A program made the position numbers and the translations under genes. Positions 1 to 50,548 of a stretch of DNA of 50,548 bases are shown piece after piece. A model generated the notes under the pieces. That model was not told the origin of the DNA. It searched no databases and saw only the letters and a program-made list of their open reading frames with translations. The DNA is from Candidatus Brevefilum sp. (GTDB lineage: Bacteria; Chloroflexota; Anaerolineae; Anaerolineales; Anaerolineaceae). The number at the start of each line of letters is the position of its first letter. Positions within the stretch are counted from its first letter, which is position 1. The DNA lies in assembly GCA_019428905.1 (NCBI GenBank), contig JAHYJN010000017.1, forward strand, positions 1 to 50,548. Direction: 5' to 3'.

Positions 1-210
1 GCTAGCCCATTTTGGATCAATACTTAAAACAGGCCCCATCTTTTTTTGTGGGTGTTCGAGGTTGGTAAGAGAACCTTCAAGATTAACAACGTTATAATCA
101 TTATCTTGAGTTATTGTCAGGTTGTGGAATAAATTTTCGTTGAATGGGCACCCAAATTGCTTTACAGGAGCGAAGTCACCAGCAATTAATAAATTTAGTG
201 ATTTATTCAT
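1..210 (-). CDS. CapA-family (PGA_cap) protein, N-terminal part, cut by window edge
   Basis: The reverse strand reads in frame from an ATG at 210 to the first base of the window (70 codons, no stop), so the 3' end lies outside. The start is fixed by an in-frame TGA three codons upstream. The product opens with LLIAGDFAP and continues with VVNLEGSLTN and a K-x-GP-x-L stretch, the usual N-terminal landmarks of CapA/PgsA-like metallophosphatase-fold proteins (GD near the N-terminus, NLEG about 40 residues later). These proteins are tied to capsule or poly-gamma-glutamate production. No signal peptide is visible, so this version may be cytoplasmic. It is the last visible gene of the AT-rich tail of the polysaccharide locus. 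The family call rests on 70 residues only. Confidence 0.7.
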   Translation of the reverse strand, partial: MNKSLNLLIAGDFAPVKQFGCPFNENLFHNLTITQDNDYNVVNLEGSLTNLEHPQKKMGPVLSIDPKWAS

Positions 211-400
211 AATAAAATTTCACTTGAAAAACCGGGATACTGATGTTTTATATCAAGGTTCTTTTGGTCTATCAAAATTAAGTTCTGCAAATTTTATACA
301 CATTACCAAACTTGGAGGCGGCAAACATATTTCTGCAAAAAACAACTTTTAATCTAAAGAATTCTAGTTTGAGATAAACACAAACAACTTCATCATTCCC

Positions 401-1480
401 TTAGATCTCTTTTAACGCGTCTTCATACATCTTTCGATTGCCAGGTTGAGTGAAAGTAAAGAAATCTCCATGCTCATTGCCTTCAACAAGAAGCGGTTTT
501 CCATTTATAGACAGCGCAATATCCCAGCCTACATACCTATTTTGTGGCACAACATAAGCTAATTTCTGGGCAAATGATCTTATTTCCTCCCAAAAAGGAA
601 TTCGAAATCCTTTAATTTGAAGTTTGCTTGTCGGGTGTGAAAAATATTGGTTCCTGTTCTTATCAAAACCACCTGTATAAATAATACCTGTATTGATATC
701 AATTTCCGATAGTAAACCACCACTGCTATAGTTATCATTAACCGAACCATGGTTACCCATTTTAAAGAAGGAAGGTTTCATGATTTTAACCCCATTCTTT
801 GTCACAACTGTACTGACCCGAATCGTATTCAAAGAGCTTGGGTGAAATGCGGCTAAGTCTGGATGTTGAACGATCACTTCTTCGACAATATATTGATTGT
901 CATAACACTCTTCGTATAAATCAACAAGGTTGATTGAATTATCAATGCGTACTTTTCTGGCTCCACGACCCCAAGATGCATTTTTGGGTTTAATAAATAT
1001 CTCTTTATGACGATGACAGAACTCTTCAAAGGCTTTGAAGTCTGTTACTTCAGCAAGAAAAAGATATTCCCGATCAATGAAATCTTTAAAAACTTTATAT
1101 GTTTGATTTTTTTCTCGAAAAATATCACGATATATTGGCGGATTAAAAGCATACCAAATTCTTCGGCTTTGCCCTTCAGTAATAAATTCCTTCCTTTGTA
1201 GACCAGATTTTAAATAAAAATCATAGGTAAAATAATTTACAATCGAGGCACCATAAAGAATATTCGCCGATAATATATCAAGATAGATAGAAAATCGTTC
1301 TTTTTGGGTTAGATTTGAAGAAATGTATCGATCAATTTCCTCTGAAATTTTCCCATTAACAATACTTGGAATAAATTTTCTCAAAAAATTTAGAACCCGA
1401 TACGGTTTTATACATACATTAAACCAGGAAAACTTTTGTAAGCCTGCAAATTTCCTCTCGATAAATTTGAGCTCTGCCAT
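401..1480 (-). CDS. Sugar-transfer-associated ATP-grasp protein
   Basis: The 359-aa product fits the ATP-grasp group found in polysaccharide loci (Pfam ATPgrasp_ST). Visible landmarks are the nucleotide-binding stretch KPKNASWGRGA (about 164-174), YIVEEVIVQHP (197-207), SLNTIRV (216-222), VGWDIAL (317-323) and the metal-binding EGN (333-335). ATP-grasp enzymes join a carboxylate to an amine or thiol through an acyl-phosphate, so a role in adding an amino acid or similar group to a surface sugar is a reasonable inference; the substrate is unknown. The start ATG is preceded by GGGAAG. It lies 53 bp after the GNAT gene on the same strand, suggesting co-transcription. Base composition is AT-rich like its neighbours. 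Confidence 0.8.
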   Translation of the reverse strand: MAELKFIERKFAGLQKFSWFNVCIKPYRVLNFLRKFIPSIVNGKISEEIDRYISSNLTQKERFSIYLDILSANILYGASIVNYFTYDFYLKSGLQRKEFITEGQSRRIWYAFNPPIYRDIFREKNQTYKVFKDFIDREYLFLAEVTDFKAFEEFCHRHKEIFIKPKNASWGRGARKVRIDNSINLVDLYEECYDNQYIVEEVIVQHPDLAAFHPSSLNTIRVSTVVTKNGVKIMKPSFFKMGNHGSVNDNYSSGGLLSEIDINTGIIYTGGFDKNRNQYFSHPTSKLQIKGFRIPFWEEIRSFAQKLAYVVPQNRYVGWDIALSINGKPLLVEGNEHGDFFTFTQPGNRKMYEDALKEI

Positions 1481-1533
1481 AACAATCTTCCCTACTACTC
1501 ACCTAACATGAACACCACAATCAACGACAAATG

Positions 1534-2466
1534 TTAATATACATTATCATCTCCCATGACAATCTGCCAATTGTTGATGTGATAATTTAAAGAGCAGTTA
1601 TCATCAAGGATTTTTCCACTAAAATATGTTATCGGTAAACTATTGGAAAATCCATTCTTCTCTAGCCATAATTTTAGGTCTGTGTTAATGTTCGCCCAAG
1701 TTGTGACCTGGTCGGCTTTTTGATCATGTGCATAGGTTAATACTTGAGCAAACAACTCGTCAAAATCGGCTTGATTATTTATGAAATAATCCACAATGTT
1801 TATCTTATTGTCATATTTCTTAATCACAAAAAATGATGTTACACTATCGTTTTGTTTGACAATTAAATTATGATATTTGACCGTTGGGCATTTAGAATAA
1901 CGCCAACGCATATAATCAAGATCTTTATGCACTGAGATCTTGCTCTTATCCTTGTGCACGAAATTGTAACTCAATAAGAAATCATCATCAGTAATTATTT
2001 CAATGGGCTTGTTTTTTACCTTTTGCATATCCAAACTCATTGTTGGGAACTCGTAAATATCCACTCTCTTCAATTTTTTGTTTAAAGCCCGATGAATTGA
2101 TGCGTTTGGAAAACCGAAAATAATCTTGTAGCCCTCACTTTTTAAGTGTTGATACAACAAATCACCTGTTTTTGCAAACAATCCCATTCCCCGAAAATTT
2201 TTATGCGTCATCGTGTGTATAGATAATCCTGATTTATACTTTGAATCATTATGTTCTAAAAACAAAGGCACAGCAGAATAATTCGAAATAACTCTTCCTT
2301 GATCCAGTGCGAGCACCATTAATAACTCATCAAAAGGATTGTAGAGATATCGCCATAAAAAGTATTCCTGATTTACCTTATTCTTAAAGATCCCATTATA
2401 CAAATCCATGACCCCATCTAGGTAGACGCCAAATTCATCTTTGTTTATAAGCTTAATTTCTAACAT
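1534..2466 (-). CDS. GNAT-family N-acetyltransferase
   Basis: The 310-aa product carries a GNAT motif A near residues 86-104 (MTHKNFRGMGLFAKTGDLLY region), where the R-G-x-G-L part binds acetyl-CoA, followed by an N-x-x-I/F-GFPN stretch seen in larger polysaccharide-associated GNATs. At about 310 aa it is twice a minimal GNAT, so it probably holds two GNAT-like halves. It most likely acetylates or acylates a sugar precursor of the surface polymer; the substrate cannot be read from the sequence. Its ATG lies inside the end of the upstream methyltransferase gene (14-bp overlap), which indicates translational coupling. Confidence 0.7.
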   Translation of the reverse strand: MLEIKLINKDEFGVYLDGVMDLYNGIFKNKVNQEYFLWRYLYNPFDELLMVLALDQGRVISNYSAVPLFLEHNDSKYKSGLSIHTMTHKNFRGMGLFAKTGDLLYQHLKSEGYKIIFGFPNASIHRALNKKLKRVDIYEFPTMSLDMQKVKNKPIEIITDDDFLLSYNFVHKDKSKISVHKDLDYMRWRYSKCPTVKYHNLIVKQNDSVTSFFVIKKYDNKINIVDYFINNQADFDELFAQVLTYAHDQKADQVTTWANINTDLKLWLEKNGFSNSLPITYFSGKILDDNCSLNYHINNWQIVMGDDNVY

Positions 2467-3199
2467 AAAGTCCTGCGATCCATGAATAACTCTTTTTCTT
2501 AGGCACGATTTTTACTAAAAGTGATTTTAACGACTTAATAAATGACTTGCTCGCATGTGTCTGAGGATTGATTGGCTTCAATAATGCTCTTTTTTCATAA
2601 CCACATATTGGGCATTTGGTTTCAAAAGGCATTTCCTTTATAAATATCAAGCGATAGAAATGAACGAAAGGAGTAGGAAGATGGTAATCAAACTTTTCAT
2701 TAATAAGCATAGTGCTTTGACAAACCCAATCTTGTTTACCCAATAACTGGGAAATTTTCTCTTCATCAAATGAACGAATGTGCAAATAGTGATTATAACG
2801 GCTAAAACAAAATGGACATTGAACCAGCATTAATTTCAAATCTTGCTTATAGGGAACCGTGATAAGGATATATTTCTTGGCAACCCGTGATATTTCCAGA
2901 AGAGCCATCTCATATAGACCATGGGGTAAATGTTCGATCACTTCCATACAGGTCACTAAATCGACGGCATTATCTGAGAAGGGCAGGGCACCAATGTATG
3001 CCAACGATTTAGGTGCATGTGCATGCATAAGTCCCTTTAAATCCTGGTCTACAGCAAACGTCTTTACTGATTTATCTACAAAATGATTAAGAAAATCACC
3101 AGTCCCACACCCAACATCCAACATTGTCTGAACACCAGATGGAATCATCTGAGAAGCTGCATTAAATCGTATCGCATCCTTTTTGGAGAGTTCAATCAT
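2453..3199 (-). CDS. Class I SAM-dependent methyltransferase with Cys pairs
   Basis: Motif I is DVGCGTGDF (about 28-36), an acidic VDQD follows about 15 residues later, and the post-I motif is DLVTCMEVIEHLP, all typical of Methyltransf_11/25 enzymes using S-adenosylmethionine. Two cysteine pairs, CPFC (about 128) and CPIC (about 196), could bind zinc, which is less usual and resembles sugar methyltransferases that carry zinc-binding sites. The ATG at 3199 is preferred to an in-frame TTG at 3205. It overlaps the GNAT gene downstream and also the end of a short open frame upstream (stop at 3192), as in a tight operon. Likely role: methylating a sugar or lipid-linked intermediate. Confidence 0.75.
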   Translation of the reverse strand: MIELSKKDAIRFNAASQMIPSGVQTMLDVGCGTGDFLNHFVDKSVKTFAVDQDLKGLMHAHAPKSLAYIGALPFSDNAVDLVTCMEVIEHLPHGLYEMALLEISRVAKKYILITVPYKQDLKLMLVQCPFCFSRYNHYLHIRSFDEEKISQLLGKQDWVCQSTMLINEKFDYHLPTPFVHFYRLIFIKEMPFETKCPICGYEKRALLKPINPQTHASKSFIKSLKSLLVKIVPKKKSYSWIAGLYVRN

Positions 3200-3425
3200 A
3201 TACAATTTTTATTATATTGGGCGTATTTTCAAATACTGGCTTCGACTTTACGTGCCCTTGCATGCACTGTCTAATGTTACTGATTTCTTTTGTAAGTAGA
3301 TTATTGCACTGCAGGAATTCATTAAAGCTAAATAATCTAAGAATCTTTTCAATGTTGGCCACTCTGGAAGCATCTTCAGCGTTGTATATTGAATGATCTA
3401 CGTTGTATAAATCTGGTAAATAAAT
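3192..3425 (-). pseudogene. Possible C-terminal remnant of an unidentified gene
   Basis: The reverse strand stays open for 77 codons from just after a TAA at 3426-3428 to a TGA at 3192-3194, with no ATG near its beginning. The predicted peptide has plausible composition (begins around PDLYNVDHSIYNAEDASR, ends NIIKIVYD). Its stop codon overlaps the ATG of the methyltransferase, the arrangement expected of a real upstream operon gene. A second short open stretch lies immediately 5' in another frame, so a frameshifted or truncated gene is possible. The family is not recognised, and chance openness in AT-rich DNA is not excluded. Apart from this, 3206-3621 shows nothing. Confidence 0.3.
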
Positions 3426-3621
3426 TTAAGCAAGCTAAATTGGAAAAGACAGGACCCTTTCATCAAAACTGATCAAAGGCACAATGATTAATATCAACAG
3501 GTGAATTGGTAGCAACAATTGGGTTAAAATTACGTCAAAAATACGTTTGAAAAATTTTTTATACATCTTACTGAACAATTTTCAAGGCTTCCAAAAACTA
3601 ATACTGATGAAATTATTCCCT

Positions 3622-4323
3622 TTAGACCAGAGCCTTTTGTTGAATCATGGCAGTGATTGTCCTGATTAGCGTTCTTAAATCATTTCTAAAGGAATAGTTT
3701 TCGATATTGGATAAATTGATCGCCATCTTTTCTGGTAAAACAACCTCAATGTAGGTTTTATCTATATCTTCAACACCATCAAGAATTTGGGCCTCATCCT
3801 TATATTGGATGCTCGCTTCAGAGGTAACACCCGCCGGCAACAGCAAGGTAGCCAGCATTTCATCGGTATAATGCTCTACATATTTTGGAACTTCCGGCCG
3901 CGTACCCACAAAGGTCATATCGCCAGTGATAATGTTGAAAAGCTGGGGGTACTCATCCAGCCGATGTTTGCGCAAAAAATGTCCCACCCTGGTGATCCTC
4001 GGGTCACAATTAACTGTCACCTGGGTCCCAATCTTCTCTGCGTTCTGAACCATGGTACGAAACTTGAAGATTTTAAACTCTCTACCGTACTGGGTAAGCC
4101 GAGCTTGCCGAAAAAATATCATGCCTTGAGAATCCAGTTTGATAGCAATGGCAATCACCAAAAATACGGGTAGTAAAATAAAAAATAATGCTATCGCAAG
4201 AAAAAAATCGAACAATCTTTTAATGACCAGTGAAAATTGCTTTACGGCAAGATGCTCATAATACCTGCGTACATGTTCATTTTGCATATTTTGAGGAAGT
4301 TCTTCCCATTTTCTTATTTTCAT
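3622..4323 (-). CDS. Small sugar transferase (PglC/PF02397 type)
   Basis: The 233-aa protein is a monotopic phosphoglycosyl transferase: a membrane helix at about 39-62, a KIFKFRTM block (84-91), the catalytic Asp-Glu pair in RLDEYPQLFN (123-124), GDMTFVGTRPE and a PAGVTSEAS segment. Such enzymes move a sugar-1-phosphate from a nucleotide sugar to undecaprenyl phosphate and start repeat-unit assembly. GTRPE replaces the more common GPRPE. The short form lacks the N-terminal four-helix and nucleotide-fold part of its neighbour at 4737-6110. It lies between the AT-rich tail and the rest of the locus. The sugar specificity cannot be read. Confidence 0.88.
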   Translation of the reverse strand: MKIRKWEELPQNMQNEHVRRYYEHLAVKQFSLVIKRLFDFFLAIALFFILLPVFLVIAIAIKLDSQGMIFFRQARLTQYGREFKIFKFRTMVQNAEKIGTQVTVNCDPRITRVGHFLRKHRLDEYPQLFNIITGDMTFVGTRPEVPKYVEHYTDEMLATLLLPAGVTSEASIQYKDEAQILDGVEDIDKTYIEVVLPEKMAINLSNIENYSFRNDLRTLIRTITAMIQQKALV

Positions 4324-4660
4324 AATTATTTTGATAAAGTTTGTTTTTTCGCACCGTGAGTTATTATCGTGGCTATTTCAACACATGCAACTTTGTCGCT
4401 CCCAAATAATACAACTGATAATCTATTCTCGATCTTGAGCAAAAAAAGCTTCCCAGGTTTCAATACCAGAAAAAACCGTTCACTCCGTCTCGTTAGTGAT
4501 GTAGGCGTATCATGGGGTTTAAATCTGCTCGCCCACCCGAGAGCTCTTCTCTCTACCAGTCCACTAGCAAGGTCACGCCACTTTCTAAGTTAAATTACGG
4601 GACCTAATTGTGTATACAATCATGTGGGGCAAATGTGACTTTGATTTCGCTGATAGAGTT
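4324..4660. other. Intergenic stretch with no recognised gene
   Basis: About 340 bp between two sugar transferase genes. A plus-strand open frame at 4369-4593 has low-complexity composition, no ribosome binding site and opposite orientation to every neighbour, so it was not called. No terminator-like hairpin was found. The segment ends in the heptamer hairpin at 4661. Confidence 0.4.
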
Positions 4661-4736
4661 TAGTCGGTAGTCGGTAGTTAGTAGAAAAAGGAATCAGCGT
4701 TCTACGTTCTACATTCTACATTCTACCAACTACAAC
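4661..4736. repeat. Heptamer repeat array forming a hairpin
   Basis: The left side reads as heptamers TCGGTAG, TCGGTAG, TTAGTAG; the right side as TTCTACG, TTCTACA, TTCTACA, TTCTACC followed by AACTAC. The outer parts are near-perfect reverse complements (GTAGTTAGTAGAA against TTCTACCAACTAC, one mismatch), so the two arrays can pair with a short loop. It abuts the stop codon of the next minus-strand gene. The same 7-bp periodicity occurs at 6119-6646, 8552-9137 and 41188-41354 with other heptamers. Confidence 0.7.
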
Positions 4737-6110
4737 CTAATACGCTCCCTTGCCTCTCAAAATCACCAGCACGGTCTTAATCAATATCTGCAGATCGAGC
4801 CACAGCGAGTAATGCTGGATGTAATACAGGTCTTCATCGGTGTGCAGGTGCATGGGTTTATCGCTCCTGCCGTTGACCTGCCACCAGCCGGTCAGCCCTT
4901 GGGGGACGGCAAAACGCATGTGCTGCCAGGGCTGATAATGTCCCACCAGCTCGGGCAGCTCCGGGCGGGGGCCCACCAGGCTCATCTCCCCCCGCAGGAT
5001 GTTGATCAACTGCGGCAGCTCGTCCAGGCTGGTCCGCCGTAGGAAGCGACCGACCTTGGTGACACGCGGGTCGTCCGGGGTTTTATAGTGGGTGTTCCCA
5101 TTGGCGTCCACAGTCATCACCTCGGCCAGGCGTTCGTGGGCCTGGTCCACCATGGTGCGGAATTTGAGCATGTGGAAGGTCTTGCCGTTCTGCATCACCC
5201 GGGTCGAGCGGTACAGCACCGGACCCGGCGAATCAAGTCTGACCAGCAGCGCCGCCAGCCCGTAAAGGGGAAGGGTCAGCACAAACAGCGGGGTGGTCAG
5301 CGCCAGGTCAAAGATTCGTTTGGCAAGCCGCTGGCTGTGGGTCAACGCCGGTGAGCGCAGTGTGATCATCGGCACGCCGACGAAGTTCCACACCGATGCC
5401 TTGCTCAGCATCAGGGCAAAGTAATCCGGGATGACCCAGGTACGCACCGGCAGGGTGTGGACCGCTTCCAACAGGGCGTTCACCCGCTCGTAAGCCCATT
5501 GGGGCAGTGCGATGATCAGGTTGTCGATCTGGTGAGCTTTAATCAGCTCAGCAGCCTGGTCGACGCTCCCCAACACATCCAGCTGATGGCGAATCAGCTC
5601 GGGGTCATCATCGATGAAACCGACCAGGGTGTAGCCCACCTGCGAGAAGTCATTAATCTCTGCTGCAAAGCGACGTCCAACTTTGCCTGCACCGGCGATC
5701 AAGATCCGTTGCTGCGATCGCTGACGGAAACCTTTTTGGAAGACCAGCCGAGACACCAAGCGAGAAACCAGTTGCAATGCCAGGGTAATCACGGCAAAGT
5801 AGGCAAAAGCGCTGCGAGTCAGTGGTCCACCCGCCAGATATAGAATTCCCGCTATCAGGATCAGCGCGATTAATGCCCCGGCGAGCAAGTTGTAGACCTC
5901 ATCTACTACGCGCAGGTTCTTCACAGGGTTGTAGGACCCTAACTGCGCCAGGGTCACCAACCACACCAACGCAAAAGGAACCGCCAGCAGCGGGTTCAGT
6001 GTCACCGGGTGTGAGGTGATCCCGGTTGCAATCCACAGCGAGGCGGTTACGAGGATGCCATCGAGGAAGATGAGGATGGCGGGGTAAGGAATTGTGTGTT
6101 TTTGGGTCAT
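4737..6110 (-). CDS. Exopolysaccharide polyprenyl glycosylphosphotransferase (WbaP-like)
   Basis: The 457-aa product has the classic three-part layout: several hydrophobic helices (about 10-125), a Rossmann-like CoA_binding_3 domain starting [13 protein letters not shown] (135-147) with GFIDDDP, and a C-terminal bacterial sugar transferase from about 264 with MLKFRTM, the catalytic pair in SLDELPQL (Asp363-Glu364) and LVGPRPE. It transfers a hexose-1-phosphate to undecaprenyl phosphate at the membrane to begin the repeat unit. The C-terminus [13 protein letters not shown] is typical of the family. It is separated from the aminotransferase upstream by a decayed four-helix-bundle gene and repeats. 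Which sugar it uses is not determinable. Confidence 0.92.
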
Positions 6111-6118
6111 GTTAGGCT

Positions 6119-6180
6119 ATGGATCAAGCTGATAGCTGATCCCGCTCGCTTCGCTTCGGGCACTTCGTAGCTGATAGAAA
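6119..6180. repeat. Heptamer-type repeat, left flank of first four-helix-bundle remnant
   Basis: The stretch contains AGCTGATAGCTGAT (two heptamers) and, after a GC-rich insert (CCCGCTCGCTTCGCTTCGGG), GTAGCTGATAGAA. A closely similar arrangement, GATCCCC...ACTTCGTGGTTGATAG, lies at about 8599-8644 beside the second remnant, so both copies share this flank. Confidence 0.6.
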
Positions 6181-6184
6181 AAGA

Positions 6185-6604
6185 TTATCTGCCAGTAGTT
6201 AGTGAATTTATCAAACCTTTTAACATCTTAGCGATTTCGTTGGAGTTTTCTTCGAGCTTGAGAAAAATGGCTTCATCGAGCCATCCGCGTAATTTAAATA
6301 TTTCGAGCAAGGTCAATGTTTCATAAAGCGAACCGCGAGCATTATAGAGGAATTGAACGAACTCTTTTTTTGAATTTCTACCTTCCCCGAAGGGGTGCTT
6401 TGCATACCCTCAGCTATGTTCATTGGAATAGATGTCACAGCTGATTCAATCTGCTCAAAAAGACGATAATGCTTCCTAGAAGTCTCCAACTCATCAATGA
6501 TTTGAAGTACTTCATTAGCAAATGACGTACTCTTTTGCTAAACTTTCAAATCCTTTTAAGACGATTGTCCCTCTATCAAATTGATCCTCCAAATGTTTCC
6601 CTAT
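6185..6604 (-). pseudogene. Four-helix-bundle (S23/IVS-type) protein gene, frameshifted
   Basis: Joined across frames, the reverse strand encodes a recognisable four-helix-bundle protein (TIGR02436/23S rRNA intervening-sequence family): HLEDQFDRGTIVLKGFESLA, then ANEVLQIIDELETSRKHYRL, ESAVTSIPMNIAEG, EFVQFLYNARGSLYETLTLL and ANSNEIAKM-like C-terminal helix (here NSNEIAKMLKGLINSL). A frameshift sits near 6520-6530 (probably one lost T). A second lies near 6375-6410, where about 20 nt including CCCCTTCGGGG appear inserted after the IAEG codons. The expected start position holds ATA. The family's cellular role is unclear; copies outside rRNA genes are common. It is inserted between polysaccharide genes and flanked on both sides by heptamer repeats. 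Confidence 0.8.
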
Positions 6605-6646
6605 CAGCTACGAGCTATCAGCTATGAGCTATCAGTTATGAGCTAA
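6600..6646. repeat. Heptamer repeat array (AGCTATC/AGCTATG)
   Basis: Alternating heptamers CAGCTAC, GAGCTAT, CAGCTAT, GAGCTAT, CAGTTAT, GAGCTAA run up to the stop codon of the aminotransferase gene. AGCT in each unit makes the array locally self-complementary. The same heptamers occur at 9106-9137. Confidence 0.75.
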
Positions 6647-7782
6647 ACGATGTGCGCGAGCAACGCAGTTGCCGCCTCCACAACAATCCCCAATCCCGCC
6701 TCCCCCATCGTCGGATACAGCGGCAACGTTACCTCGCGGGCTGCCAATGCTTCGGTGACAGGCAGGCTAATCTCGCCGTAGCGTTCCCGGTAATAGCTAA
6801 AGGTGTGCACCGGCCGGTAGTGGATGCTAGATTGGACGCCAGCGTCGCGCAAGCTGGCCATAAAGGCTTCGCGGTTTGTACCCTCGGGCAGCAGCATGGG
6901 GAAGAGGTGGTAGGCGGACGTACCCTGGTCAGCGGCTTTGAAGGGCAGGGCGACTGGCAGGTCGGCCAGGGCGTCCCAGTAGGAGCGGGTCCACAACCGC
7001 CGTTTGGCGTTGTTGTCGGCCAGCTTCGCCAGCTGGGTCAGGCCCAGGGAAGCCCGGATTTCATCGATGCGATAATTGTAGCCCAGCTCAACCACATCGT
7101 ACGAGAAAGCGTGCCCTTTATGACGGTCGTAGGTCAGCGTGGTCATCCCGTGGGAGCGCAGCAGGCGCAGCTTGGCAGCCAGATCGTCCCGGTCGGTGAC
7201 GAGCATGCCGCCCTCTCCGGTGGGCAGGTTCTTGTTGGAGAAGAAACTGAAGCAGCCAACCTCCCCAAAGGTCCCCAGGGCGCGCCCATCGAGGGTCGCA
7301 CCGGGGGCGTGGGCAGCGTCTTCGATCACGGCCAGGCCGTGTTCTTCGGCCAGCGCCATGATCTCGGGCATGCGGCAGGGGTAGCCGGCATAATGCATGG
7401 GGATCACCGCTTTGGTGCGGGGGGTGATGCAGGCTTCTATCGAAACCGGGTCGACGGTCAGGTTATCGGAGCTAAGCACCTCGGCAAAGCGCACGTCAGC
7501 GCCGCAATACAGCACAGCATTGGCAGTAGCTACAAAGGTCAGCGAGGGAACGATCACCTCGTCGCCGGGGCCGATCCCCAGTGCCAGGCAGGCCAAGTGC
7601 AGCGCCTGGGTAGCATTCGAGACGGCCATGGCATGCCTTGCGCCGGTTAACGCGGCGAAGGCCCCCTCAAAGGACTGGGTCACAGCGCCCATGGTGAGCC
7701 ATTTTGACCGTAAAACATCGATCACCGCCCGTTCTTCCTCAGGGCCGTAATCTAAATCTGCCAGTGGAACTTTCCATGCCAT
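6643..7782 (-). CDS. DegT/DnrJ/EryC1/StrS-family sugar aminotransferase
   Basis: The 379-aa PLP enzyme shows the family landmarks: AVSNATQALHLA (53-64), GDEVIVPSLTFVATANA (73-89), the PLP-phosphate/aspartate region VIEDAAHAPGA (152-162) and the Schiff-base lysine in FSFFSNKNLPTGEGG (Lys184). Such enzymes transaminate a keto-sugar nucleotide, usually at C3 or C4. Beside a LegB-like 4,6-dehydratase and a nucleotidyltransferase it probably makes a 4-amino-4,6-dideoxy sugar nucleotide for the polymer; LegC-like chemistry is an inference. It begins 3 bp after the nucleotidyltransferase stop, so the two are co-translated. The end of the gene runs into the heptamer array. Confidence 0.9.
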   Translation of the reverse strand: MAWKVPLADLDYGPEEERAVIDVLRSKWLTMGAVTQSFEGAFAALTGARHAMAVSNATQALHLACLALGIGPGDEVIVPSLTFVATANAVLYCGADVRFAEVLSSDNLTVDPVSIEACITPRTKAVIPMHYAGYPCRMPEIMALAEEHGLAVIEDAAHAPGATLDGRALGTFGEVGCFSFFSNKNLPTGEGGMLVTDRDDLAAKLRLLRSHGMTTLTYDRHKGHAFSYDVVELGYNYRIDEIRASLGLTQLAKLADNNAKRRLWTRSYWDALADLPVALPFKAADQGTSAYHLFPMLLPEGTNREAFMASLRDAGVQSSIHYRPVHTFSYYRERYGEISLPVTEALAAREVTLPLYPTMGEAGLGIVVEAATALLAHIV

Positions 7783-7785
7783 AAC

Positions 7786-8499
7786 TCAGCCCTCCAATAA
7801 AAATTGATTGCGCATTGTTTCAAAATCATTGCAGGCCTGCTCATAATCCTCAGGCCGGCCCAGGTCTTGGTAGTAACCGTCGTAGCGGTAGTTGGTCACC
7901 CGCTTGCCATCCGCAAGTAACTTGAGCACCAGATCAGGGAAATCCAGGTACTCGTTGTAGTGGATGTAGTCCAGGATGTCGGTGTCGAACACATAGATGC
8001 CCATGCTGACCAAGTACTCCAGGGTGGGCTTTTCGATGTAGCCGCTAACGGTGTGGTCACCGTCGGTTTCGATTACACCCAGATCGATGTGTACCTGGCG
8101 GTGATGGGTGGCGATAGTGGCCAGGGCATCCCCCTGGCTTTTGTGGAACGCCACCAGTTGCTGGATGTCGAGCAGAGTCAGCACATCACCGTTGGAGACG
8201 ATGAAGGTGTCATCCAGGCCGTCCACCAGCGAGAGGGGACCAGCGGTGCCCAGGGGGTGGTCCTCATAGCTGTAGCGGATTTGCAGGCCGTAGTCGCGCC
8301 CGTCTTTGAAGAAGGCGCGCATCAGCCCTGCCAGGTGCCCGACGGTGATGATGATCTCATCGACACCGGCGCGTTTGAGTTGGGCAATCAGCACTTCCAG
8401 GATGGTTTTATCGCCGATGGGCATCATCGGTTTGGGGAATACACGGGTATAAGGCGCCAGGCGGGTACCTTTCCCGCCGGCCAGAATGACGGCTTTCAT
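7786..8499 (-). CDS. Sugar-1-phosphate nucleotidyltransferase
   Basis: The 237-aa protein starts with the nucleotidyltransferase signature KAVILAGGKGTRLAPYT and PKPMMPIGDKTILE, followed by GTAGPL and the metal-binding SNGDVLT. It has the catalytic domain only, with no C-terminal left-handed beta-helix. It activates a sugar-1-phosphate with an NTP. By context (LegB-like dehydratase upstream, aminotransferase 3 bp downstream) it may supply the nucleotide sugar for that branch, as the guanylyltransferase PtmE does in legionaminate synthesis; the nucleotide (G, U, T or C) cannot be decided here. About 640 bp of repeat-rich DNA separates it from the dehydratase gene. Confidence 0.88.
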   Translation of the reverse strand: MKAVILAGGKGTRLAPYTRVFPKPMMPIGDKTILEVLIAQLKRAGVDEIIITVGHLAGLMRAFFKDGRDYGLQIRYSYEDHPLGTAGPLSLVDGLDDTFIVSNGDVLTLLDIQQLVAFHKSQGDALATIATHHRQVHIDLGVIETDGDHTVSGYIEKPTLEYLVSMGIYVFDTDILDYIHYNEYLDFPDLVLKLLADGKRVTNYRYDGYYQDLGRPEDYEQACNDFETMRNQFLLEG

Positions 8500-8551
8500 A
8501 TTTATTGGTTCCCTTTGGAAATATCTTGGTTAGACACAGTATTCAATTGAC

Positions 8552-8715
8552 TGAGCTGATAGCTAATAGGAATCAGCTAATGGCTCATAGCTTATCTTTG
8601 ATCCCCTTGTTCTTCGAACTGGCGGGGACTTCGTGGTTGATAGGAATTAGCTAATAGCTCATAGGTCATAGTTGATAGTTGATGGTTGATAGTTGATGGC
8701 AATTTGTAGCCATGA
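8552..8715. repeat. Extended heptamer repeat region, left flank of second four-helix-bundle remnant
   Basis: Degenerate heptamers (GAGCTGATAGCTAATAGG, CAGCTAATGGCTCATAGC, TTAGCTAATAGCTCATAGG) lead into a cleaner run ATAGTTG, ATAGTTG, ATGGTTG, ATAGTTG at about 8668-8697. A GATCCCC...ACTTCGTGGTTGATAG segment matches the flank of the first remnant at 6138-6176. No gene is encoded here. Confidence 0.65.
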
Positions 8716-8716
8716 G

Positions 8717-9097
8717 CTATGATCTACTCATCAGTGATCTAATAAGTCCATTGATCATCTTAGCGATTTCATTGGATTGGCTTTCCAATTCTTGAAATTG
8801 GTTTAAGTTGATCCAATTACGCATTTCGAAGATTTCAAGCAGGGTTAATGTCTCGTAAAGCGAACCCCTAGCGATATAAAGAAAATGGATAAACTACTTG
8901 TGGGATAATCGACCTTTCCCTTCAGCGATGTTCATCGGTATTGAAGTAACAGCCGCTTCTAATTGCTCAATTAGTCGATAATGCTTCCGAGTGGTTTCCA
9001 GAATATCAACCACGTCAATCACATGATTGGCAAATATCATACGTTATTGCCATACCTGCATATCCTTATGAGCTAATTGCCCTTCGTGTTTTTCCAT
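8717..9097 (-). pseudogene. Four-helix-bundle (S23/IVS-type) protein gene, second decayed copy
   Basis: It starts with ATG at 9097 (MEKHEGQLAHKDMQVWQ, then a stop), shifts frame and continues ANHVIDVVDILETTRKHYRL, EAAVTSIPMNIAEGKGR. An in-frame TAG at LSHK*FIHF is followed by FLYIARGSLYETLTLLEIF and a final helix ending IRSLMSRS. It is clearly homologous to the copy at 6185-6604 (shared RKHYRL, AVTSIPMNIAEG, ARGSLYETLTLLEIF, NEIAKM). At least one frameshift near 9045 and one nonsense codon near 8897 make it non-functional unless recoded. It interrupts the dehydratase-nucleotidyltransferase gene order and is framed by heptamer repeats on both sides. Confidence 0.8.
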
Positions 9098-9105
9098 CTC
9101 TTGTT

Positions 9106-9137
9106 CCTATGAGCTATCAGCTATGAGCTATCAGCTA
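9106..9137. repeat. Heptamer repeat array (AGCTATC/AGCTATG)
   Basis: TATGAGC TATCAGC TATGAGC TATCAGC TATTACC runs between the start of the second four-helix-bundle remnant and the stop codon of the dehydratase gene. It matches the array at 6600-6646. Confidence 0.75.
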
Positions 9138-10133
9138 TTACCTCTGATATTTTCCCGGCCGATATGCATCAATATGCTCCGCAATCCACGCCACCGTCTG
9201 GCGCAAGCCTGTCTCCAGGTCGATGGTGGGGGTCCAGCCCAGGATTTGTGCGGCTTTGCTGTTATCGGAAAGCAAGCGGGTCACCTCTGATTTATCGGGA
9301 CGCATACGGACCTCCTGCTGGATGATAGGCAGTTGCGTGCCGGTGATCTTGAAAACCATGTCGATGATGTCCTGGATGGTCACATCTTCGCCGGTACCCA
9401 GGTTGAACAGGTCACCTTCAACGCCGATAGCCTCACCAGCTTTGAGGAAACCGGCCACCGTGTCATCCATGAAGGTGAAATCACGTCGGGTATCCAGCCG
9501 GCCGATGTGCAGCTGATCGCGCGTCAGCACCTGGCTGATGATGGTGGGGATTACCGCCCGGGCGGATTGGCGCGGGCCGTAAGTGTTGAAGGGGCGCACG
9601 GTCACTACAGGCAAGTCGTAGGCGGAGTAGAAGGATTCGGCCAGCTTGTCGGCACCGATCTTGCTGGCGGAATAGGGGGACTGCCCCTGCAGGGGATGCC
9701 CCTCATCGATCGGCACCCGTAGGGCGCTGCCGTAGACCTCACTGGTGGAGGTGTGCACCAGGCGCGGGATGCCCAGGTCGCGCGCAGCCAGCAGAATGTT
9801 GAGCGTGCCCATCACGTTGGTCTCCACGACCTCGGTGGGGTGCAGGTAGGAATAGGGGATGGCGATCAGCGCGCCGAGGTGGAAGATCAAGTCAACACCT
9901 TCAACCGCCCGGCGGACGGCATCCTGGTCTCGCAGGTCGCCGGCAATGATTTCAACCCCATCCAGAATCGGCTCCGGCAGATAAGCTAGCAAACCAATAT
10001 CGGCGCGGGAGGTGTAGCGCACAAAGGCGCGCACCGTAGCGCCCCGCGTTGCCAGGGCTTCAACCAGGTGGCTGCCGATAAAGCCCCCAGCACCAGTAAC
10101 CAGGATTTTGTGGATTGACCAGTCAAATGCCAA
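9138..10133 (-). CDS. LegB-like NAD-dependent sugar-nucleotide 4,6-dehydratase (SDR)
   Basis: The 331-aa extended SDR has the NAD-binding ILVTGAGGFIGSHL (11-24), HLGALIAIPYSY, and the catalytic Ser/Thr-Tyr-Lys in HTSTSEVYG and SPYSASKIGADK, then RPFNTYGPRQSARAVIPT. The last stretch and GALIAIPYSY are strongly reminiscent of LegB (4,6-dehydratase of legionaminate synthesis); GDP-mannose 4,6-dehydratase and UDP-glucose epimerase families are more distant options. It would make the 4-keto-6-deoxy substrate for the aminotransferase. The start is a TTG with AAGGA nine bases upstream. Only 5 bp separate it from the stop of the permuted sugar transferase upstream. No NeuB-type or CMP-transferase gene is visible, so full nonulosonate synthesis is not shown. 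Confidence 0.85.
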   Translation of the reverse strand: MAFDWSIHKILVTGAGGFIGSHLVEALATRGATVRAFVRYTSRADIGLLAYLPEPILDGVEIIAGDLRDQDAVRRAVEGVDLIFHLGALIAIPYSYLHPTEVVETNVMGTLNILLAARDLGIPRLVHTSTSEVYGSALRVPIDEGHPLQGQSPYSASKIGADKLAESFYSAYDLPVVTVRPFNTYGPRQSARAVIPTIISQVLTRDQLHIGRLDTRRDFTFMDDTVAGFLKAGEAIGVEGDLFNLGTGEDVTIQDIIDMVFKITGTQLPIIQQEVRMRPDKSEVTRLLSDNSKAAQILGWTPTIDLETGLRQTVAWIAEHIDAYRPGKYQR

Positions 10134-10138
10134 ATGCG

Positions 10139-11779
10139 TTATTCCTTTCGATCTTGCTCTAGCTTTAAGCGGGCTTTATTAATGCGGCTGCGGGCACCTT
10201 GCACATCATTCACTCGTAATAGATCATCCAGTTCCCCCAATAAGTCAGTCAGTGCCTGAGGGGTGGTGAGCGGGGATGGATGAGGTATATGATGGTTAAA
10301 GAACCCTGACGCGTTGACCAAATTGCGAAAATCGATCACCTGCACACCAGCGGCTTCACAATGGGCAAGGATCTTCTTGCGGCGCCAGGTTGAAACCTTG
10401 TCTATGGCAAAGATAATCACGCCGACCCCGTATTGTTGGACGAGCGCGGGCAGGTCTGCCGCTTTGCCCAACACGGGTGAACCATCAATAATCATGTCAT
10501 CCTTATAGATATCATCATCAACAAACCCTACAATTGTAAACACTTTATCGAGGTAACCATGCTGGATATACCAGGAAGTCTTGATACCCACCTCACCTGC
10601 CCCCAGGATGATTACCGGTTCACCGACCTGCCCACCTTTGCCGCGCAGCTTGAGCCAGCGGGCAGCCATGCCAGTCAGGACTCGTTCTCGATAACGGACG
10701 ATAACAAAACCGATGAAAGACAGTACAGCAATCAAGATTAATATGGCCAGTGGGATTCGGGCTGGAAGCAGGTTGAAAGCATTCAATATGCCAATCACAA
10801 TGGCCGTGATCCCCACTGAAATACCAATATCGATCACCGCTTCAGCGCGGGAGTAGCGCCACACGATCCGGTTAAGGCCAAAAATCACATTGGTAAAACT
10901 GAACCCAAGGGCAATCAGGAAGGCAAACACCAACGTTGGTCTAACCCCGATATCAAGGGGCATTGAAAGGCGCCATATCAGGATAGATACCGACGTTGTG
11001 ATAATTGCGACGAGCAAATCGATCATGAACCAGTTCAAAAAGCCATACATGAAGCTGATCAGCGGACCCTTGTCCAGAACATCTTGATTAATTCGTTTTT
11101 TACGGATGTGAGGGATCAACGCAATAAACGTTAGAAAGATGATATCGAGATCATTGATAATATTGCGTTGCTGTAAATAGTCCAGATCGAGCCGAAGTTT
11201 GAAGGGGATGATGTTCTGGAGGTAATCCGCTTTGGTGTTGGAAGAAGAGATTTTCTCCTCCTCATCAAAAAACATCAGGGATGCCGGGCTGGTCATCCCC
11301 GGGTTGACCTGGATATATTTTTCCTGCAGCGCAACCGGCCAATCAGCAAACAATTCGGGGTCCTCCGGGCGCGGCCCAACCAAACTCATCTGCCCCAGGA
11401 ACACATTCCAAAATTGCGGTAGTTCATTGAGCTTGGTATCTCGCAGCCAACGACCGGCTTTGGTTACCCGTGGATCCTCCTGAATAGTCAGACGGGAGCC
11501 GTTATAACTTTCAGGTGTTTCGTACATTGTTCGAAATTTCAGGATCTTGATTGTCTTACCACCCTTACCAACCCGGTCAGCGTGGTAAAAAACAGGCCCT
11601 TGTGAATCGCGTTTAATAATGGCAGCTATCACAAGCAGTAAAGGCCACAACACAAGCAACGCGATTAATGAAACAGCGATGTCAAGAACTCGCCGGGCAA
11701 ATTTATCAAGGGGAATTAACCATCTGGGAATGGAGCGGGTTGTCATTGGATTAAATCTCGAGTTAGTGCGTAACCCCAT
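10139..11779 (-). CDS. Sugar transferase with inverted domain order (transferase, membrane helices, CoA_binding_3)
   Basis: The 546-aa product begins with a complete sugar transferase (about 27-225: membrane helix 31-54, [37 protein letters not shown]). It continues with four hydrophobic helices (about 243-363) and ends in a Rossmann-like domain starting [12 protein letters not shown] (389-400) with GFVDDD. The usual order is helices, nucleotide fold, transferase (as at 4737-6110), so this is a swapped arrangement. The catalytic Asp of the Asp-Glu pair is Asn here (Asn118-Glu119). SD AAGGA lies eight bases before the ATG. It may start a repeat unit, or the C-terminal half may bind a nucleotide sugar to control the first half; both are inference. 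Confidence 0.85.
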
Positions 11780-11879
11780 ATATTCATTCCTTAATACTTT
11801 TAATCATGTTCTACCATTAATCAAGGTCGTTAATTGACGAACATCTTAGTCTTATGATTATTTTAACATAGCTCAGCGT

Positions 11880-13064
11880 CTATGGTTCAAGTGTTTGAGC
11901 TTGGCGCACAACCACCCAACGTCCACCTTCGATCCAATCACCCGCACCTAGGTCATTCCAAGCCCGTAAATCTTCGATAGATGTAATGTATTCAGCGGCA
12001 AGATCGCTTAAGGAGATGCCTTCCTCTAGGTACATTGGAGCCAAAGGCGGCAGGTCGGGCAATACGGCGCAGCCCATACACACGACAATGTGATCACCTA
12101 ACTGAACGATGCGGAACGCCAACCCATTAATGAACCACAGAACATCTACGGTGGTATTGTATTGATTGGCAATGGCCGTGAGGGTTTCTTGCGCTTGGAT
12201 TTCATGGATCAAAAGCTGATAATCCCGGTCCCCAAAAGGCGTTTTTATGCCTGGACCAGGGGTGGCGGTTGGGACAATGGTGGGGGTGGGCGTCAGGGAG
12301 GGTGTGGGTTGTGGCGTGGGCGTGCTAGTCGCTTGTTGGAGCAAAGTTTCTGTCAGGGCAAGGCCGGTGACGAAGGGGGCCCGCGTTTGGGAGACAGGTT
12401 GAAAAGTCTGTTCCAGTTCTGCCAACCTGTCAGCAGTCTCAGCTGGCAGCTCACCGAAGGCATCAGCCACCAGATACCACAACCAGGCAGTTTGGCTGTT
12501 TTTTCGCTGGTAGGCTTCATCACCACGGTCAAGGAGAGTCTCCTGGTTTACCTCGGCACCTATCAGAGCGAGGCGGCTGCGTTCGATCAGCTCGTCCTTT
12601 TCCAACAGGCGGGTCTCATCCATCGCCAGCGCCCAGGAAAAGTTGGCAAACCCCTCCTCTATCCGGCCGAGGGGGTTATTGGGCCGCTGACGGTTGAAAG
12701 CTTGAAAAGCGCCAATCGCCCGTTGATAATCGCCCTGCAGGCAGTAAGCCCTACCGAGAAGATAATCGGTGTAAGGATTGTTGGGCGGGCGGGCTGAGGC
12801 CTGTTCTAACAAGTCAACGGCCTGCGCCAGGCCTTCGTTCATGGGAAGCGCGGTCAGGATGGGCAGAATACAGGTGAAATGATCGGCATGTTCAGTCGCG
12901 TTCGTCTGGATATAGTCCTCGAGCAAACGGCCGGCACGCGCCTGCCGCGAGAGCTCAATTGCTGAAGGTATGACAGCCCAGCCTATCACACTGAGGATGA
13001 TCAATCCCGTCCCAATCAGGGTTGAGGGGGAAAAGAGCCAGTTTTTGAGTTTTTTGGGATTCAT
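11880..13064 (-). CDS. Membrane-anchored TPR/LysM protein
   Basis: The 394-aa protein has one N-terminal membrane helix (about 15-33), TPR-like repeats in the middle (YLLGRAYCLQGDYQRAIGAF and neighbours, about 100-165), a Thr/Pro-rich linker (TSTPTPQPTPSLTPTPT, about 246-270) and two LysM-like repeats near the C-terminus (LLIHEIQAQETLTAIANQY and the degenerate LEEGISLSDLAAEY). LysM binds N-acetylglucosamine polymers such as peptidoglycan. Topology suggests an outside-facing protein that links the polymer machinery to the wall. It sits between the Wzz gene and the sugar transferase on the same strand. No Shine-Dalgarno is obvious. The family is common in Chloroflexota; the exact role is unknown. 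Confidence 0.75.
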   Translation of the reverse strand: MNPKKLKNWLFSPSTLIGTGLIILSVIGWAVIPSAIELSRQARAGRLLEDYIQTNATEHADHFTCILPILTALPMNEGLAQAVDLLEQASARPPNNPYTDYLLGRAYCLQGDYQRAIGAFQAFNRQRPNNPLGRIEEGFANFSWALAMDETRLLEKDELIERSRLALIGAEVNQETLLDRGDEAYQRKNSQTAWLWYLVADAFGELPAETADRLAELEQTFQPVSQTRAPFVTGLALTETLLQQATSTPTPQPTPSLTPTPTIVPTATPGPGIKTPFGDRDYQLLIHEIQAQETLTAIANQYNTTVDVLWFINGLAFRIVQLGDHIVVCMGCAVLPDLPPLAPMYLEEGISLSDLAAEYITSIEDLRAWNDLGAGDWIEGGRWVVVRQAQTLEP

Positions 13065-13644
13065 TGTTAAATTGAAAACTAAATCTTATAGATTTTCGAT
13101 GGTAGAACTTAGTAAGGAGAGTTTAATCGATTGAACTTAGTTCTTAAAATTTACGATCTAAGTTTTATAACCTACCAACGATGTTCTAAGTCCTGTCTGA
13201 ACTACATTTAATTTATTGGATAATATGCTAATATTTTTTCATGCTTGGTGACCAACGTTCCTTGGCTATATCAAAAGCAGGAAACCTTCCAGATAATAAG
13301 TAAACACAGCCTAGGCACGCTCCGCCCTTCCGACATTCGTCAGATAATTTTCGTCCAAGTAATTGTGAGTCAGGAAGTTGTTTTACTCCTGACTTATGTG
13401 CCAAAACGTCTTATAGACAATCCGAGCCACAAAATCCGTTATTTTAAAATACGATGCTTAATCTCTCCGATAAGACATAGCTGATAAAGTTAGCATATAA
13501 AAATTTGTTGGTCAAGCATCCAAGATCACATGCAAAACTCAGACAGTAATTTTATCATAAACATGATGTTCATCCCACCTGACCGCCTTGAGGTTGGATA
13601 CCCAACTAAAGGAATGAGATTTTAGATCCATTATTGAGGAAAAT
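13065..13644. other. Intergenic stretch without recognised gene
   Basis: About 580 AT-rich bp between the Wzz and LysM genes. GAACTTAG/CTAAGTT-like words recur near 13110-13190 without strict periodicity. A perfect 8-bp inverted repeat (AGTCAGGA...TCCTGACT, 13368-13394) has no T-run, so it is not a convincing terminator. Open frames here lack ribosome binding sites and family resemblance. Confidence 0.4.
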
Positions 13645-13748
13645 TGTAACAACTCAGCGTGCAAGGGAAAGGGGGGTGTGGTGCAGCGTTTTCCCCGCCG
13701 TACCACACCCCCCCACCATTCAGCGTTAGGGTTGCCTGAGCAGTGACA
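13645..13748. repeat. Roughly 100-bp palindromic interspersed element, copy 1
   Basis: The element has imperfect terminal inverted repeats (TGTAACAACTCAG at the left, TGTCACTGCTCAG read inward from the right, 10 of 13 identical). Inside is a perfect 12-bp inverted repeat, GGGGGGTGTGGT (13671-13682) and ACCACACCCCCC (13702-13713). A second copy lies at 33590-33679 and a half copy at about 49554-49584. It ends a few bases from the Wzz stop codon, so in RNA it could act as a 3' stem. It encodes no protein and looks like a REP/MITE-class element. Confidence 0.7.
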
Positions 13749-13753
13749 CAATA

Positions 13754-15037
13754 TTATTGTTTGTTTGTAACCTCAATTTCATTCGACTCATCCGGCATCT
13801 GCCACCAATCAACCACAACCACTGCAGCCAAACCTAAAATAGCACCAATTAAGATGCCAATCACCATATTGCGATTTGTGTTGTGTGATACCTTATTCCC
13901 TGGGTCAGGAACGGAGGCTGAACTAACCAAGCGAACATAACCATGGTCTCTTTCTGGCATTGAAACACGGATTTCATCATTCTTCAAAGCCAAAATTTCA
14001 TAGACGCTTTCTATTCGTTCATAATCCGCCCTTAACCGAGCCTTTACATTTTCCTGCGATTGAATTTGCGCCTGCAGAGAAGTGATCTCTGAATTTAATG
14101 TGTCTTCAACAGAAGACAAATTAAGTAATCGCTCATCGATCACATCAATCCAGTTTTCAATCAACAATACAAATTCTCCAACGGTTGCTATCCCAGTTTC
14201 ACCAGAGAGATCAACATTGATTTGTAACGGTGTAACCGATTCAGATTCACTTGTAATCGGAATAGTGAAGATCCTAGATTGAATCAAATATAAGCTTAAA
14301 CGATAACTGGAGTCCAATACATCTTCTGGTGATTCAAATGCAAGTTGGTTTAGCAAGATTTGACTGTCTGCTCGGGCTTGTTGTAAAACTCTGATCGATC
14401 GCAAGGTCTCAACTTGGGAAGCTAGAAGAGAACTGAGTTGATTTTTCAGGAGGCTAAGCGTATTCTCTGCTTCAAAATCGATCAACCTCTGCCCAGCATC
14501 TTCTAATTGGTTGTTAAATAATTCAGTTTGTAAATCAAAATAAGTGATCAGATCAGGTGCGTACCCATAAAAGGATCGATTGATTTCGTCAATGGACAGG
14601 TCAGCCCATGTGTTAGCAATCAGTGCCGATTTTTCCCGTTCTTTTGTTGTTACAATCAACGTTACCAGCTGACCTCGCTCACCAATTTCGACACCCAAAC
14701 TGCTATTTCTAAACTGATTGAGCGTGCAATTTTGATTAGTAGGGCAATCCCAAAGATCAAACAACGCTGATGCAATCTTGTCATTTTGAACAAGACTCTG
14801 GAGAGCGCCTTCAGAGGGATCTGACTGATTGGGCCTCAAATCCTGACCAGTAAAATCCACTTCATAAGCTGGCTCCACCAATGCTAAAATGGCTTTCGCT
14901 TCATAGAGATCTGGTAAATTCGAAGAATAAATGTAAACACCCAACCCAATCAGAACAGCTGGGATCAACACCCAATACCACTTCCTGAGAATATTTTTTA
15001 TCAGTTTACGCAGATCAATCTCAAAGTAATCGTCCAT
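13754..15037 (-). CDS. Wzz/PCP-type polysaccharide chain-length determinant
   Basis: The protein (427 aa from the preferred ATG at 15037) has the polysaccharide co-polymerase layout: a membrane helix near the N-terminus (YWVLIPAVLIGLGVYIY, about 18-36), a YEAKAILAL segment opening the Wzz domain, long coiled-coil-prone periplasmic helices, and a second helix near the C-terminus (MVIGILIGAILGLAAVVVV, about 390-410) preceded by a proline-containing VPDPGNK stretch. It would set polymer length with a Wzy polymerase. No Walker-type tyrosine kinase domain is fused. GGAG six bases upstream supports ATG 15037 over 15049. It is the first gene of the visible minus-strand locus. Confidence 0.85.
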   Translation of the reverse strand: MDDYFEIDLRKLIKNILRKWYWVLIPAVLIGLGVYIYSSNLPDLYEAKAILALVEPAYEVDFTGQDLRPNQSDPSEGALQSLVQNDKIASALFDLWDCPTNQNCTLNQFRNSSLGVEIGERGQLVTLIVTTKEREKSALIANTWADLSIDEINRSFYGYAPDLITYFDLQTELFNNQLEDAGQRLIDFEAENTLSLLKNQLSSLLASQVETLRSIRVLQQARADSQILLNQLAFESPEDVLDSSYRLSLYLIQSRIFTIPITSESESVTPLQINVDLSGETGIATVGEFVLLIENWIDVIDERLLNLSSVEDTLNSEITSLQAQIQSQENVKARLRADYERIESVYEILALKNDEIRVSMPERDHGYVRLVSSASVPDPGNKVSHNTNRNMVIGILIGAILGLAAVVVVDWWQMPDESNEIEVTNKQ

Positions 15038-15049
15038 GGGGGTCTCCAT

Positions 15050-15452
15050 AAAATATGAGCAAAACTTGATCGTTAACTTATCAACAGATAAGCCGCAGAT
15101 ATATATCCTATTGTTTAACTTGGCGATTATACCATAATATCTATACGCTGATTTTATCCCTATTTAATCATCAGGTCGATCGCAAGGACATAAAATCACT
15201 ACCTCTTACAAGAATTTTGTGTCAACATACCAAAGGAGCGATGATCTATTCTACATAGATGACGTTGCATAATCGATTTTTTTGTCATCAAATCGATAGA
15301 AAAAATATCATCGTCTAACCATTTGCTTTTAAATATCAAGCCCAACCAGGCATTAAACCTTTCCGCTGCACAACTGCCTAGCTGGGAGATCCTCCTTCCA
15401 CGATTGATAGGCAGAACAGCCTGCCTCACACAGAATCTCCCACCCTCCCCAA
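15050..15452. other. Divergent intergenic region upstream of the polysaccharide locus
   Basis: This roughly 400-bp AT-rich region separates the minus-strand Wzz gene from the plus-strand LysM lipoprotein gene. A minus-strand TATAAT (15126-15131 read in reverse) could be a -10 box for the polysaccharide locus, but no good -35 accompanies it. Small frames at 15199-15607 on the minus strand have random-looking composition. Confidence 0.35.
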
Positions 15453-15482
15453 TTGTTCGCCTCAATCCATTGCGGGTATAAT
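15453..15482 (+). promoter_or_regulatory. Sigma-70-type promoter placed for a leaderless start
   Basis: TTGTTC (15453-15458), an 18-bp spacer and a perfect TATAAT (15477-15482). The ATG of the lipoprotein gene is only 6 nt after the -10 box, so transcription should begin at or next to the start codon. Confidence 0.65.
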
Positions 15483-15488
15483 GCCGGC

Positions 15489-16505
15489 ATGCGCAAAACA
15501 CTGCTGGTCACGCTGGTTTTTCTGGTTCTGGCGGGCATCCTGCTGGGGGCCTGCGCGCCGAGCGCACCCGTCGTCATCCTCACGGCAACCCCCACCCTGG
15601 ATGGCACGCTGCGCCCCTACCCCTCTCCTACCGCCACCCACACGCCCTTACCGACAGATTACGTCAGCCCGACGCCCTCACCGACCGTCACCCCCACGCC
15701 GACCCCCGTCTATTACGAGGTGCTTGAAGGGGATGATATGTTCAGCATCGGCTGGCGCTTCAACGTCAGCCCATATCAAATTATGACCGCCAACCCCACC
15801 ATCAACCCCCGCGCCATGGGTGTCGGCACCTCCCTGCTGATCCCGATCACCCCTAACCCGAATCCCACTGAAACCCCGATGGTGGAACTCACCCCCACCG
15901 CCACCCCCGTGTTCTCAGCCTTGCCAGCGCCCGACTGCTATCCCGATGCGCTGGGCGGACTGTGGTGCTTTGTGCTGGTGGAAAACGACCAGGATGAACC
16001 CGTTGAAAATCTCACGGGTGTCGTGACCCTGCGCTACGGCGAGGAAACGCGGCGCGAGTCTGCCATCCTGCCCCTCAACCTGCTCCCACCTGGCACCTCC
16101 CTCCCGCTGATCGCCTACTTCCAACCGCCGATCCCAGCCGCTTTCACAGTCTCAGCCCGGGTGGATTTCCTGCTGCCGGTCATGCCCGGCAACCAGCGCT
16201 ACCTGCCAGTTAGCATGCAAGATCAGCTCATCAAGCTGGGCCAAGATGGACAGATGGCAACGGTCAGCGGCTGGCTGACCCTGGCCGCCAACCAGCCTGC
16301 GACACGCTATCTATGGGTCAATGCCACCGCCTTCGATCAGGACGGTCATGTGGTCGCTGTGCGGCGTTGGGACAGCCCGAACCAATTATCGGCTGGTGAG
16401 CGCATCCCCTTTGAGGTATTCCTGTACAGCCTGGGTGGACCCATCGACCGGGTGGAACTGCTGGTCGAAGCCCAGCCGGTGATCGAGCCCCAGGACGAAA
16501 ACTAA
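15489..16505 (+). CDS. LysM-domain lipoprotein
   Basis: From ATG 15489 the product (338 aa) has a lipoprotein signal (KTLLVTLVFLVLAGILLGAC, lipobox Cys at about 21), a Thr/Pro linker (TPTPSPTVTPTPTP type), one LysM domain (YYEVLEGDDMFSIGWRFNVS through LLIPI, about 77-122), another TP linker and an unknown C-terminal domain rich in beta-strand pattern. It is likely anchored in the membrane with LysM binding wall glycan. An upstream TTG at 15453 would give a longer frame but coincides with the -35 box, so ATG 15489 is chosen and there is no leader. folP follows after 29 bp, probably in the same transcript. Confidence 0.8.
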   Translation: MRKTLLVTLVFLVLAGILLGACAPSAPVVILTATPTLDGTLRPYPSPTATHTPLPTDYVSPTPSPTVTPTPTPVYYEVLEGDDMFSIGWRFNVSPYQIMTANPTINPRAMGVGTSLLIPITPNPNPTETPMVELTPTATPVFSALPAPDCYPDALGGLWCFVLVENDQDEPVENLTGVVTLRYGEETRRESAILPLNLLPPGTSLPLIAYFQPPIPAAFTVSARVDFLLPVMPGNQRYLPVSMQDQLIKLGQDGQMATVSGWLTLAANQPATRYLWVNATAFDQDGHVVAVRRWDSPNQLSAGERIPFEVFLYSLGGPIDRVELLVEAQPVIEPQDEN

Positions 16506-16534
16506 CCATTGAACAACCACTGCCGAGGGATGTT

Positions 16535-17425
16535 ATGAACGCAAAACCAGTTTTTCCATTACCCTGGGGGACGCGCACCTTCATCATGGGCATCATCAAT
16601 GTCACCCCCGATAGCTTCTCCGGCGATGGGATTCTTGGCGGGCAGAACCCCGTTCAGGCAGCCGTCACCCAGGCCGGCACCTTCCTGGAGCAAGGTGCGG
16701 ACATCCTCGATATCGGCGGTGAAAGCACCCGGCCGGGTTCCCAACCGGTGGATGCCAAAGAAGAGTTGGCGCGGGTGATCCCGGTCATCCGGGCAGTCAG
16801 AGAGTCTTTTCCTTCAGTGATCATCTCAATTGACACCTATCGCGCAGCGGTCGCCCGGGAAGCACTGGATGCCGGCGCAGACTGGGTCAACGATGTGTGG
16901 GGCTTCCATGCCGACCCCGCACTGCCAGCCCTGGCAGCCGAGTACCAGGTACCGGTGATCCTGATGCACAACCGCCTCAAGCCGGGCTCCGCTGAGCTTG
17001 AAGCGCGCCTGGGGGGGCGGTATGTAGGGGTGGATTATGCTGACCTGATCGGTGATATTTGCCGCGAGCTGCTGGAAAGTGTAGCCTTGGCACACCAGGC
17101 CGGTATTCCCGACGAGCGCATTATCCTTGACCCCGGGATCGGCTTTGGCAAAACCGTAGCGCAGAACCTCGAGCTGCTGGACCGGATGGATGAGATCAAA
17201 GCCCTGGGCTACCCCTTGCTGGTCGGCCCGTCGCGTAAATCTTTCATCGGTTATACCCTCGACCTGCCGCCCGATGAGCGCATTGAGGGCACCGCAGCCG
17301 CAGTCACGTTGTGCATCGACCGCGGGGCCGATATCGTGCGCGTACATGATGTGGGGGTGATGTCCCGGGTGGCAAAAATGAGTGATGCCATCGTCCGGCG
17401 CGAACAGACCGCGATCATAGAATAG
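16535..17425 (+). CDS. folP: Dihydropteroate synthase
   Basis: This 296-aa TIM-barrel enzyme joins 6-hydroxymethyl-dihydropterin diphosphate with p-aminobenzoate in folate synthesis. All signature blocks are visible: IMGIINVTPDSFSGDG (pterin-phosphate loop), DIGGESTRPGSQPV, the substrate-binding IDTYRAAVAREALDAGA, VNDVWG, VILMHNR, DPGIGFGKT and GPSRKSFIG, ending in VRVHDV. Length is normal. A GAGGGA ribosome binding site precedes the ATG. It follows the LysM lipoprotein gene by 29 bp. No other folate gene is adjacent. Confidence 0.96.
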   Translation: MNAKPVFPLPWGTRTFIMGIINVTPDSFSGDGILGGQNPVQAAVTQAGTFLEQGADILDIGGESTRPGSQPVDAKEELARVIPVIRAVRESFPSVIISIDTYRAAVAREALDAGADWVNDVWGFHADPALPALAAEYQVPVILMHNRLKPGSAELEARLGGRYVGVDYADLIGDICRELLESVALAHQAGIPDERIILDPGIGFGKTVAQNLELLDRMDEIKALGYPLLVGPSRKSFIGYTLDLPPDERIEGTAAAVTLCIDRGADIVRVHDVGVMSRVAKMSDAIVRREQTAIIE

Positions 17426-17428
17426 GTT

Positions 17429-17462
17429 CAACCCCTGGTTGAATGGACCGCAGCAGGGGTTG
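17429..17462 (+). terminator. Hairpin after folP
   Basis: Perfect 9-bp inverted repeat CAACCCCTG...CAGGGGTTG just downstream of the folP stop codon. No T-run follows, so it may be a 3' stabilising stem rather than a strong intrinsic terminator. The remaining bases up to 17712 show nothing further. Confidence 0.4.
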
Positions 17463-17712
17463 CCCTTTGCGTATTTGGCAGCTTCTTGTTGGTTAACAGG
17501 GTGATAAAAAATGAAGGCAGCGCCAAGGATGAGGGGGGCATCCTATTTACGCTACCTTCTACCATAGTATATCACATTATTAGATAAATATCTATTTACA
17601 TTTTCGACTTTTTTATGTTCAGGGAAAGCCTGACGGTTAACTCACAGACGCCCTTTTGTCAACTGGCCAGGGGTCCCTGATATCCACGCTGTTATGATAT
17701 GCTTTTCGGGGA

Positions 17713-18660
17713 TCAATCCAGCAGGTCGTGCACGTTCTGGACAGCCTCATCAAGGCTCGTTCCCAGGAAGATACCGTCCAAATCTTTACGCGCCGCTTCA
17801 TTTTGATTGAAATAGCGGCCGCCGTAACCCAGTTTGGGCTTTCCCGGCAGCTGATCCAGTTTGGCTTGCATACGATATAACGGCCTGGCAGACTCATCAA
17901 AACTAGCCGAAAGGATGATCATATCCGGCGAAGTATCCTCTGCATAAAACACCAGGTCCTCCACCGGCAGATCAGCCCCCAGGTATTCCACCTGGTAACC
18001 CTCACGGCGCAGGAGCACCGACAGCATCAGGGGGGCGATCTCATGGAACTCCTCCGGGGCGCAACCGATCAACAACCTGGGCGCCTCACTGTAAATGGGA
18101 AACGCCTGCAACAGGTTCATCAGGATGCCCCGGATGAAGGCCGAGGCGAAGTGTTCTGTTGCAATGCGGATCTCACCACGGTACCAGGCCTCACCGATCT
18201 CAACCAAGCATGGATAGAAGACCTCCAGGAAAATGGTCTGAATGTCGTACATACTCTGAATGGCATCCACAATCTGCTTGGCCTGGGCTTCATCGTGACC
18301 GGTCAAGGCGGTAAACAATTGATCCGCGTAGTAGCTGGTGGGGTGTCGAGGGGCTTGCGAGGGCTGGGGCGCCAGCACGGTTGGCAGCGCCTCCGGCCAG
18401 ATGCCGCTTTCTCGCAACCCCCGGTATTCGCGCACCGCGTTGCTGATCGAAAGCCCTTCATCCAAGCGGTGGGTGATCCAACGAATCACCTGGATATCTC
18501 GCTCAGAATATAAGCGGTAGTTGTTATCCAGCCGGCCAGGGTCCAGCAGGTCATAACGCCGTTCCCAGGCACGCAGGGTCACCGGGCGCACACCCGTGCG
18601 GTCACTGAGGACCTTGATGGTATATTTTGGCTCTTGTGAATATTCTGCAATCGAAACCAT
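17713..18660 (-). CDS. CarH-like MerR regulator with cobalamin-binding domain
   Basis: The 315-aa protein has an N-terminal MerR winged helix (YTIKVLSDRTGVRPVTLRAWERRY, about 13-36), a Thr/Pro-containing linker, a four-helix B12-binding bundle (about 110-185) and a C-terminal Rossmann B12-binding domain (about 195-315). The bundle carries the W-x9-EH motif (Trp159, Glu169, His170) that marks adenosylcobalamin photoreceptors of the CarH/LitR type. The lower ligand region EEFHEIAP keeps the His (His206) but has Ala where DxHxxG-type motifs have Gly. CarH proteins repress in the dark and release DNA in light. SD AAGGTG precedes ATG 18660. It lies 44 bp after the CapA-type gene on the same strand. 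Its targets are not visible. Confidence 0.85.
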   Translation of the reverse strand: MVSIAEYSQEPKYTIKVLSDRTGVRPVTLRAWERRYDLLDPGRLDNNYRLYSERDIQVIRWITHRLDEGLSISNAVREYRGLRESGIWPEALPTVLAPQPSQAPRHPTSYYADQLFTALTGHDEAQAKQIVDAIQSMYDIQTIFLEVFYPCLVEIGEAWYRGEIRIATEHFASAFIRGILMNLLQAFPIYSEAPRLLIGCAPEEFHEIAPLMLSVLLRREGYQVEYLGADLPVEDLVFYAEDTSPDMIILSASFDESARPLYRMQAKLDQLPGKPKLGYGGRYFNQNEAARKDLDGIFLGTSLDEAVQNVHDLLD

Positions 18661-18704
18661 GCCAGTTCACCTTTGATAAATAATTGACCAACCCGAGCTT
18701 AATT

Positions 18705-20471
18705 TTACCGCGATTTCCAACCGCTGGCTTCAAATAACTCGGCCAAGAACACCTGCCGCTCTGCTAAAGTCATGGGTCGCGGTTGTGAGAAATCTTCCAG
18801 CATCGCCGTCAACAGTTCTGTGCTCAGGTGCCGTCCCTCATAAAAGGTGTGGCGTTGGATGATCTCCCAGCTGGTTTGAACGATCACATTGCCATACATA
18901 TCAATGGTCCAGCGTTGATCGAAGAAAAAATTACCCAGTCCATAATCGATGAAGGCATCATGATCAAAAGCCATCGCCTTCGGTCGATGCGCCTGGCTGC
19001 CGTTTACGATCACCGCCCCGGCTTCGGCCATCAACCCGAAATCCCGAATGTGGTGACTAGCTGCAAAGTCGTAATAATCTTCGTAATATTGAAAGGTCGC
19101 GATGGGTAAATACCCTTCATCTCTCAAACGGTTGATCTCCTCCGCCATCCACAGGTAGTCTTCACAGGGCGCAGCCCCACCCTGGTCTTCAGTTGCCCAG
19201 GCAAAATCAGGGCCAAAGGCGTTGCAGCCGATAAAGGCCAGCTGGTTGCCGTTGTGCGTTACCAGCAGGGGCGCTTTTGCTTCAGCCACATCCCGACCGC
19301 CGCCGAAATAGGACATCCCATACTGCTCGTACAGGTCGAGGGTGAAGGGGACCGCGTCATAACCATAAACGAATAAAGCGTCATTATTGTGATTGCCGGT
19401 CAATTCGATGATATCTGCCCCAACATCCGCCAAAAGCTCGATATATTTGGGGTCGCTGCAGAACAATAACCGCTGGGAGGTTGGATCTGGAAAAGGACAA
19501 TCTTCGTAAAATGATACCTCGTTGCTGATATGGGCCAGGTCAGCTTCAATCAGCCAATCACGGATCTTTTCCCCGGGGTAGAGGACACCATGAATTTCCA
19601 TCCGGTAGGCAATCGCCCTGACCAGGGCTGTCACCCCGGTCATGACCAATGTGGTCATTTTATCAGGGTCACGGTTGCTGGGCTTGAAGGCAGCAATCAC
19701 AGCGGCAATTTCAGCTTCCAGGGGTTGCCCCTTGGTGTTCTCAGTTTGGACCAATTGGAACTGGATCACCAGTGGATAACGTGCGAGTTCAAAATCCTTA
19801 AAAAGTGGTGAATGGCCTTCCAGGCTGATGACCTTTAGCTTGGGCGCCAGCTGCTCAAAGGGGAGAATGACCCAGGCATTCGTCTCCCATAGCAAGTCGA
19901 TTTCCGGCGGGTTTTGGTAGGCTTTAACCAGCGCCGGGGCCGGCGCACCCCAGCTTCCGCTCAATGCCGACACCAATGCCTCCGGCACATACAACCTGGG
20001 TATCGATGATAAATCCCCTTCAGGATTCCCCAACCAGTACGCGTGCAGATCACTTATGGTGATGTCATCCACCAGGGTCGGGAAGGGCGCTGCCAGGGCA
20101 TACACCCAGCTTGATTCGCTTAACACGTCACCAGCCGGTGCATCAACCGCTGGACCCAACCATAATGCAGCAGAATGGCTATCGCTGCGTTGAATTCCGG
20201 GCAAACGATCCCACGCCAAAATTTCCATGGGCACCGTGTCTCCCATAAACAACGTTACCGGCTCTGGCGTCGGCATGGCGGTGGGCGTGGGGGTCATCAG
20301 GCCGCTAGCTGTCACTGTGGGTAGCATTTCCACTGGATAGGTAACGTCAAAAGCTGGTTGCGGCGCACCTCTACACCCAACCAACAAACACACAAGCAGC
20401 ATGATCAAGCAGCGTGCGCATATCATTTTGATTCGTTTACCGCCCATGAATGCACTTCGGATAAGTTCCAT
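18705..20471 (-). CDS. CapA/PGA_cap-family lipoprotein
   Basis: The 588-aa product has an N-terminal lipoprotein signal (KRIKMICAR, hydrophobic stretch, lipobox Cys at about 33), a Thr/Pro spacer, a 200-residue N-terminal region of unknown fold and a C-terminal CapA domain with HISNEVSF, DIIELTGNHNNDAL, LAFIGCNAFGPDF, GSQAHRP and YGLGNFFFDQ. These blocks carry the Asp, Asn and His residues of the metallophosphatase-like fold. CapA proteins act outside the cytoplasm in anionic polymer or capsule biology. The start could be any of three Met codons (1, 9, 16); none has a clear SD. It lies 36 bp after the DUF4332 gene and 44 bp before the CarH-like regulator, a probable three-gene unit. Confidence 0.82.
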   Translation of the reverse strand: MELIRSAFMGGKRIKMICARCLIMLLVCLLVGCRGAPQPAFDVTYPVEMLPTVTASGLMTPTPTAMPTPEPVTLFMGDTVPMEILAWDRLPGIQRSDSHSAALWLGPAVDAPAGDVLSESSWVYALAAPFPTLVDDITISDLHAYWLGNPEGDLSSIPRLYVPEALVSALSGSWGAPAPALVKAYQNPPEIDLLWETNAWVILPFEQLAPKLKVISLEGHSPLFKDFELARYPLVIQFQLVQTENTKGQPLEAEIAAVIAAFKPSNRDPDKMTTLVMTGVTALVRAIAYRMEIHGVLYPGEKIRDWLIEADLAHISNEVSFYEDCPFPDPTSQRLLFCSDPKYIELLADVGADIIELTGNHNNDALFVYGYDAVPFTLDLYEQYGMSYFGGGRDVAEAKAPLLVTHNGNQLAFIGCNAFGPDFAWATEDQGGAAPCEDYLWMAEEINRLRDEGYLPIATFQYYEDYYDFAASHHIRDFGLMAEAGAVIVNGSQAHRPKAMAFDHDAFIDYGLGNFFFDQRWTIDMYGNVIVQTSWEIIQRHTFYEGRHLSTELLTAMLEDFSQPRPMTLAERQVFLAELFEASGWKSR

Positions 20472-20507
20472 CAGATCGTAAAGCGATTGGAGAAATTCAG
20501 GTTCGAT

Positions 20508-20912
20508 TTAATAATGAATTTTTCTGGGCAGCAGTTTGGCCTGTTCAACCCAATCCGCCACCTGGTCTTGCGATGGCAGCTGGCGCACGAGGTGTTTGTG
20601 TTTATTGACCTCTTGCAGCCTGGCATACAGGTTTTCGGGGTTGCGCTGGGCTAATTCTGGGACGGTATCCACACCGGCTTCTTCAAGCAGGTCCGAATAT
20701 TCTTCGGCCACCCCTTTGATGCGGAACAGGTCAGCGTGGTTAATCCATTCTAAAATCAAATGCCCGCTGATGCCGGTTTTCAAGGCAATTTCATCACGAC
20801 CCTTGGGTGTAGCGCCCCTTTTCAACAATTCTCCCGTGGTACTCACACCAATCTCAATTAACCGTTGGGCGTAAATCGGCCCAATCCCTTCAATATCAAT
20901 TATCTTTGCCAC
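20508..20912 (-). CDS. DUF4332 domain protein
   Basis: The 134-aa protein starts KIIDIEGIGPIYAQRLIEIGVSTTGELL and repeats the pattern in its second half (FRIKGVAEEYSDLLEEAGVDTVPELAQ), i.e. two helix-hairpin-helix-like units as in DUF4332. Such units often contact nucleic acid or proteins, but no function is established. The start is GTG with AAGGAG six bases upstream. It is the first gene of the minus-strand group with the CapA lipoprotein and CarH-like regulator and is divergent from the MFS gene at 21087. Confidence 0.8.
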   Translation of the reverse strand: MAKIIDIEGIGPIYAQRLIEIGVSTTGELLKRGATPKGRDEIALKTGISGHLILEWINHADLFRIKGVAEEYSDLLEEAGVDTVPELAQRNPENLYARLQEVNKHKHLVRQLPSQDQVADWVEQAKLLPRKIHY

Positions 20913-21071
20913 AGCAATCTCCTTATGGTTGATAGATCAACTAAAATGATCGCAAACTGAGATGTTCATTTGAAAATTCTCAGCTCAATTCACAATCATC
21001 CACCTGATTATATAACAGGAATGCGGTAGAAAACACCACAAACTCGATCACCATCAAGATCAGTGTCGGTG

Positions 21072-21077
21072 TATAAT
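21072..21077 (+). promoter_or_regulatory. -10 box close to the MFS start codon
   Basis: A perfect TATAAT ends nine bases before ATG 21087, so the expected transcription start leaves a leader of only a few bases. No convincing -35 hexamer is seen. Confidence 0.45.
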
Positions 21078-21086
21078 GGCGGGGTT

Positions 21087-22247
21087 ATGACGGTCTCCGG
21101 ATTGAAAATCAAATTACACATCGTTTTATTCACACTATCGCGCATCGCCGTCAGCACCAGTTACCGCATGGTCTATCCCTTCCTGCCGGTGTTTGCGCGC
21201 GGGTTGGGCGTTGAACCAACCTCTCTAGCGATGGCTCTGTCAATTCGCTCCTTCCTGGGTGTCCTCGGTCCCTTTTTAGCCACCATTGCCGATACCCACG
21301 ATCGTAAAACGGGCATCCTGATGGGGATTGGCATGTTCACCATTGGCAGCGGTGTGGTGGGAATCTGGCCGTCGTTCTGGTCCTTTATCCTTGGCACCAG
21401 CCTGGTTTTGCTGGGAAACGGCGTGTTCATCCCCTCGGTAAATGCCTACCTGGGAGACCGGATTTCCTATGCAAAACGCGGCCGGGTGATCGCCATTTTA
21501 GAGTTAAATTGGGCGCTGTCCTTCATCATCGGCATTCCCATCGTACGATTCTTAATCGAAAATTACCAGTGGACCGCCCCGTTCATCCTCTTGAGTGGGG
21601 TCGGCCTGCTGTTCTTCGTGATTTTCACTTGGTTGATCCCAGCCCAGCACATTCCCAAATCGGAAGCCAATAACCTATGGAAAAACCTTGGGCGGTTGCT
21701 GCACACCTGGCCAGCGGTGGCCGGTTTGCTGGTTGGCGTGCTAGCCACCAGCTCAAATGAAACGGTGAACTTGATCTTCGGGTTGTGGATCGAGCAACAG
21801 TTTGGTTTAAATTTTGCCGCACTGACGGCTGCAGCGGTTGTGATTGGCATTTCGGAATTGGGCGGCGAGGTATTTACCGGCTTGTTCCTGGATACGGTGG
21901 GCAAGCGCCGGACAATCTGGATCTTTTTGGGGGCTAACAGCCTGGCTGCGCTCTTGCTCCCGCTGACCAGCGGCCGCTTGGGGTGGGCGATGGCCGGGTT
22001 GGGTTTCTTTTACATCTCGTTTGAGATCATCCTGGTCAGCACCCTGACCCTGATGAGCGAGGTCATGCCCACGTCACGAGCGACCATGCTGGCAGCTACC
22101 GTAGCCGGTTTTTCCCTGGGGCGCATGTTGGGCAACCTGGTCGCGCCCGGTTTGTTTGCCATCAGCTTCTGGGTGACCTGCCTGGCCGCCGTCGGCCTGA
22201 ACCTGCTGGCTGCTGGGATGTTGACCCAGGTGCGGTTAGAGAACTGA
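21087..22247 (+). CDS. MFS transporter
   Basis: From ATG 21087 the product is about 386 aa with around twelve hydrophobic helices, starting VSGLKIKLHIVLFTLSRIAVSTSYRMVYPFLPVFARGLG. The A-motif-like loop between helices 2 and 3 (ATIADTHDRKTGILMGIG) and a second similar loop (LFLDTVGKRRTIWIFLG) in the second half mark a major facilitator. The substrate is unknown; drug or metabolite efflux is the commonest role for this size. A longer start at GTG 21063 would overlap the -10 box and is disfavoured. It converges with another MFS gene across a shared terminator. Confidence 0.85.
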   Translation: MTVSGLKIKLHIVLFTLSRIAVSTSYRMVYPFLPVFARGLGVEPTSLAMALSIRSFLGVLGPFLATIADTHDRKTGILMGIGMFTIGSGVVGIWPSFWSFILGTSLVLLGNGVFIPSVNAYLGDRISYAKRGRVIAILELNWALSFIIGIPIVRFLIENYQWTAPFILLSGVGLLFFVIFTWLIPAQHIPKSEANNLWKNLGRLLHTWPAVAGLLVGVLATSSNETVNLIFGLWIEQQFGLNFAALTAAAVVIGISELGGEVFTGLFLDTVGKRRTIWIFLGANSLAALLLPLTSGRLGWAMAGLGFFYISFEIILVSTLTLMSEVMPTSRATMLAATVAGFSLGRMLGNLVAPGLFAISFWVTCLAAVGLNLLAAGMLTQVRLEN

Positions 22248-22272
22248 GGCCGTTCCTTAAATAGATTAGCGT

Positions 22273-22300
22273 AAAACGCCCTGGTCATCAGGGCGTTTTT
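22273..22300 (+). terminator. Bidirectional intrinsic terminator
   Basis: AAAA, stem ACGCCCTG, loop GTCAT, stem CAGGGCGT, then TTTTT. A-run and T-run flank the stem, so it can serve both convergent MFS genes. Confidence 0.85.
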
Positions 22301-22350
22301 AATGATTTGATCTGGGGGGTGGGTTACTTAAGGCCTGCTTTGAACACCTG

Positions 22351-23634
22351 TCAATCGTGAACCTCAACCATCACCGGGTTCACCCCGGAAGATGTGTCAG
22401 CCTGCTGAGCAGACCGTTCATCCTTATCTGGCAGGCGAAACTTGAAATAGATCGGGATGATGATCAGCACAGCAGCCACAGCAGTGATGATAAAGGGCGT
22501 CTGCGGGCTGATCCGTTCCCACAGCTGTGCGCCAATCCAGGGCGCTGGCAGGGAGATAAACCCGAGGCTGCTGTGAAACACACCGTTGAAGGTGCCCAGC
22601 ATTTTTGCTGGGACCGCCTTTGAGATCAGTGACTGGTAGGCAGGCCCCAGCATCCCACCGCCGAAGCCAAACACTGCCCAGCTGATGGCAAAGGTCAGGA
22701 AAGAGTCTGCCCGCAGGAAAATGAGCAGGGCGGCAAAGATCAGCAAGAACCCGCTGATCAGGGGTAAGCGTTCATCATATCTATCAACCAACCTCCCGGA
22801 GAGCAAGGGCACAAACATGCCCGAGATTGCATTGATTGAGCCGAGCAGACCAATTTGCGTGACGGTGATGCTGAACAGCTGTTCCAGGTACAACGGCTGT
22901 AATTCGCCCGACATCCGGAAAGCAATATCCGCCACCCCATCGGTGACGAAGATCCAGGTCAACACACCACCAGCAAGCAACAACCCAAGCATGTTGGACA
23001 TACTTCGTTTGAATGAACCCATGGTGAGCTTTTGTGTTGGCTGTTGAAATGCTGTATGCTTCATCGTGGTTGCCATCCAGATGCGCAACACCGCTGCCAT
23101 CGCATATAAACCGCCGGAGACAGCCAGCATGCCTTTGAAGCCCATCAGCCCCACCAGCAGGCCGCCTAAGGGCGGACCGATCACGCCGGTAATTTGGAAG
23201 ATGGTGTTGGTCATGCCAAACACCTTGCCGCGGTTTTCCTCAGCAGAATTCTCTGCAATAAACGCCTGGAAACTAGGCGCAACCAGGGCAAAGGGGATCT
23301 GGTAAATCGCTAACGCCACGATCATCCACTGCCAGGTGGGCGCCAGGAACATCGCCACATACCCAAAGACGCCGCCAACACTGCCAATCGCGACCGCACG
23401 CAGCCGACCAATTGAATCCGACACCCACCCGCCGAAGATCTGCAATACAAGGATGGCTGCTGAGGTTATGGTGAACACCAAGCCGACATCGGTGATCTCT
23501 GCTCCTAATTCGGTCAGGTAGAGCGGCATCAACAAAGGCGTCATCATGCCGCCAATATTGGCTAAAACCATCGCCAGCATGAACCAGCGCATGATCGGAG
23601 TTAAAATGGGTTGTTTTTTCTCAACTGGAGCCAT
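22351..23634 (-). CDS. MFS transporter
   Basis: The 427-aa protein has about twelve membrane helices, beginning ITPIMRWFMLAMVLANIGGMMTPLLMPLYL-type sequence (helix 1 about 14-40) and the motif-A loop GGWVSDSIGRLRAVAIG (68-84) with a second loop LSGRLVDRYDERLPLISG in the C-terminal half. It looks like a proton-coupled exporter, but the substrate is not predictable. The start ATG has AAGGA upstream. It is only loosely similar to the convergent MFS at 21087, so the pair is not a recent duplication. The 285 bp upstream to 23919 contain no recognisable gene. Confidence 0.88.
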   Translation of the reverse strand: MAPVEKKQPILTPIMRWFMLAMVLANIGGMMTPLLMPLYLTELGAEITDVGLVFTITSAAILVLQIFGGWVSDSIGRLRAVAIGSVGGVFGYVAMFLAPTWQWMIVALAIYQIPFALVAPSFQAFIAENSAEENRGKVFGMTNTIFQITGVIGPPLGGLLVGLMGFKGMLAVSGGLYAMAAVLRIWMATTMKHTAFQQPTQKLTMGSFKRSMSNMLGLLLAGGVLTWIFVTDGVADIAFRMSGELQPLYLEQLFSITVTQIGLLGSINAISGMFVPLLSGRLVDRYDERLPLISGFLLIFAALLIFLRADSFLTFAISWAVFGFGGGMLGPAYQSLISKAVPAKMLGTFNGVFHSSLGFISLPAPWIGAQLWERISPQTPFIITAVAAVLIIIPIYFKFRLPDKDERSAQQADTSSGVNPVMVEVHD

Positions 23635-23919
23635 GCTGATTGTTTTCCTTCAATAGCCGTATTCAATCCACAGCATACTTACAACATCTTAAGATCGATT
23701 ATTTGTTGAGTTAATCGTTTAGCACATGTACCAGATAAGTATACATGCGGGAAGATACCCTTTGATGCTGCGCTAGGATGGGATTCAACCTAGCCAGGTG
23801 GGTAGGATAGATCAGTGGAGAGAGATGCTCCCAGACAAAGCACTTAAATTCAATTGGATAAGGTAGGGTCACGCCCCAACATTTCTTCCTCGCTGCGCCT
23901 CTTTGGCATTGTAAAAGTC

Positions 23920-24450
23920 TTATTGAGATTGTGAGTCATGGGTGTCTTCCCCAGGATGCCAGGGTTTAAGGCGCGGCAGCCATCGAGGAACATTAGCTTT
24001 ATATTGCTGGTAGGCCTCCCCAAACTGTGCTTCCAATTTCGGTTCTTCAAAGAGGATAAAGTACAGCGTATTGAGAAAAAAGAACGCTACGGCCAGGATA
24101 GCGACACCAACGGATGAGAGGATCAATGCCTCACCGATCAGCAGGATAATCACCCCCAGGATCATCGGGTTGCGCAAGTGCCGGTAGGGTCCTCGAACCA
24201 CCAGGTTCTGCGAGGGGTCCCAGGGCATGACGGTGCTTTTGGCAATGCGGATCATCAGCACCATCGAGGTGATCAGCAAAGCCAGCCCGGCCAGACCGAT
24301 CACGATACCCGCCGCCAGTTGAAATGCGCCATTGGTGCACAGCGGACGGTTGAACCACTGGTATTCCAAATAATTGATCCACCACGGCAATAAAATGGTC
24401 ACAAAGATGGGGATCAAGAAGTCCCGCAGGTGTTTACCGATCGTTTTCAT
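23920..24450 (-). CDS. Isoprenylcysteine carboxyl methyltransferase (ICMT)-like membrane protein
   Basis: The product (176 aa from ATG 24450) has four or five membrane helices and the ICMT/phospholipid-methyltransferase signature: NLVVRGPYRHLRNPMILGVIILLIGEAL-type segment (GPYRHLRNPM) followed by EEPKLEAQFGEAYQQYKANVPRWLP at the C-terminus. Proteins of this group use S-adenosylmethionine at the membrane; the bacterial substrates are mostly unknown. A TTG at 24474 would extend it by eight residues. It follows the MscS gene on the same strand by about 50 bp. Confidence 0.85.
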   Translation of the reverse strand: MKTIGKHLRDFLIPIFVTILLPWWINYLEYQWFNRPLCTNGAFQLAAGIVIGLAGLALLITSMVLMIRIAKSTVMPWDPSQNLVVRGPYRHLRNPMILGVIILLIGEALILSSVGVAILAVAFFFLNTLYFILFEEPKLEAQFGEAYQQYKANVPRWLPRLKPWHPGEDTHDSQSQ

Positions 24451-24504
24451 TATTTCTAGGGAATAATTTCTCAAGAAAATCCACTATTAAGAACACATCA
24501 GCGG

Positions 24505-25380
24505 TTATTTTCCTGGAAAATCGACGATTGAGATGGTTTCAGAGGCAATTTCAATCCCTGCAGTATCAAAGGTTTCCAACAGCTGCTGGGAGATTTCGCT
24601 GCGAAAGAGACGACGCATTTCCGTGTCCACCGGGTACACCAAGCCCAAAGCAATCCAATTATCCGTTAAGTTGACAAACACACGCGGTTCTAAAGGGGTC
24701 ACCTTTACCGCAAATTGCTTGCGCAGCTCCTCACGCTGCTGCCTGGCTTTTGGCAGTAATTTCTGGTATTCAGGATGCGCTTTAACCGTGTTTAGCAAGA
24801 TTTCGATTGCTTTTTTCCAGTCTGACCCATAAGGCAATGGGATGCGTATCTCATCCCAGATATAATGCAAATGGACGTCATAGCTGAACAGGGGCTCTTT
24901 GAAGATGAAAGCATTTGAAAGTGTCACAATACGACCGGTATTGTGATCGCCAACCAGCCAGTTGCCAATTTCCATGATGGTTGTACGCAGGATACCGATA
25001 TCGATCACATCCCCCTGAATCCCACCTGTTTCGATGCGATCACCGATCGAAAATGGTTTGCCTGAAATGATCGTCAGCCAACCGGCAAAACTGCCAATGA
25101 CTTCCTGCAAAGCAAAAGCCAAACCAGCGCCAAAGATACCCAAAGCAATCGAGATATCCCCCATTTGGTCAACCCACACGATATAAAGGACCACTATGGT
25201 GAGAATGGTAATCACATATCGAACCACTTTTCGGACGGCAAAAGTGCTGGTGCTGTAGGTCTCACTCCGTTTTAGAATGTACTGGTCAATTCCCCGACGG
25301 ACAAGAAATTGAAGTATAAAGACCAACGCCGACAGAATCAGCTTACGGTAAAGATCATTTGCCCAAATTTCTGCGATCAT
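24505..25380 (-). CDS. MscS-family mechanosensitive channel
   Basis: The 291-aa product has hydrophobic helices in its first 95 residues, the pore-lining segment DISIALGIFGAGLAFALQEV with the Gly/Ala pattern typical of MscS helix 3, then the beta domain opening GDRIETGGIQGDVIDIGILRTTIMEI, and a C-terminal cytoplasmic domain. It opens under membrane tension to release solutes during osmotic downshock. Three helices make it the small MscS class. GAGG eight bases upstream supports the start. It precedes the ICMT-like gene in the same direction. Confidence 0.92.
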   Translation of the reverse strand: MIAEIWANDLYRKLILSALVFILQFLVRRGIDQYILKRSETYSTSTFAVRKVVRYVITILTIVVLYIVWVDQMGDISIALGIFGAGLAFALQEVIGSFAGWLTIISGKPFSIGDRIETGGIQGDVIDIGILRTTIMEIGNWLVGDHNTGRIVTLSNAFIFKEPLFSYDVHLHYIWDEIRIPLPYGSDWKKAIEILLNTVKAHPEYQKLLPKARQQREELRKQFAVKVTPLEPRVFVNLTDNWIALGLVYPVDTEMRRLFRSEISQQLLETFDTAGIEIASETISIVDFPGK

Positions 25381-25483
25381 GGGAGTATCCTCTTATAAAG
25401 CAATATTTTACAAATTTTCCATGATCTCAATCGACCAGGATTGCAAGGGTGTGAGTAGATGATGAGGCGTCGGCTCTAAAATC

Positions 25484-25714
25484 TTAATCATGATGTTTAT
25501 CCAGAAAGGTACGCCACAACGATTCAATCTCTTTTGGGAGATGCAGGTTGTCTATCTCGTGTGCGACCTCCTCAAGATCCAATTGGCGGATATCCTCTGC
25601 CAGGCCATGAGTCAGCACCTGCGTAAGAAACCAGCGCCGCTGAAATGGATTATCCAGGTCCACTTCATCCGTGCTCCACACCAGGTGGCGCGGGGGTTTG
25701 ATCTTCCCTTTCAT
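25484..25714 (-). CDS. Small conserved-type hypothetical protein (76 aa)
   Basis: The product reads PRHLVWSTDEVDLDNPFQRRW, then FLTQVLTHGLAEDIRQLDLEEV and a helical C-terminus. The style (a trp-rich LVWSTDEVDLDNPFQRRWFL start followed by helices) resembles small proteins found beside nucleotidyltransferase-type AbiEii genes, like DUF6922 members, but I cannot confirm the family. Here no partner gene is adjacent, so it may be an orphan left by gene loss. A reverse-strand TATAAT (25721-25726) ends six bases before its ATG, implying a leaderless message. A MITE is inserted 36 bp upstream of the start. Confidence 0.6.
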   Translation of the reverse strand: MKGKIKPPRHLVWSTDEVDLDNPFQRRWFLTQVLTHGLAEDIRQLDLEEVAHEIDNLHLPKEIESLWRTFLDKHHD

Positions 25715-25720
25715 AGCATC

Positions 25721-25726
25721 ATTATA
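25721..25726 (-). promoter_or_regulatory. -10 box of the 76-aa gene, leaderless spacing
   Basis: TATAAT on the minus strand with six bases to the ATG at 25714, the same spacing as at 15477-15489. The -35 region would reach the bases next to the MITE end, so the insertion may have altered this promoter. Confidence 0.5.
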
Positions 25727-25750
25727 CAGGATTAAGCCTAATAAACTTGT

Positions 25751-26018
25751 AGAGGGTGTTGAAAAACGAACAATGATTAATCATCATTTGTCAAAATCCA
25801 TAATTAATTCCATTAACTATTATTATTATCTATATTATAACAATATGTGGAGGCAACCCTTCGCGTAAAACTCTCTGCAAAGCGCTCTTCGAGTCGAGCC
25901 GTGGTTGCCTCGCGTAGCACTCTCTGCGAAGCGCTCTTCGAGTTGAGCAGGGCGGACACGGAGGTCCGCCCCTACGGTTTAATTTTTATTAAGAAAAATA
26001 TAATTTTCAACACCCTCT
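25751..26018. mobile_element. MITE, 268 bp, non-autonomous
   Basis: Perfect 15-bp terminal inverted repeats AGAGGGTGTTGAAAA (25751-25765) and TTTTCAACACCCTCT (26004-26018), directly flanked by the 4-bp duplication TTGT (25747-25750 and 26019-26022). The inside has two near-identical direct repeats of about 32 bp (around ACTCTCTGCAAAGCGCTCTT and ACTCTCTGCGAAGCGCTCTT) and a GGCGGAC...GTCCGCC stem near 25949-25973. There is no transposase frame, so mobilisation must come from elsewhere. Confidence 0.8.
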
Positions 26019-26164
26019 TTGTAAATGTTTAATAAAATTGTGACGAAACCTGTTTTTGCTGTTCTCACTGATGCCTGCAGCTGCTGACTTAAATTTCAGA
26101 AAAATGCCACGACATCGTTAGCCCAAGAACCAGAGTCATCCGGCGTTGTTTCTCTGAAAATCCC

Positions 26165-26193
26165 TTGACAGATCAAAATAAATGTTGTACAGT
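26165..26193 (+). promoter_or_regulatory. yefM-yoeB promoter
   Basis: A consensus TTGACA (26165-26170), a 17-bp spacer and TACAGT (26188-26193) lie 28 bp before the antitoxin ATG. The -10 box is covered by the palindromic operator. Confidence 0.75.
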
Positions 26194-26204
26194 ATTCCTG
26201 TACA
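26186..26204. promoter_or_regulatory. Palindromic operator of the toxin-antitoxin operon
   Basis: Perfect inverted repeat TGTACAG, 5-bp centre TATTC, CTGTACA. It overlaps the -10 box, the usual position for autorepression by a YefM/Phd-type antitoxin or its complex with toxin. Confidence 0.75.
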
Positions 26205-26220
26205 GATTGGAGAGAAAAGA

Positions 26221-26499
26221 ATGACTATTCAGACCACATATACTCAAGCCCGTGCTGAGCTGGCAAAATTGCTCGATCAGGTGACACATAATCGCGAAGT
26301 GGTTGTGATTCAGCGCCGGGGTGAAGAAGAAGTTGCGATGATCGCCGCTTCAGAATTGATCAGTTTGATGGAGACAGCCTACCTGTTACGCTCCCCAGCC
26401 AATGCAGAGCGTCTGCTTTCGGCGCTTGGTCGAGCATTGAAAAATGAAGTCCAACCGCTGACCATCGACTCTTTACGGTCAGAGGTCGATTTTGAGTAG
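26221..26499 (+). CDS. yefM: YefM/Phd-family antitoxin
   Basis: From ATG 26221 (SD GGAGAG upstream) the product has 92 aa. It begins TIQTTYTQARAELAKLLDQV, then VVVIQRRGEEEVAMIAASELISL, the typical N-terminal DNA-binding domain of Phd/YefM antitoxins. The C-terminal tail (about 55-92) would wrap and neutralise the toxin. A longer TTG-type start at 26182 would run through the promoter and is rejected. It overlaps the toxin gene by 8 bp. It should repress its own promoter through the palindrome at 26186-26204. Confidence 0.9.
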   Translation: MTIQTTYTQARAELAKLLDQVTHNREVVVIQRRGEEEVAMIAASELISLMETAYLLRSPANAERLLSALGRALKNEVQPLTIDSLRSEVDFE

Positions 26500-26761
26500 A
26501 AAATCACGGATAGCGGTATTCCAACCTGAGTTCATTGAAGATCTGCGTTTCTGGGTAGAGACAGACCGGAAGCTTGCTCTCAGGGCATTTGATTTGATCG
26601 AGGCTATTTTACGAGATCCATTTACAGGAATTGGAAAACCCGAACCCCTAAAATACCTATCTCCGGGCGCATGGTCCAGGAGACTGACCCAAGAGCACCG
26701 CATTGTGTATCTGGTGCGTGATGAGCAGATCGATTTCTTACAAGGGCGCTACCACTATTAG
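26492..26761 (+). CDS. yoeB: Txe/YoeB-family mRNA interferase toxin
   Basis: The 89-aa product is a RelE-fold, ribosome-dependent endoribonuclease. Landmarks: RFWVETDRKLALRAFDLIEAI, DPFTGIGKPEPLKY, WSRRLTQEHRIVY (with the conserved Arg and Glu-His of the active site) and the C-terminal GRYHY whose final His-Tyr is typical. The start is TTG at 26492, inside the end of the antitoxin gene, which couples translation so antitoxin is made first. All key residues are present, so it should be active. Confidence 0.93.
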   Translation: MSRKSRIAVFQPEFIEDLRFWVETDRKLALRAFDLIEAILRDPFTGIGKPEPLKYLSPGAWSRRLTQEHRIVYLVRDEQIDFLQGRYHY

Positions 26762-26775
26762 ATATCGACCCCCCT

Positions 26776-27351
26776 TCAGACCCTTAGCGAGCCGCGGAAT
26801 CCCCTGGCAGCGTAGTAAGACTCGGCACCATTGTGATACACGAAGAAGTGGTCGTAGCGGCGGTCACAAAACAAGGCGCCCCCAAGTTCCCGAATATTCG
26901 CGGGTGTTTTGATCCAGCTGGACGTCTTCAAATCAAATTCACCGAGCTCCTGCAGCGCGCGGTATTCGTCTTCGGAAAGCAGTTCGATGCCCATCGCTGC
27001 GGCCATATGCATCGCGCTGTCCAATGGTTTATTGGCTTTCCTGGCTTCCAGCGCTTGTTGGTCGTAACATACGCTTCTCCGACCGCTCGGGCTTTCCGCC
27101 GAACAATCATAAAACAAGTATACACCTGTGGTTTGATCATAGCCAACCACATCCGGTTCTCCACCGGTGCGTTCCATTTCAGAAAGCGGCCACAGTTTTT
27201 CAGGATGAGCTTGCAGCCTGGATTGGACTTGTGCCCAATCCAGGTCTGCATGACGGTCCATGTTTTTTGCAAAACGGCCTTGTATCGTTTTGATCAGGTC
27301 CACATGTTGTTCAGGTGTCAATACTTGTTGATTAATATTTTTTGTGTCCAT
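26776..27351 (-). CDS. DUF4256 family protein
   Basis: The 191-aa product carries the features of DUF4256: LTPEQHVDLIKTIQGRFAKN near the start, EKLWPLSEMERTGGEPDVVG, VYLFYDCSAESPSGRRSVCYD, and SSWIKTPANIRELGGALFCDRRYDHFFVYHNGAESYY at the C-terminus. Length is normal for the family, and no biochemical role is known. It is convergent with the toxin gene, 14 bp between stops. The promoter is not obvious. Confidence 0.85.
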   Translation of the reverse strand: MDTKNINQQVLTPEQHVDLIKTIQGRFAKNMDRHADLDWAQVQSRLQAHPEKLWPLSEMERTGGEPDVVGYDQTTGVYLFYDCSAESPSGRRSVCYDQQALEARKANKPLDSAMHMAAAMGIELLSEDEYRALQELGEFDLKTSSWIKTPANIRELGGALFCDRRYDHFFVYHNGAESYYAARGFRGSLRV

Positions 27352-27578
27352 ATGTGAATATTAGCTCTACGAATTGGCTGAGTCAAGTAAATCTTGGGCA
27401 CACCTTGAGCATGATAGGGTTAAAACGAACCTTTTAAAGGGTGTGACTCACACTTCACTCAACCTGATCACGCACGTTGCCCCAATCTCAACACCAGGTA
27501 GAAAAAGTCTTAGGAACCTTGCGGTCAAGGTGGGTAATCATGCTTGTGTGCTCAAGTGAAACGCAGTGTCATTGCTCA

Positions 27579-27597
27579 TTGAAGCACAGCGCTTCAA
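27579..27597. promoter_or_regulatory. Palindrome upstream of the small-ORF/nucleotidyltransferase pair
   Basis: Perfect inverted repeat TTGAAGC, ACAGC, GCTTCAA, nine bases upstream of a TATAAT (27607-27612). Its 7-5-7 geometry equals that of the yefM operator. It covers the -35 position, so a repressor site is plausible. Confidence 0.5.
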
Positions 27598-27631
27598 ATA
27601 TTCTTGTATAATATTATTAAGGAATGAAGTC

Positions 27632-27895
27632 ATGTCTTACTATTCTGATACAGATCCTAAAATCGAAAAACTTCAATTTGACCTGGTGCGCCAGATTCCA
27701 ACCAGTAAGAAACTAATGATGGTTGCCAGCCTTAATCAGGCTGTTCTTGAACTGACTTGGAGCGGGCTACGTGCGCAATACCCCCACGAAAGCACAACTG
27801 GTCTACGGCGCCGCCTGGCAGATCGAATATTGGGACCAGAACTTGCCCGGAAAGTCTATGGACCCCACAAAGAAGAAGAAACCCATGCTGGCTAA
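27632..27895 (+). CDS. Small helical protein paired with nucleotidyltransferase
   Basis: From ATG 27632 (SD AAGGA eight bases upstream) the 87-aa product contains KIEKLQFDLVRQIPTSKKLMMV, then LNQAVLELTWSGLRAQYPHES and RRRLADRILGPELARKVYGP, a pattern I recognise as the small first gene of a widespread pair with a DUF6036/AbiEii-like nucleotidyltransferase. It is a candidate antitoxin or regulator, but no function is proven. Its end overlaps the nucleotidyltransferase start (11 bp). TATAAT at 27607 and the palindrome at 27579 lie upstream. Confidence 0.65.
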   Translation: MSYYSDTDPKIEKLQFDLVRQIPTSKKLMMVASLNQAVLELTWSGLRAQYPHESTTGLRRRLADRILGPELARKVYGPHKEEETHAG

Positions 27896-28481
27896 TGTAT
27901 TACAGGCAACCCGACTGGTAGCGGATGTTTTTGAAAAATTGGGGGTTCGTTATGTGGTTTGTGGATCACTGGCATCTTCAGCCCATGGTATGGTCCGCAC
28001 AACCATGGATGCTGACCTGATTGCTGACCTCCGTCAAGAACATATTTCGATGTTTGTTGAAATGCTCAAGGATACATTTTACATTGATGATGAGATGATA
28101 CGTTCAGCCATTGAGCACCGCCGCTCATTTAATATCATCCACCTGGAAAGCATGTTCAAAGTGGATATATTTACACCCAAACAGCGTCAATTTGACGAAA
28201 ACCAGCTATCCCGCCGACAAGAAACGCCATTGGGAGAAGGACAAATCAGCCTCTTTATCCTTTCGCCCGAGGATATTATTTTGGCGAAACTGGAGTGGTA
28301 TCGCCTGGGTGGAGAGGTTTCCGACCAGCAATGGCGTGATATCCTGGGGGTTTTGATCATTAAACAGAATCAACTGGACCACCAATATATGCAGCAAATG
28401 GCCGATCAAATGGATACTGATGATTTACTGAAAAGAGCACTTCAGGAAGCTTATCCAGAAATTGATCCGCTATTGAGTTGA
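27885..28481 (+). CDS. Nucleotidyltransferase-fold protein (DUF6036/MNT-like)
   Basis: The 198-aa product has the minimal nucleotidyltransferase core: VVCGSLASSAHGMVRTTMDADL (residues about 25-46), where GS and the D-x-D pair bind NTP and metal, followed by a helical domain with FKVDIFTP (third acidic residue) and SPEDIILAKLEWYRLGG near the C-terminus. MNT/AbiEii-type proteins can modify partner proteins or tRNA, and some serve in toxin-antitoxin or phage-defence pairs; which applies here is unknown. An ATG at 27858 would add nine residues. It overlaps the small gene upstream, so the two are translationally coupled. Confidence 0.75.
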   Translation: MLANVLQATRLVADVFEKLGVRYVVCGSLASSAHGMVRTTMDADLIADLRQEHISMFVEMLKDTFYIDDEMIRSAIEHRRSFNIIHLESMFKVDIFTPKQRQFDENQLSRRQETPLGEGQISLFILSPEDIILAKLEWYRLGGEVSDQQWRDILGVLIIKQNQLDHQYMQQMADQMDTDDLLKRALQEAYPEIDPLLS

Positions 28482-28569
28482 CTTGATAATCTTGCTTGTC
28501 TTCATGATAGCTATTCCGACTTTATAAATTTTCACCAATCGCCCGAATTGGTGCGATTGGGTGATTCTT

Positions 28570-29037
28570 TTATGCCACCATACTCGCCCGGGCTTGATCG
28601 CATTGCTCATCCACCCCTGGCGGGTGCAAAAAGGCCGTTTCGTTCTTCTCCAGTTGCGAGATGACGACATCAACAATGTCTCGTGAACGCATCAGCCGTG
28701 CTTGTGCATGCCCAACCTGCCCTCTATCTTGTAAATTTCTTGGGTCAAGCCAATCATCAACACGATTGAAGTTTTCACAGCAATGGTCAATCTCGTTGTA
28801 GTCAAACCGCACCAACTGACCAGCTTGCTTAATGATGATCGACTTTTTTCGCTGATAACGAACACCTGCCATAAACTCGGCTAAATGGATGGTCGTGTTG
28901 GCATCATGACCCACGCCAAGCAGCAGCACCTGCCCATCGAGCTCGTAAACCCGACCGACCGGGCTGTTCAGGCCGTGCGGCATATCTAAGGGATGCGGTA
29001 CGGTGATATTTGTCAGCGTCTTGTGGATTCGGTGGGT
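28570..29037 (-). pseudogene. Aminoglycoside 3-N-acetyltransferase (AAC(3)), N-terminal part lost
   Basis: The reading frame encodes the C-terminal half of an AAC(3)-type enzyme: [74 protein letters not shown] and FLHPPG. A full enzyme has about 260-280 aa; here about 155 codons remain, the frame ending at an upstream TAA (29038-29040). The acetyl-CoA-binding N-terminal half is not found in the 250 bp beyond. It is therefore a remnant. The ATG at 28983 could start a 137-aa peptide, but it would lack part of the active site. It lies between the nucleotidyltransferase pair and a 5'-damaged hydrolase. Confidence 0.8.
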
Positions 29038-29162
29038 TTAAGCGGGAGGTAAAAGTGAGAGCCTCTTTCGCCCAAATCAATAAACCAGACAGTCCGCCTC
29101 ACGAAATCTTGACTAAATCATTCAACTCACTTTAGCGGATCAAATTATCGGGAGGTTAGGCT

Positions 29163-29255
29163 GTGCGTTTTGTACTCGAACCTGGCTTAGCTCCTGATGA
29201 GATACTGGAAATCGCGCTGCTTAGCTTCCGGCGTGACCGGGACTGGTGCAATTAG
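29163..29255 (+). pseudogene. Possible truncated gene start (30 codons)
   Basis: GTG 29163 has a GGGAGG site seven bases upstream and encodes RFVLEPGLAPDEILEIALLS followed by FRRDRDWCN and a stop. The good ribosome binding site and protein-like sequence suggest the 5' end of a gene whose remainder was lost; it may equally be chance. No family is recognised. The rest of 29041-29292 shows nothing. Confidence 0.25.
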
Positions 29256-29292
29256 TGTAAGGCGACCACAAGAAATCACCAACTTGAATAAA

Positions 29293-30234
29293 TCACTCAT
29301 TTGGATTCACTCCCCAGTACAGATCATCAAATTGCGAAACAAAATCTTCCGAAAAATAGTCAGCATATTCTTCCTGGCCTTGCAGATAATATCCAAAAAA
29401 CGCGACAGCAAAATGATTTATGCGGCTTGTTACTGCTTGTTTCATAACCATCAAGTGACTCTCGCCAATAAAAGAAATCATGTATCGCTCGGGGGTTCCA
29501 ATATGCTCAAAGATGAATGCAGCTTCGGTCGGTTGATAAAGACTGTCCTCAGTCGCTTGGATGAGTAATATTGGGCGGTCAGCCATTGCCAGGCCTTGTT
29601 CTCCAAATAACCATGCCCCATCCGTCCCCCCCGGCATGACAGCGCGAATACGTTCATCGGTCATTGGCTGCCAAAGTCCATCATCACTGGTTGTGAATTC
29701 ATCCCCGACATGAGCAGCGAACTCTTCCCATTTCTTGGCAAGGTCACAAGCAAGTTTGATATACCACTCTTCAATGGCCGGTTGCATCGATGGCAAATGT
29801 TTACAGTATGAAAGGTAATAAACTGGGTCTATCCGTGCCCCACTGAGGGCGAGGGAAATTTGGCCCCCATATGAATATCCAGTAACGCCAGTATGCATGG
29901 AGTCAATGACACCTTCTAAACCACTCGGAGGATTGGATGCGATCTGATCTAGCGTAAATAAGAAATCCAGCGGCCAATCGACGGTCTGAAAATCCCACGT
30001 GGCAAAATCACCAGGAACTTTTATTTCCGCCATCACGAAGCCATGAGAAACAAGATGGGATCTAAAAATATACAAGGTCGAATCCATCTCTGTAAGGATC
30101 AGTGGATAAGGCGCTCCACTCAAATCAGGTTTGGCATTGCTCGTAATTGTTCGGCCATCACCATCGGTTTGCTTCAATGCTGGATACCATATTGTGAGTT
30201 TTATCTTCGGAGATTGAAAATTATCCCTCCCCAA
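29293..30234 (-). CDS. Alpha/beta hydrolase (PAF-acetylhydrolase/dienelactone-hydrolase-like), probably 5'-truncated
   Basis: The 313-aa frame has KIKLTIWYPA near the start, SHGFVMAEIKVPGD, the nucleophile elbow GYSYGG (Ser of the catalytic triad), RPILLIQATEDSLYQP (acid) and GESHLMV (His). This is the core of a serine esterase/hydrolase. Family members normally start about 40-80 residues earlier with a signal peptide and a VG-type segment; here a TGA stands directly before a TTG and no SD is seen, so the 5' part is probably missing. A high-GC hairpin (30258-30298) abuts the 5' end. Substrate unknown. Confidence 0.65.
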   Translation of the reverse strand: MGRDNFQSPKIKLTIWYPALKQTDGDGRTITSNAKPDLSGAPYPLILTEMDSTLYIFRSHLVSHGFVMAEIKVPGDFATWDFQTVDWPLDFLFTLDQIASNPPSGLEGVIDSMHTGVTGYSYGGQISLALSGARIDPVYYLSYCKHLPSMQPAIEEWYIKLACDLAKKWEEFAAHVGDEFTTSDDGLWQPMTDERIRAVMPGGTDGAWLFGEQGLAMADRPILLIQATEDSLYQPTEAAFIFEHIGTPERYMISFIGESHLMVMKQAVTSRINHFAVAFFGYYLQGQEEYADYFSEDFVSQFDDLYWGVNPNE

Positions 30235-30257
30235 TCAGGAGACAAATAAGATCGGAA

Positions 30258-30300
30258 GGCACCCTCCCCTCTTCAGGGGGAGGGCTGGGGTGGGGGTGTT
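30258..30300. repeat. GC-rich inverted repeat (CCCTCCCC...GGGGGAGGG)
   Basis: CCCTCCCC, loop TCTTCA, GGGGGAGGG, followed by GGCTGGGGTGGGGGTG. This is a common type of interspersed hairpin in bacterial genomes. It sits at the broken 5' end of the hydrolase frame. Confidence 0.5.
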
Positions 30301-30481
30301 GAGACCGAAAACCGTGAGTAGGAGAAACATTTATGACGAATAACCAGATACTATCGGCCTCCAAACCGGAGTATTCACAGCATTAGCTGACTAATCGTTT
30401 CGGAAACCGACGGTCAAGGGTGCTCACTGGTCAGTAGAGTGCGAAGCCTCCTGAAGGGACCAGCGAGAACATCGTTTCAAT

Positions 30482-30508
30482 CAAAAACGCCTTCCAAACT
30501 GGAAGGCG
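30482..30508 (-). terminator. Intrinsic terminator of the OB-fold gene
   Basis: On the minus strand the stem CGCCTTCC, loop AGTTT, GGAAGGCG is followed by TTTTTGA. It lies about 25 bp after the stop codon of the gene at 30534. Confidence 0.85.
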
Positions 30509-30533
30509 CATGAAAGGCTGAACAAAAAAGATG

Positions 30534-30935
30534 TTACGCGGCCATCGCCGGGCGGAACTTATATCCATAAATCAGCATGCCGCGCTCATCGCCATCGGAG
30601 CGCAGTTTGCGGGTGACCATCTCCACCGGCATACCGATCTTGACCTCGTCATCCCCCAGGTCGGTCAATTGGGCAGTCACGATCGGGCCTTCAGTCAGTT
30701 TGACCAAGGCCACCGTGTAAGGTGCTTGCTCTTCAAAACCAGCCGGCGCATTCACCATGCGGGTGAAGGAATACACCTCCCCTTTACCGCTGAAGACGTA
30801 CGGGGTCTTGGCTTCACCGCTGCACTCCGGGCAGACATCCCGCGGCGGGAAGATTTTAGCATCACAATGGGGGCAAATTTCACCTACCAGGGCATAACGT
30901 TGTTTTCTTAATCGCCAGTGGCGTGGAACTTCCAT
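30534..30935 (-). CDS. Zn-ribbon OB-fold protein (DUF35 family)
   Basis: From ATG 30935 (AGGAG eight bases upstream) the product has 133 aa: a rubredoxin-like zinc ribbon (GEICPHCDAKIFPPRDVCPEC, two CxxC pairs, about 18-38) followed by an OB-fold with GKGEVYSFTRM and PYTVALVKLTEGP. In archaea and some bacteria such proteins bridge a thiolase and an HMG-CoA synthase and pass on an acyl-CoA; elsewhere they bind acyl-CoA. No thiolase or HMG-CoA synthase gene is in this window, so it may act with unlinked partners. GTG 30944 is an alternative start. Confidence 0.85.
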   Translation of the reverse strand: MEVPRHWRLRKQRYALVGEICPHCDAKIFPPRDVCPECSGEAKTPYVFSGKGEVYSFTRMVNAPAGFEEQAPYTVALVKLTEGPIVTAQLTDLGDDEVKIGMPVEMVTRKLRSDGDERGMLIYGYKFRPAMAA

Positions 30936-31205
30936 AATAATCACTCCTGAAATTCACTTGATCAATGCTTATCGCAGATCTTTTTCAATTTTGCACTTCT
31001 GAGTGTACCGAAATGAGACTCTCAATAACTATCAAGTTGCCTTTGTGCAGGCTTCGGTGAAAGAAACCCAGCCTTTTTGGGTTCTTTACGCAAGTTTTTT
31101 ACTGACGACAATATCATAAGCACGCCGATTTAACCCGCAAAGGAGGAAATTAATGTTATGATTCGAAAAAGTAAACCCGGTTCACCTATCAGGAGGCATG
31201 GGTCG

Positions 31206-31445
31206 ATGACCATTTATTTGTTAGACAACACGTTACAAATAGATATCTTCTATGATTGCGACAACTACGGCCTGGAGGATAATATCTGTGTCGCGGTCAT
31301 TGAACGCTGTCCACCCCAGGAACGGTTGTTGCGAGCCGGTGAAACCCACATCTTTCTTACCGCCGCCCAAGCGCGTCAACTGGCTGACGCATTGCTGGCG
31401 GCCGCCCACAACAGCCATGCAGACGCCGGGGATCAAGGGGCATAA
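31206..31445 (+). CDS. Small conserved-type hypothetical protein (79 aa)
   Basis: ATG 31206 follows AGGAGG by nine bases and is preferred over ATG 31158, which also has an AGGAGG but gives a poor N-terminus. The product reads TIYLLDNTLQIDIFYDCDNY, then DNICVAVIERCPPQERLLRAG and FLTAAQARQLADALLAAA. The C-terminal helix with the QARALADALL pattern suggests a dimerising domain. No family is recognised. It sits 3 bp before the YcaQ-like gene, in an apparent operon of three overlapping or abutting genes. Confidence 0.6.
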   Translation: MTIYLLDNTLQIDIFYDCDNYGLEDNICVAVIERCPPQERLLRAGETHIFLTAAQARQLADALLAAAHNSHADAGDQGA

Positions 31446-31448
31446 ACC

Positions 31449-32642
31449 ATGCATCTCACTGAAGCAACGGCGCGCAGCGCTATGCTGGCCGCACAAGGAC
31501 TGCTGACAGCCCCCTCTACACCCGCATCCAAAGAAGGGCTATTAGGCCGCCTGCGGAAGATGGGCTATTTGCAAATCGACACCATCCAGGCCGTCCGCCG
31601 CAGCCAATACCTGGTCTTGTGGAGCCGCTTTGGGGATTACGAACCGGCCTGGCTTGATGAGCTGCATGCATCCGGCTGCCTGTTTGAATATTATGCCCAT
31701 GCCCTGTGTTACCTGCCAATTGAGGATTACCCAATCTTCAGGGGGTTGATCTTGCATGATGAACACACCGGCAACGGCTGGGGTGAATGGGCACAGGAGA
31801 ACCAGGACATTATCCGACATGTCCGCTCAGTAATTAAAGAAAAGGGGCCGGTCTGCTCAGCGGATTTTGATTCGGCAACCATTTCAACCGGCTGGGGTGA
31901 TGTTAAACAAGAAAAGCTGGCCCTTACGCGGATGTTTTATACTGGCGAGTTGATGGTCACCCACCGGACAGGATTTCGACGCTATTATGACCTGCGTGAG
32001 CGAGTACTGCCAGATTGGGAGGATGTACAGGCGTTGGATCGCACCTCAGCCTACCAGGCGTTGATCCTCAAAGCGGTCAGAGCCCTGGGGGTGGCCAGGC
32101 AAGACTGGATCGCACCTTATTTTTACCTGAGGAAAACTGGCTTGACAGAACTACTGGACGAATTGGCAGCTGAAGGTCAAATTGAACGGGTGCTGGTTGA
32201 AGCCTGGGACCTGCCCGCATACATCCACCCTGACCATTTGGACATGGTCCAATCAGCTGGCCACGGTGAACTTATCCCCACCCACACCACCTTGCTCTCA
32301 CCCTTTGATCCGCTCGTGTCGGATCGTGAGCGGGCTTTAGCTGTGTTTGGCTTTGATTATCGCATGGAATCCTACACCCCAGCCAAAGACCGCCAGTACG
32401 GCTATTTTTGCCTGCCGATTTTGCATCAGGGAGAACTGGTCGGGCGGCTGGACCCCAAAGCCCATCGCCGTGAAAAGCGGATGGAAATCAAAAACATCAT
32501 CCTGGAACCTGGCACCCCAATCGATGATGCGTTGGCAGATGCCCTCAAAGACACCCTAGCTGAATTTTCCCAGTGGCATGGGATGACCACCTGTGAAGTC
32601 ATCTCCACAGACCCACCTGAGTTAGGCGAGGCGCTGTCATGA
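31449..32642 (+). CDS. YcaQ-like winged-helix protein (HTH_42 family)
   Basis: The 397-aa product has the HTH_42/YcaQ features: LRKMGYLQIDTIQAVRRSQYL near 35-55, YAHALCYLPIEDYP, a middle part with RREKRMEIKNI-type sequence near the C-terminus, and FDPLVSDRERALAVFGFDYRMESYTPAKDRQYGYFCLPIL. E. coli YcaQ (AlkX) is a DNA glycosylase that unhooks interstrand crosslinks, and related proteins protect producers of crosslinking toxins. Whether this one is catalytic is unknown. Its stop overlaps the start of the NUDIX-GNAT gene (ATGA), so the two are co-translated. Confidence 0.85.
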   Translation: MHLTEATARSAMLAAQGLLTAPSTPASKEGLLGRLRKMGYLQIDTIQAVRRSQYLVLWSRFGDYEPAWLDELHASGCLFEYYAHALCYLPIEDYPIFRGLILHDEHTGNGWGEWAQENQDIIRHVRSVIKEKGPVCSADFDSATISTGWGDVKQEKLALTRMFYTGELMVTHRTGFRRYYDLRERVLPDWEDVQALDRTSAYQALILKAVRALGVARQDWIAPYFYLRKTGLTELLDELAAEGQIERVLVEAWDLPAYIHPDHLDMVQSAGHGELIPTHTTLLSPFDPLVSDRERALAVFGFDYRMESYTPAKDRQYGYFCLPILHQGELVGRLDPKAHRREKRMEIKNIILEPGTPIDDALADALKDTLAEFSQWHGMTTCEVISTDPPELGEALS

Positions 32643-33580
32643 CCATGGCACCCGGGTTCACCCTGTGCTTTTTGCTGCACGGCGAATACGTTCTAATGCT
32701 GCACCGACGCTTCCCGCCCAACCAGGGACTGTGGAATGGCGTGGGCGGTCACATTGAACCCGGTGAGACGGCACGCCAGGCTGTCATGCGCGAGGTGGCC
32801 GAGGAGACCGGCTACCGCATCGAAAATCCCGAATTTGCCGGTTTTCTGACCTGGGAAGGGTTCGAAATCCCTCCGGGTGCGATCGCCATCTTCACCGCCG
32901 AGGTGCCCCACCCAAACTTCGTCACCAACCACGAAGGCGTCCTGGCCTGGAAACCCCGAGAGTGGGCTTGCACGTCGCCAGAGGTGGTGGACAACATCCA
33001 TGTGTTCCTGCCGCAAATCCTGGCTGGAATAGGGCCGTTGCACTATCACTTCCGCTACCAGGACGGTCAGCGGGTTGAAGATATCATCACACCCCTCCCA
33101 CCGGATTTTGACCTCGAGAAACCCCACCAGCCACAAGACCACTTATTTGAGGAGAGACGCGGAGATTTCTTACTGAGCTTTGATAAAGAACGCCTGCAGT
33201 TGGATGTGATTGAACGCTTTCTTGCCCTCCAATCCTATTGGGCACAGAACCGACCACGCGCGGTGATCGAAACCTCCATCCAGCATTCCGTGTGCCTGGG
33301 CATTTATCACCACGGTCTGCAGGTAGCCTTCGCCCGTTTGGTGACCGATCAATCCACCTTTGCCTGGTTAGCGGATGTGTTTGTTGATCAAGACCAGCGC
33401 GGGCAGGGACTGGGTAAGTGGCTCGTTCAAGCGGCCTGCAATTATACAGACCGCTTGAACATCGACCTGATGGTTCTAAGTACCCGGGATGCCCAGGGTT
33501 TGTATGAAATCTATGGTGGTTTTCATCCCGTAGAAGACCCCAACAAATGGCTGAAGCGCATGCGCCCAGAGCGGGATTAA
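32639..33580 (+). CDS. NUDIX hydrolase fused to GNAT acetyltransferase
   Basis: Residues 1-140 form a NUDIX domain with the complete box G37-x5-E43-x7-R51-E52-V-x-E55-E56-x-G58, so it should hydrolyse a nucleoside diphosphate-linked substrate (8-oxo-dGTP-like or other). Residues about 165-313 are a GNAT domain with DQDQRGQGLGKWL for acetyl-CoA binding and STRDAQGLYEIYGGF near the end. The GNAT half is a clear paralogue of the free protein at 33706-34185 (shared LQLDVI, YW, QGLGKWL, TRDA..LYE.YGGF, KW). Domains are joined by a short linker (about 140-165). ATGA overlap with the YcaQ-like gene upstream suggests a shared role in nucleic-acid upkeep; this is inference. Confidence 0.9.
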   Translation: MTMAPGFTLCFLLHGEYVLMLHRRFPPNQGLWNGVGGHIEPGETARQAVMREVAEETGYRIENPEFAGFLTWEGFEIPPGAIAIFTAEVPHPNFVTNHEGVLAWKPREWACTSPEVVDNIHVFLPQILAGIGPLHYHFRYQDGQRVEDIITPLPPDFDLEKPHQPQDHLFEERRGDFLLSFDKERLQLDVIERFLALQSYWAQNRPRAVIETSIQHSVCLGIYHHGLQVAFARLVTDQSTFAWLADVFVDQDQRGQGLGKWLVQAACNYTDRLNIDLMVLSTRDAQGLYEIYGGFHPVEDPNKWLKRMRPERD

Positions 33581-33589
33581 GTATAATAA

Positions 33590-33679
33590 TAGTAACTATT
33601 CAATCAGTCAGGGAAATGGGGGGAGGTGTGGCACCACACCTCCCATGCTTCAGCAACATGGCTGCCTGAGCAGTTACGA
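33590..33679. repeat. Palindromic interspersed element, copy 2
   Basis: Perfect 11-bp inverted repeat GGGAGGTGTGG (33621-33631) and CCACACCTCCC (33634-33644) with an adjacent half-site CCTGAGCAGTTACGA at the right, whose inward reading GTAACTGCTCAGG matches the end of the element at 13645-13748. The left end GTAACTATTCA (33592 on) is a diverged counterpart. It lies between the NUDIX-GNAT and GNAT genes. Confidence 0.65.
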
Positions 33680-33705
33680 ATAAAGGTCACCATTAAGGAG
33701 ATGTG

Positions 33706-34185
33706 ATGATGGAAGTCAAACAAGCTGCCTATACGATCAGCACCGATCAAGCTAAATTACAACTGGATGTCATCCACCGTTACCTGACCGAGGAAGCCTA
33801 TTGGACCACCGACCGCACGCGCGCGATGACCGAGAAATCCATCACAAATTCCCTGTGTTTCGGTGTTTATTTTCACGACCAGCAGGTGGGGTTTGCCCGG
33901 GTGATCACGGATTACACCATCTTCGCCTACCTGTGCGATGTCTTTATCCTCACCGAATTTCAGGGGCAGGGATTGGGAAAATGGCTGACAGAGACGATAT
34001 TAAAAGTGCTGGATGATGAAGGCGTCCGCTGGACGATGCTGGCGACGCGCGATGCTCACGAACTCTATGAAGAATACGGCGGTTTCCAGAAGCTTTATCT
34101 GCCAGAGAAGTGGATGGGACGCGTTAACCCCCATCTCCTGCGCGGTACTGGCAAAGAATACTCGGTCCCCGGGGAACGGCATTAA
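33706..34185 (+). CDS. GNAT-family N-acetyltransferase
   Basis: This 159-aa single-domain GNAT has the acetyl-CoA motif FQGQGLGKWLTETI and LATRDAHELYEEYGGFQKL towards the C-terminus. ATG 33706 lies five bases after AAGGAG (ATG 33709 is equally possible). It is a paralogue of the GNAT half of the fusion at 32639-33580, with roughly half of the aligned residues identical by eye. The two probably arose by duplication; the palindromic element sits between them. The acceptor substrate is unknown. Confidence 0.88.
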   Translation: MMEVKQAAYTISTDQAKLQLDVIHRYLTEEAYWTTDRTRAMTEKSITNSLCFGVYFHDQQVGFARVITDYTIFAYLCDVFILTEFQGQGLGKWLTETILKVLDDEGVRWTMLATRDAHELYEEYGGFQKLYLPEKWMGRVNPHLLRGTGKEYSVPGERH

Positions 34186-34294
34186 ATCTATTTTTGAGGG
34201 TTGGAAAAAGGCAGTCTGACAGCGGAAAATAACAATAAATCAAGAGGCTGGACCACTCAGCAGATTTTATTGTGTGCGATCTCCCGTAATGGAT

Positions 34295-36115
34295 TTAGTC
34301 CAGGGTATCGGATAAACGTCTTTCCTCACGGATTGGTGTGACATCATCCCATTGCTCATAACAATCCATAAATCCATATTTATTAGGCCTTGTCAGCATG
34401 CCAGGGTTGAGATAGTCGGGATGTGTGATGCCCGGTGCTGTCATGATGCGGGTCTGCAGTGCTTGGTGTAACACATCTGGATCTGAAAGCGTTTGGCACA
34501 GGTCCCCACCCCCAGGGGACAAGGCGGCGATCTTGGTTAACACATATTGAGCTTCGCCCAACAAATGATCCCGTCGCTGCAGGACGATGGGGTGATCCAG
34601 GTATTTCTTCAAATCCGGCTCATTTTCTTTAAATAACCGCACAGCCCGCCTGACCAGCATTGAACTCTCGATCACGTCTTCAGTCGTGGCTGCGTGGTCC
34701 GCTTCGCAATAGCTGACCAGGTGAATTATGCTGGGGGACAGGATCATCTGCAGTAATGTTGTCCGCGCCAACTGGAACTTGGCGGTATTGAGATCGGTGC
34801 TGAAATGCTCGATCCCGGAACGTGTTTCGAGGTAAACCCTGGCCGGATGACGCTGCGGCCTGATCCGTTCAACGATCTCGCGGGCAGCGGCCATTTTTCC
34901 CAGGTCAGCAAAATCCCCTGTTTCTGTCGGCTTGTTGAATTGGCACTGCAGAATCATATCCTTAACCCCGGCAGTGAACATCACAGCGGCGATCAGCGCG
35001 TAGTCGACGACAAACAGGGTATCGTGCACGTAGCGTGATGACCACTGATTGGGGTCATTCATCTCAACCGGGATACCCTTCAATGCCAGGTAAGCTACGG
35101 CTTCGATGTGCTCTTCGAGGGCATCTCGAACAGAAAGCGGCCCGCGGCCGTCCAGCTCGCAAAACCAAAATAAGGGGACCGCTTGATGGGCGCCAACCAG
35201 CATGCCCACCTCCAGGCAGGCATCGATGAATTCTTTCAGGTTGACCACATGCGCGTAAGGTTTTATCGATGGGAAATTGCCCCTGCGGGTTGCCAGGTAC
35301 AGTTTTTCTAGATCTTCTGTGGACTTATACGGAACGCCCCCATCATTCTTTCGATCCTCAAAGGCCTTGAGATCCCCAAAATAGCGTTGTGATAAATCTG
35401 AAGAGCCTAATGAAATTTCATCGACAGCCCCATTCAGGGCGATCTTCTCGATGCCTTCAACTGTGGGTTGGATTGAGTTACTCGGTATACCAAAATGCGT
35501 CCGGATCAGCGGGATCTGCGTTTCTTCGATCCGCCTGGGGAGAGATCTTATCGCTTGGGGGCTTGGTTTCGACAATGGACTTTCTGGAAAGTACGTGTAA
35601 GTATCGAGCACCCGGCTCGCGATCTGGTCCAATTCGGGGATCTTTTCCGGCTCGGATTCCCGCAACAGGGTATCAAGTATTTCTGAGCGCCTCTGATCGG
35701 ATTTCACATCCAGGAAATCCAATACACGCAAGATGTTATCATGATAACTGGTTTCAGCGCCGATCAACACCAGCTCATATTGAGCTTGAAGTCCGCTGCT
35801 CTGTACCGCTTTCAAGGTTGCAGGTAGGGCAGCAAAGCCGATCCGCCTCTCTCTGCGATCGATTAAACCTACATTGGCCATTTGGTTGAGGAATTTCCGC
35901 AATTCCATTAGGGCGATTTCGGGGCTTAACCGGTAGCTCAGACCAATAAAGCGCGGATCCTGCTCTTTAAGGATGCGCAATTTATCAGCATCACCCGTGG
36001 CCGGTGGCATGATCTGATAGGCAATACCAGCCGCTCGCGCAATTTTTCCTGCTTTATGGATGCCGACGGTGTGCGGGTCATTTCCCAGGGTTAACCCGAT
36101 AAAGATTTCTTGCAT
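34295..36115 (-). CDS. Cobalamin-binding, glutamate-mutase-like protein
   Basis: From the third-codon ATG at 36115 (AAGGA six bases upstream) the product has 606 aa. The N-terminal 130 residues look like a B12-binding Rossmann domain: GNDPHTVGIHKAG carries D-x-H-x-x-G, followed by FIGLSYRLS (S-x-L region) and IGFAALPAT in the third-motif position. The remainder (about 200-600) has alternating strand/helix character of a TIM-barrel, with GGVPYKSTEDLE, AVPLFWFCELDGRGPL and KGIPVEMNDPNQWS, reminiscent of methylaspartate (glutamate) mutase E subunits. A mutase acting by an adenosyl radical is the best guess; methyltransferase is an alternative. It follows an opine-dehydrogenase-like gene by 122 bp on the same strand. 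Confidence 0.6.
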   Translation of the reverse strand: MQEIFIGLTLGNDPHTVGIHKAGKIARAAGIAYQIMPPATGDADKLRILKEQDPRFIGLSYRLSPEIALMELRKFLNQMANVGLIDRRERRIGFAALPATLKAVQSSGLQAQYELVLIGAETSYHDNILRVLDFLDVKSDQRRSEILDTLLRESEPEKIPELDQIASRVLDTYTYFPESPLSKPSPQAIRSLPRRIEETQIPLIRTHFGIPSNSIQPTVEGIEKIALNGAVDEISLGSSDLSQRYFGDLKAFEDRKNDGGVPYKSTEDLEKLYLATRRGNFPSIKPYAHVVNLKEFIDACLEVGMLVGAHQAVPLFWFCELDGRGPLSVRDALEEHIEAVAYLALKGIPVEMNDPNQWSSRYVHDTLFVVDYALIAAVMFTAGVKDMILQCQFNKPTETGDFADLGKMAAAREIVERIRPQRHPARVYLETRSGIEHFSTDLNTAKFQLARTTLLQMILSPSIIHLVSYCEADHAATTEDVIESSMLVRRAVRLFKENEPDLKKYLDHPIVLQRRDHLLGEAQYVLTKIAALSPGGGDLCQTLSDPDVLHQALQTRIMTAPGITHPDYLNPGMLTRPNKYGFMDCYEQWDDVTPIREERRLSDTLD

Positions 36116-36237
36116 GATCATTCCTTCAAGAGTTAAACAGCAAAATCAATACATGCCGTCGTATCTGAATTTTAACAAGTTTATTTTACATTTTTTTCCG
36201 AGCACCAGGTGATTGCCACAACAAAACAGAAGCGTAT

Positions 36238-37569
36238 TTAGAGATTCACCACACGATATACGACCTCAGGATCTGAGATTAACCCGCTTTGCACCGGTAC
36301 CCGGCGATTGATGACTGAAAGCTTTCCAGTGAGATAATCAACAATAAAATCGGTTGAAAAATGCGCCAGATCCCGCCAATCGTGACCGGTGCCATTCTTA
36401 TAATGGGTGTGGTAGAGGTCTAAAACTCGCTGCAAAGGGGCTCCATCAATATCAAGCCGTTCAGCGATAGCCAAGAGTGGGACAATGCCTGTGGGTATAT
36501 CCTCTTCAACATAGCGGCTCTGGGGAATGGAATTTTTTTGATACGTCGGGGTACGCCCAATGGCTTTCTGCAGGCTCTCACCCTTGATCTTGCGCACACC
36601 GTAGGTGTAATCCAACCAGTGCTGGACTGAAGTGATGGCATGGCTGATCACAATCAGGTGGTCATGTCGAATATGCCTTAAATCCTCAACATCATCTGCA
36701 TGCCGCGCCTCTTCCCTGCGCAATTTGTCAATCAGAACCTTCCAAACATTATCGCGTGGATCTTCCCTCAGCCCAAACACCTGCAAACCAAGGGCATCGG
36801 CGATCTTCAGCCGTACCTGGTCAACATCTTCCAGGGCATTGGCAACTTCAGGATTGTCAGCGATGCCATCCATGTAGAAGTTGTATACTTTTTCATAAAA
36901 TTCAGCCTGTTTAATGGCCTCATAGTTTAATAAATACGGCGCCGGATGTAACACAGCGCCAATATTTCCAATCGATGTTGTCGCGGGGATATTGTTAAAG
37001 ATGGCCTGTGGAAACAAGCTTTCAAGCAGATCAACATGCTCGTGGTTGAAATGACCCTCTAAGGAGGCGACCCAATTTCTCTTCCTTCTTTTGATAAACA
37101 CGGTACCGCTATGCGGTGTTTTGCAGGAATAAGGGCAGGTCGCAAAGCTAACGAAGGGATAGCCTGCGCCTAAGATTTCCCACAAGTAGGGGACCGCAAA
37201 AGTCCTGGATGGTGAAAGAACGATCGGGATGCGCTTTTCTGTTATCCCAGCTTCTTTAAGCTCCTGGATCGTCTTGACAAAATAATGAGAGGGGTGAGCG
37301 ATAATCAGGATATCTGAATGGTCGATCAAAGACCGCAAGTCATGCCCAATCTTGCCATCACCCAAAGGGACAAACTTCGATGCCTCATCGTTGCGGTTGT
37401 GATCAGGCCGAATCAGGTAAATGCCCCCCTGTTGATTAACGGTGTCCACAAATTCAACCCCATGATGCGATGTCCTGGCGTAGCCATACACGACGTGACC
37501 CTGTTTGATCATATCGACAAGGTACGCCCCACCCGATTGAGAGCTAACGGAATGTATCCCGATATTCAT
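36238..37569 (-). CDS. Opine/octopine dehydrogenase-like protein
   Basis: The 443-aa protein matches the octopine/nopaline/staphylopine dehydrogenase fold: an N-terminal NAD(P) domain with SDILIIAHPSHYFVKTIQEL and IPIVLSPSRTFA, FATCPYS..TPHSGTVFIKRRK, the catalytic-domain start NIGAVLHPAPYLLNYE and the C-terminal PQSRYVEEDIPTGIVPLLA. Such enzymes reductively couple an amino acid with a keto acid. The usual GxGxxG of the first strand is absent (IGIHSVSSQSGGAYL instead), so cofactor binding may differ. It lies upstream of the B12 mutase-like gene. No nicotianamine-synthase-like gene is near. Confidence 0.72.
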   Translation of the reverse strand: MNIGIHSVSSQSGGAYLVDMIKQGHVVYGYARTSHHGVEFVDTVNQQGGIYLIRPDHNRNDEASKFVPLGDGKIGHDLRSLIDHSDILIIAHPSHYFVKTIQELKEAGITEKRIPIVLSPSRTFAVPYLWEILGAGYPFVSFATCPYSCKTPHSGTVFIKRRKRNWVASLEGHFNHEHVDLLESLFPQAIFNNIPATTSIGNIGAVLHPAPYLLNYEAIKQAEFYEKVYNFYMDGIADNPEVANALEDVDQVRLKIADALGLQVFGLREDPRDNVWKVLIDKLRREEARHADDVEDLRHIRHDHLIVISHAITSVQHWLDYTYGVRKIKGESLQKAIGRTPTYQKNSIPQSRYVEEDIPTGIVPLLAIAERLDIDGAPLQRVLDLYHTHYKNGTGHDWRDLAHFSTDFIVDYLTGKLSVINRRVPVQSGLISDPEVVYRVVNL

Positions 37570-38055
37570 GGTTCTTTCTCGTATTAACTTGTAGAGGCAA
37601 ACGATGGTGTTTTGGGTTTACAAGAAACCAAAATCATCCTAATCCATGCACCTACGATCAACCCAAGATGCAGGACTATCACTTTCAGGACAACTCACAG
37701 CGGGCAATCTCGCAGCATGTTGCAGAGAATCACCCTCTGATTAATCCTAATTTTCCCTTGAATAAAAAAATCTGTCAAGGAATTTAAGCGCTTGATAAAG
37801 AAAGTCTTAATAAATTCTCATTGATGGCACAGCCAGATTTCATGTAGGATGTTGTCAACAGCCACTCAAATCGCCCTGCTGGGTTTGATCAACCTCAACA
37901 AGACCTCAGATTGTAAAATAACCTCATATACCAATCAAAGCCTTCTCTCCGCCTTAGCTTATAGAAAGGTGGGCGGCAACTTATCTCGCGTTCAGCTTAA
38001 GAGCTGCGAAAAAATTTTGATCTTTTTCATCATTTTAAAACCTTCATAATGGCAT
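37570..38055. other. Intergenic stretch without recognised feature
   Basis: About 490 AT-rich bp between the opine-dehydrogenase-like gene and nagA. A plus-strand frame at 37849-38049 has random composition. A weak CCTTGA...TCAAGG stem near 37755-37780 has no terminator-like T-run. I see nothing else. Confidence 0.4.
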
Positions 38056-39216
38056 TTATGGATAAACAATGTGCCCCTTAACCATGGTCATCGAGACGTT
38101 GATCGATTCATCGATCACAATCAAACTGGCATCTTTTCCAACCTCGATACTCCCCAGACGGTCGGCTACACCGATGACTCGAGCTGGGTTGAGGCTGGCC
38201 ATCTTTATGGCTTCAGACAGGGAAAGGCCAACATGCTTGACCAGGTTTGCAACACAGGTGTTCATTGTGGCGATGCTGCCGGCTAAGGTACCATCTTCCA
38301 AGGTCGCCCGCCCATCCTTGACAATCACCTGATGGCCGACGAGCTCGTAAACCCCTTCTATCAAGCCCGCGCCAGCCATCGCATCCGTGATGGCGATCAC
38401 CCGCTCACTGCCCAGGCAGCGTAAGAGCAGCTTCATCGCGCCAGGATGGACATGGACCATATCCCCGATCAGCTCTGCCGAAACAGCGTCAGATGTCAAG
38501 ACCGCACCCAACACACCCGGCGCACGATGGCTGAACCCGCTTTGGGCGTTAAAGGTGTGCGTTACATGTTTGAAGTCCTCCCTCAGCGCCTTTTCAGCCC
38601 ACTCGTAACTGGTATTGGTGTGACCAATGGCGGCCAAAATGCCAGATTCCCTACAGAATTGCGCAACCGCTTCTGCGCCAGGCAGTTCTGGCGCCAGGGT
38701 CATCTGACGGATCCAACCATTCGCTGCCTTCTCATAGGCTTTCATTTCTGAAAGATCCGGCGTCCTAAGCCAAGTTGGGTTGAAAGCGCCTTTCTTTTCA
38801 ACATTCAGAAAAGGACCCTCCAGATGTAATCCCAAGGTTTCTGCGCCTTGCGGCGGATGATTAAATATCTCTACGTATCTCTTGATCATTTCAACCAGCG
38901 CATGACTCGATTTTCCAGCCACAGACATCAAGTAGCCTGTGACCCCCTTCGAGACGACCCACTCAGAATATGCGGCTGTGTTCTTCGCTAAATCGCCCTC
39001 ACCAAAGGTGACTCCCCTACCGCCGTGCACGTGGATGTCGATCAACCCTGGTGAAAGTGTTTTTCCGCCCAGGTCCAACGTTTCACCGGCCTGCTCAGGC
39101 AAATCAACCGCGCGACCGACATAAACGATCTTTCCCTGCTCATCGATCACCACAGCGCCCTCAGCGAGAATCCGATCCGGTAAGACCACATTGCCGTTTT
39201 GTAGAATTGTTTTCAT
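38056..39216 (-). CDS. nagA: N-acetylglucosamine-6-phosphate deacetylase
   Basis: The 386-aa amidohydrolase shows LIDIHVHGGRGVTF (metal/substrate loop), LHLEGPFLNVEKKGAFN with the metal-binding Glu, AIGHTNTSYEWAEKAL, VTHTFNAQSGFSHRAPG and AITDAMAGAG with the catalytic Asp. It removes the acetyl group from GlcNAc-6-phosphate to feed amino-sugar catabolism or wall recycling. Length and motifs are normal. AGGAAG precedes the ATG. No nagB or PTS gene is adjacent. Confidence 0.95.
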   Translation of the reverse strand: MKTILQNGNVVLPDRILAEGAVVIDEQGKIVYVGRAVDLPEQAGETLDLGGKTLSPGLIDIHVHGGRGVTFGEGDLAKNTAAYSEWVVSKGVTGYLMSVAGKSSHALVEMIKRYVEIFNHPPQGAETLGLHLEGPFLNVEKKGAFNPTWLRTPDLSEMKAYEKAANGWIRQMTLAPELPGAEAVAQFCRESGILAAIGHTNTSYEWAEKALREDFKHVTHTFNAQSGFSHRAPGVLGAVLTSDAVSAELIGDMVHVHPGAMKLLLRCLGSERVIAITDAMAGAGLIEGVYELVGHQVIVKDGRATLEDGTLAGSIATMNTCVANLVKHVGLSLSEAIKMASLNPARVIGVADRLGSIEVGKDASLIVIDESINVSMTMVKGHIVYP

Positions 39217-39722
39217 TGGTTTCTGCTTCCTTCATTGCGATCGAGTTTTAGCATTGGATCTTCATCTGGACGATTGTTGATTAAGTTTATCACCCACTAT
39301 TCCTGCACAGCGAGTGCGGATAATTTTTCTTCTAAGTATTATCACAGACAACGGCTAAGAATCAAAGACAACGAAACACCGAGGAGATTTACCTCAAAAA
39401 GAGAATACAGCACTGGCGAAAATAAGCCTCACAAGCACCATTATTTTAACTTTGTTTGCGTCCTTGTTCGTAGCAAGCCAATCGCAGCCGAAAAATTTTC
39501 CTGTTGTTGCTATGTCTGAAACTCTCACTGCGAGGGGGTCTATTTACGCCTGAAAAAAATTTTGAAAAGTAGGGGCGAAGCACGAAGTGTCGAGGACACG
39601 AAGACAGGTTTAGCTCTTACAGTTTTATACAAATTTTTATCATTTTATTGATAATTATTCATCTTATTTTTTAATAATTTCGGTAGCTTATCAAATTTTT
39701 TAAACACCTCACACCGCCCCGG
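39217..39722. other. Intergenic region upstream of the metK promoter
   Basis: About 500 AT-rich bp between divergent nagA and metK. Plus-strand frame 39235-39519 lacks any ribosome binding site or family resemblance. A small GTGTC/GACAC stem at 39587-39599 has no clear role. Nothing else is visible. Confidence 0.4.
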
Positions 39723-39750
39723 TTGCATTTTGCACATTAAGTGTTATAAT
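39723..39750 (+). promoter_or_regulatory. metK promoter
   Basis: TTGCAT (39723-39728), a 16-bp spacer and perfect TATAAT (39745-39750), about 33 bp before the riboswitch. Confidence 0.65.
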
Positions 39751-39783
39751 CCTCCCGTAACAATTAAATAGCCCCATGCGGCA

Positions 39784-39890
39784 CTCTTATCCAGAGAGGT
39801 GAAGGGACCGGCCCGATGATACCTCGGCAACCAGAAAGCTACGCTTTCACGGTGCCAACTCCGGCAGAGCGATATTCTGGAAGATGAGAG
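39784..39890 (+). promoter_or_regulatory. SAM-I (S-box) riboswitch
   Basis: The P1 strands CTCTTAT and ATGAGAG enclose the S-box core: AGAGAGGTGAAGGGACCGGC-type P2 region, GATGATACCTCGGCAACC and GGTGCCAACTCCGGCAGA. It binds S-adenosylmethionine and should shut down metK when SAM is abundant. The 3' P1 strand GAGAGGG (39886-39892) can pair with CCCTCTC (39913-39919) as antiterminator. Confidence 0.93.
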
Positions 39891-39909
39891 GGAAGCCATT
39901 GCTCATTTA

Positions 39910-39938
39910 CGCCCCTCTCGCACGAGCCAGGAGGGGCG
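39910..39938 (+). terminator. Riboswitch terminator stem
   Basis: CGCCCCTC (39910-39917) pairs with GAGGGGCG (39931-39938). Its 5' strand overlaps the antiterminator partner, as expected for a SAM-responsive switch. The following T-run is poor (CGATCTTTAT), so attenuation may be weak. Confidence 0.65.
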
Positions 39939-39970
39939 CGATCTTTATCTGAGACATGGAGGTTCTCACA

Positions 39971-41185
39971 ATGACGTTAACTTTTATGAATTTACCCAAA
40001 TACCTGTTCACCTCGGAGTCGGTCACCGAAGGCCACCCGGACAAGCTGTGCGACCAGGTCAGCGATGCCGTTTTGGATGAGCTCATCAGGCAGGATCCCT
40101 ACTCGCGGGTTGCCTGTGAGTGCGCCACCAAGACCGGTTTTATTATGGCCATGGGCGAAATTACCACCACGGGCTTTGCTGACTTCGATAAATTGGTGCG
40201 TGATGTGGTTAGCGGAGTCGGCTATGACCGGGCAAAGAAAGGTTTTGACGCCTCAACCTGCGGCGTCATCGTGGCGCTGGCCAACCAATCACCGGATATT
40301 GCCATGGGCGTCAATAAAGCCAAGGAAGCTAAAGAAGGCCAGATGGATAATGGCGATGACATCGAAGCCATCGGCGCTGGCGACCAGGGGATGATGTTTG
40401 GTTACGCTTGCACCGAGACCGATGTGCTGATGCCGATGCCAATCTATTACGCCCACAGGCTCACCCGCCGCCTGGCAGAAGCGCGCCGGGCTAATGACCT
40501 GGATTTCCTCTGGCCGGATGGCAAGAGCCAGGTGACCGTGGAATATGAATACGGCGTCCCCAAACGCATCCACACCGTGCTGATCAGCACCCAGCATTCA
40601 CCCGACGCGACCCACGAACAGATCAGGGAAGGCGTGATCGAAGAGATCATCAAACCGGTGATCCCCGCCGAGCTGATCGATGACGATTTGATCGTTTTCG
40701 TCAACCCCACCGGGCGTTTCGTGGTCGGCGGCCCTATGGGCGATGCCGGCCTGACCGGGCGCAAGATCATCGTCGACACTTACGGTGGTATGGGCCGTCA
40801 CGGCGGCGGCGCTTTTAGCGGCAAAGACCCGACAAAGGTCGACCGCTCCGGCGCTTATGCAGCCCGCTGGGTGGCCAAGAATGTGGTGGCAGCCGGCTTA
40901 GCAGATCGCTGCGAGGTGCAGGTGGCTTATGCGATCGGTGTAGCCCACCCGCTCTCCGTCAACGTGGAGACCTTTGGGACAGGTAAAATTGACGGTACCC
41001 GCATTGCCGACTTGATCACGGCTCACTTTGACCTGCGTCCCGGCGCCATCATCCACGATCTCGACCTGCGCCGACCGATCTACCAGAAGCTAGCGGCCTA
41101 CGGTCACTTCGGCCGGGACGACCTCGATCTGACCTGGGAAAAAACCGACAAAGCCGCCCTGCTGCGGGATGCGGCAGGAATTTGA
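39971..41185 (+). CDS. metK: S-adenosylmethionine synthetase
   Basis: The product has 404 aa from ATG 39971, which lies eight bases after GGAGG; an ATG at 39956 would place the SD inside the gene. It makes SAM from ATP and methionine. All family signatures are present: [30 protein letters not shown], the P-loop-like [16 protein letters not shown] and [28 protein letters not shown]. Length is normal. It is under SAM-I riboswitch control. Just after the stop codon comes a heptamer inverted repeat with a terminator-like stem, before a convergent gene. Confidence 0.97.
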
Positions 41186-41187
41186 TT

Positions 41188-41354
41188 TAGTGAATAGTGA
41201 GTTGTGAATAGTGAATGGTGAATAGTTCCCTCATCTTAACTAGGGTTTTCAGAAATGTTCTCTTGAAACAGAATCTGTTTTTAAGTGTTTCAATAATTTC
41301 TTTCTAAGATTGATTATTGAACCATTCACTCAATCACTATTCACCATTCACCTA
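41188..41354. repeat. Inverted heptamer arrays with internal terminator-like stem
   Basis: Left array: GTGAATA, GTGAGTT, GTGAATA, GTGAATG, GTGAATA (about 41190-41224). Right array, reading the reverse strand: GTGAATG, GTGAATA, GTGATTG, AGTGAATG (about 41320-41352). The two are inverted copies separated by about 95 bp. Within is AAACAGAATCTGTTTTT (about 41266-41282), a short stem with T-run that can terminate metK. The right array reaches the stop codon of the next gene. Confidence 0.7.
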
Positions 41355-42320
41355 ATTTATTTCCAGAAGATCCCCCTGGTACTTCCTGGCAAACAGTGCT
41401 GGACCCCCACCGGTGTGCCAGAACAGCACCGTTTCCTCGGGTTTGAAGAATCCCTGGCGGATCAAATCAATCAAACCGGCTGCTGCCCGCCCGGTATAAA
41501 CCGGGTCAACTAGCAGCGCTTCATAGGCCGCAAACAAGCGGATCGCCTCAACCTCAGCTGAGCCCATCACGGCGTAGCCCCCGCCCAGGTAATCGTCGTT
41601 CACCAGCACATCTTCGGCACTAAAAGTTACTTGACGGCCAATAAAATCAGCTGTCTGTATGGCGAGGTCAGCCACACGCGCCTTGAGCTCATCTGCCGTC
41701 TCATCCACGCTGATGCCAAGAATCTTCCCGTGGTACCCGCTGATGTGCGCCCCAACCAGCATCCCGGCCTGGGTGCCGCCCGATGAGCTGGGAAACACGA
41801 TCCAATCCGGGTCGACGCCCTGTTCGGCCAGCTCCAGCATGGCATTCACATACCCTAAGGCGCCCGTGGGGTTCGACCCACCGTATGGGATCAGGTAAGG
41901 CTGTTTGCCCGCGCCCAAGACGCTTTCATAAACCTCTTCCAGTTTTTGTTGAACCCTCTCCCGCCCTGTAAAAACCACTTCAGCGCCTAACAGATAATGC
42001 AGAAGATGGTTGCCATCCGGTGGATCTGGTGGGTTGCCAAACAAGACCAGGACGCAAGCCATCCCAAACCTGGCAGCAGCAGCCACCGTCTGGCGGCAGT
42101 GGTTGGACTGCACCGCTCCAGCCGTAATCAGTGTATCCGCCCCTGCCTCTTGCGCGGCGTACATCAGGTACTCCAATTTGCGGGTTTTATTGCCGCCAAA
42201 AGCCAACCCCGTTTGATCATCGCGTTTGGTGATCAACGTCGGCCCCCCCAGCAAGGCAGAGAGGCGCGGCAGGGGCTCAACAGGTGTGGGTAAGTGAGCA
42301 AATCGTAAGCGTGGTTTCAT
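41352..42320 (-). CDS. D-cysteine desulfhydrase/ACC-deaminase-family PLP enzyme
   Basis: From ATG 42320 the product has 322 aa: LPTPVEPLPRLSALLGG near the N-terminus, the PLP lysine in FGGNKTRKLEYL, ITAGAVQSNHCRQTVAAAA, IPYGGSNPTGALGYV, FPSSSGGTQAGMLVGA and FWHTGGGPALFA near the end, all typical of the D-cysteine desulfhydrase (DcyD/YedO) and ACC deaminase group. DcyD-like enzymes degrade D-cysteine to pyruvate, ammonia and sulfide; ACC deamination is less likely but not excluded. Its ATG overlaps the stop of the FemAB gene upstream (ATGA), so it is co-translated with it. The heptamer array touches its stop codon. Confidence 0.88.
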   Translation of the reverse strand: MKPRLRFAHLPTPVEPLPRLSALLGGPTLITKRDDQTGLAFGGNKTRKLEYLMYAAQEAGADTLITAGAVQSNHCRQTVAAAARFGMACVLVLFGNPPDPPDGNHLLHYLLGAEVVFTGRERVQQKLEEVYESVLGAGKQPYLIPYGGSNPTGALGYVNAMLELAEQGVDPDWIVFPSSSGGTQAGMLVGAHISGYHGKILGISVDETADELKARVADLAIQTADFIGRQVTFSAEDVLVNDDYLGGGYAVMGSAEVEAIRLFAAYEALLVDPVYTGRAAAGLIDLIRQGFFKPEETVLFWHTGGGPALFARKYQGDLLEIN

Positions 42321-43432
42321 ATGCTGAGACTCCTTTTGGTTGAGGTTTTTCCACGTGCCCGCATAACAGCCAGCACGCGCGGCAGGGTCTGGCTGTACAG
42401 GCGGTAGATCAACGGGTGCACGGGCAGATCCCATGCCCCAAGCGTGCGCAGGACATAACCGCCAAACCCATCCTTGAACCGGTAAACGCCCCACAATGGG
42501 TCATCCTTAGTGAAGGTATCCGGGGCACCCCACATATCATAGGTGTGGCATCCGGCCGCCTTTGAACGCCGCATCCCCTCCCACTGCAGGCGGTAATTGA
42601 ACATTTTCTCACGGTGATCATCCAGTGACATGCCGTGCATGTACCAGGCGCGCCCGGCAAACCTAAAAATAACAACACCCCCCACCGGCTCGCCCTCCAC
42701 TTCTGCGATCAATGGTTCAGCCAAACCCGCCTTGAAAAATGCCTGCCAAACCGCCTGGTAATAGGGTTTGCCTCGAATCAGGAAATCATCCCGCACAGCT
42801 GTGTGGGCATACATCTGGTAGAGCAGATCAATATCCGCGACGCCACCGGGCCGCACGGTCACGCCGCGGCGCTCTGCCAAGCGGATGTTATAGCGGGTTT
42901 TGGACTTCATCCGCATCAGCAGGGCATCTTCCTCTTCGGTCAGGTCAACCTCAACGGTATTGCGAAATTGAATTTGTTCATCTGAGAAGATCCATCCTCG
43001 AGCTTTCAGTTGGTTCTGGACAGAAATACCCACCGGGTGATCATCCACCCCACCCTCACCGGGGATGCCATACCCAACTGGCAGATCGGGGTCAATTTTG
43101 AGAAATATGGCGCCTTTTTGGCGGGCAAACCCACCCAGGTCATCCAAAACTGTTTTTACCAAAGCCTGGTCCGACCAATCCAACATAGGGCCGCGGGGGA
43201 GATACATCACACCCAGGGGTAAGGCAAACCCACCCAGGATCAGCTTGCGCTCAAGGAGTAACGCTGCCGCACACACCTCACCCGAATCACACCGCCAGAG
43301 CAGGTGAAAAGGATCCCATCCAAAGCGGGATTTGACCTGCCCCCATGCCCAGGTCTGCAGGGCATGGGCGCCGGGCAAACCTGCAATGAGGGGATCCCAG
43401 TGAGTTGAGTCTTGAATGGTGAGAGCTTCCAA
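42317..43432 (-). CDS. FemAB-type peptidyltransferase (lipid II amino acid ligase family), gene 2
   Basis: The 371-aa product (TTG start at 43432; SD AAGGA overlaps the stop of the gene upstream) has the FemAB/Fem-X two-GNAT fold signs: ALQTWAWGQVKSRFGWDPF, LPLGVMYLPRGPM, MRMKSKTRYNIRLAERRGV, AWYMHGMSLDDHREKMFNYRLQWEGMRRSKAAG and a YDMWGAPD/VYRFKDGFGG ending. Fem enzymes add glycine or other amino acids from aminoacyl-tRNA to the lipid II stem peptide, building the crossbridge. It is a paralogue of the adjacent upstream gene and overlaps the desulfhydrase gene downstream. Confidence 0.88.
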   Translation of the reverse strand: MEALTIQDSTHWDPLIAGLPGAHALQTWAWGQVKSRFGWDPFHLLWRCDSGEVCAAALLLERKLILGGFALPLGVMYLPRGPMLDWSDQALVKTVLDDLGGFARQKGAIFLKIDPDLPVGYGIPGEGGVDDHPVGISVQNQLKARGWIFSDEQIQFRNTVEVDLTEEEDALLMRMKSKTRYNIRLAERRGVTVRPGGVADIDLLYQMYAHTAVRDDFLIRGKPYYQAVWQAFFKAGLAEPLIAEVEGEPVGGVVIFRFAGRAWYMHGMSLDDHREKMFNYRLQWEGMRRSKAAGCHTYDMWGAPDTFTKDDPLWGVYRFKDGFGGYVLRTLGAWDLPVHPLIYRLYSQTLPRVLAVMRARGKTSTKRSLSI

Positions 43433-43445
43433 GTGTCGCAGTTCC

Positions 43446-44450
43446 TTATGCGCCAGCCGGTGCCTGGCGGCGGCCAGACCAAAGCTGATAGGCCTGATAC
43501 AGCAATGGCTGATAAATTCGGTCCCAGGTGCCAATCGTTCGCTTCAGCTCACCGCCAAAACCGCGCTTGAAGCGGTATACGCCCCACAAGCCGTCCGAAC
43601 GATCAAGGAAAGCATCCTCTAATTCGCTCTCCGAAAGGTCCGGCACCCCCCACAGGTCATAGGTTTGGCAGCCTTTCTTTTTCGCCCAACGCATGGCCTC
43701 CCACTGCAACAGATACGTCGGCATGCGGTTGCGCTCGTCGTTCGTCGATGCGCCATAAAAATACCAGGCGGTATCTCCCTGGGCAAAGGCCATCAAAGCC
43801 GCCAGCGGCTGACCCTGGTATTCTGCCACCAGCAGCACACAAGCGCCGTGCGGGGCAAAGCAGTCATATGCACGCTGGTAATAGTCAAGGCTGTGTACGC
43901 CAAAAGCATCCCTTTCCCCGGTGGTGAGCATCATCCTGTGAAAAGCCCCGATGTCTTTGCTCTCCCGCACAAGAACATCCTTACGTTGTGCCAGGCGGAT
44001 GTTGTAACGCGTTTTGGATTTCATCGCCATCAAGGTCTGGTCTTCATCGCCGCTCAAATCCATAATGATCGTGCGCGGCGGCTGAACCGTCTGATCAGAC
44101 TGAACAAAGCCGGGTAGGTGCCTTTGAAAAAACTCGGGCGATACGGGTTCCCAGACATCGGGTTCCACGCGCAGAAAGATCGCCCGCTCCTGTCGGCAAA
44201 GTGCATCGACTTCAGGCCAAAAATCCGCCCAGGCGCCCTCGCCAACCGGGCCGCGCGGGATATACCCGACACTCAACCCTAGAGGCAGGTGTCGAAAAAG
44301 GATCAAAGCCCCCAGTTCGTTATGCTGCACACAGTGCGGTTTCCAGCCAAAAGCAGATTTGAGCTGCCCCCATGAGCTGGTTTGTAAAATATGGGCTTGG
44401 GGATGTTCTTCAAAAAACCGGTCCCATTCCTGTGGTGTCAAGCGTTGCAT
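43446..44450 (-). CDS. FemAB-type peptidyltransferase, gene 1
   Basis: The 334-aa product shows ILQTSSWGQLKSAFGWKPH, LGLSVGYIPRGPVGEG, LMAMKSKTRYNIRLAQRKDV, AWYFYGASTNDERNRMPTYLLQWEAMRWAKKKG and VYRFKRGFGGELKRTIG. These are the conserved stretches of FemAB proteins, including the MKSKTRYN-type motif that starts the second half. Its role should be adding amino acids to lipid II or a similar lipid-linked peptide. It is the first gene of a three-gene operon with a second FemAB and a PLP enzyme. A two-enzyme set may add two residues in sequence, as FemA and FemB do. Confidence 0.88.
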   Translation of the reverse strand: MQRLTPQEWDRFFEEHPQAHILQTSSWGQLKSAFGWKPHCVQHNELGALILFRHLPLGLSVGYIPRGPVGEGAWADFWPEVDALCRQERAIFLRVEPDVWEPVSPEFFQRHLPGFVQSDQTVQPPRTIIMDLSGDEDQTLMAMKSKTRYNIRLAQRKDVLVRESKDIGAFHRMMLTTGERDAFGVHSLDYYQRAYDCFAPHGACVLLVAEYQGQPLAALMAFAQGDTAWYFYGASTNDERNRMPTYLLQWEAMRWAKKKGCQTYDLWGVPDLSESELEDAFLDRSDGLWGVYRFKRGFGGELKRTIGTWDRIYQPLLYQAYQLWSGRRQAPAGA

Positions 44451-44528
44451 CGTCTCCTTAAAACAGCTGAATCCGCATCATTTTCAGCCATGTGAGTGGT
44501 GTCATTCCCCTTAAGCCCTCCAGCAGGC

Positions 44529-46427
44529 TTATTCTACCATGTCCGGGTGGGGCTCATTGATTTGGATATGCGCACCTGGGATCGCCTTAGCCAACAGCGC
44601 CTGGATCGCCTCCGGATTGCCCTCCCGGGCTAAGACCCCCAATTGAACGATGATGGCTTCTAGTTTTTCTGAGGAGAGCACCTCTTCACTGTCCACCTGG
44701 TGGATATCAGGGTGAGCGGTCGGAGAATAAGCAAAACCAGTGTCCCACAGGTCTTCTGTCAGCTTTTCGCCCGGTCGAATCCCAGTAAAAACAATCTCGA
44801 TGTCTTTCCCTGGCTCCAATCCCGACAGGCGGATCAGGTCTTCTGCCAAATCTACAATGCGCACTGGCTGCCCCATATCAAGAATATAATTTTCACCGCC
44901 ACGGCTCATCGCTGAAGCCTGCAAAACCAGGTGCACCGCCTCTGGGATGGTCATAAAGTATCGTTTCATATCCGGGTGGGTTACCGTGATAGGTCCTCCG
45001 GATGCGATTTGCCGTTTAAACCGCGGCACCACGCTGCCCCGACTGCCCAACACATTACCAAAGCGGACAACCGTAAAGGCGCGCTGGCAGCGGTGAGCGG
45101 CATCAAGGACCAGCATTTCCGCCAAGCGTTTGGTTGCACCCATCACACTCACCGGGCGAATAGCTTTATCGGTGGAGATCATCACCAGGCGCTGCACATC
45201 ATTCGCCAGAGCAACACGAACCAGATTATCGGTGCCAATCACATTATTGGTGATTGCTTCTTCAATATTGGTTTCCATCAGGGGGACGTGTTTGTGAGCG
45301 GCGGTGTGGAAGACCACCTCGGGTTTCCAACGTTTAAAGATCACTTCCAAGCGCGGCAGATCGCGTACATCCGCGATCAGGGGAACCAACTCCAGTGAGG
45401 GGAAGCTTTCTTTAAGGTCGAGGAAAACGCTGAAAATGCTGTTCTCCCCATGCCCAAGGATGATCAATCGGTTCGGGTTGACCTGGGCAACTTGGCGGCA
45501 TAGCTCACGTCCGATCGAACCGCCCGCACCGGTGACCATCACCACCCGATTTTCCAAGACCTCACCCAGGGCTTTCGTCTCCATGCGCACTGGTTCTCGC
45601 CTGAGCAGGTCTGAGATTTCAACCTCGCGTAAGCGGCTGACGCTGACGGCACCCCCCAACAGCTCATAGATACCGGGCATGGTTCGAAAGGCCACATTAC
45701 GACGGCGGCATACTTCGGTCACCTTCCGCACCACCTGGCCCGATGCGCTCGGAATAGCCACCACCACTTCATCCACGTGATGTTTCTCTAAGATGTGGTC
45801 AATTTTATCCAGCGGGGCAAGTACAGGGATGCCATGGATCTTGCTGTTTTGTTTCGTTGGGTCATCATCAAGAAAGCCAATCGGGTCCATGTTGATCTGT
45901 GGATTTTTAAGCATTTCACGCACAACCATCGCACCTGCATCCCCTGCACCGATCACCAACACCCATTTCTTTCGCCGTGATGGGATCAATGCCTGGTCTG
46001 CTGCCGAGGAAGAAGTTTCGGCCAAGACCCTGAAGATGAAACGTGTGCCGCCGACAAAAACCATTGAAAACAGCCAATCGATGATCAACGCTGAACGGGG
46101 AAATCCAAAAAACAAACCCGCAGCGAACAGGCCAATCATTGTCCCGCTAAGCAGAATGGAAGCTGTCGATACAGCTGAAAGGATCAAGATCAGTTCACGG
46201 GTGCTGGCATAGCGCCAAATATGACTGTAGATGCCAAAGAAAAAGTACACCAAGGGTTTGACCAGGACAGCCGCACCCATCATCCACAATAAACTGGATT
46301 GGTAGGTGGGAAAGATCGCAATCAGTTCCAGCCTGACCATGTAACTCAATAAAACTGAGACCAGGGTCAGAAAGATATCCCCAAAAAAAAGATAACGGTT
46401 ACGGACTTTCCGACGAAATAGTTCCAT
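44529..46427 (-). CDS. FlaA1/CapD-like membrane sugar-nucleotide 4,6-dehydratase
   Basis: The 632-aa product has four N-terminal membrane helices (about 14-130), a first nucleotide-binding fold WVLVIGAGDAGAMVVREML with GFLDDDP, and a C-terminal SDR domain starting VVMVTGAGGSIGRELC, with HTAAHKHVPLMETNI, MISTDKAIRPVSVMGATKR and RFGNVLGSRGSVVPRF. This is the WbpM/PglF/CapD long form, which converts UDP-GlcNAc to a 4-keto-6-deoxy sugar for bacillosamine, FucNAc or QuiNAc synthesis. It follows a sugar transferase by 18 bp and forms the end of the second polysaccharide cluster. Confidence 0.93.
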   Translation of the reverse strand: MELFRRKVRNRYLFFGDIFLTLVSVLLSYMVRLELIAIFPTYQSSLLWMMGAAVLVKPLVYFFFGIYSHIWRYASTRELILILSAVSTASILLSGTMIGLFAAGLFFGFPRSALIIDWLFSMVFVGGTRFIFRVLAETSSSAADQALIPSRRKKWVLVIGAGDAGAMVVREMLKNPQINMDPIGFLDDDPTKQNSKIHGIPVLAPLDKIDHILEKHHVDEVVVAIPSASGQVVRKVTEVCRRRNVAFRTMPGIYELLGGAVSVSRLREVEISDLLRREPVRMETKALGEVLENRVVMVTGAGGSIGRELCRQVAQVNPNRLIILGHGENSIFSVFLDLKESFPSLELVPLIADVRDLPRLEVIFKRWKPEVVFHTAAHKHVPLMETNIEEAITNNVIGTDNLVRVALANDVQRLVMISTDKAIRPVSVMGATKRLAEMLVLDAAHRCQRAFTVVRFGNVLGSRGSVVPRFKRQIASGGPITVTHPDMKRYFMTIPEAVHLVLQASAMSRGGENYILDMGQPVRIVDLAEDLIRLSGLEPGKDIEIVFTGIRPGEKLTEDLWDTGFAYSPTAHPDIHQVDSEEVLSSEKLEAIIVQLGVLAREGNPEAIQALLAKAIPGAHIQINEPHPDMVE

Positions 46428-46445
46428 GAATGATTTTTCCGAGGA

Positions 46446-47864
46446 TTATTGTCCTTTGAAACCGAGAACGGTGCCAACGGTTCGTAAAATAATTGAGATA
46501 TCCATTAAAAGATTGCGGTGTTCAATATAATACAGGTCATATTCCAGCTTAACCGCGGTTTCACTCACATTACCGGCATAGCCATAGTTGACCTGTGCCC
46601 AACCGGTGATACCTGGTTTGACCAGCAGTCTTGCCCGGTAAAATGGGATTTGCTTTTGAAAATGTTCCACCAATTGGGGGCGCTCTGCCCGCGGCCCGAC
46701 CAGGCTCATTTCGCCGCGCAGCACATTGATGAATTGGGGCAACTCATCCAGGTGCGTACGGCGCAAGAACCACCCGACCCTGGTCACACGCTGGTCATTC
46801 TCTTCTGCCAAACGTGCTTCTCCATCTCGTTCAGCATCGCGTTCCATGGTGCGGAACTTGACCATCTTGTACGGTTGCCCGCCCCGGCCAAGACGTTCCT
46901 GGTTGAAGAGAACCGGAAAACCCGTTTCAAGGATTGTCGCCAAGCTGATGAATGGGAAAAAGCCAACAAATATGATCGTCCCAACCAAACCGCCAGCAAA
47001 ATCAATCAGGCTTTTGGCGAGCTCATAAAACGTGCTGGTGCTCGTCTTCTCAACAAAGGACCGTACAATCCATTCTGTTTCCAACAGAAAGATAGGAACC
47101 CGGCCGAGGAGCTCTTCATAAACCTGGGGCATGGGCGCCAAGTGAACACCTATTTCCTGTGCGGTCAGGATGGACTGAAACATATCACCCCTCATTTCAC
47201 CGCTGATCGCCAGGATCAGATCGGTGATATGCTGTTTTTGGATAATCTCGATCAGTTCCCGGGAATCTCCAAGAACAGGAAAATTACCAATTTTTTGACC
47301 AAGCTTCCCCGGGTCGTCATCGATCAGTCCTACCGTAAAAAATGGTGGCGGCCAAAGCTTCTCGATCACATCAACCAGCGTCTTACCAGCATTTCCAGCG
47401 CCAACGATCAGCACACGCCGTAAGAGGTGAGGCGCGGTGAACATCCGGATGTAAGTAAGCCGCCAAAGGAGCGTGAAAAAAACCGCAATTACAATGAAAA
47501 CTGAAACACCCCGGCGAGGGAGAGAGTTTGGGGCAGAAGTAAAGTAGATCAGCAAGTAAACCAGTACATAAATCAGCGTCGCCAGGCCAATTCCTTTAAC
47601 CGTCTCACGGCGGTTGTTGGCACGATTGACATCGTACAGTTCCACCAATAGGATCATCCAGAAAACCGGCAGCAAGAAAAACCACAACGGTGGACGTTCT
47701 GTAATAAATTCTAAGGAGAATTCCATCCAGGCATCTCTGGCCGCCCAGAAATATAAAGCTAAAAACAATGCGACTGCAGCCACGAGGAGATCACCGATCA
47801 ACAGGATCGCCACGCGTTCCGAAGCACGCATTTGCCATCGTTTTAGCTTTGGTTGGGTATCCAT
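46446..47864 (-). CDS. Exopolysaccharide polyprenyl glycosylphosphotransferase
   Basis: The start at ATG 47864 (472 aa) is chosen because an upstream start would overlap the GT2 gene and add a cysteine-rich, non-family stretch. The layout is four hydrophobic helices, VLIVGAGNAGKTLVDVI with GLIDDDP (CoA_binding_3), then a sugar transferase domain with YKMVKFRTM, THLDELPQFINV (catalytic Asp-Glu) and LVGPRAERP. GPRAE replaces GPRPE. It should start the repeat unit by loading a hexose-1-phosphate onto undecaprenyl phosphate. It lies 10 bp after the GT2 gene and 18 bp before the dehydratase gene, so all three are one operon. Confidence 0.9.
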   Translation of the reverse strand: MDTQPKLKRWQMRASERVAILLIGDLLVAAVALFLALYFWAARDAWMEFSLEFITERPPLWFFLLPVFWMILLVELYDVNRANNRRETVKGIGLATLIYVLVYLLIYFTSAPNSLPRRGVSVFIVIAVFFTLLWRLTYIRMFTAPHLLRRVLIVGAGNAGKTLVDVIEKLWPPPFFTVGLIDDDPGKLGQKIGNFPVLGDSRELIEIIQKQHITDLILAISGEMRGDMFQSILTAQEIGVHLAPMPQVYEELLGRVPIFLLETEWIVRSFVEKTSTSTFYELAKSLIDFAGGLVGTIIFVGFFPFISLATILETGFPVLFNQERLGRGGQPYKMVKFRTMERDAERDGEARLAEENDQRVTRVGWFLRRTHLDELPQFINVLRGEMSLVGPRAERPQLVEHFQKQIPFYRARLLVKPGITGWAQVNYGYAGNVSETAVKLEYDLYYIEHRNLLMDISIILRTVGTVLGFKGQ

Positions 47865-47874
47865 AACAGATATT

Positions 47875-48879
47875 TTAACCTTTATTTGTATTTTGGGGGC
47901 ACAGTAAGCCCCACAAGAAGCCTGTTCCCCAGGAAAAGTGCATGCAGGCAATTGACAGGGGCACTCCCAAACATAAAAAAAGCCTCTTGTGTCGGATTGC
48001 AAGATGCACGCCAGCTAAGAACAGGACCAGGCTGTAGGCACCTAGCACACCCATCAGGACCCATAATGCTCCCCTAAATAAGGGAGAGAGGAGGGTCAAC
48101 AGGATCAATGCTGCCACAAACAGGGGCGGGAGCGCCTGCCGCCAGCGGATCGTGCGTGGATAGCGCCGCAGCATCTGCACCTTCCAATAGCCGTAGCGCC
48201 AATATTGGCGGGCCAATGCACCCAAGGTTTCCCTGGCAAAATAAACAGAGCGGATTTGCGGGTCAAACCAGATCTTCCCGCCTGCTTGACGGATGCGTGC
48301 ATTGAACTCGTAATCCTCATTGGTCAGCAGGGTCTCATCAAACATCCCGACTTGGTCGAGGATTGACCGCTTGAAGGCGCCAAACGGCACCGTATCCACA
48401 TAAGCTGCCTGATCGCTGAAGCGATAACGTGCGTCGCCAACACCAATCGGGTGACCGGCAGCCGCCGCAATGCTGCGCGCCATCCAGCCGTCATTGCTGG
48501 GTTGAATATCCCACACGCCGCCCACATTCTGACCGCGTCCCTCAGCAACAGCCGTTACCGCCCGCTCAACGTAGTACCGATCCGGCTTGGAATGCGCATC
48601 CAGGCGCACGATGACCTCACCGCTTGAAGCCAGGATGGCAATATTTAAAGCAGCCGGGATGGAACGGGCAGGGTTCTCAACGACCCTGACGGCCAGGTCT
48701 GGGTGTTCCACCCGCCACTCGTCAATTGCCCCCGGTGTTCCATCAGTGGACCCGCCATCCGCGATCACAACTTCCATTTCGTGGCGCGGGTAAGATTGAC
48801 CATACAATGCATCCAATAAAAGGTGGATCGTCGGCCGTTCGTTATAGCACGGGATGATAATGGATGTTGTAAAACCCAT
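47875..48879 (-). CDS. Family 2 glycosyltransferase (ExoA-like)
   Basis: The 334-aa product has the GT-A signatures SIIIPCYNERPTI, VVIADGGSTDGTPGAI, VRLDAHSKPDRYYVERAV (DxD-like DAH), FGAFKRSILDQVGMFDETLLTNEDYEF (acceptor/base region) and two or three C-terminal membrane helices (LFVAALILLTLLSPLF and others). The DAH variant and length match the succinoglycan ExoA-type group. It transfers a sugar from a nucleotide donor onto the lipid-linked acceptor at the inner face of the membrane. It is the first gene of the three-gene polysaccharide cluster. Confidence 0.9.
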   Translation of the reverse strand: MGFTTSIIIPCYNERPTIHLLLDALYGQSYPRHEMEVVIADGGSTDGTPGAIDEWRVEHPDLAVRVVENPARSIPAALNIAILASSGEVIVRLDAHSKPDRYYVERAVTAVAEGRGQNVGGVWDIQPSNDGWMARSIAAAAGHPIGVGDARYRFSDQAAYVDTVPFGAFKRSILDQVGMFDETLLTNEDYEFNARIRQAGGKIWFDPQIRSVYFARETLGALARQYWRYGYWKVQMLRRYPRTIRWRQALPPLFVAALILLTLLSPLFRGALWVLMGVLGAYSLVLFLAGVHLAIRHKRLFLCLGVPLSIACMHFSWGTGFLWGLLCPQNTNKG

Positions 48880-49031
48880 TTTAAAAATTCAACACACTTT
48901 CAGGGAGCACCAAGCAACCTCATCAATGATTCGGGTGAGGATGAGGTGCGGTGCTGATTTTGAATTGATCATGCACCCCATTAAGCCGAGATGCAAGGTC
49001 ATTTGTCGTGAAAATGATCGTTAGCGTGAGG

Positions 49032-49448
49032 TTAGCATTCGCCGCAATCGCAGGGCAGCAGGGCAACCGCTTCAATTTCAACCGCCGCACCGGCTGGGAG
49101 CGCCGCCACCTGGACCGCAGAACGGGCAGGGAATTCACCAGTGAAAAATGAGGCATACACCTCATTCATCAACCCAAACTCGCCCATGTCCTCTAAGAAG
49201 ACGGTGGTTTTAACCACCCTATCCAGGCCGCTGCCGGCTGCTTCCAGGATAGCCTTTAAGTTCGTAAGCGCCTGACGGGCCTGCGCCTGAACCCCGCCCT
49301 CAACCATTTTGCCGGTGGCCGGGTCAATCCCCACCTGGCCGGCTGTAAAAACCATACAGCCCGTTGAGACACCTGCGGAGTATGGTCCTAAGGCTTTGGG
49401 GGCTTGATCGGTGGAAATGATCTTCTTTTCGTGATGGCAACCACTCAT
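49032..49448 (-). CDS. RidA-family (YjgF) protein
   Basis: From ATG 49448 the product has 138 aa: KKIISTDQAPKALGPYSAGV, VFTAGQVGIDPATGKMVEGGVQAQARQALTNLKAILEAAGS and the end ARSAVQVAALPAGAAVEIEAVA with the conserved catalytic Arg, all typical of RidA. These trimeric enzymes hydrolyse reactive enamine/imine intermediates made by PLP enzymes. N-terminal SGCHHEKK and C-terminal LLPCDCGEC add metal-binding-like residues not usual in the family. A PLP enzyme lies 6.7 kb away but is not adjacent. Confidence 0.93.
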   Translation of the reverse strand: MSGCHHEKKIISTDQAPKALGPYSAGVSTGCMVFTAGQVGIDPATGKMVEGGVQAQARQALTNLKAILEAAGSGLDRVVKTTVFLEDMGEFGLMNEVYASFFTGEFPARSAVQVAALPAGAAVEIEAVALLPCDCGEC

Positions 49449-49553
49449 TTGTAACTCTGCCTTTCTGTGTCTACTTATTAACCGTTCTTGAGGAAAATTA
49501 TAACACCCCACATCAAGCGGGAGATGAAAATACATTATGAAGATTAATTAAAC

Positions 49554-49587
49554 GTACCTGCTCAGCCTGCAAGGGGATAGGGGGGTT
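49554..49587. repeat. Half copy of the palindromic interspersed element
   Basis: TACCTGCTCAGCCTGCAAGG followed by GGATAGGGGGGTT resembles 13649-13676 (AACTCAGCGTGCAAGGG then GGGGGG). Only one arm is present. It lies at the 3' end of the DUF5680 gene. Confidence 0.5.
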
Positions 49588-50047
49588 ATTTGATCAAACC
49601 GCCATGATAGACCAGCTCATAAACCATCTCACCATTTTTCTCAATCCACTCACGCCCGGAAAAATGGTCCAGGCTGCCCTGCGAGGTGTCGTGATAGGTC
49701 AAGCCATCCTGTGTGTGAGACCACCCACCCAAGAAGCGTCCCGCTTTGTACATTCTGGATAGGCTGTGCTTGAGCATCATCCCCACCTCCTCAGGGGAGA
49801 TCATGTCCGGTTCGAGTAGTTTTCCGTAATAATTCATCCCCCAAACGGGATGGTCTTGATGGTAAACGACCTCCTCACCGATGAAATCCGACCCGCCAAA
49901 GTAGCTGTCGAGGTATCGATAATCCCCAGCCTGATAAGCCAGGTCGTGCGAGCTCAACCGGCAGGATGTGGTCGGCTCGCCATCGCCAATATAGGATGCT
50001 GACTTCGCCGCCAGGATAAAATCATGCAATTGGTCCAGGTTGATCAT
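49586..50047 (-). CDS. DUF5680 domain protein
   Basis: The 153-aa product (ATG 50047, GAGGAG six bases upstream) matches DUF5680: LDQLHDFILAAKSASYIGDG, LAYQAGDYRYLDSYFGGSDFIGEEVVY, VWGMNYYGK and FLGGWSHTQDGLTYHD. The domain is often found alone or fused to HTH regulators. Its role is unknown. It follows the creatininase gene by about 16 bp and is probably co-transcribed with it. Confidence 0.85.
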   Translation of the reverse strand: MINLDQLHDFILAAKSASYIGDGEPTTSCRLSSHDLAYQAGDYRYLDSYFGGSDFIGEEVVYHQDHPVWGMNYYGKLLEPDMISPEEVGMMLKHSLSRMYKAGRFLGGWSHTQDGLTYHDTSQGSLDHFSGREWIEKNGEMVYELVYHGGLIK

Positions 50048-50063
50048 CAATTACTCCTCGTTC

Positions 50064-50548
50064 TTAATCAAATCGCAACAAATCCAACACATCCCCCAGG
50101 CAGGCGGCAAACATCTCCTGCATGATGGTAGGGCCTGCCTTGTATGCCCCGCCAAAGGCGCCATCCCCATAGGTGAGCCGGGTGGCCGCTTTGCTAAGGA
50201 TGGTTTCTCCTGTGTCGGTTAGGGGTTTAATCTCCTCTGGCAATTCTGTAACCGTGGTGAAGTCAAAGGCTTCCATCCAGCTGCCGTGCTCGGTATCAAG
50301 CTGGTATTTTTTAGCGATCTCGGCAACAGTGGCCGTGGTCCACCAGGCATACCAGCGCAGCTCCAAATCGGGGAGCTGGTTCACTAGCTCCACCAAGTGG
50401 GTCTTGACGGGGGTATTGCCGCCGTGCCCGTTTAGAATCAGCACCTGCCGAAAACCAGCGCCGTATAGCGACCGCAAGATGTCTTCCACCACATCCAGGT
50501 AGGTGTGCAGCCTGAGGCTGATGGTACCGGGGTAATCCAGAAAGTAAG
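50064..50548 (-). CDS. Creatininase-family amidohydrolase, 5' part outside window
   Basis: The frame is open from the window edge and enters with YFLDYPGTISLRLHTYLDVV, so the N-terminus is missing here. GTG 50492 is only an internal codon. The stretch has FRQVLILNGHGGNTPV (metal/substrate loop), EHGSWMEAFDFT and GDGAFGG, typical of creatininase/creatinine amidohydrolase. Members hydrolyse cyclic amides, e.g. creatinine, mycofactocin precursors or FAPy intermediates; the substrate here is unknown. Confidence 0.9.
   Translation of the reverse strand, partial: YFLDYPGTISLRLHTYLDVVEDILRSLYGAGFRQVLILNGHGGNTPVKTHLVELVNQLPDLELRWYAWWTTATVAEIAKKYQLDTEHGSWMEAFDFTTVTELPEEIKPLTDTGETILSKAATRLTYGDGAFGGAYKAGPTIMQEMFAACLGDVLDLLRFD

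Follow-up and report, generated by a model that had tools for sequence, protein, structure and literature searches.

A conserved pairing of a B12-dependent mutase-like gene with an opine dehydrogenase-like gene, and a divergent copy of the pair in Candidatus Brevefilum

Two adjacent minus-strand genes on a contig of Candidatus Brevefilum sp. (JAHYJN010000017.1; the whole stretch of 50,548 nucleotides analysed is called the window here) encode a protein resembling opine dehydrogenases (ODH) and a protein resembling cobalamin-dependent mutases, which raises the question of what two such enzymes could make together. An earlier note, pointing to methylaspartate mutase, had proposed that the mutase could make a branched or beta-methyl amino acid, which the dehydrogenase then couples into an undescribed opine-like product. 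The two open reading frames were confirmed at the place given there, 122 nt apart, when the mutase is read from position 36115 (Table 1). This start, which gives the 606 aa of that note, is better placed than the one at 36121 because of its better spacing behind AAGGAA.

Table 1. Coordinates of the paired genes and their features in the window
Feature	Position	Strand	Remarks
Opine-dehydrogenase-like gene (ODH), 443 aa	36238..37569	-	transcribed ahead of the mutase
Atypical dinucleotide-binding loop GIHSVSSQSG, residues 4-13, replacing GxGxxG	37531..37560	-	ODH alignment
Spacer between ODH and mutase, 122 nt	36116..36237	-	holds Shine-Dalgarno-like AAGGAA 5' of the mutase start
B12-dependent mutase-like gene	34295..36115	-	606 aa when read from the second ATG, 608 aa from ATG 36121
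DxHxxG cobalamin motif, DPHTVG, residues 15-20 of 608	36062..36079	-	family alignment
TIM barrel and C-terminal part, residues 188-605 of 608	34307..35560	-	range aligned to glutamate mutase E

The pairing of the two genes is far above chance. The note itself had named a lack of such neighbours elsewhere as a refutation, but the homologues lie together in nearly all loci examined, in bacteria that differ widely. Among the best 80 of 265 mutase relatives, 76 had an ODH gene no more than 154 nt away on the same strand; at L080, also among these 80, the distance was 2,219 nt. Three loci (L068, L084 and L109) had no ODH gene on the mutase contig, and in all three the genome carried one elsewhere. 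In a 40-locus set, in which L200 is the same contig as L060, ODH was present at 38 loci and absent at L192 and L206. Within one phylum the mutase was found in 73 of 348 sampled genomes, and 69 of these yielded 70 upstream regions (G862 counted twice; G1059, G880 and G915 were dropped for being partial or broken, and G354 because it was in the set already). An ODH gene lay upstream in 66 of the 70 regions, the exceptions being L238, L254, L277 and L288, the last at a contig end. The samples overlap, since the 70 regions include 36 of the 40 loci, and L192 and L206 are the same loci as L238 and L254. The window subtype has ODH as the first gene of the operon, as do 37 of the 38 loci with a pair in the 40-locus set.

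The B12 motif that the note had seen near the N-terminus of the mutase was recovered as DPHTVG. Its His17 and Gly20 are present in all 130 unique family members, while Asp15, retained in the window subtype, occurs in 12 of 130 and is replaced by Cys in 118. The Pfam B12-binding match of the window mutase is weak (E 0.0067, below the Pfam cut-off); all 22 members of the family alignment match this model at E ≤ 1, the best at 5e-13. The predicted fold consists of a B12 domain and a mutase-type TIM barrel of the MutE kind, in agreement with the note. Glutamate mutase E is the closest fold, followed by ornithine and lysine aminomutases, and a profile-profile comparison matched residues 330-600 to MutE at E 1.4e-8. 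An alignment of window-subtype (W-type) mutases alone gave no match to MutE, whereas wider alignments did. We rejected a PLP-dependent aminomutase: the PLP lysine of ornithine aminomutase and lysine 5,6-aminomutase presumably lies 13 residues after the Asp of DxHxxG, and the corresponding residue 28 is Ala in the window protein and A, M or L in all 130 members, never Lys. A search of plasmids and phages for mutase homologues gave none at E 1e-3.

The identity of the dehydrogenase held as well: Octopine_DH matches it with 81.2 bits against a cut-off of 30, and the helical domain of that family and the two-domain fold are both present. Of 121 aligned relatives, at least 97% have H208-P209, and we take H208, the conserved His of the Octopine_DH helical domain, to be catalytic. 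GxGxxx near the N-terminus was found in 147 of 152 unique ODHs, and the five exceptions are exactly the five window-subtype ODHs. The W-type enzymes thus lack GxGxxG, and their use of NAD(P)H is therefore not assured.

A candidate regulatory element was found in relatives. The c-di-AMP riboswitch RF00379 was found in 30 of the 70 upstream regions, many of them clostridial-type, always on the operon strand (30/30) and 9-493 nt 5' of the ODH match in 27 of 30. Its ligand, c-di-AMP, is known to signal osmotic stress. Of 20 riboswitch-positive genomes checked, 9 showed no c-di-AMP riboswitch besides that of the operon. Two leaders, L230 and L237, were examined and showed a promoter before the riboswitch and a terminator-like hairpin after it; one leader analysis took in 20 of the 30 riboswitch leaders. 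The other 40 regions had no c-di-AMP riboswitch, and all six riboswitch-negative genomes checked carry one elsewhere. At gathering score none was found at the window pair, at four W-type relatives or upstream of six Chloroflexota loci, and at E 0.1 none was found upstream of the window pair, three W-type relatives and the six Chloroflexota loci.

Further genes recur beside the pair. By clustering (one of the five loci was scanned), MutL adjoins it in 5 of 40 loci, and in L039 MutL is fused. An ATP-dependent ligase adjoins it in several lineages, in a minority of loci; Ddl-like neighbours of the clostridial type number ten, five on the opposite strand, not counting those of L189 and L190, which lie two genes off, of L217, at 6 kb, and of L277, a weak match at a locus with no ODH. 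The neighbour clustering covered 97 loci, with nine near-identical locus pairs kept in. Two Bacteroidales-order genomes (L197, scanned; L198, read by cluster and by eye) have the pair between or beside ATP-grasp and DegT aminotransferase genes, amid polysaccharide-type genes, and at L060, a locus of the window subtype, the genes run ATP-grasp/ODH/mutase/DegT. In the window, FemAB and polysaccharide genes lie about 5-11 kb from the pair, with nagA, a SAM riboswitch and metK in between.

Taken together, these data suggest that the pair makes a small molecule for salt tolerance or the cell surface. We propose that the two genes would be the core of a conserved biosynthetic module. The mutase would be an adenosylcobalamin-type carbon-skeleton mutase with the glutamate-mutase fold, served by MutL in some relatives and acting on a different substrate, and the dehydrogenase an opine dehydrogenase of the CENDH/octopine dehydrogenase kind. 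Together they would yield a rearranged, N-substituted amino acid, which an adjacent ATP-dependent ligase may then amide-link in several lineages. Many clostridial-type relatives have the operon behind a c-di-AMP riboswitch, and the product is therefore most likely a compatible solute, one that would be made as c-di-AMP drops under osmotic stress. The same enzymes seem to serve capsule/EPS loci in Bacteroidales relatives, and this capsule-like context argues against the proposal and for envelope use there. Also counting against it are the 40 upstream regions without a riboswitch, the six negative genomes with one elsewhere, the lack of one at the window pair, its W-type relatives and the six Chloroflexota loci, the few loci where no ODH gene adjoins the mutase, the five Ddl-like genes on the opposite strand, the small share of loci with a ligase, the missing GxGxxG of the W-type ODH, and the control of cell-wall enzymes and transporters by other c-di-AMP riboswitches. 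We give the whole proposal, a module probably making a compatible solute under c-di-AMP control, about an even chance of being right. The riboswitch, MutL and ligase context comes from relatives outside the window, and that the window subtype has the same role is an inference.

The earlier note's order of steps, mutase before dehydrogenase, is no better supported than its reverse, which the ODH-first operon order fits equally. In a bolder version, which we consider unlikely, ODH would act first and the mutase would rearrange the opine by B12 radical chemistry on a secondary-amine (N-substituted) amino acid; amide-linking would then yield c-di-AMP-controlled osmolytes of a new class, and the subtype in the window would differ in its substrate and perhaps in how it uses its cofactor.

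The note's own reading was checked at the glutamate contacts of MutE, which are R66, R100, R149 and E171. In alignments, the R66 equivalent, R207, is present in 130 of 130 members. The R100 position holds S in the window subtype, against Q in the 125 remaining members, the R149 region has K287/R287 offset by one residue, with no conserved equivalent in the alignment, and the E171 region is not conserved. One of four contacts is thus retained by alignment, and the window mutase matches Pfam B12-binding alone, with no match to Met_asp_mut_E, which 7 of 22 family-alignment members match at E ≤ 1. Despite the closest fold and the invariant R207, a methylaspartate mutase supplying 3-methylaspartate to the opine dehydrogenase is very improbable. 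An undescribed opine-like product fits, and ODH is nearer to CENDH and octopine dehydrogenase than to metallophore enzymes. The staphylopine, pseudopaline and yersinopine dehydrogenases scored about 10 Z units below CENDH against it, and the recurrent neighbour clusters, a minority of which were scanned, gave no recognisable nicotianamine-synthase-like, metal-transporter or other metallophore gene; a metallophore pathway is not supported.

Alanopine-type substituents occur in some O-antigens, and it is possible, if somewhat unlikely, that the product of the pair is an unusual amino acid or opine, attached by a ligase to a surface-polysaccharide amino sugar or cell-wall component. The gene order of L060 and the Bacteroidales loci point this way, as do the FemAB and polysaccharide genes of the window, although other genes intervene there and no sugar gene was prominent among the recurrent clusters, a minority of them scanned, of clostridial and Chloroflexota loci. 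A catabolic or redox module, in which an amino acid or opine is degraded or ODH recycles NADH in anaerobes, is decidedly unlikely. Octopine dehydrogenase does recycle NADH in invertebrates, and the enzymes with the nearest folds, glutamate mutase and ornithine and lysine aminomutases, serve amino-acid fermentation, but the recurrent clusters, again a minority scanned, gave no recognisable ammonia-lyase, thiolase or CoA-transferase, and catabolism would be an unusual setting for amide ligases and a c-di-AMP riboswitch. Two papers bear on these alternatives: cell-wall enzymes and transporters are also under c-di-AMP riboswitches (PMC10117811), which would suit an envelope role, and the operon has been associated with anaerobes (PMC2626281), which would suit a catabolic one.

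The window pair belongs to a subtype that is rare and scattered, and whose substrate pocket and cofactor loop are altered. Among the best 80 of 265 relatives its nearest matches are on contigs labelled Bacillota and Bacteroidales, and we therefore read it as a probable lateral transfer; a chimeric contig may be another source of this foreign affinity. Contamination of the contig was rejected, since the neighbouring nagA is closest to two same-genus genomes (53% and 51%; 21 genomes searched) and the contig therefore fits its genome. The 1.5-kb flanks of five nagA loci contained none of the seven other window genes looked for there. In the tree, the deep branches are long and run together, so we place no trust in how the four deep clades are ordered.

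A two-gene unit noted in 2009 without an assigned role is thus widespread and often lies behind the riboswitch of an osmotic-stress messenger. Because the riboswitch is frequent, the function is directly testable, as a metabolite appearing as c-di-AMP falls. If true, the proposal would extend the known ways of making compatible solutes by one that depends on B12, and would bring to light a carbon-skeleton mutase acting on a new substrate.

Our literature search found one paper naming the pair. It describes a putative octopine dehydrogenase/B12-binding protein operon in Halothermothrix orenii (Hore_09740/09750), states that its role is not known and considers an adaptation to hot, anaerobic environments (PMC2626281). 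The two annotations are identical to those of the window pair and stand side by side as they do there, and Hore_09750 would, by its annotation, belong to the mutase family, whereas the window copy is a divergent subtype. Roseiflexus is also named in PMC2626281, and a MAG labelled Roseiflexus carries the pair here (L131); compared with that description, the pair is found more widely here, and some relatives show it in the company of a riboswitch, MutL or ligases.

Compared with glutamate (methylaspartate) mutase GlmES/MutES with MutL, the B12 domain is here fused N-terminally to the barrel, and the family is linked nearly everywhere to an opine dehydrogenase gene. ODH shares the fold of CENDH (1bg6) and octopine dehydrogenase (3c7a/3iqd) over 336-353 residues, whereas the W-type differs from both in its GIHSVSSQSG-like loop in place of GxGxxG and in an insertion of about 40 residues before W318. 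Lysine-2,3-aminomutase is a radical-SAM enzyme, and the present system has instead a B12 mutase with an opine dehydrogenase. There is nonetheless a precedent here for the proposed osmolyte role: according to PMC9337991, a Na+/c-di-AMP riboswitch tandem precedes lysine-2,3-aminomutase for the osmolyte Ne-acetyl-beta-lysine, likewise a mutase under c-di-AMP control that makes an amino-acid-derived osmolyte precursor.

The two window genes are 122 nt apart, as the earlier note gave, when the mutase is started at its second ATG, with AAGGAA a few bases 5' of that start. Pfam Octopine_DH matched the dehydrogenase at 81.2 bits, and a PDB sequence search led from it to the opine-type dehydrogenase CENDH (1bg6; E 2.4e-10, and 4.3e-96 by profile). 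The sole Pfam match of the mutase was a weak one to B12-binding, and neither protein exceeded the cut-off of any NCBIfam family. The window mutase alone matched nothing in a PDB sequence search; the profile of its family reached the B12 subunit of glutamate mutase (E 2.9e-6). Four residues of MutE of that enzyme contact glutamate, R66 among them; in alignments, as distinct from a superposed active site, the family appears to keep one of the four, with R207 equivalent to R66. A PLP aminomutase was considered and rejected: the position that we take to carry the PLP lysine of aminomutases is lysine in 0 of 130 mutase sequences.

Features of the window and of related loci (L numbers)
Feature	Location	Strand	Remarks
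Opine-dehydrogenase-like ORF	36238-37569	minus	443 aa
B12-mutase-like ORF	34295-36121	minus	3' of dehydrogenase ORF; 608 aa, 606 aa from second ATG at 36115
MerR regulator	17713-18660	minus	B12-binding_2 and B12-binding domains
SAM riboswitch RF00162	39784-39890	plus	90.8 bits; immediately 5' of gene at 39956
Two FemAB-like genes, overlapping	41352-44450	minus	Adjoin PLP-enzyme gene and polysaccharide genes
Two c-di-AMP riboswitch aptamers in tandem	L245:1204-1593		5' of dehydrogenase
OLE RNA RF01071	L247:2462-3101		467 bits, 3' end cut; near mutase locus also with c-di-AMP riboswitch
DUF5698/DUF2179 membrane protein gene	L072:6918-7505	operon strand	Scanned example; recurs in 16/97 loci
Ddl-like gene	L183, L203, L210, L266, L267	operon strand	70/40 set
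Ddl-like gene	L211, L212, L219, L276, L278	opposite strand	70/40 set
Ddl-like gene	L045, L048, L051/L074 (one genome), L077, L078, L127	operon strand	

Elsewhere in the window, the gene at 39956 is by eye an S-adenosylmethionine synthetase, an ordinary arrangement with its riboswitch, and the MerR regulator has what we take to be the layout of B12-based light-sensing regulators. The PLP enzyme beside the FemAB-like genes is related to D-cysteate sulfo-lyase (360 bits, below the cut-off of 450); the region may be a locus for peptidoglycan or for surface amino acids.

Of 61 near-relative genomes, 30 carried a mutase relative, as did 16 of the 301 searched in the window's phylum; the window's own genome is counted in both. 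A scan of genome contigs yielded 265 relatives, and linkage was counted on the best 80 of these. Among the best 80, 77 had a dehydrogenase ORF on the mutase's contig and strand, 76 of them within 154 nt and L080 at 2,219 nt; L068, L084 and L109 had none on the mutase's contig, but one elsewhere in the genome. The dehydrogenase was downstream of the mutase in 67 of the 77 and upstream in 10, which include all four relatives of the window subtype (W-type). The mutase was also found in 73 of 348 genomes from the phylum of a Tissierellia MAG (G354) and in 4 of 149 from the order of a Bacteroidales MAG (G353), each MAG counted. When 40 loci from the two sets were read out, the dehydrogenase was present at the locus in 38, preceding the mutase in every case but L199. 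It was also present in 66 of 70 mutase upstream regions of the G354-phylum set (36 of the 40 loci are also among the 70). Over 121 loci, the distances of the mutase and dehydrogenase proteins correlated at 0.91, as expected for genes inherited together.

The nearest relatives of the window mutase among the best 80 of 265 (61–64% identity) are on four contigs labeled Bacillota, Bacteroidales, Tissierellia and Natronobacillus azotifigens, in each of which the dehydrogenase immediately precedes the mutase, at gaps of 66, 19, 11 and 0 nt. These and the window form one clade (support 100), separate from three other deep clades; a search of 249 genomes from the order to which Natronobacillus belongs matched the mutase in the Natronobacillus genome itself only. 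Compared with 125 other unique mutases, the W-type enzymes have S for Q at 241 and 244, K for R at 287 and H for G at 291. GxGxxx is missing in exactly five of 152 dehydrogenases, the five W-type ones, which carry a GI(H/Y)xxxSQSG loop. Judged from these residues, the position changes and the altered loop suggest that the W-type pair acts on another substrate and that its cofactor site is modified.

An Rfam search found the c-di-AMP riboswitch RF00379 in 30 of the 70 mutase upstream regions (8/20, 13/20, 7/20 and 2/10), always on the operon strand. It lay 9–493 nt 5' of the dehydrogenase match in 27 of the 30 and about 1.2–1.3 kb 5' in three, with a Ddl-like gene in between. Nine of 20 positive genomes checked had no further copy, and all six negative genomes checked had copies elsewhere. 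L230 has a perfect TTGACA-17-TATAAT promoter 5' of the aptamer and a 10-pair hairpin 3' of it, and the leader of L237 resembles it (promoter matches 11/12); when 20 of the 30 positive leaders were scanned in a crude way, 15 showed a hairpin of ≤-12 kcal/mol followed by a T run. Positive loci were spread over several tree branches. No RF00379 reached the gathering score in the window, in any of the four W-type loci or upstream of six Chloroflexota loci searched, and at E 0.1 there was none upstream of the window, three W-type loci or the six Chloroflexota loci.

By clustering, 5 of 40 loci encode MutL, the accessory protein of glutamate mutase, next to the pair (Pfam MutL E 1.2e-164 in the scanned L182 neighbour), and in L039 MutL and the mutase form one fused protein (MutL E 4.8e-80); L194 and L195, of the same clade, have frames similar in size to that fusion, which may carry a like extra domain. 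Amide ligase genes recur near the pair. Sixteen of 97 loci have an AsnB-like gene, named from one domain-scanned representative (L090); it always shares the operon strand and in ten of the 16 is the second gene 3' of the mutase. Ten loci of the 70/40 set, and the further loci given in the table, have a Ddl-like ATP-grasp gene adjoining the pair, and all five Ddl-like proteins scanned contain Dala_Dala_lig_C. ATP-grasp and DegT aminotransferase genes adjoin the pair in L197, L198 (by cluster) and L060, a W-type locus. Nine of 97 loci encode, on the operon strand, a sodium/calcium-exchanger-like protein, named by eye.

As to the order of the two reactions, the operon order and the loss of the equivalent of MutE E171, which we take to contact the substrate amino group, leave room for the mutase acting on an opine, that is, after the dehydrogenase. 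For the use of the product, the main rival is a role in the envelope; L197 and L198 resemble polysaccharide loci, most of their neighbours being named by eye rather than by scan. The preferred reading, a compatible solute, draws on known c-di-AMP systems.

A putative octopine dehydrogenase/B12-protein operon has already been reported in Halothermothrix orenii (PMC2626281). Our literature search found no paper joining opine or octopine dehydrogenase to glutamate/methylaspartate mutase, B12-binding or a c-di-AMP riboswitch, and the text available held no mention of the pair's link to the riboswitch, MutL or ligases. c-di-AMP riboswitches regulate genes that relieve osmotic shock and remodel the cell wall, and expression in the case tested was turned off by high c-di-AMP (PMC9337991, PMC9481103, PMC10117811); that case is a mutase producing the precursor of the osmolyte Ne-acetyl-beta-lysine (PMC9337991). 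By analogy with that c-di-AMP-controlled mutase, the product of the pair is most likely an amino-acid-derived compatible solute, which an amide ligase would complete in some lineages.
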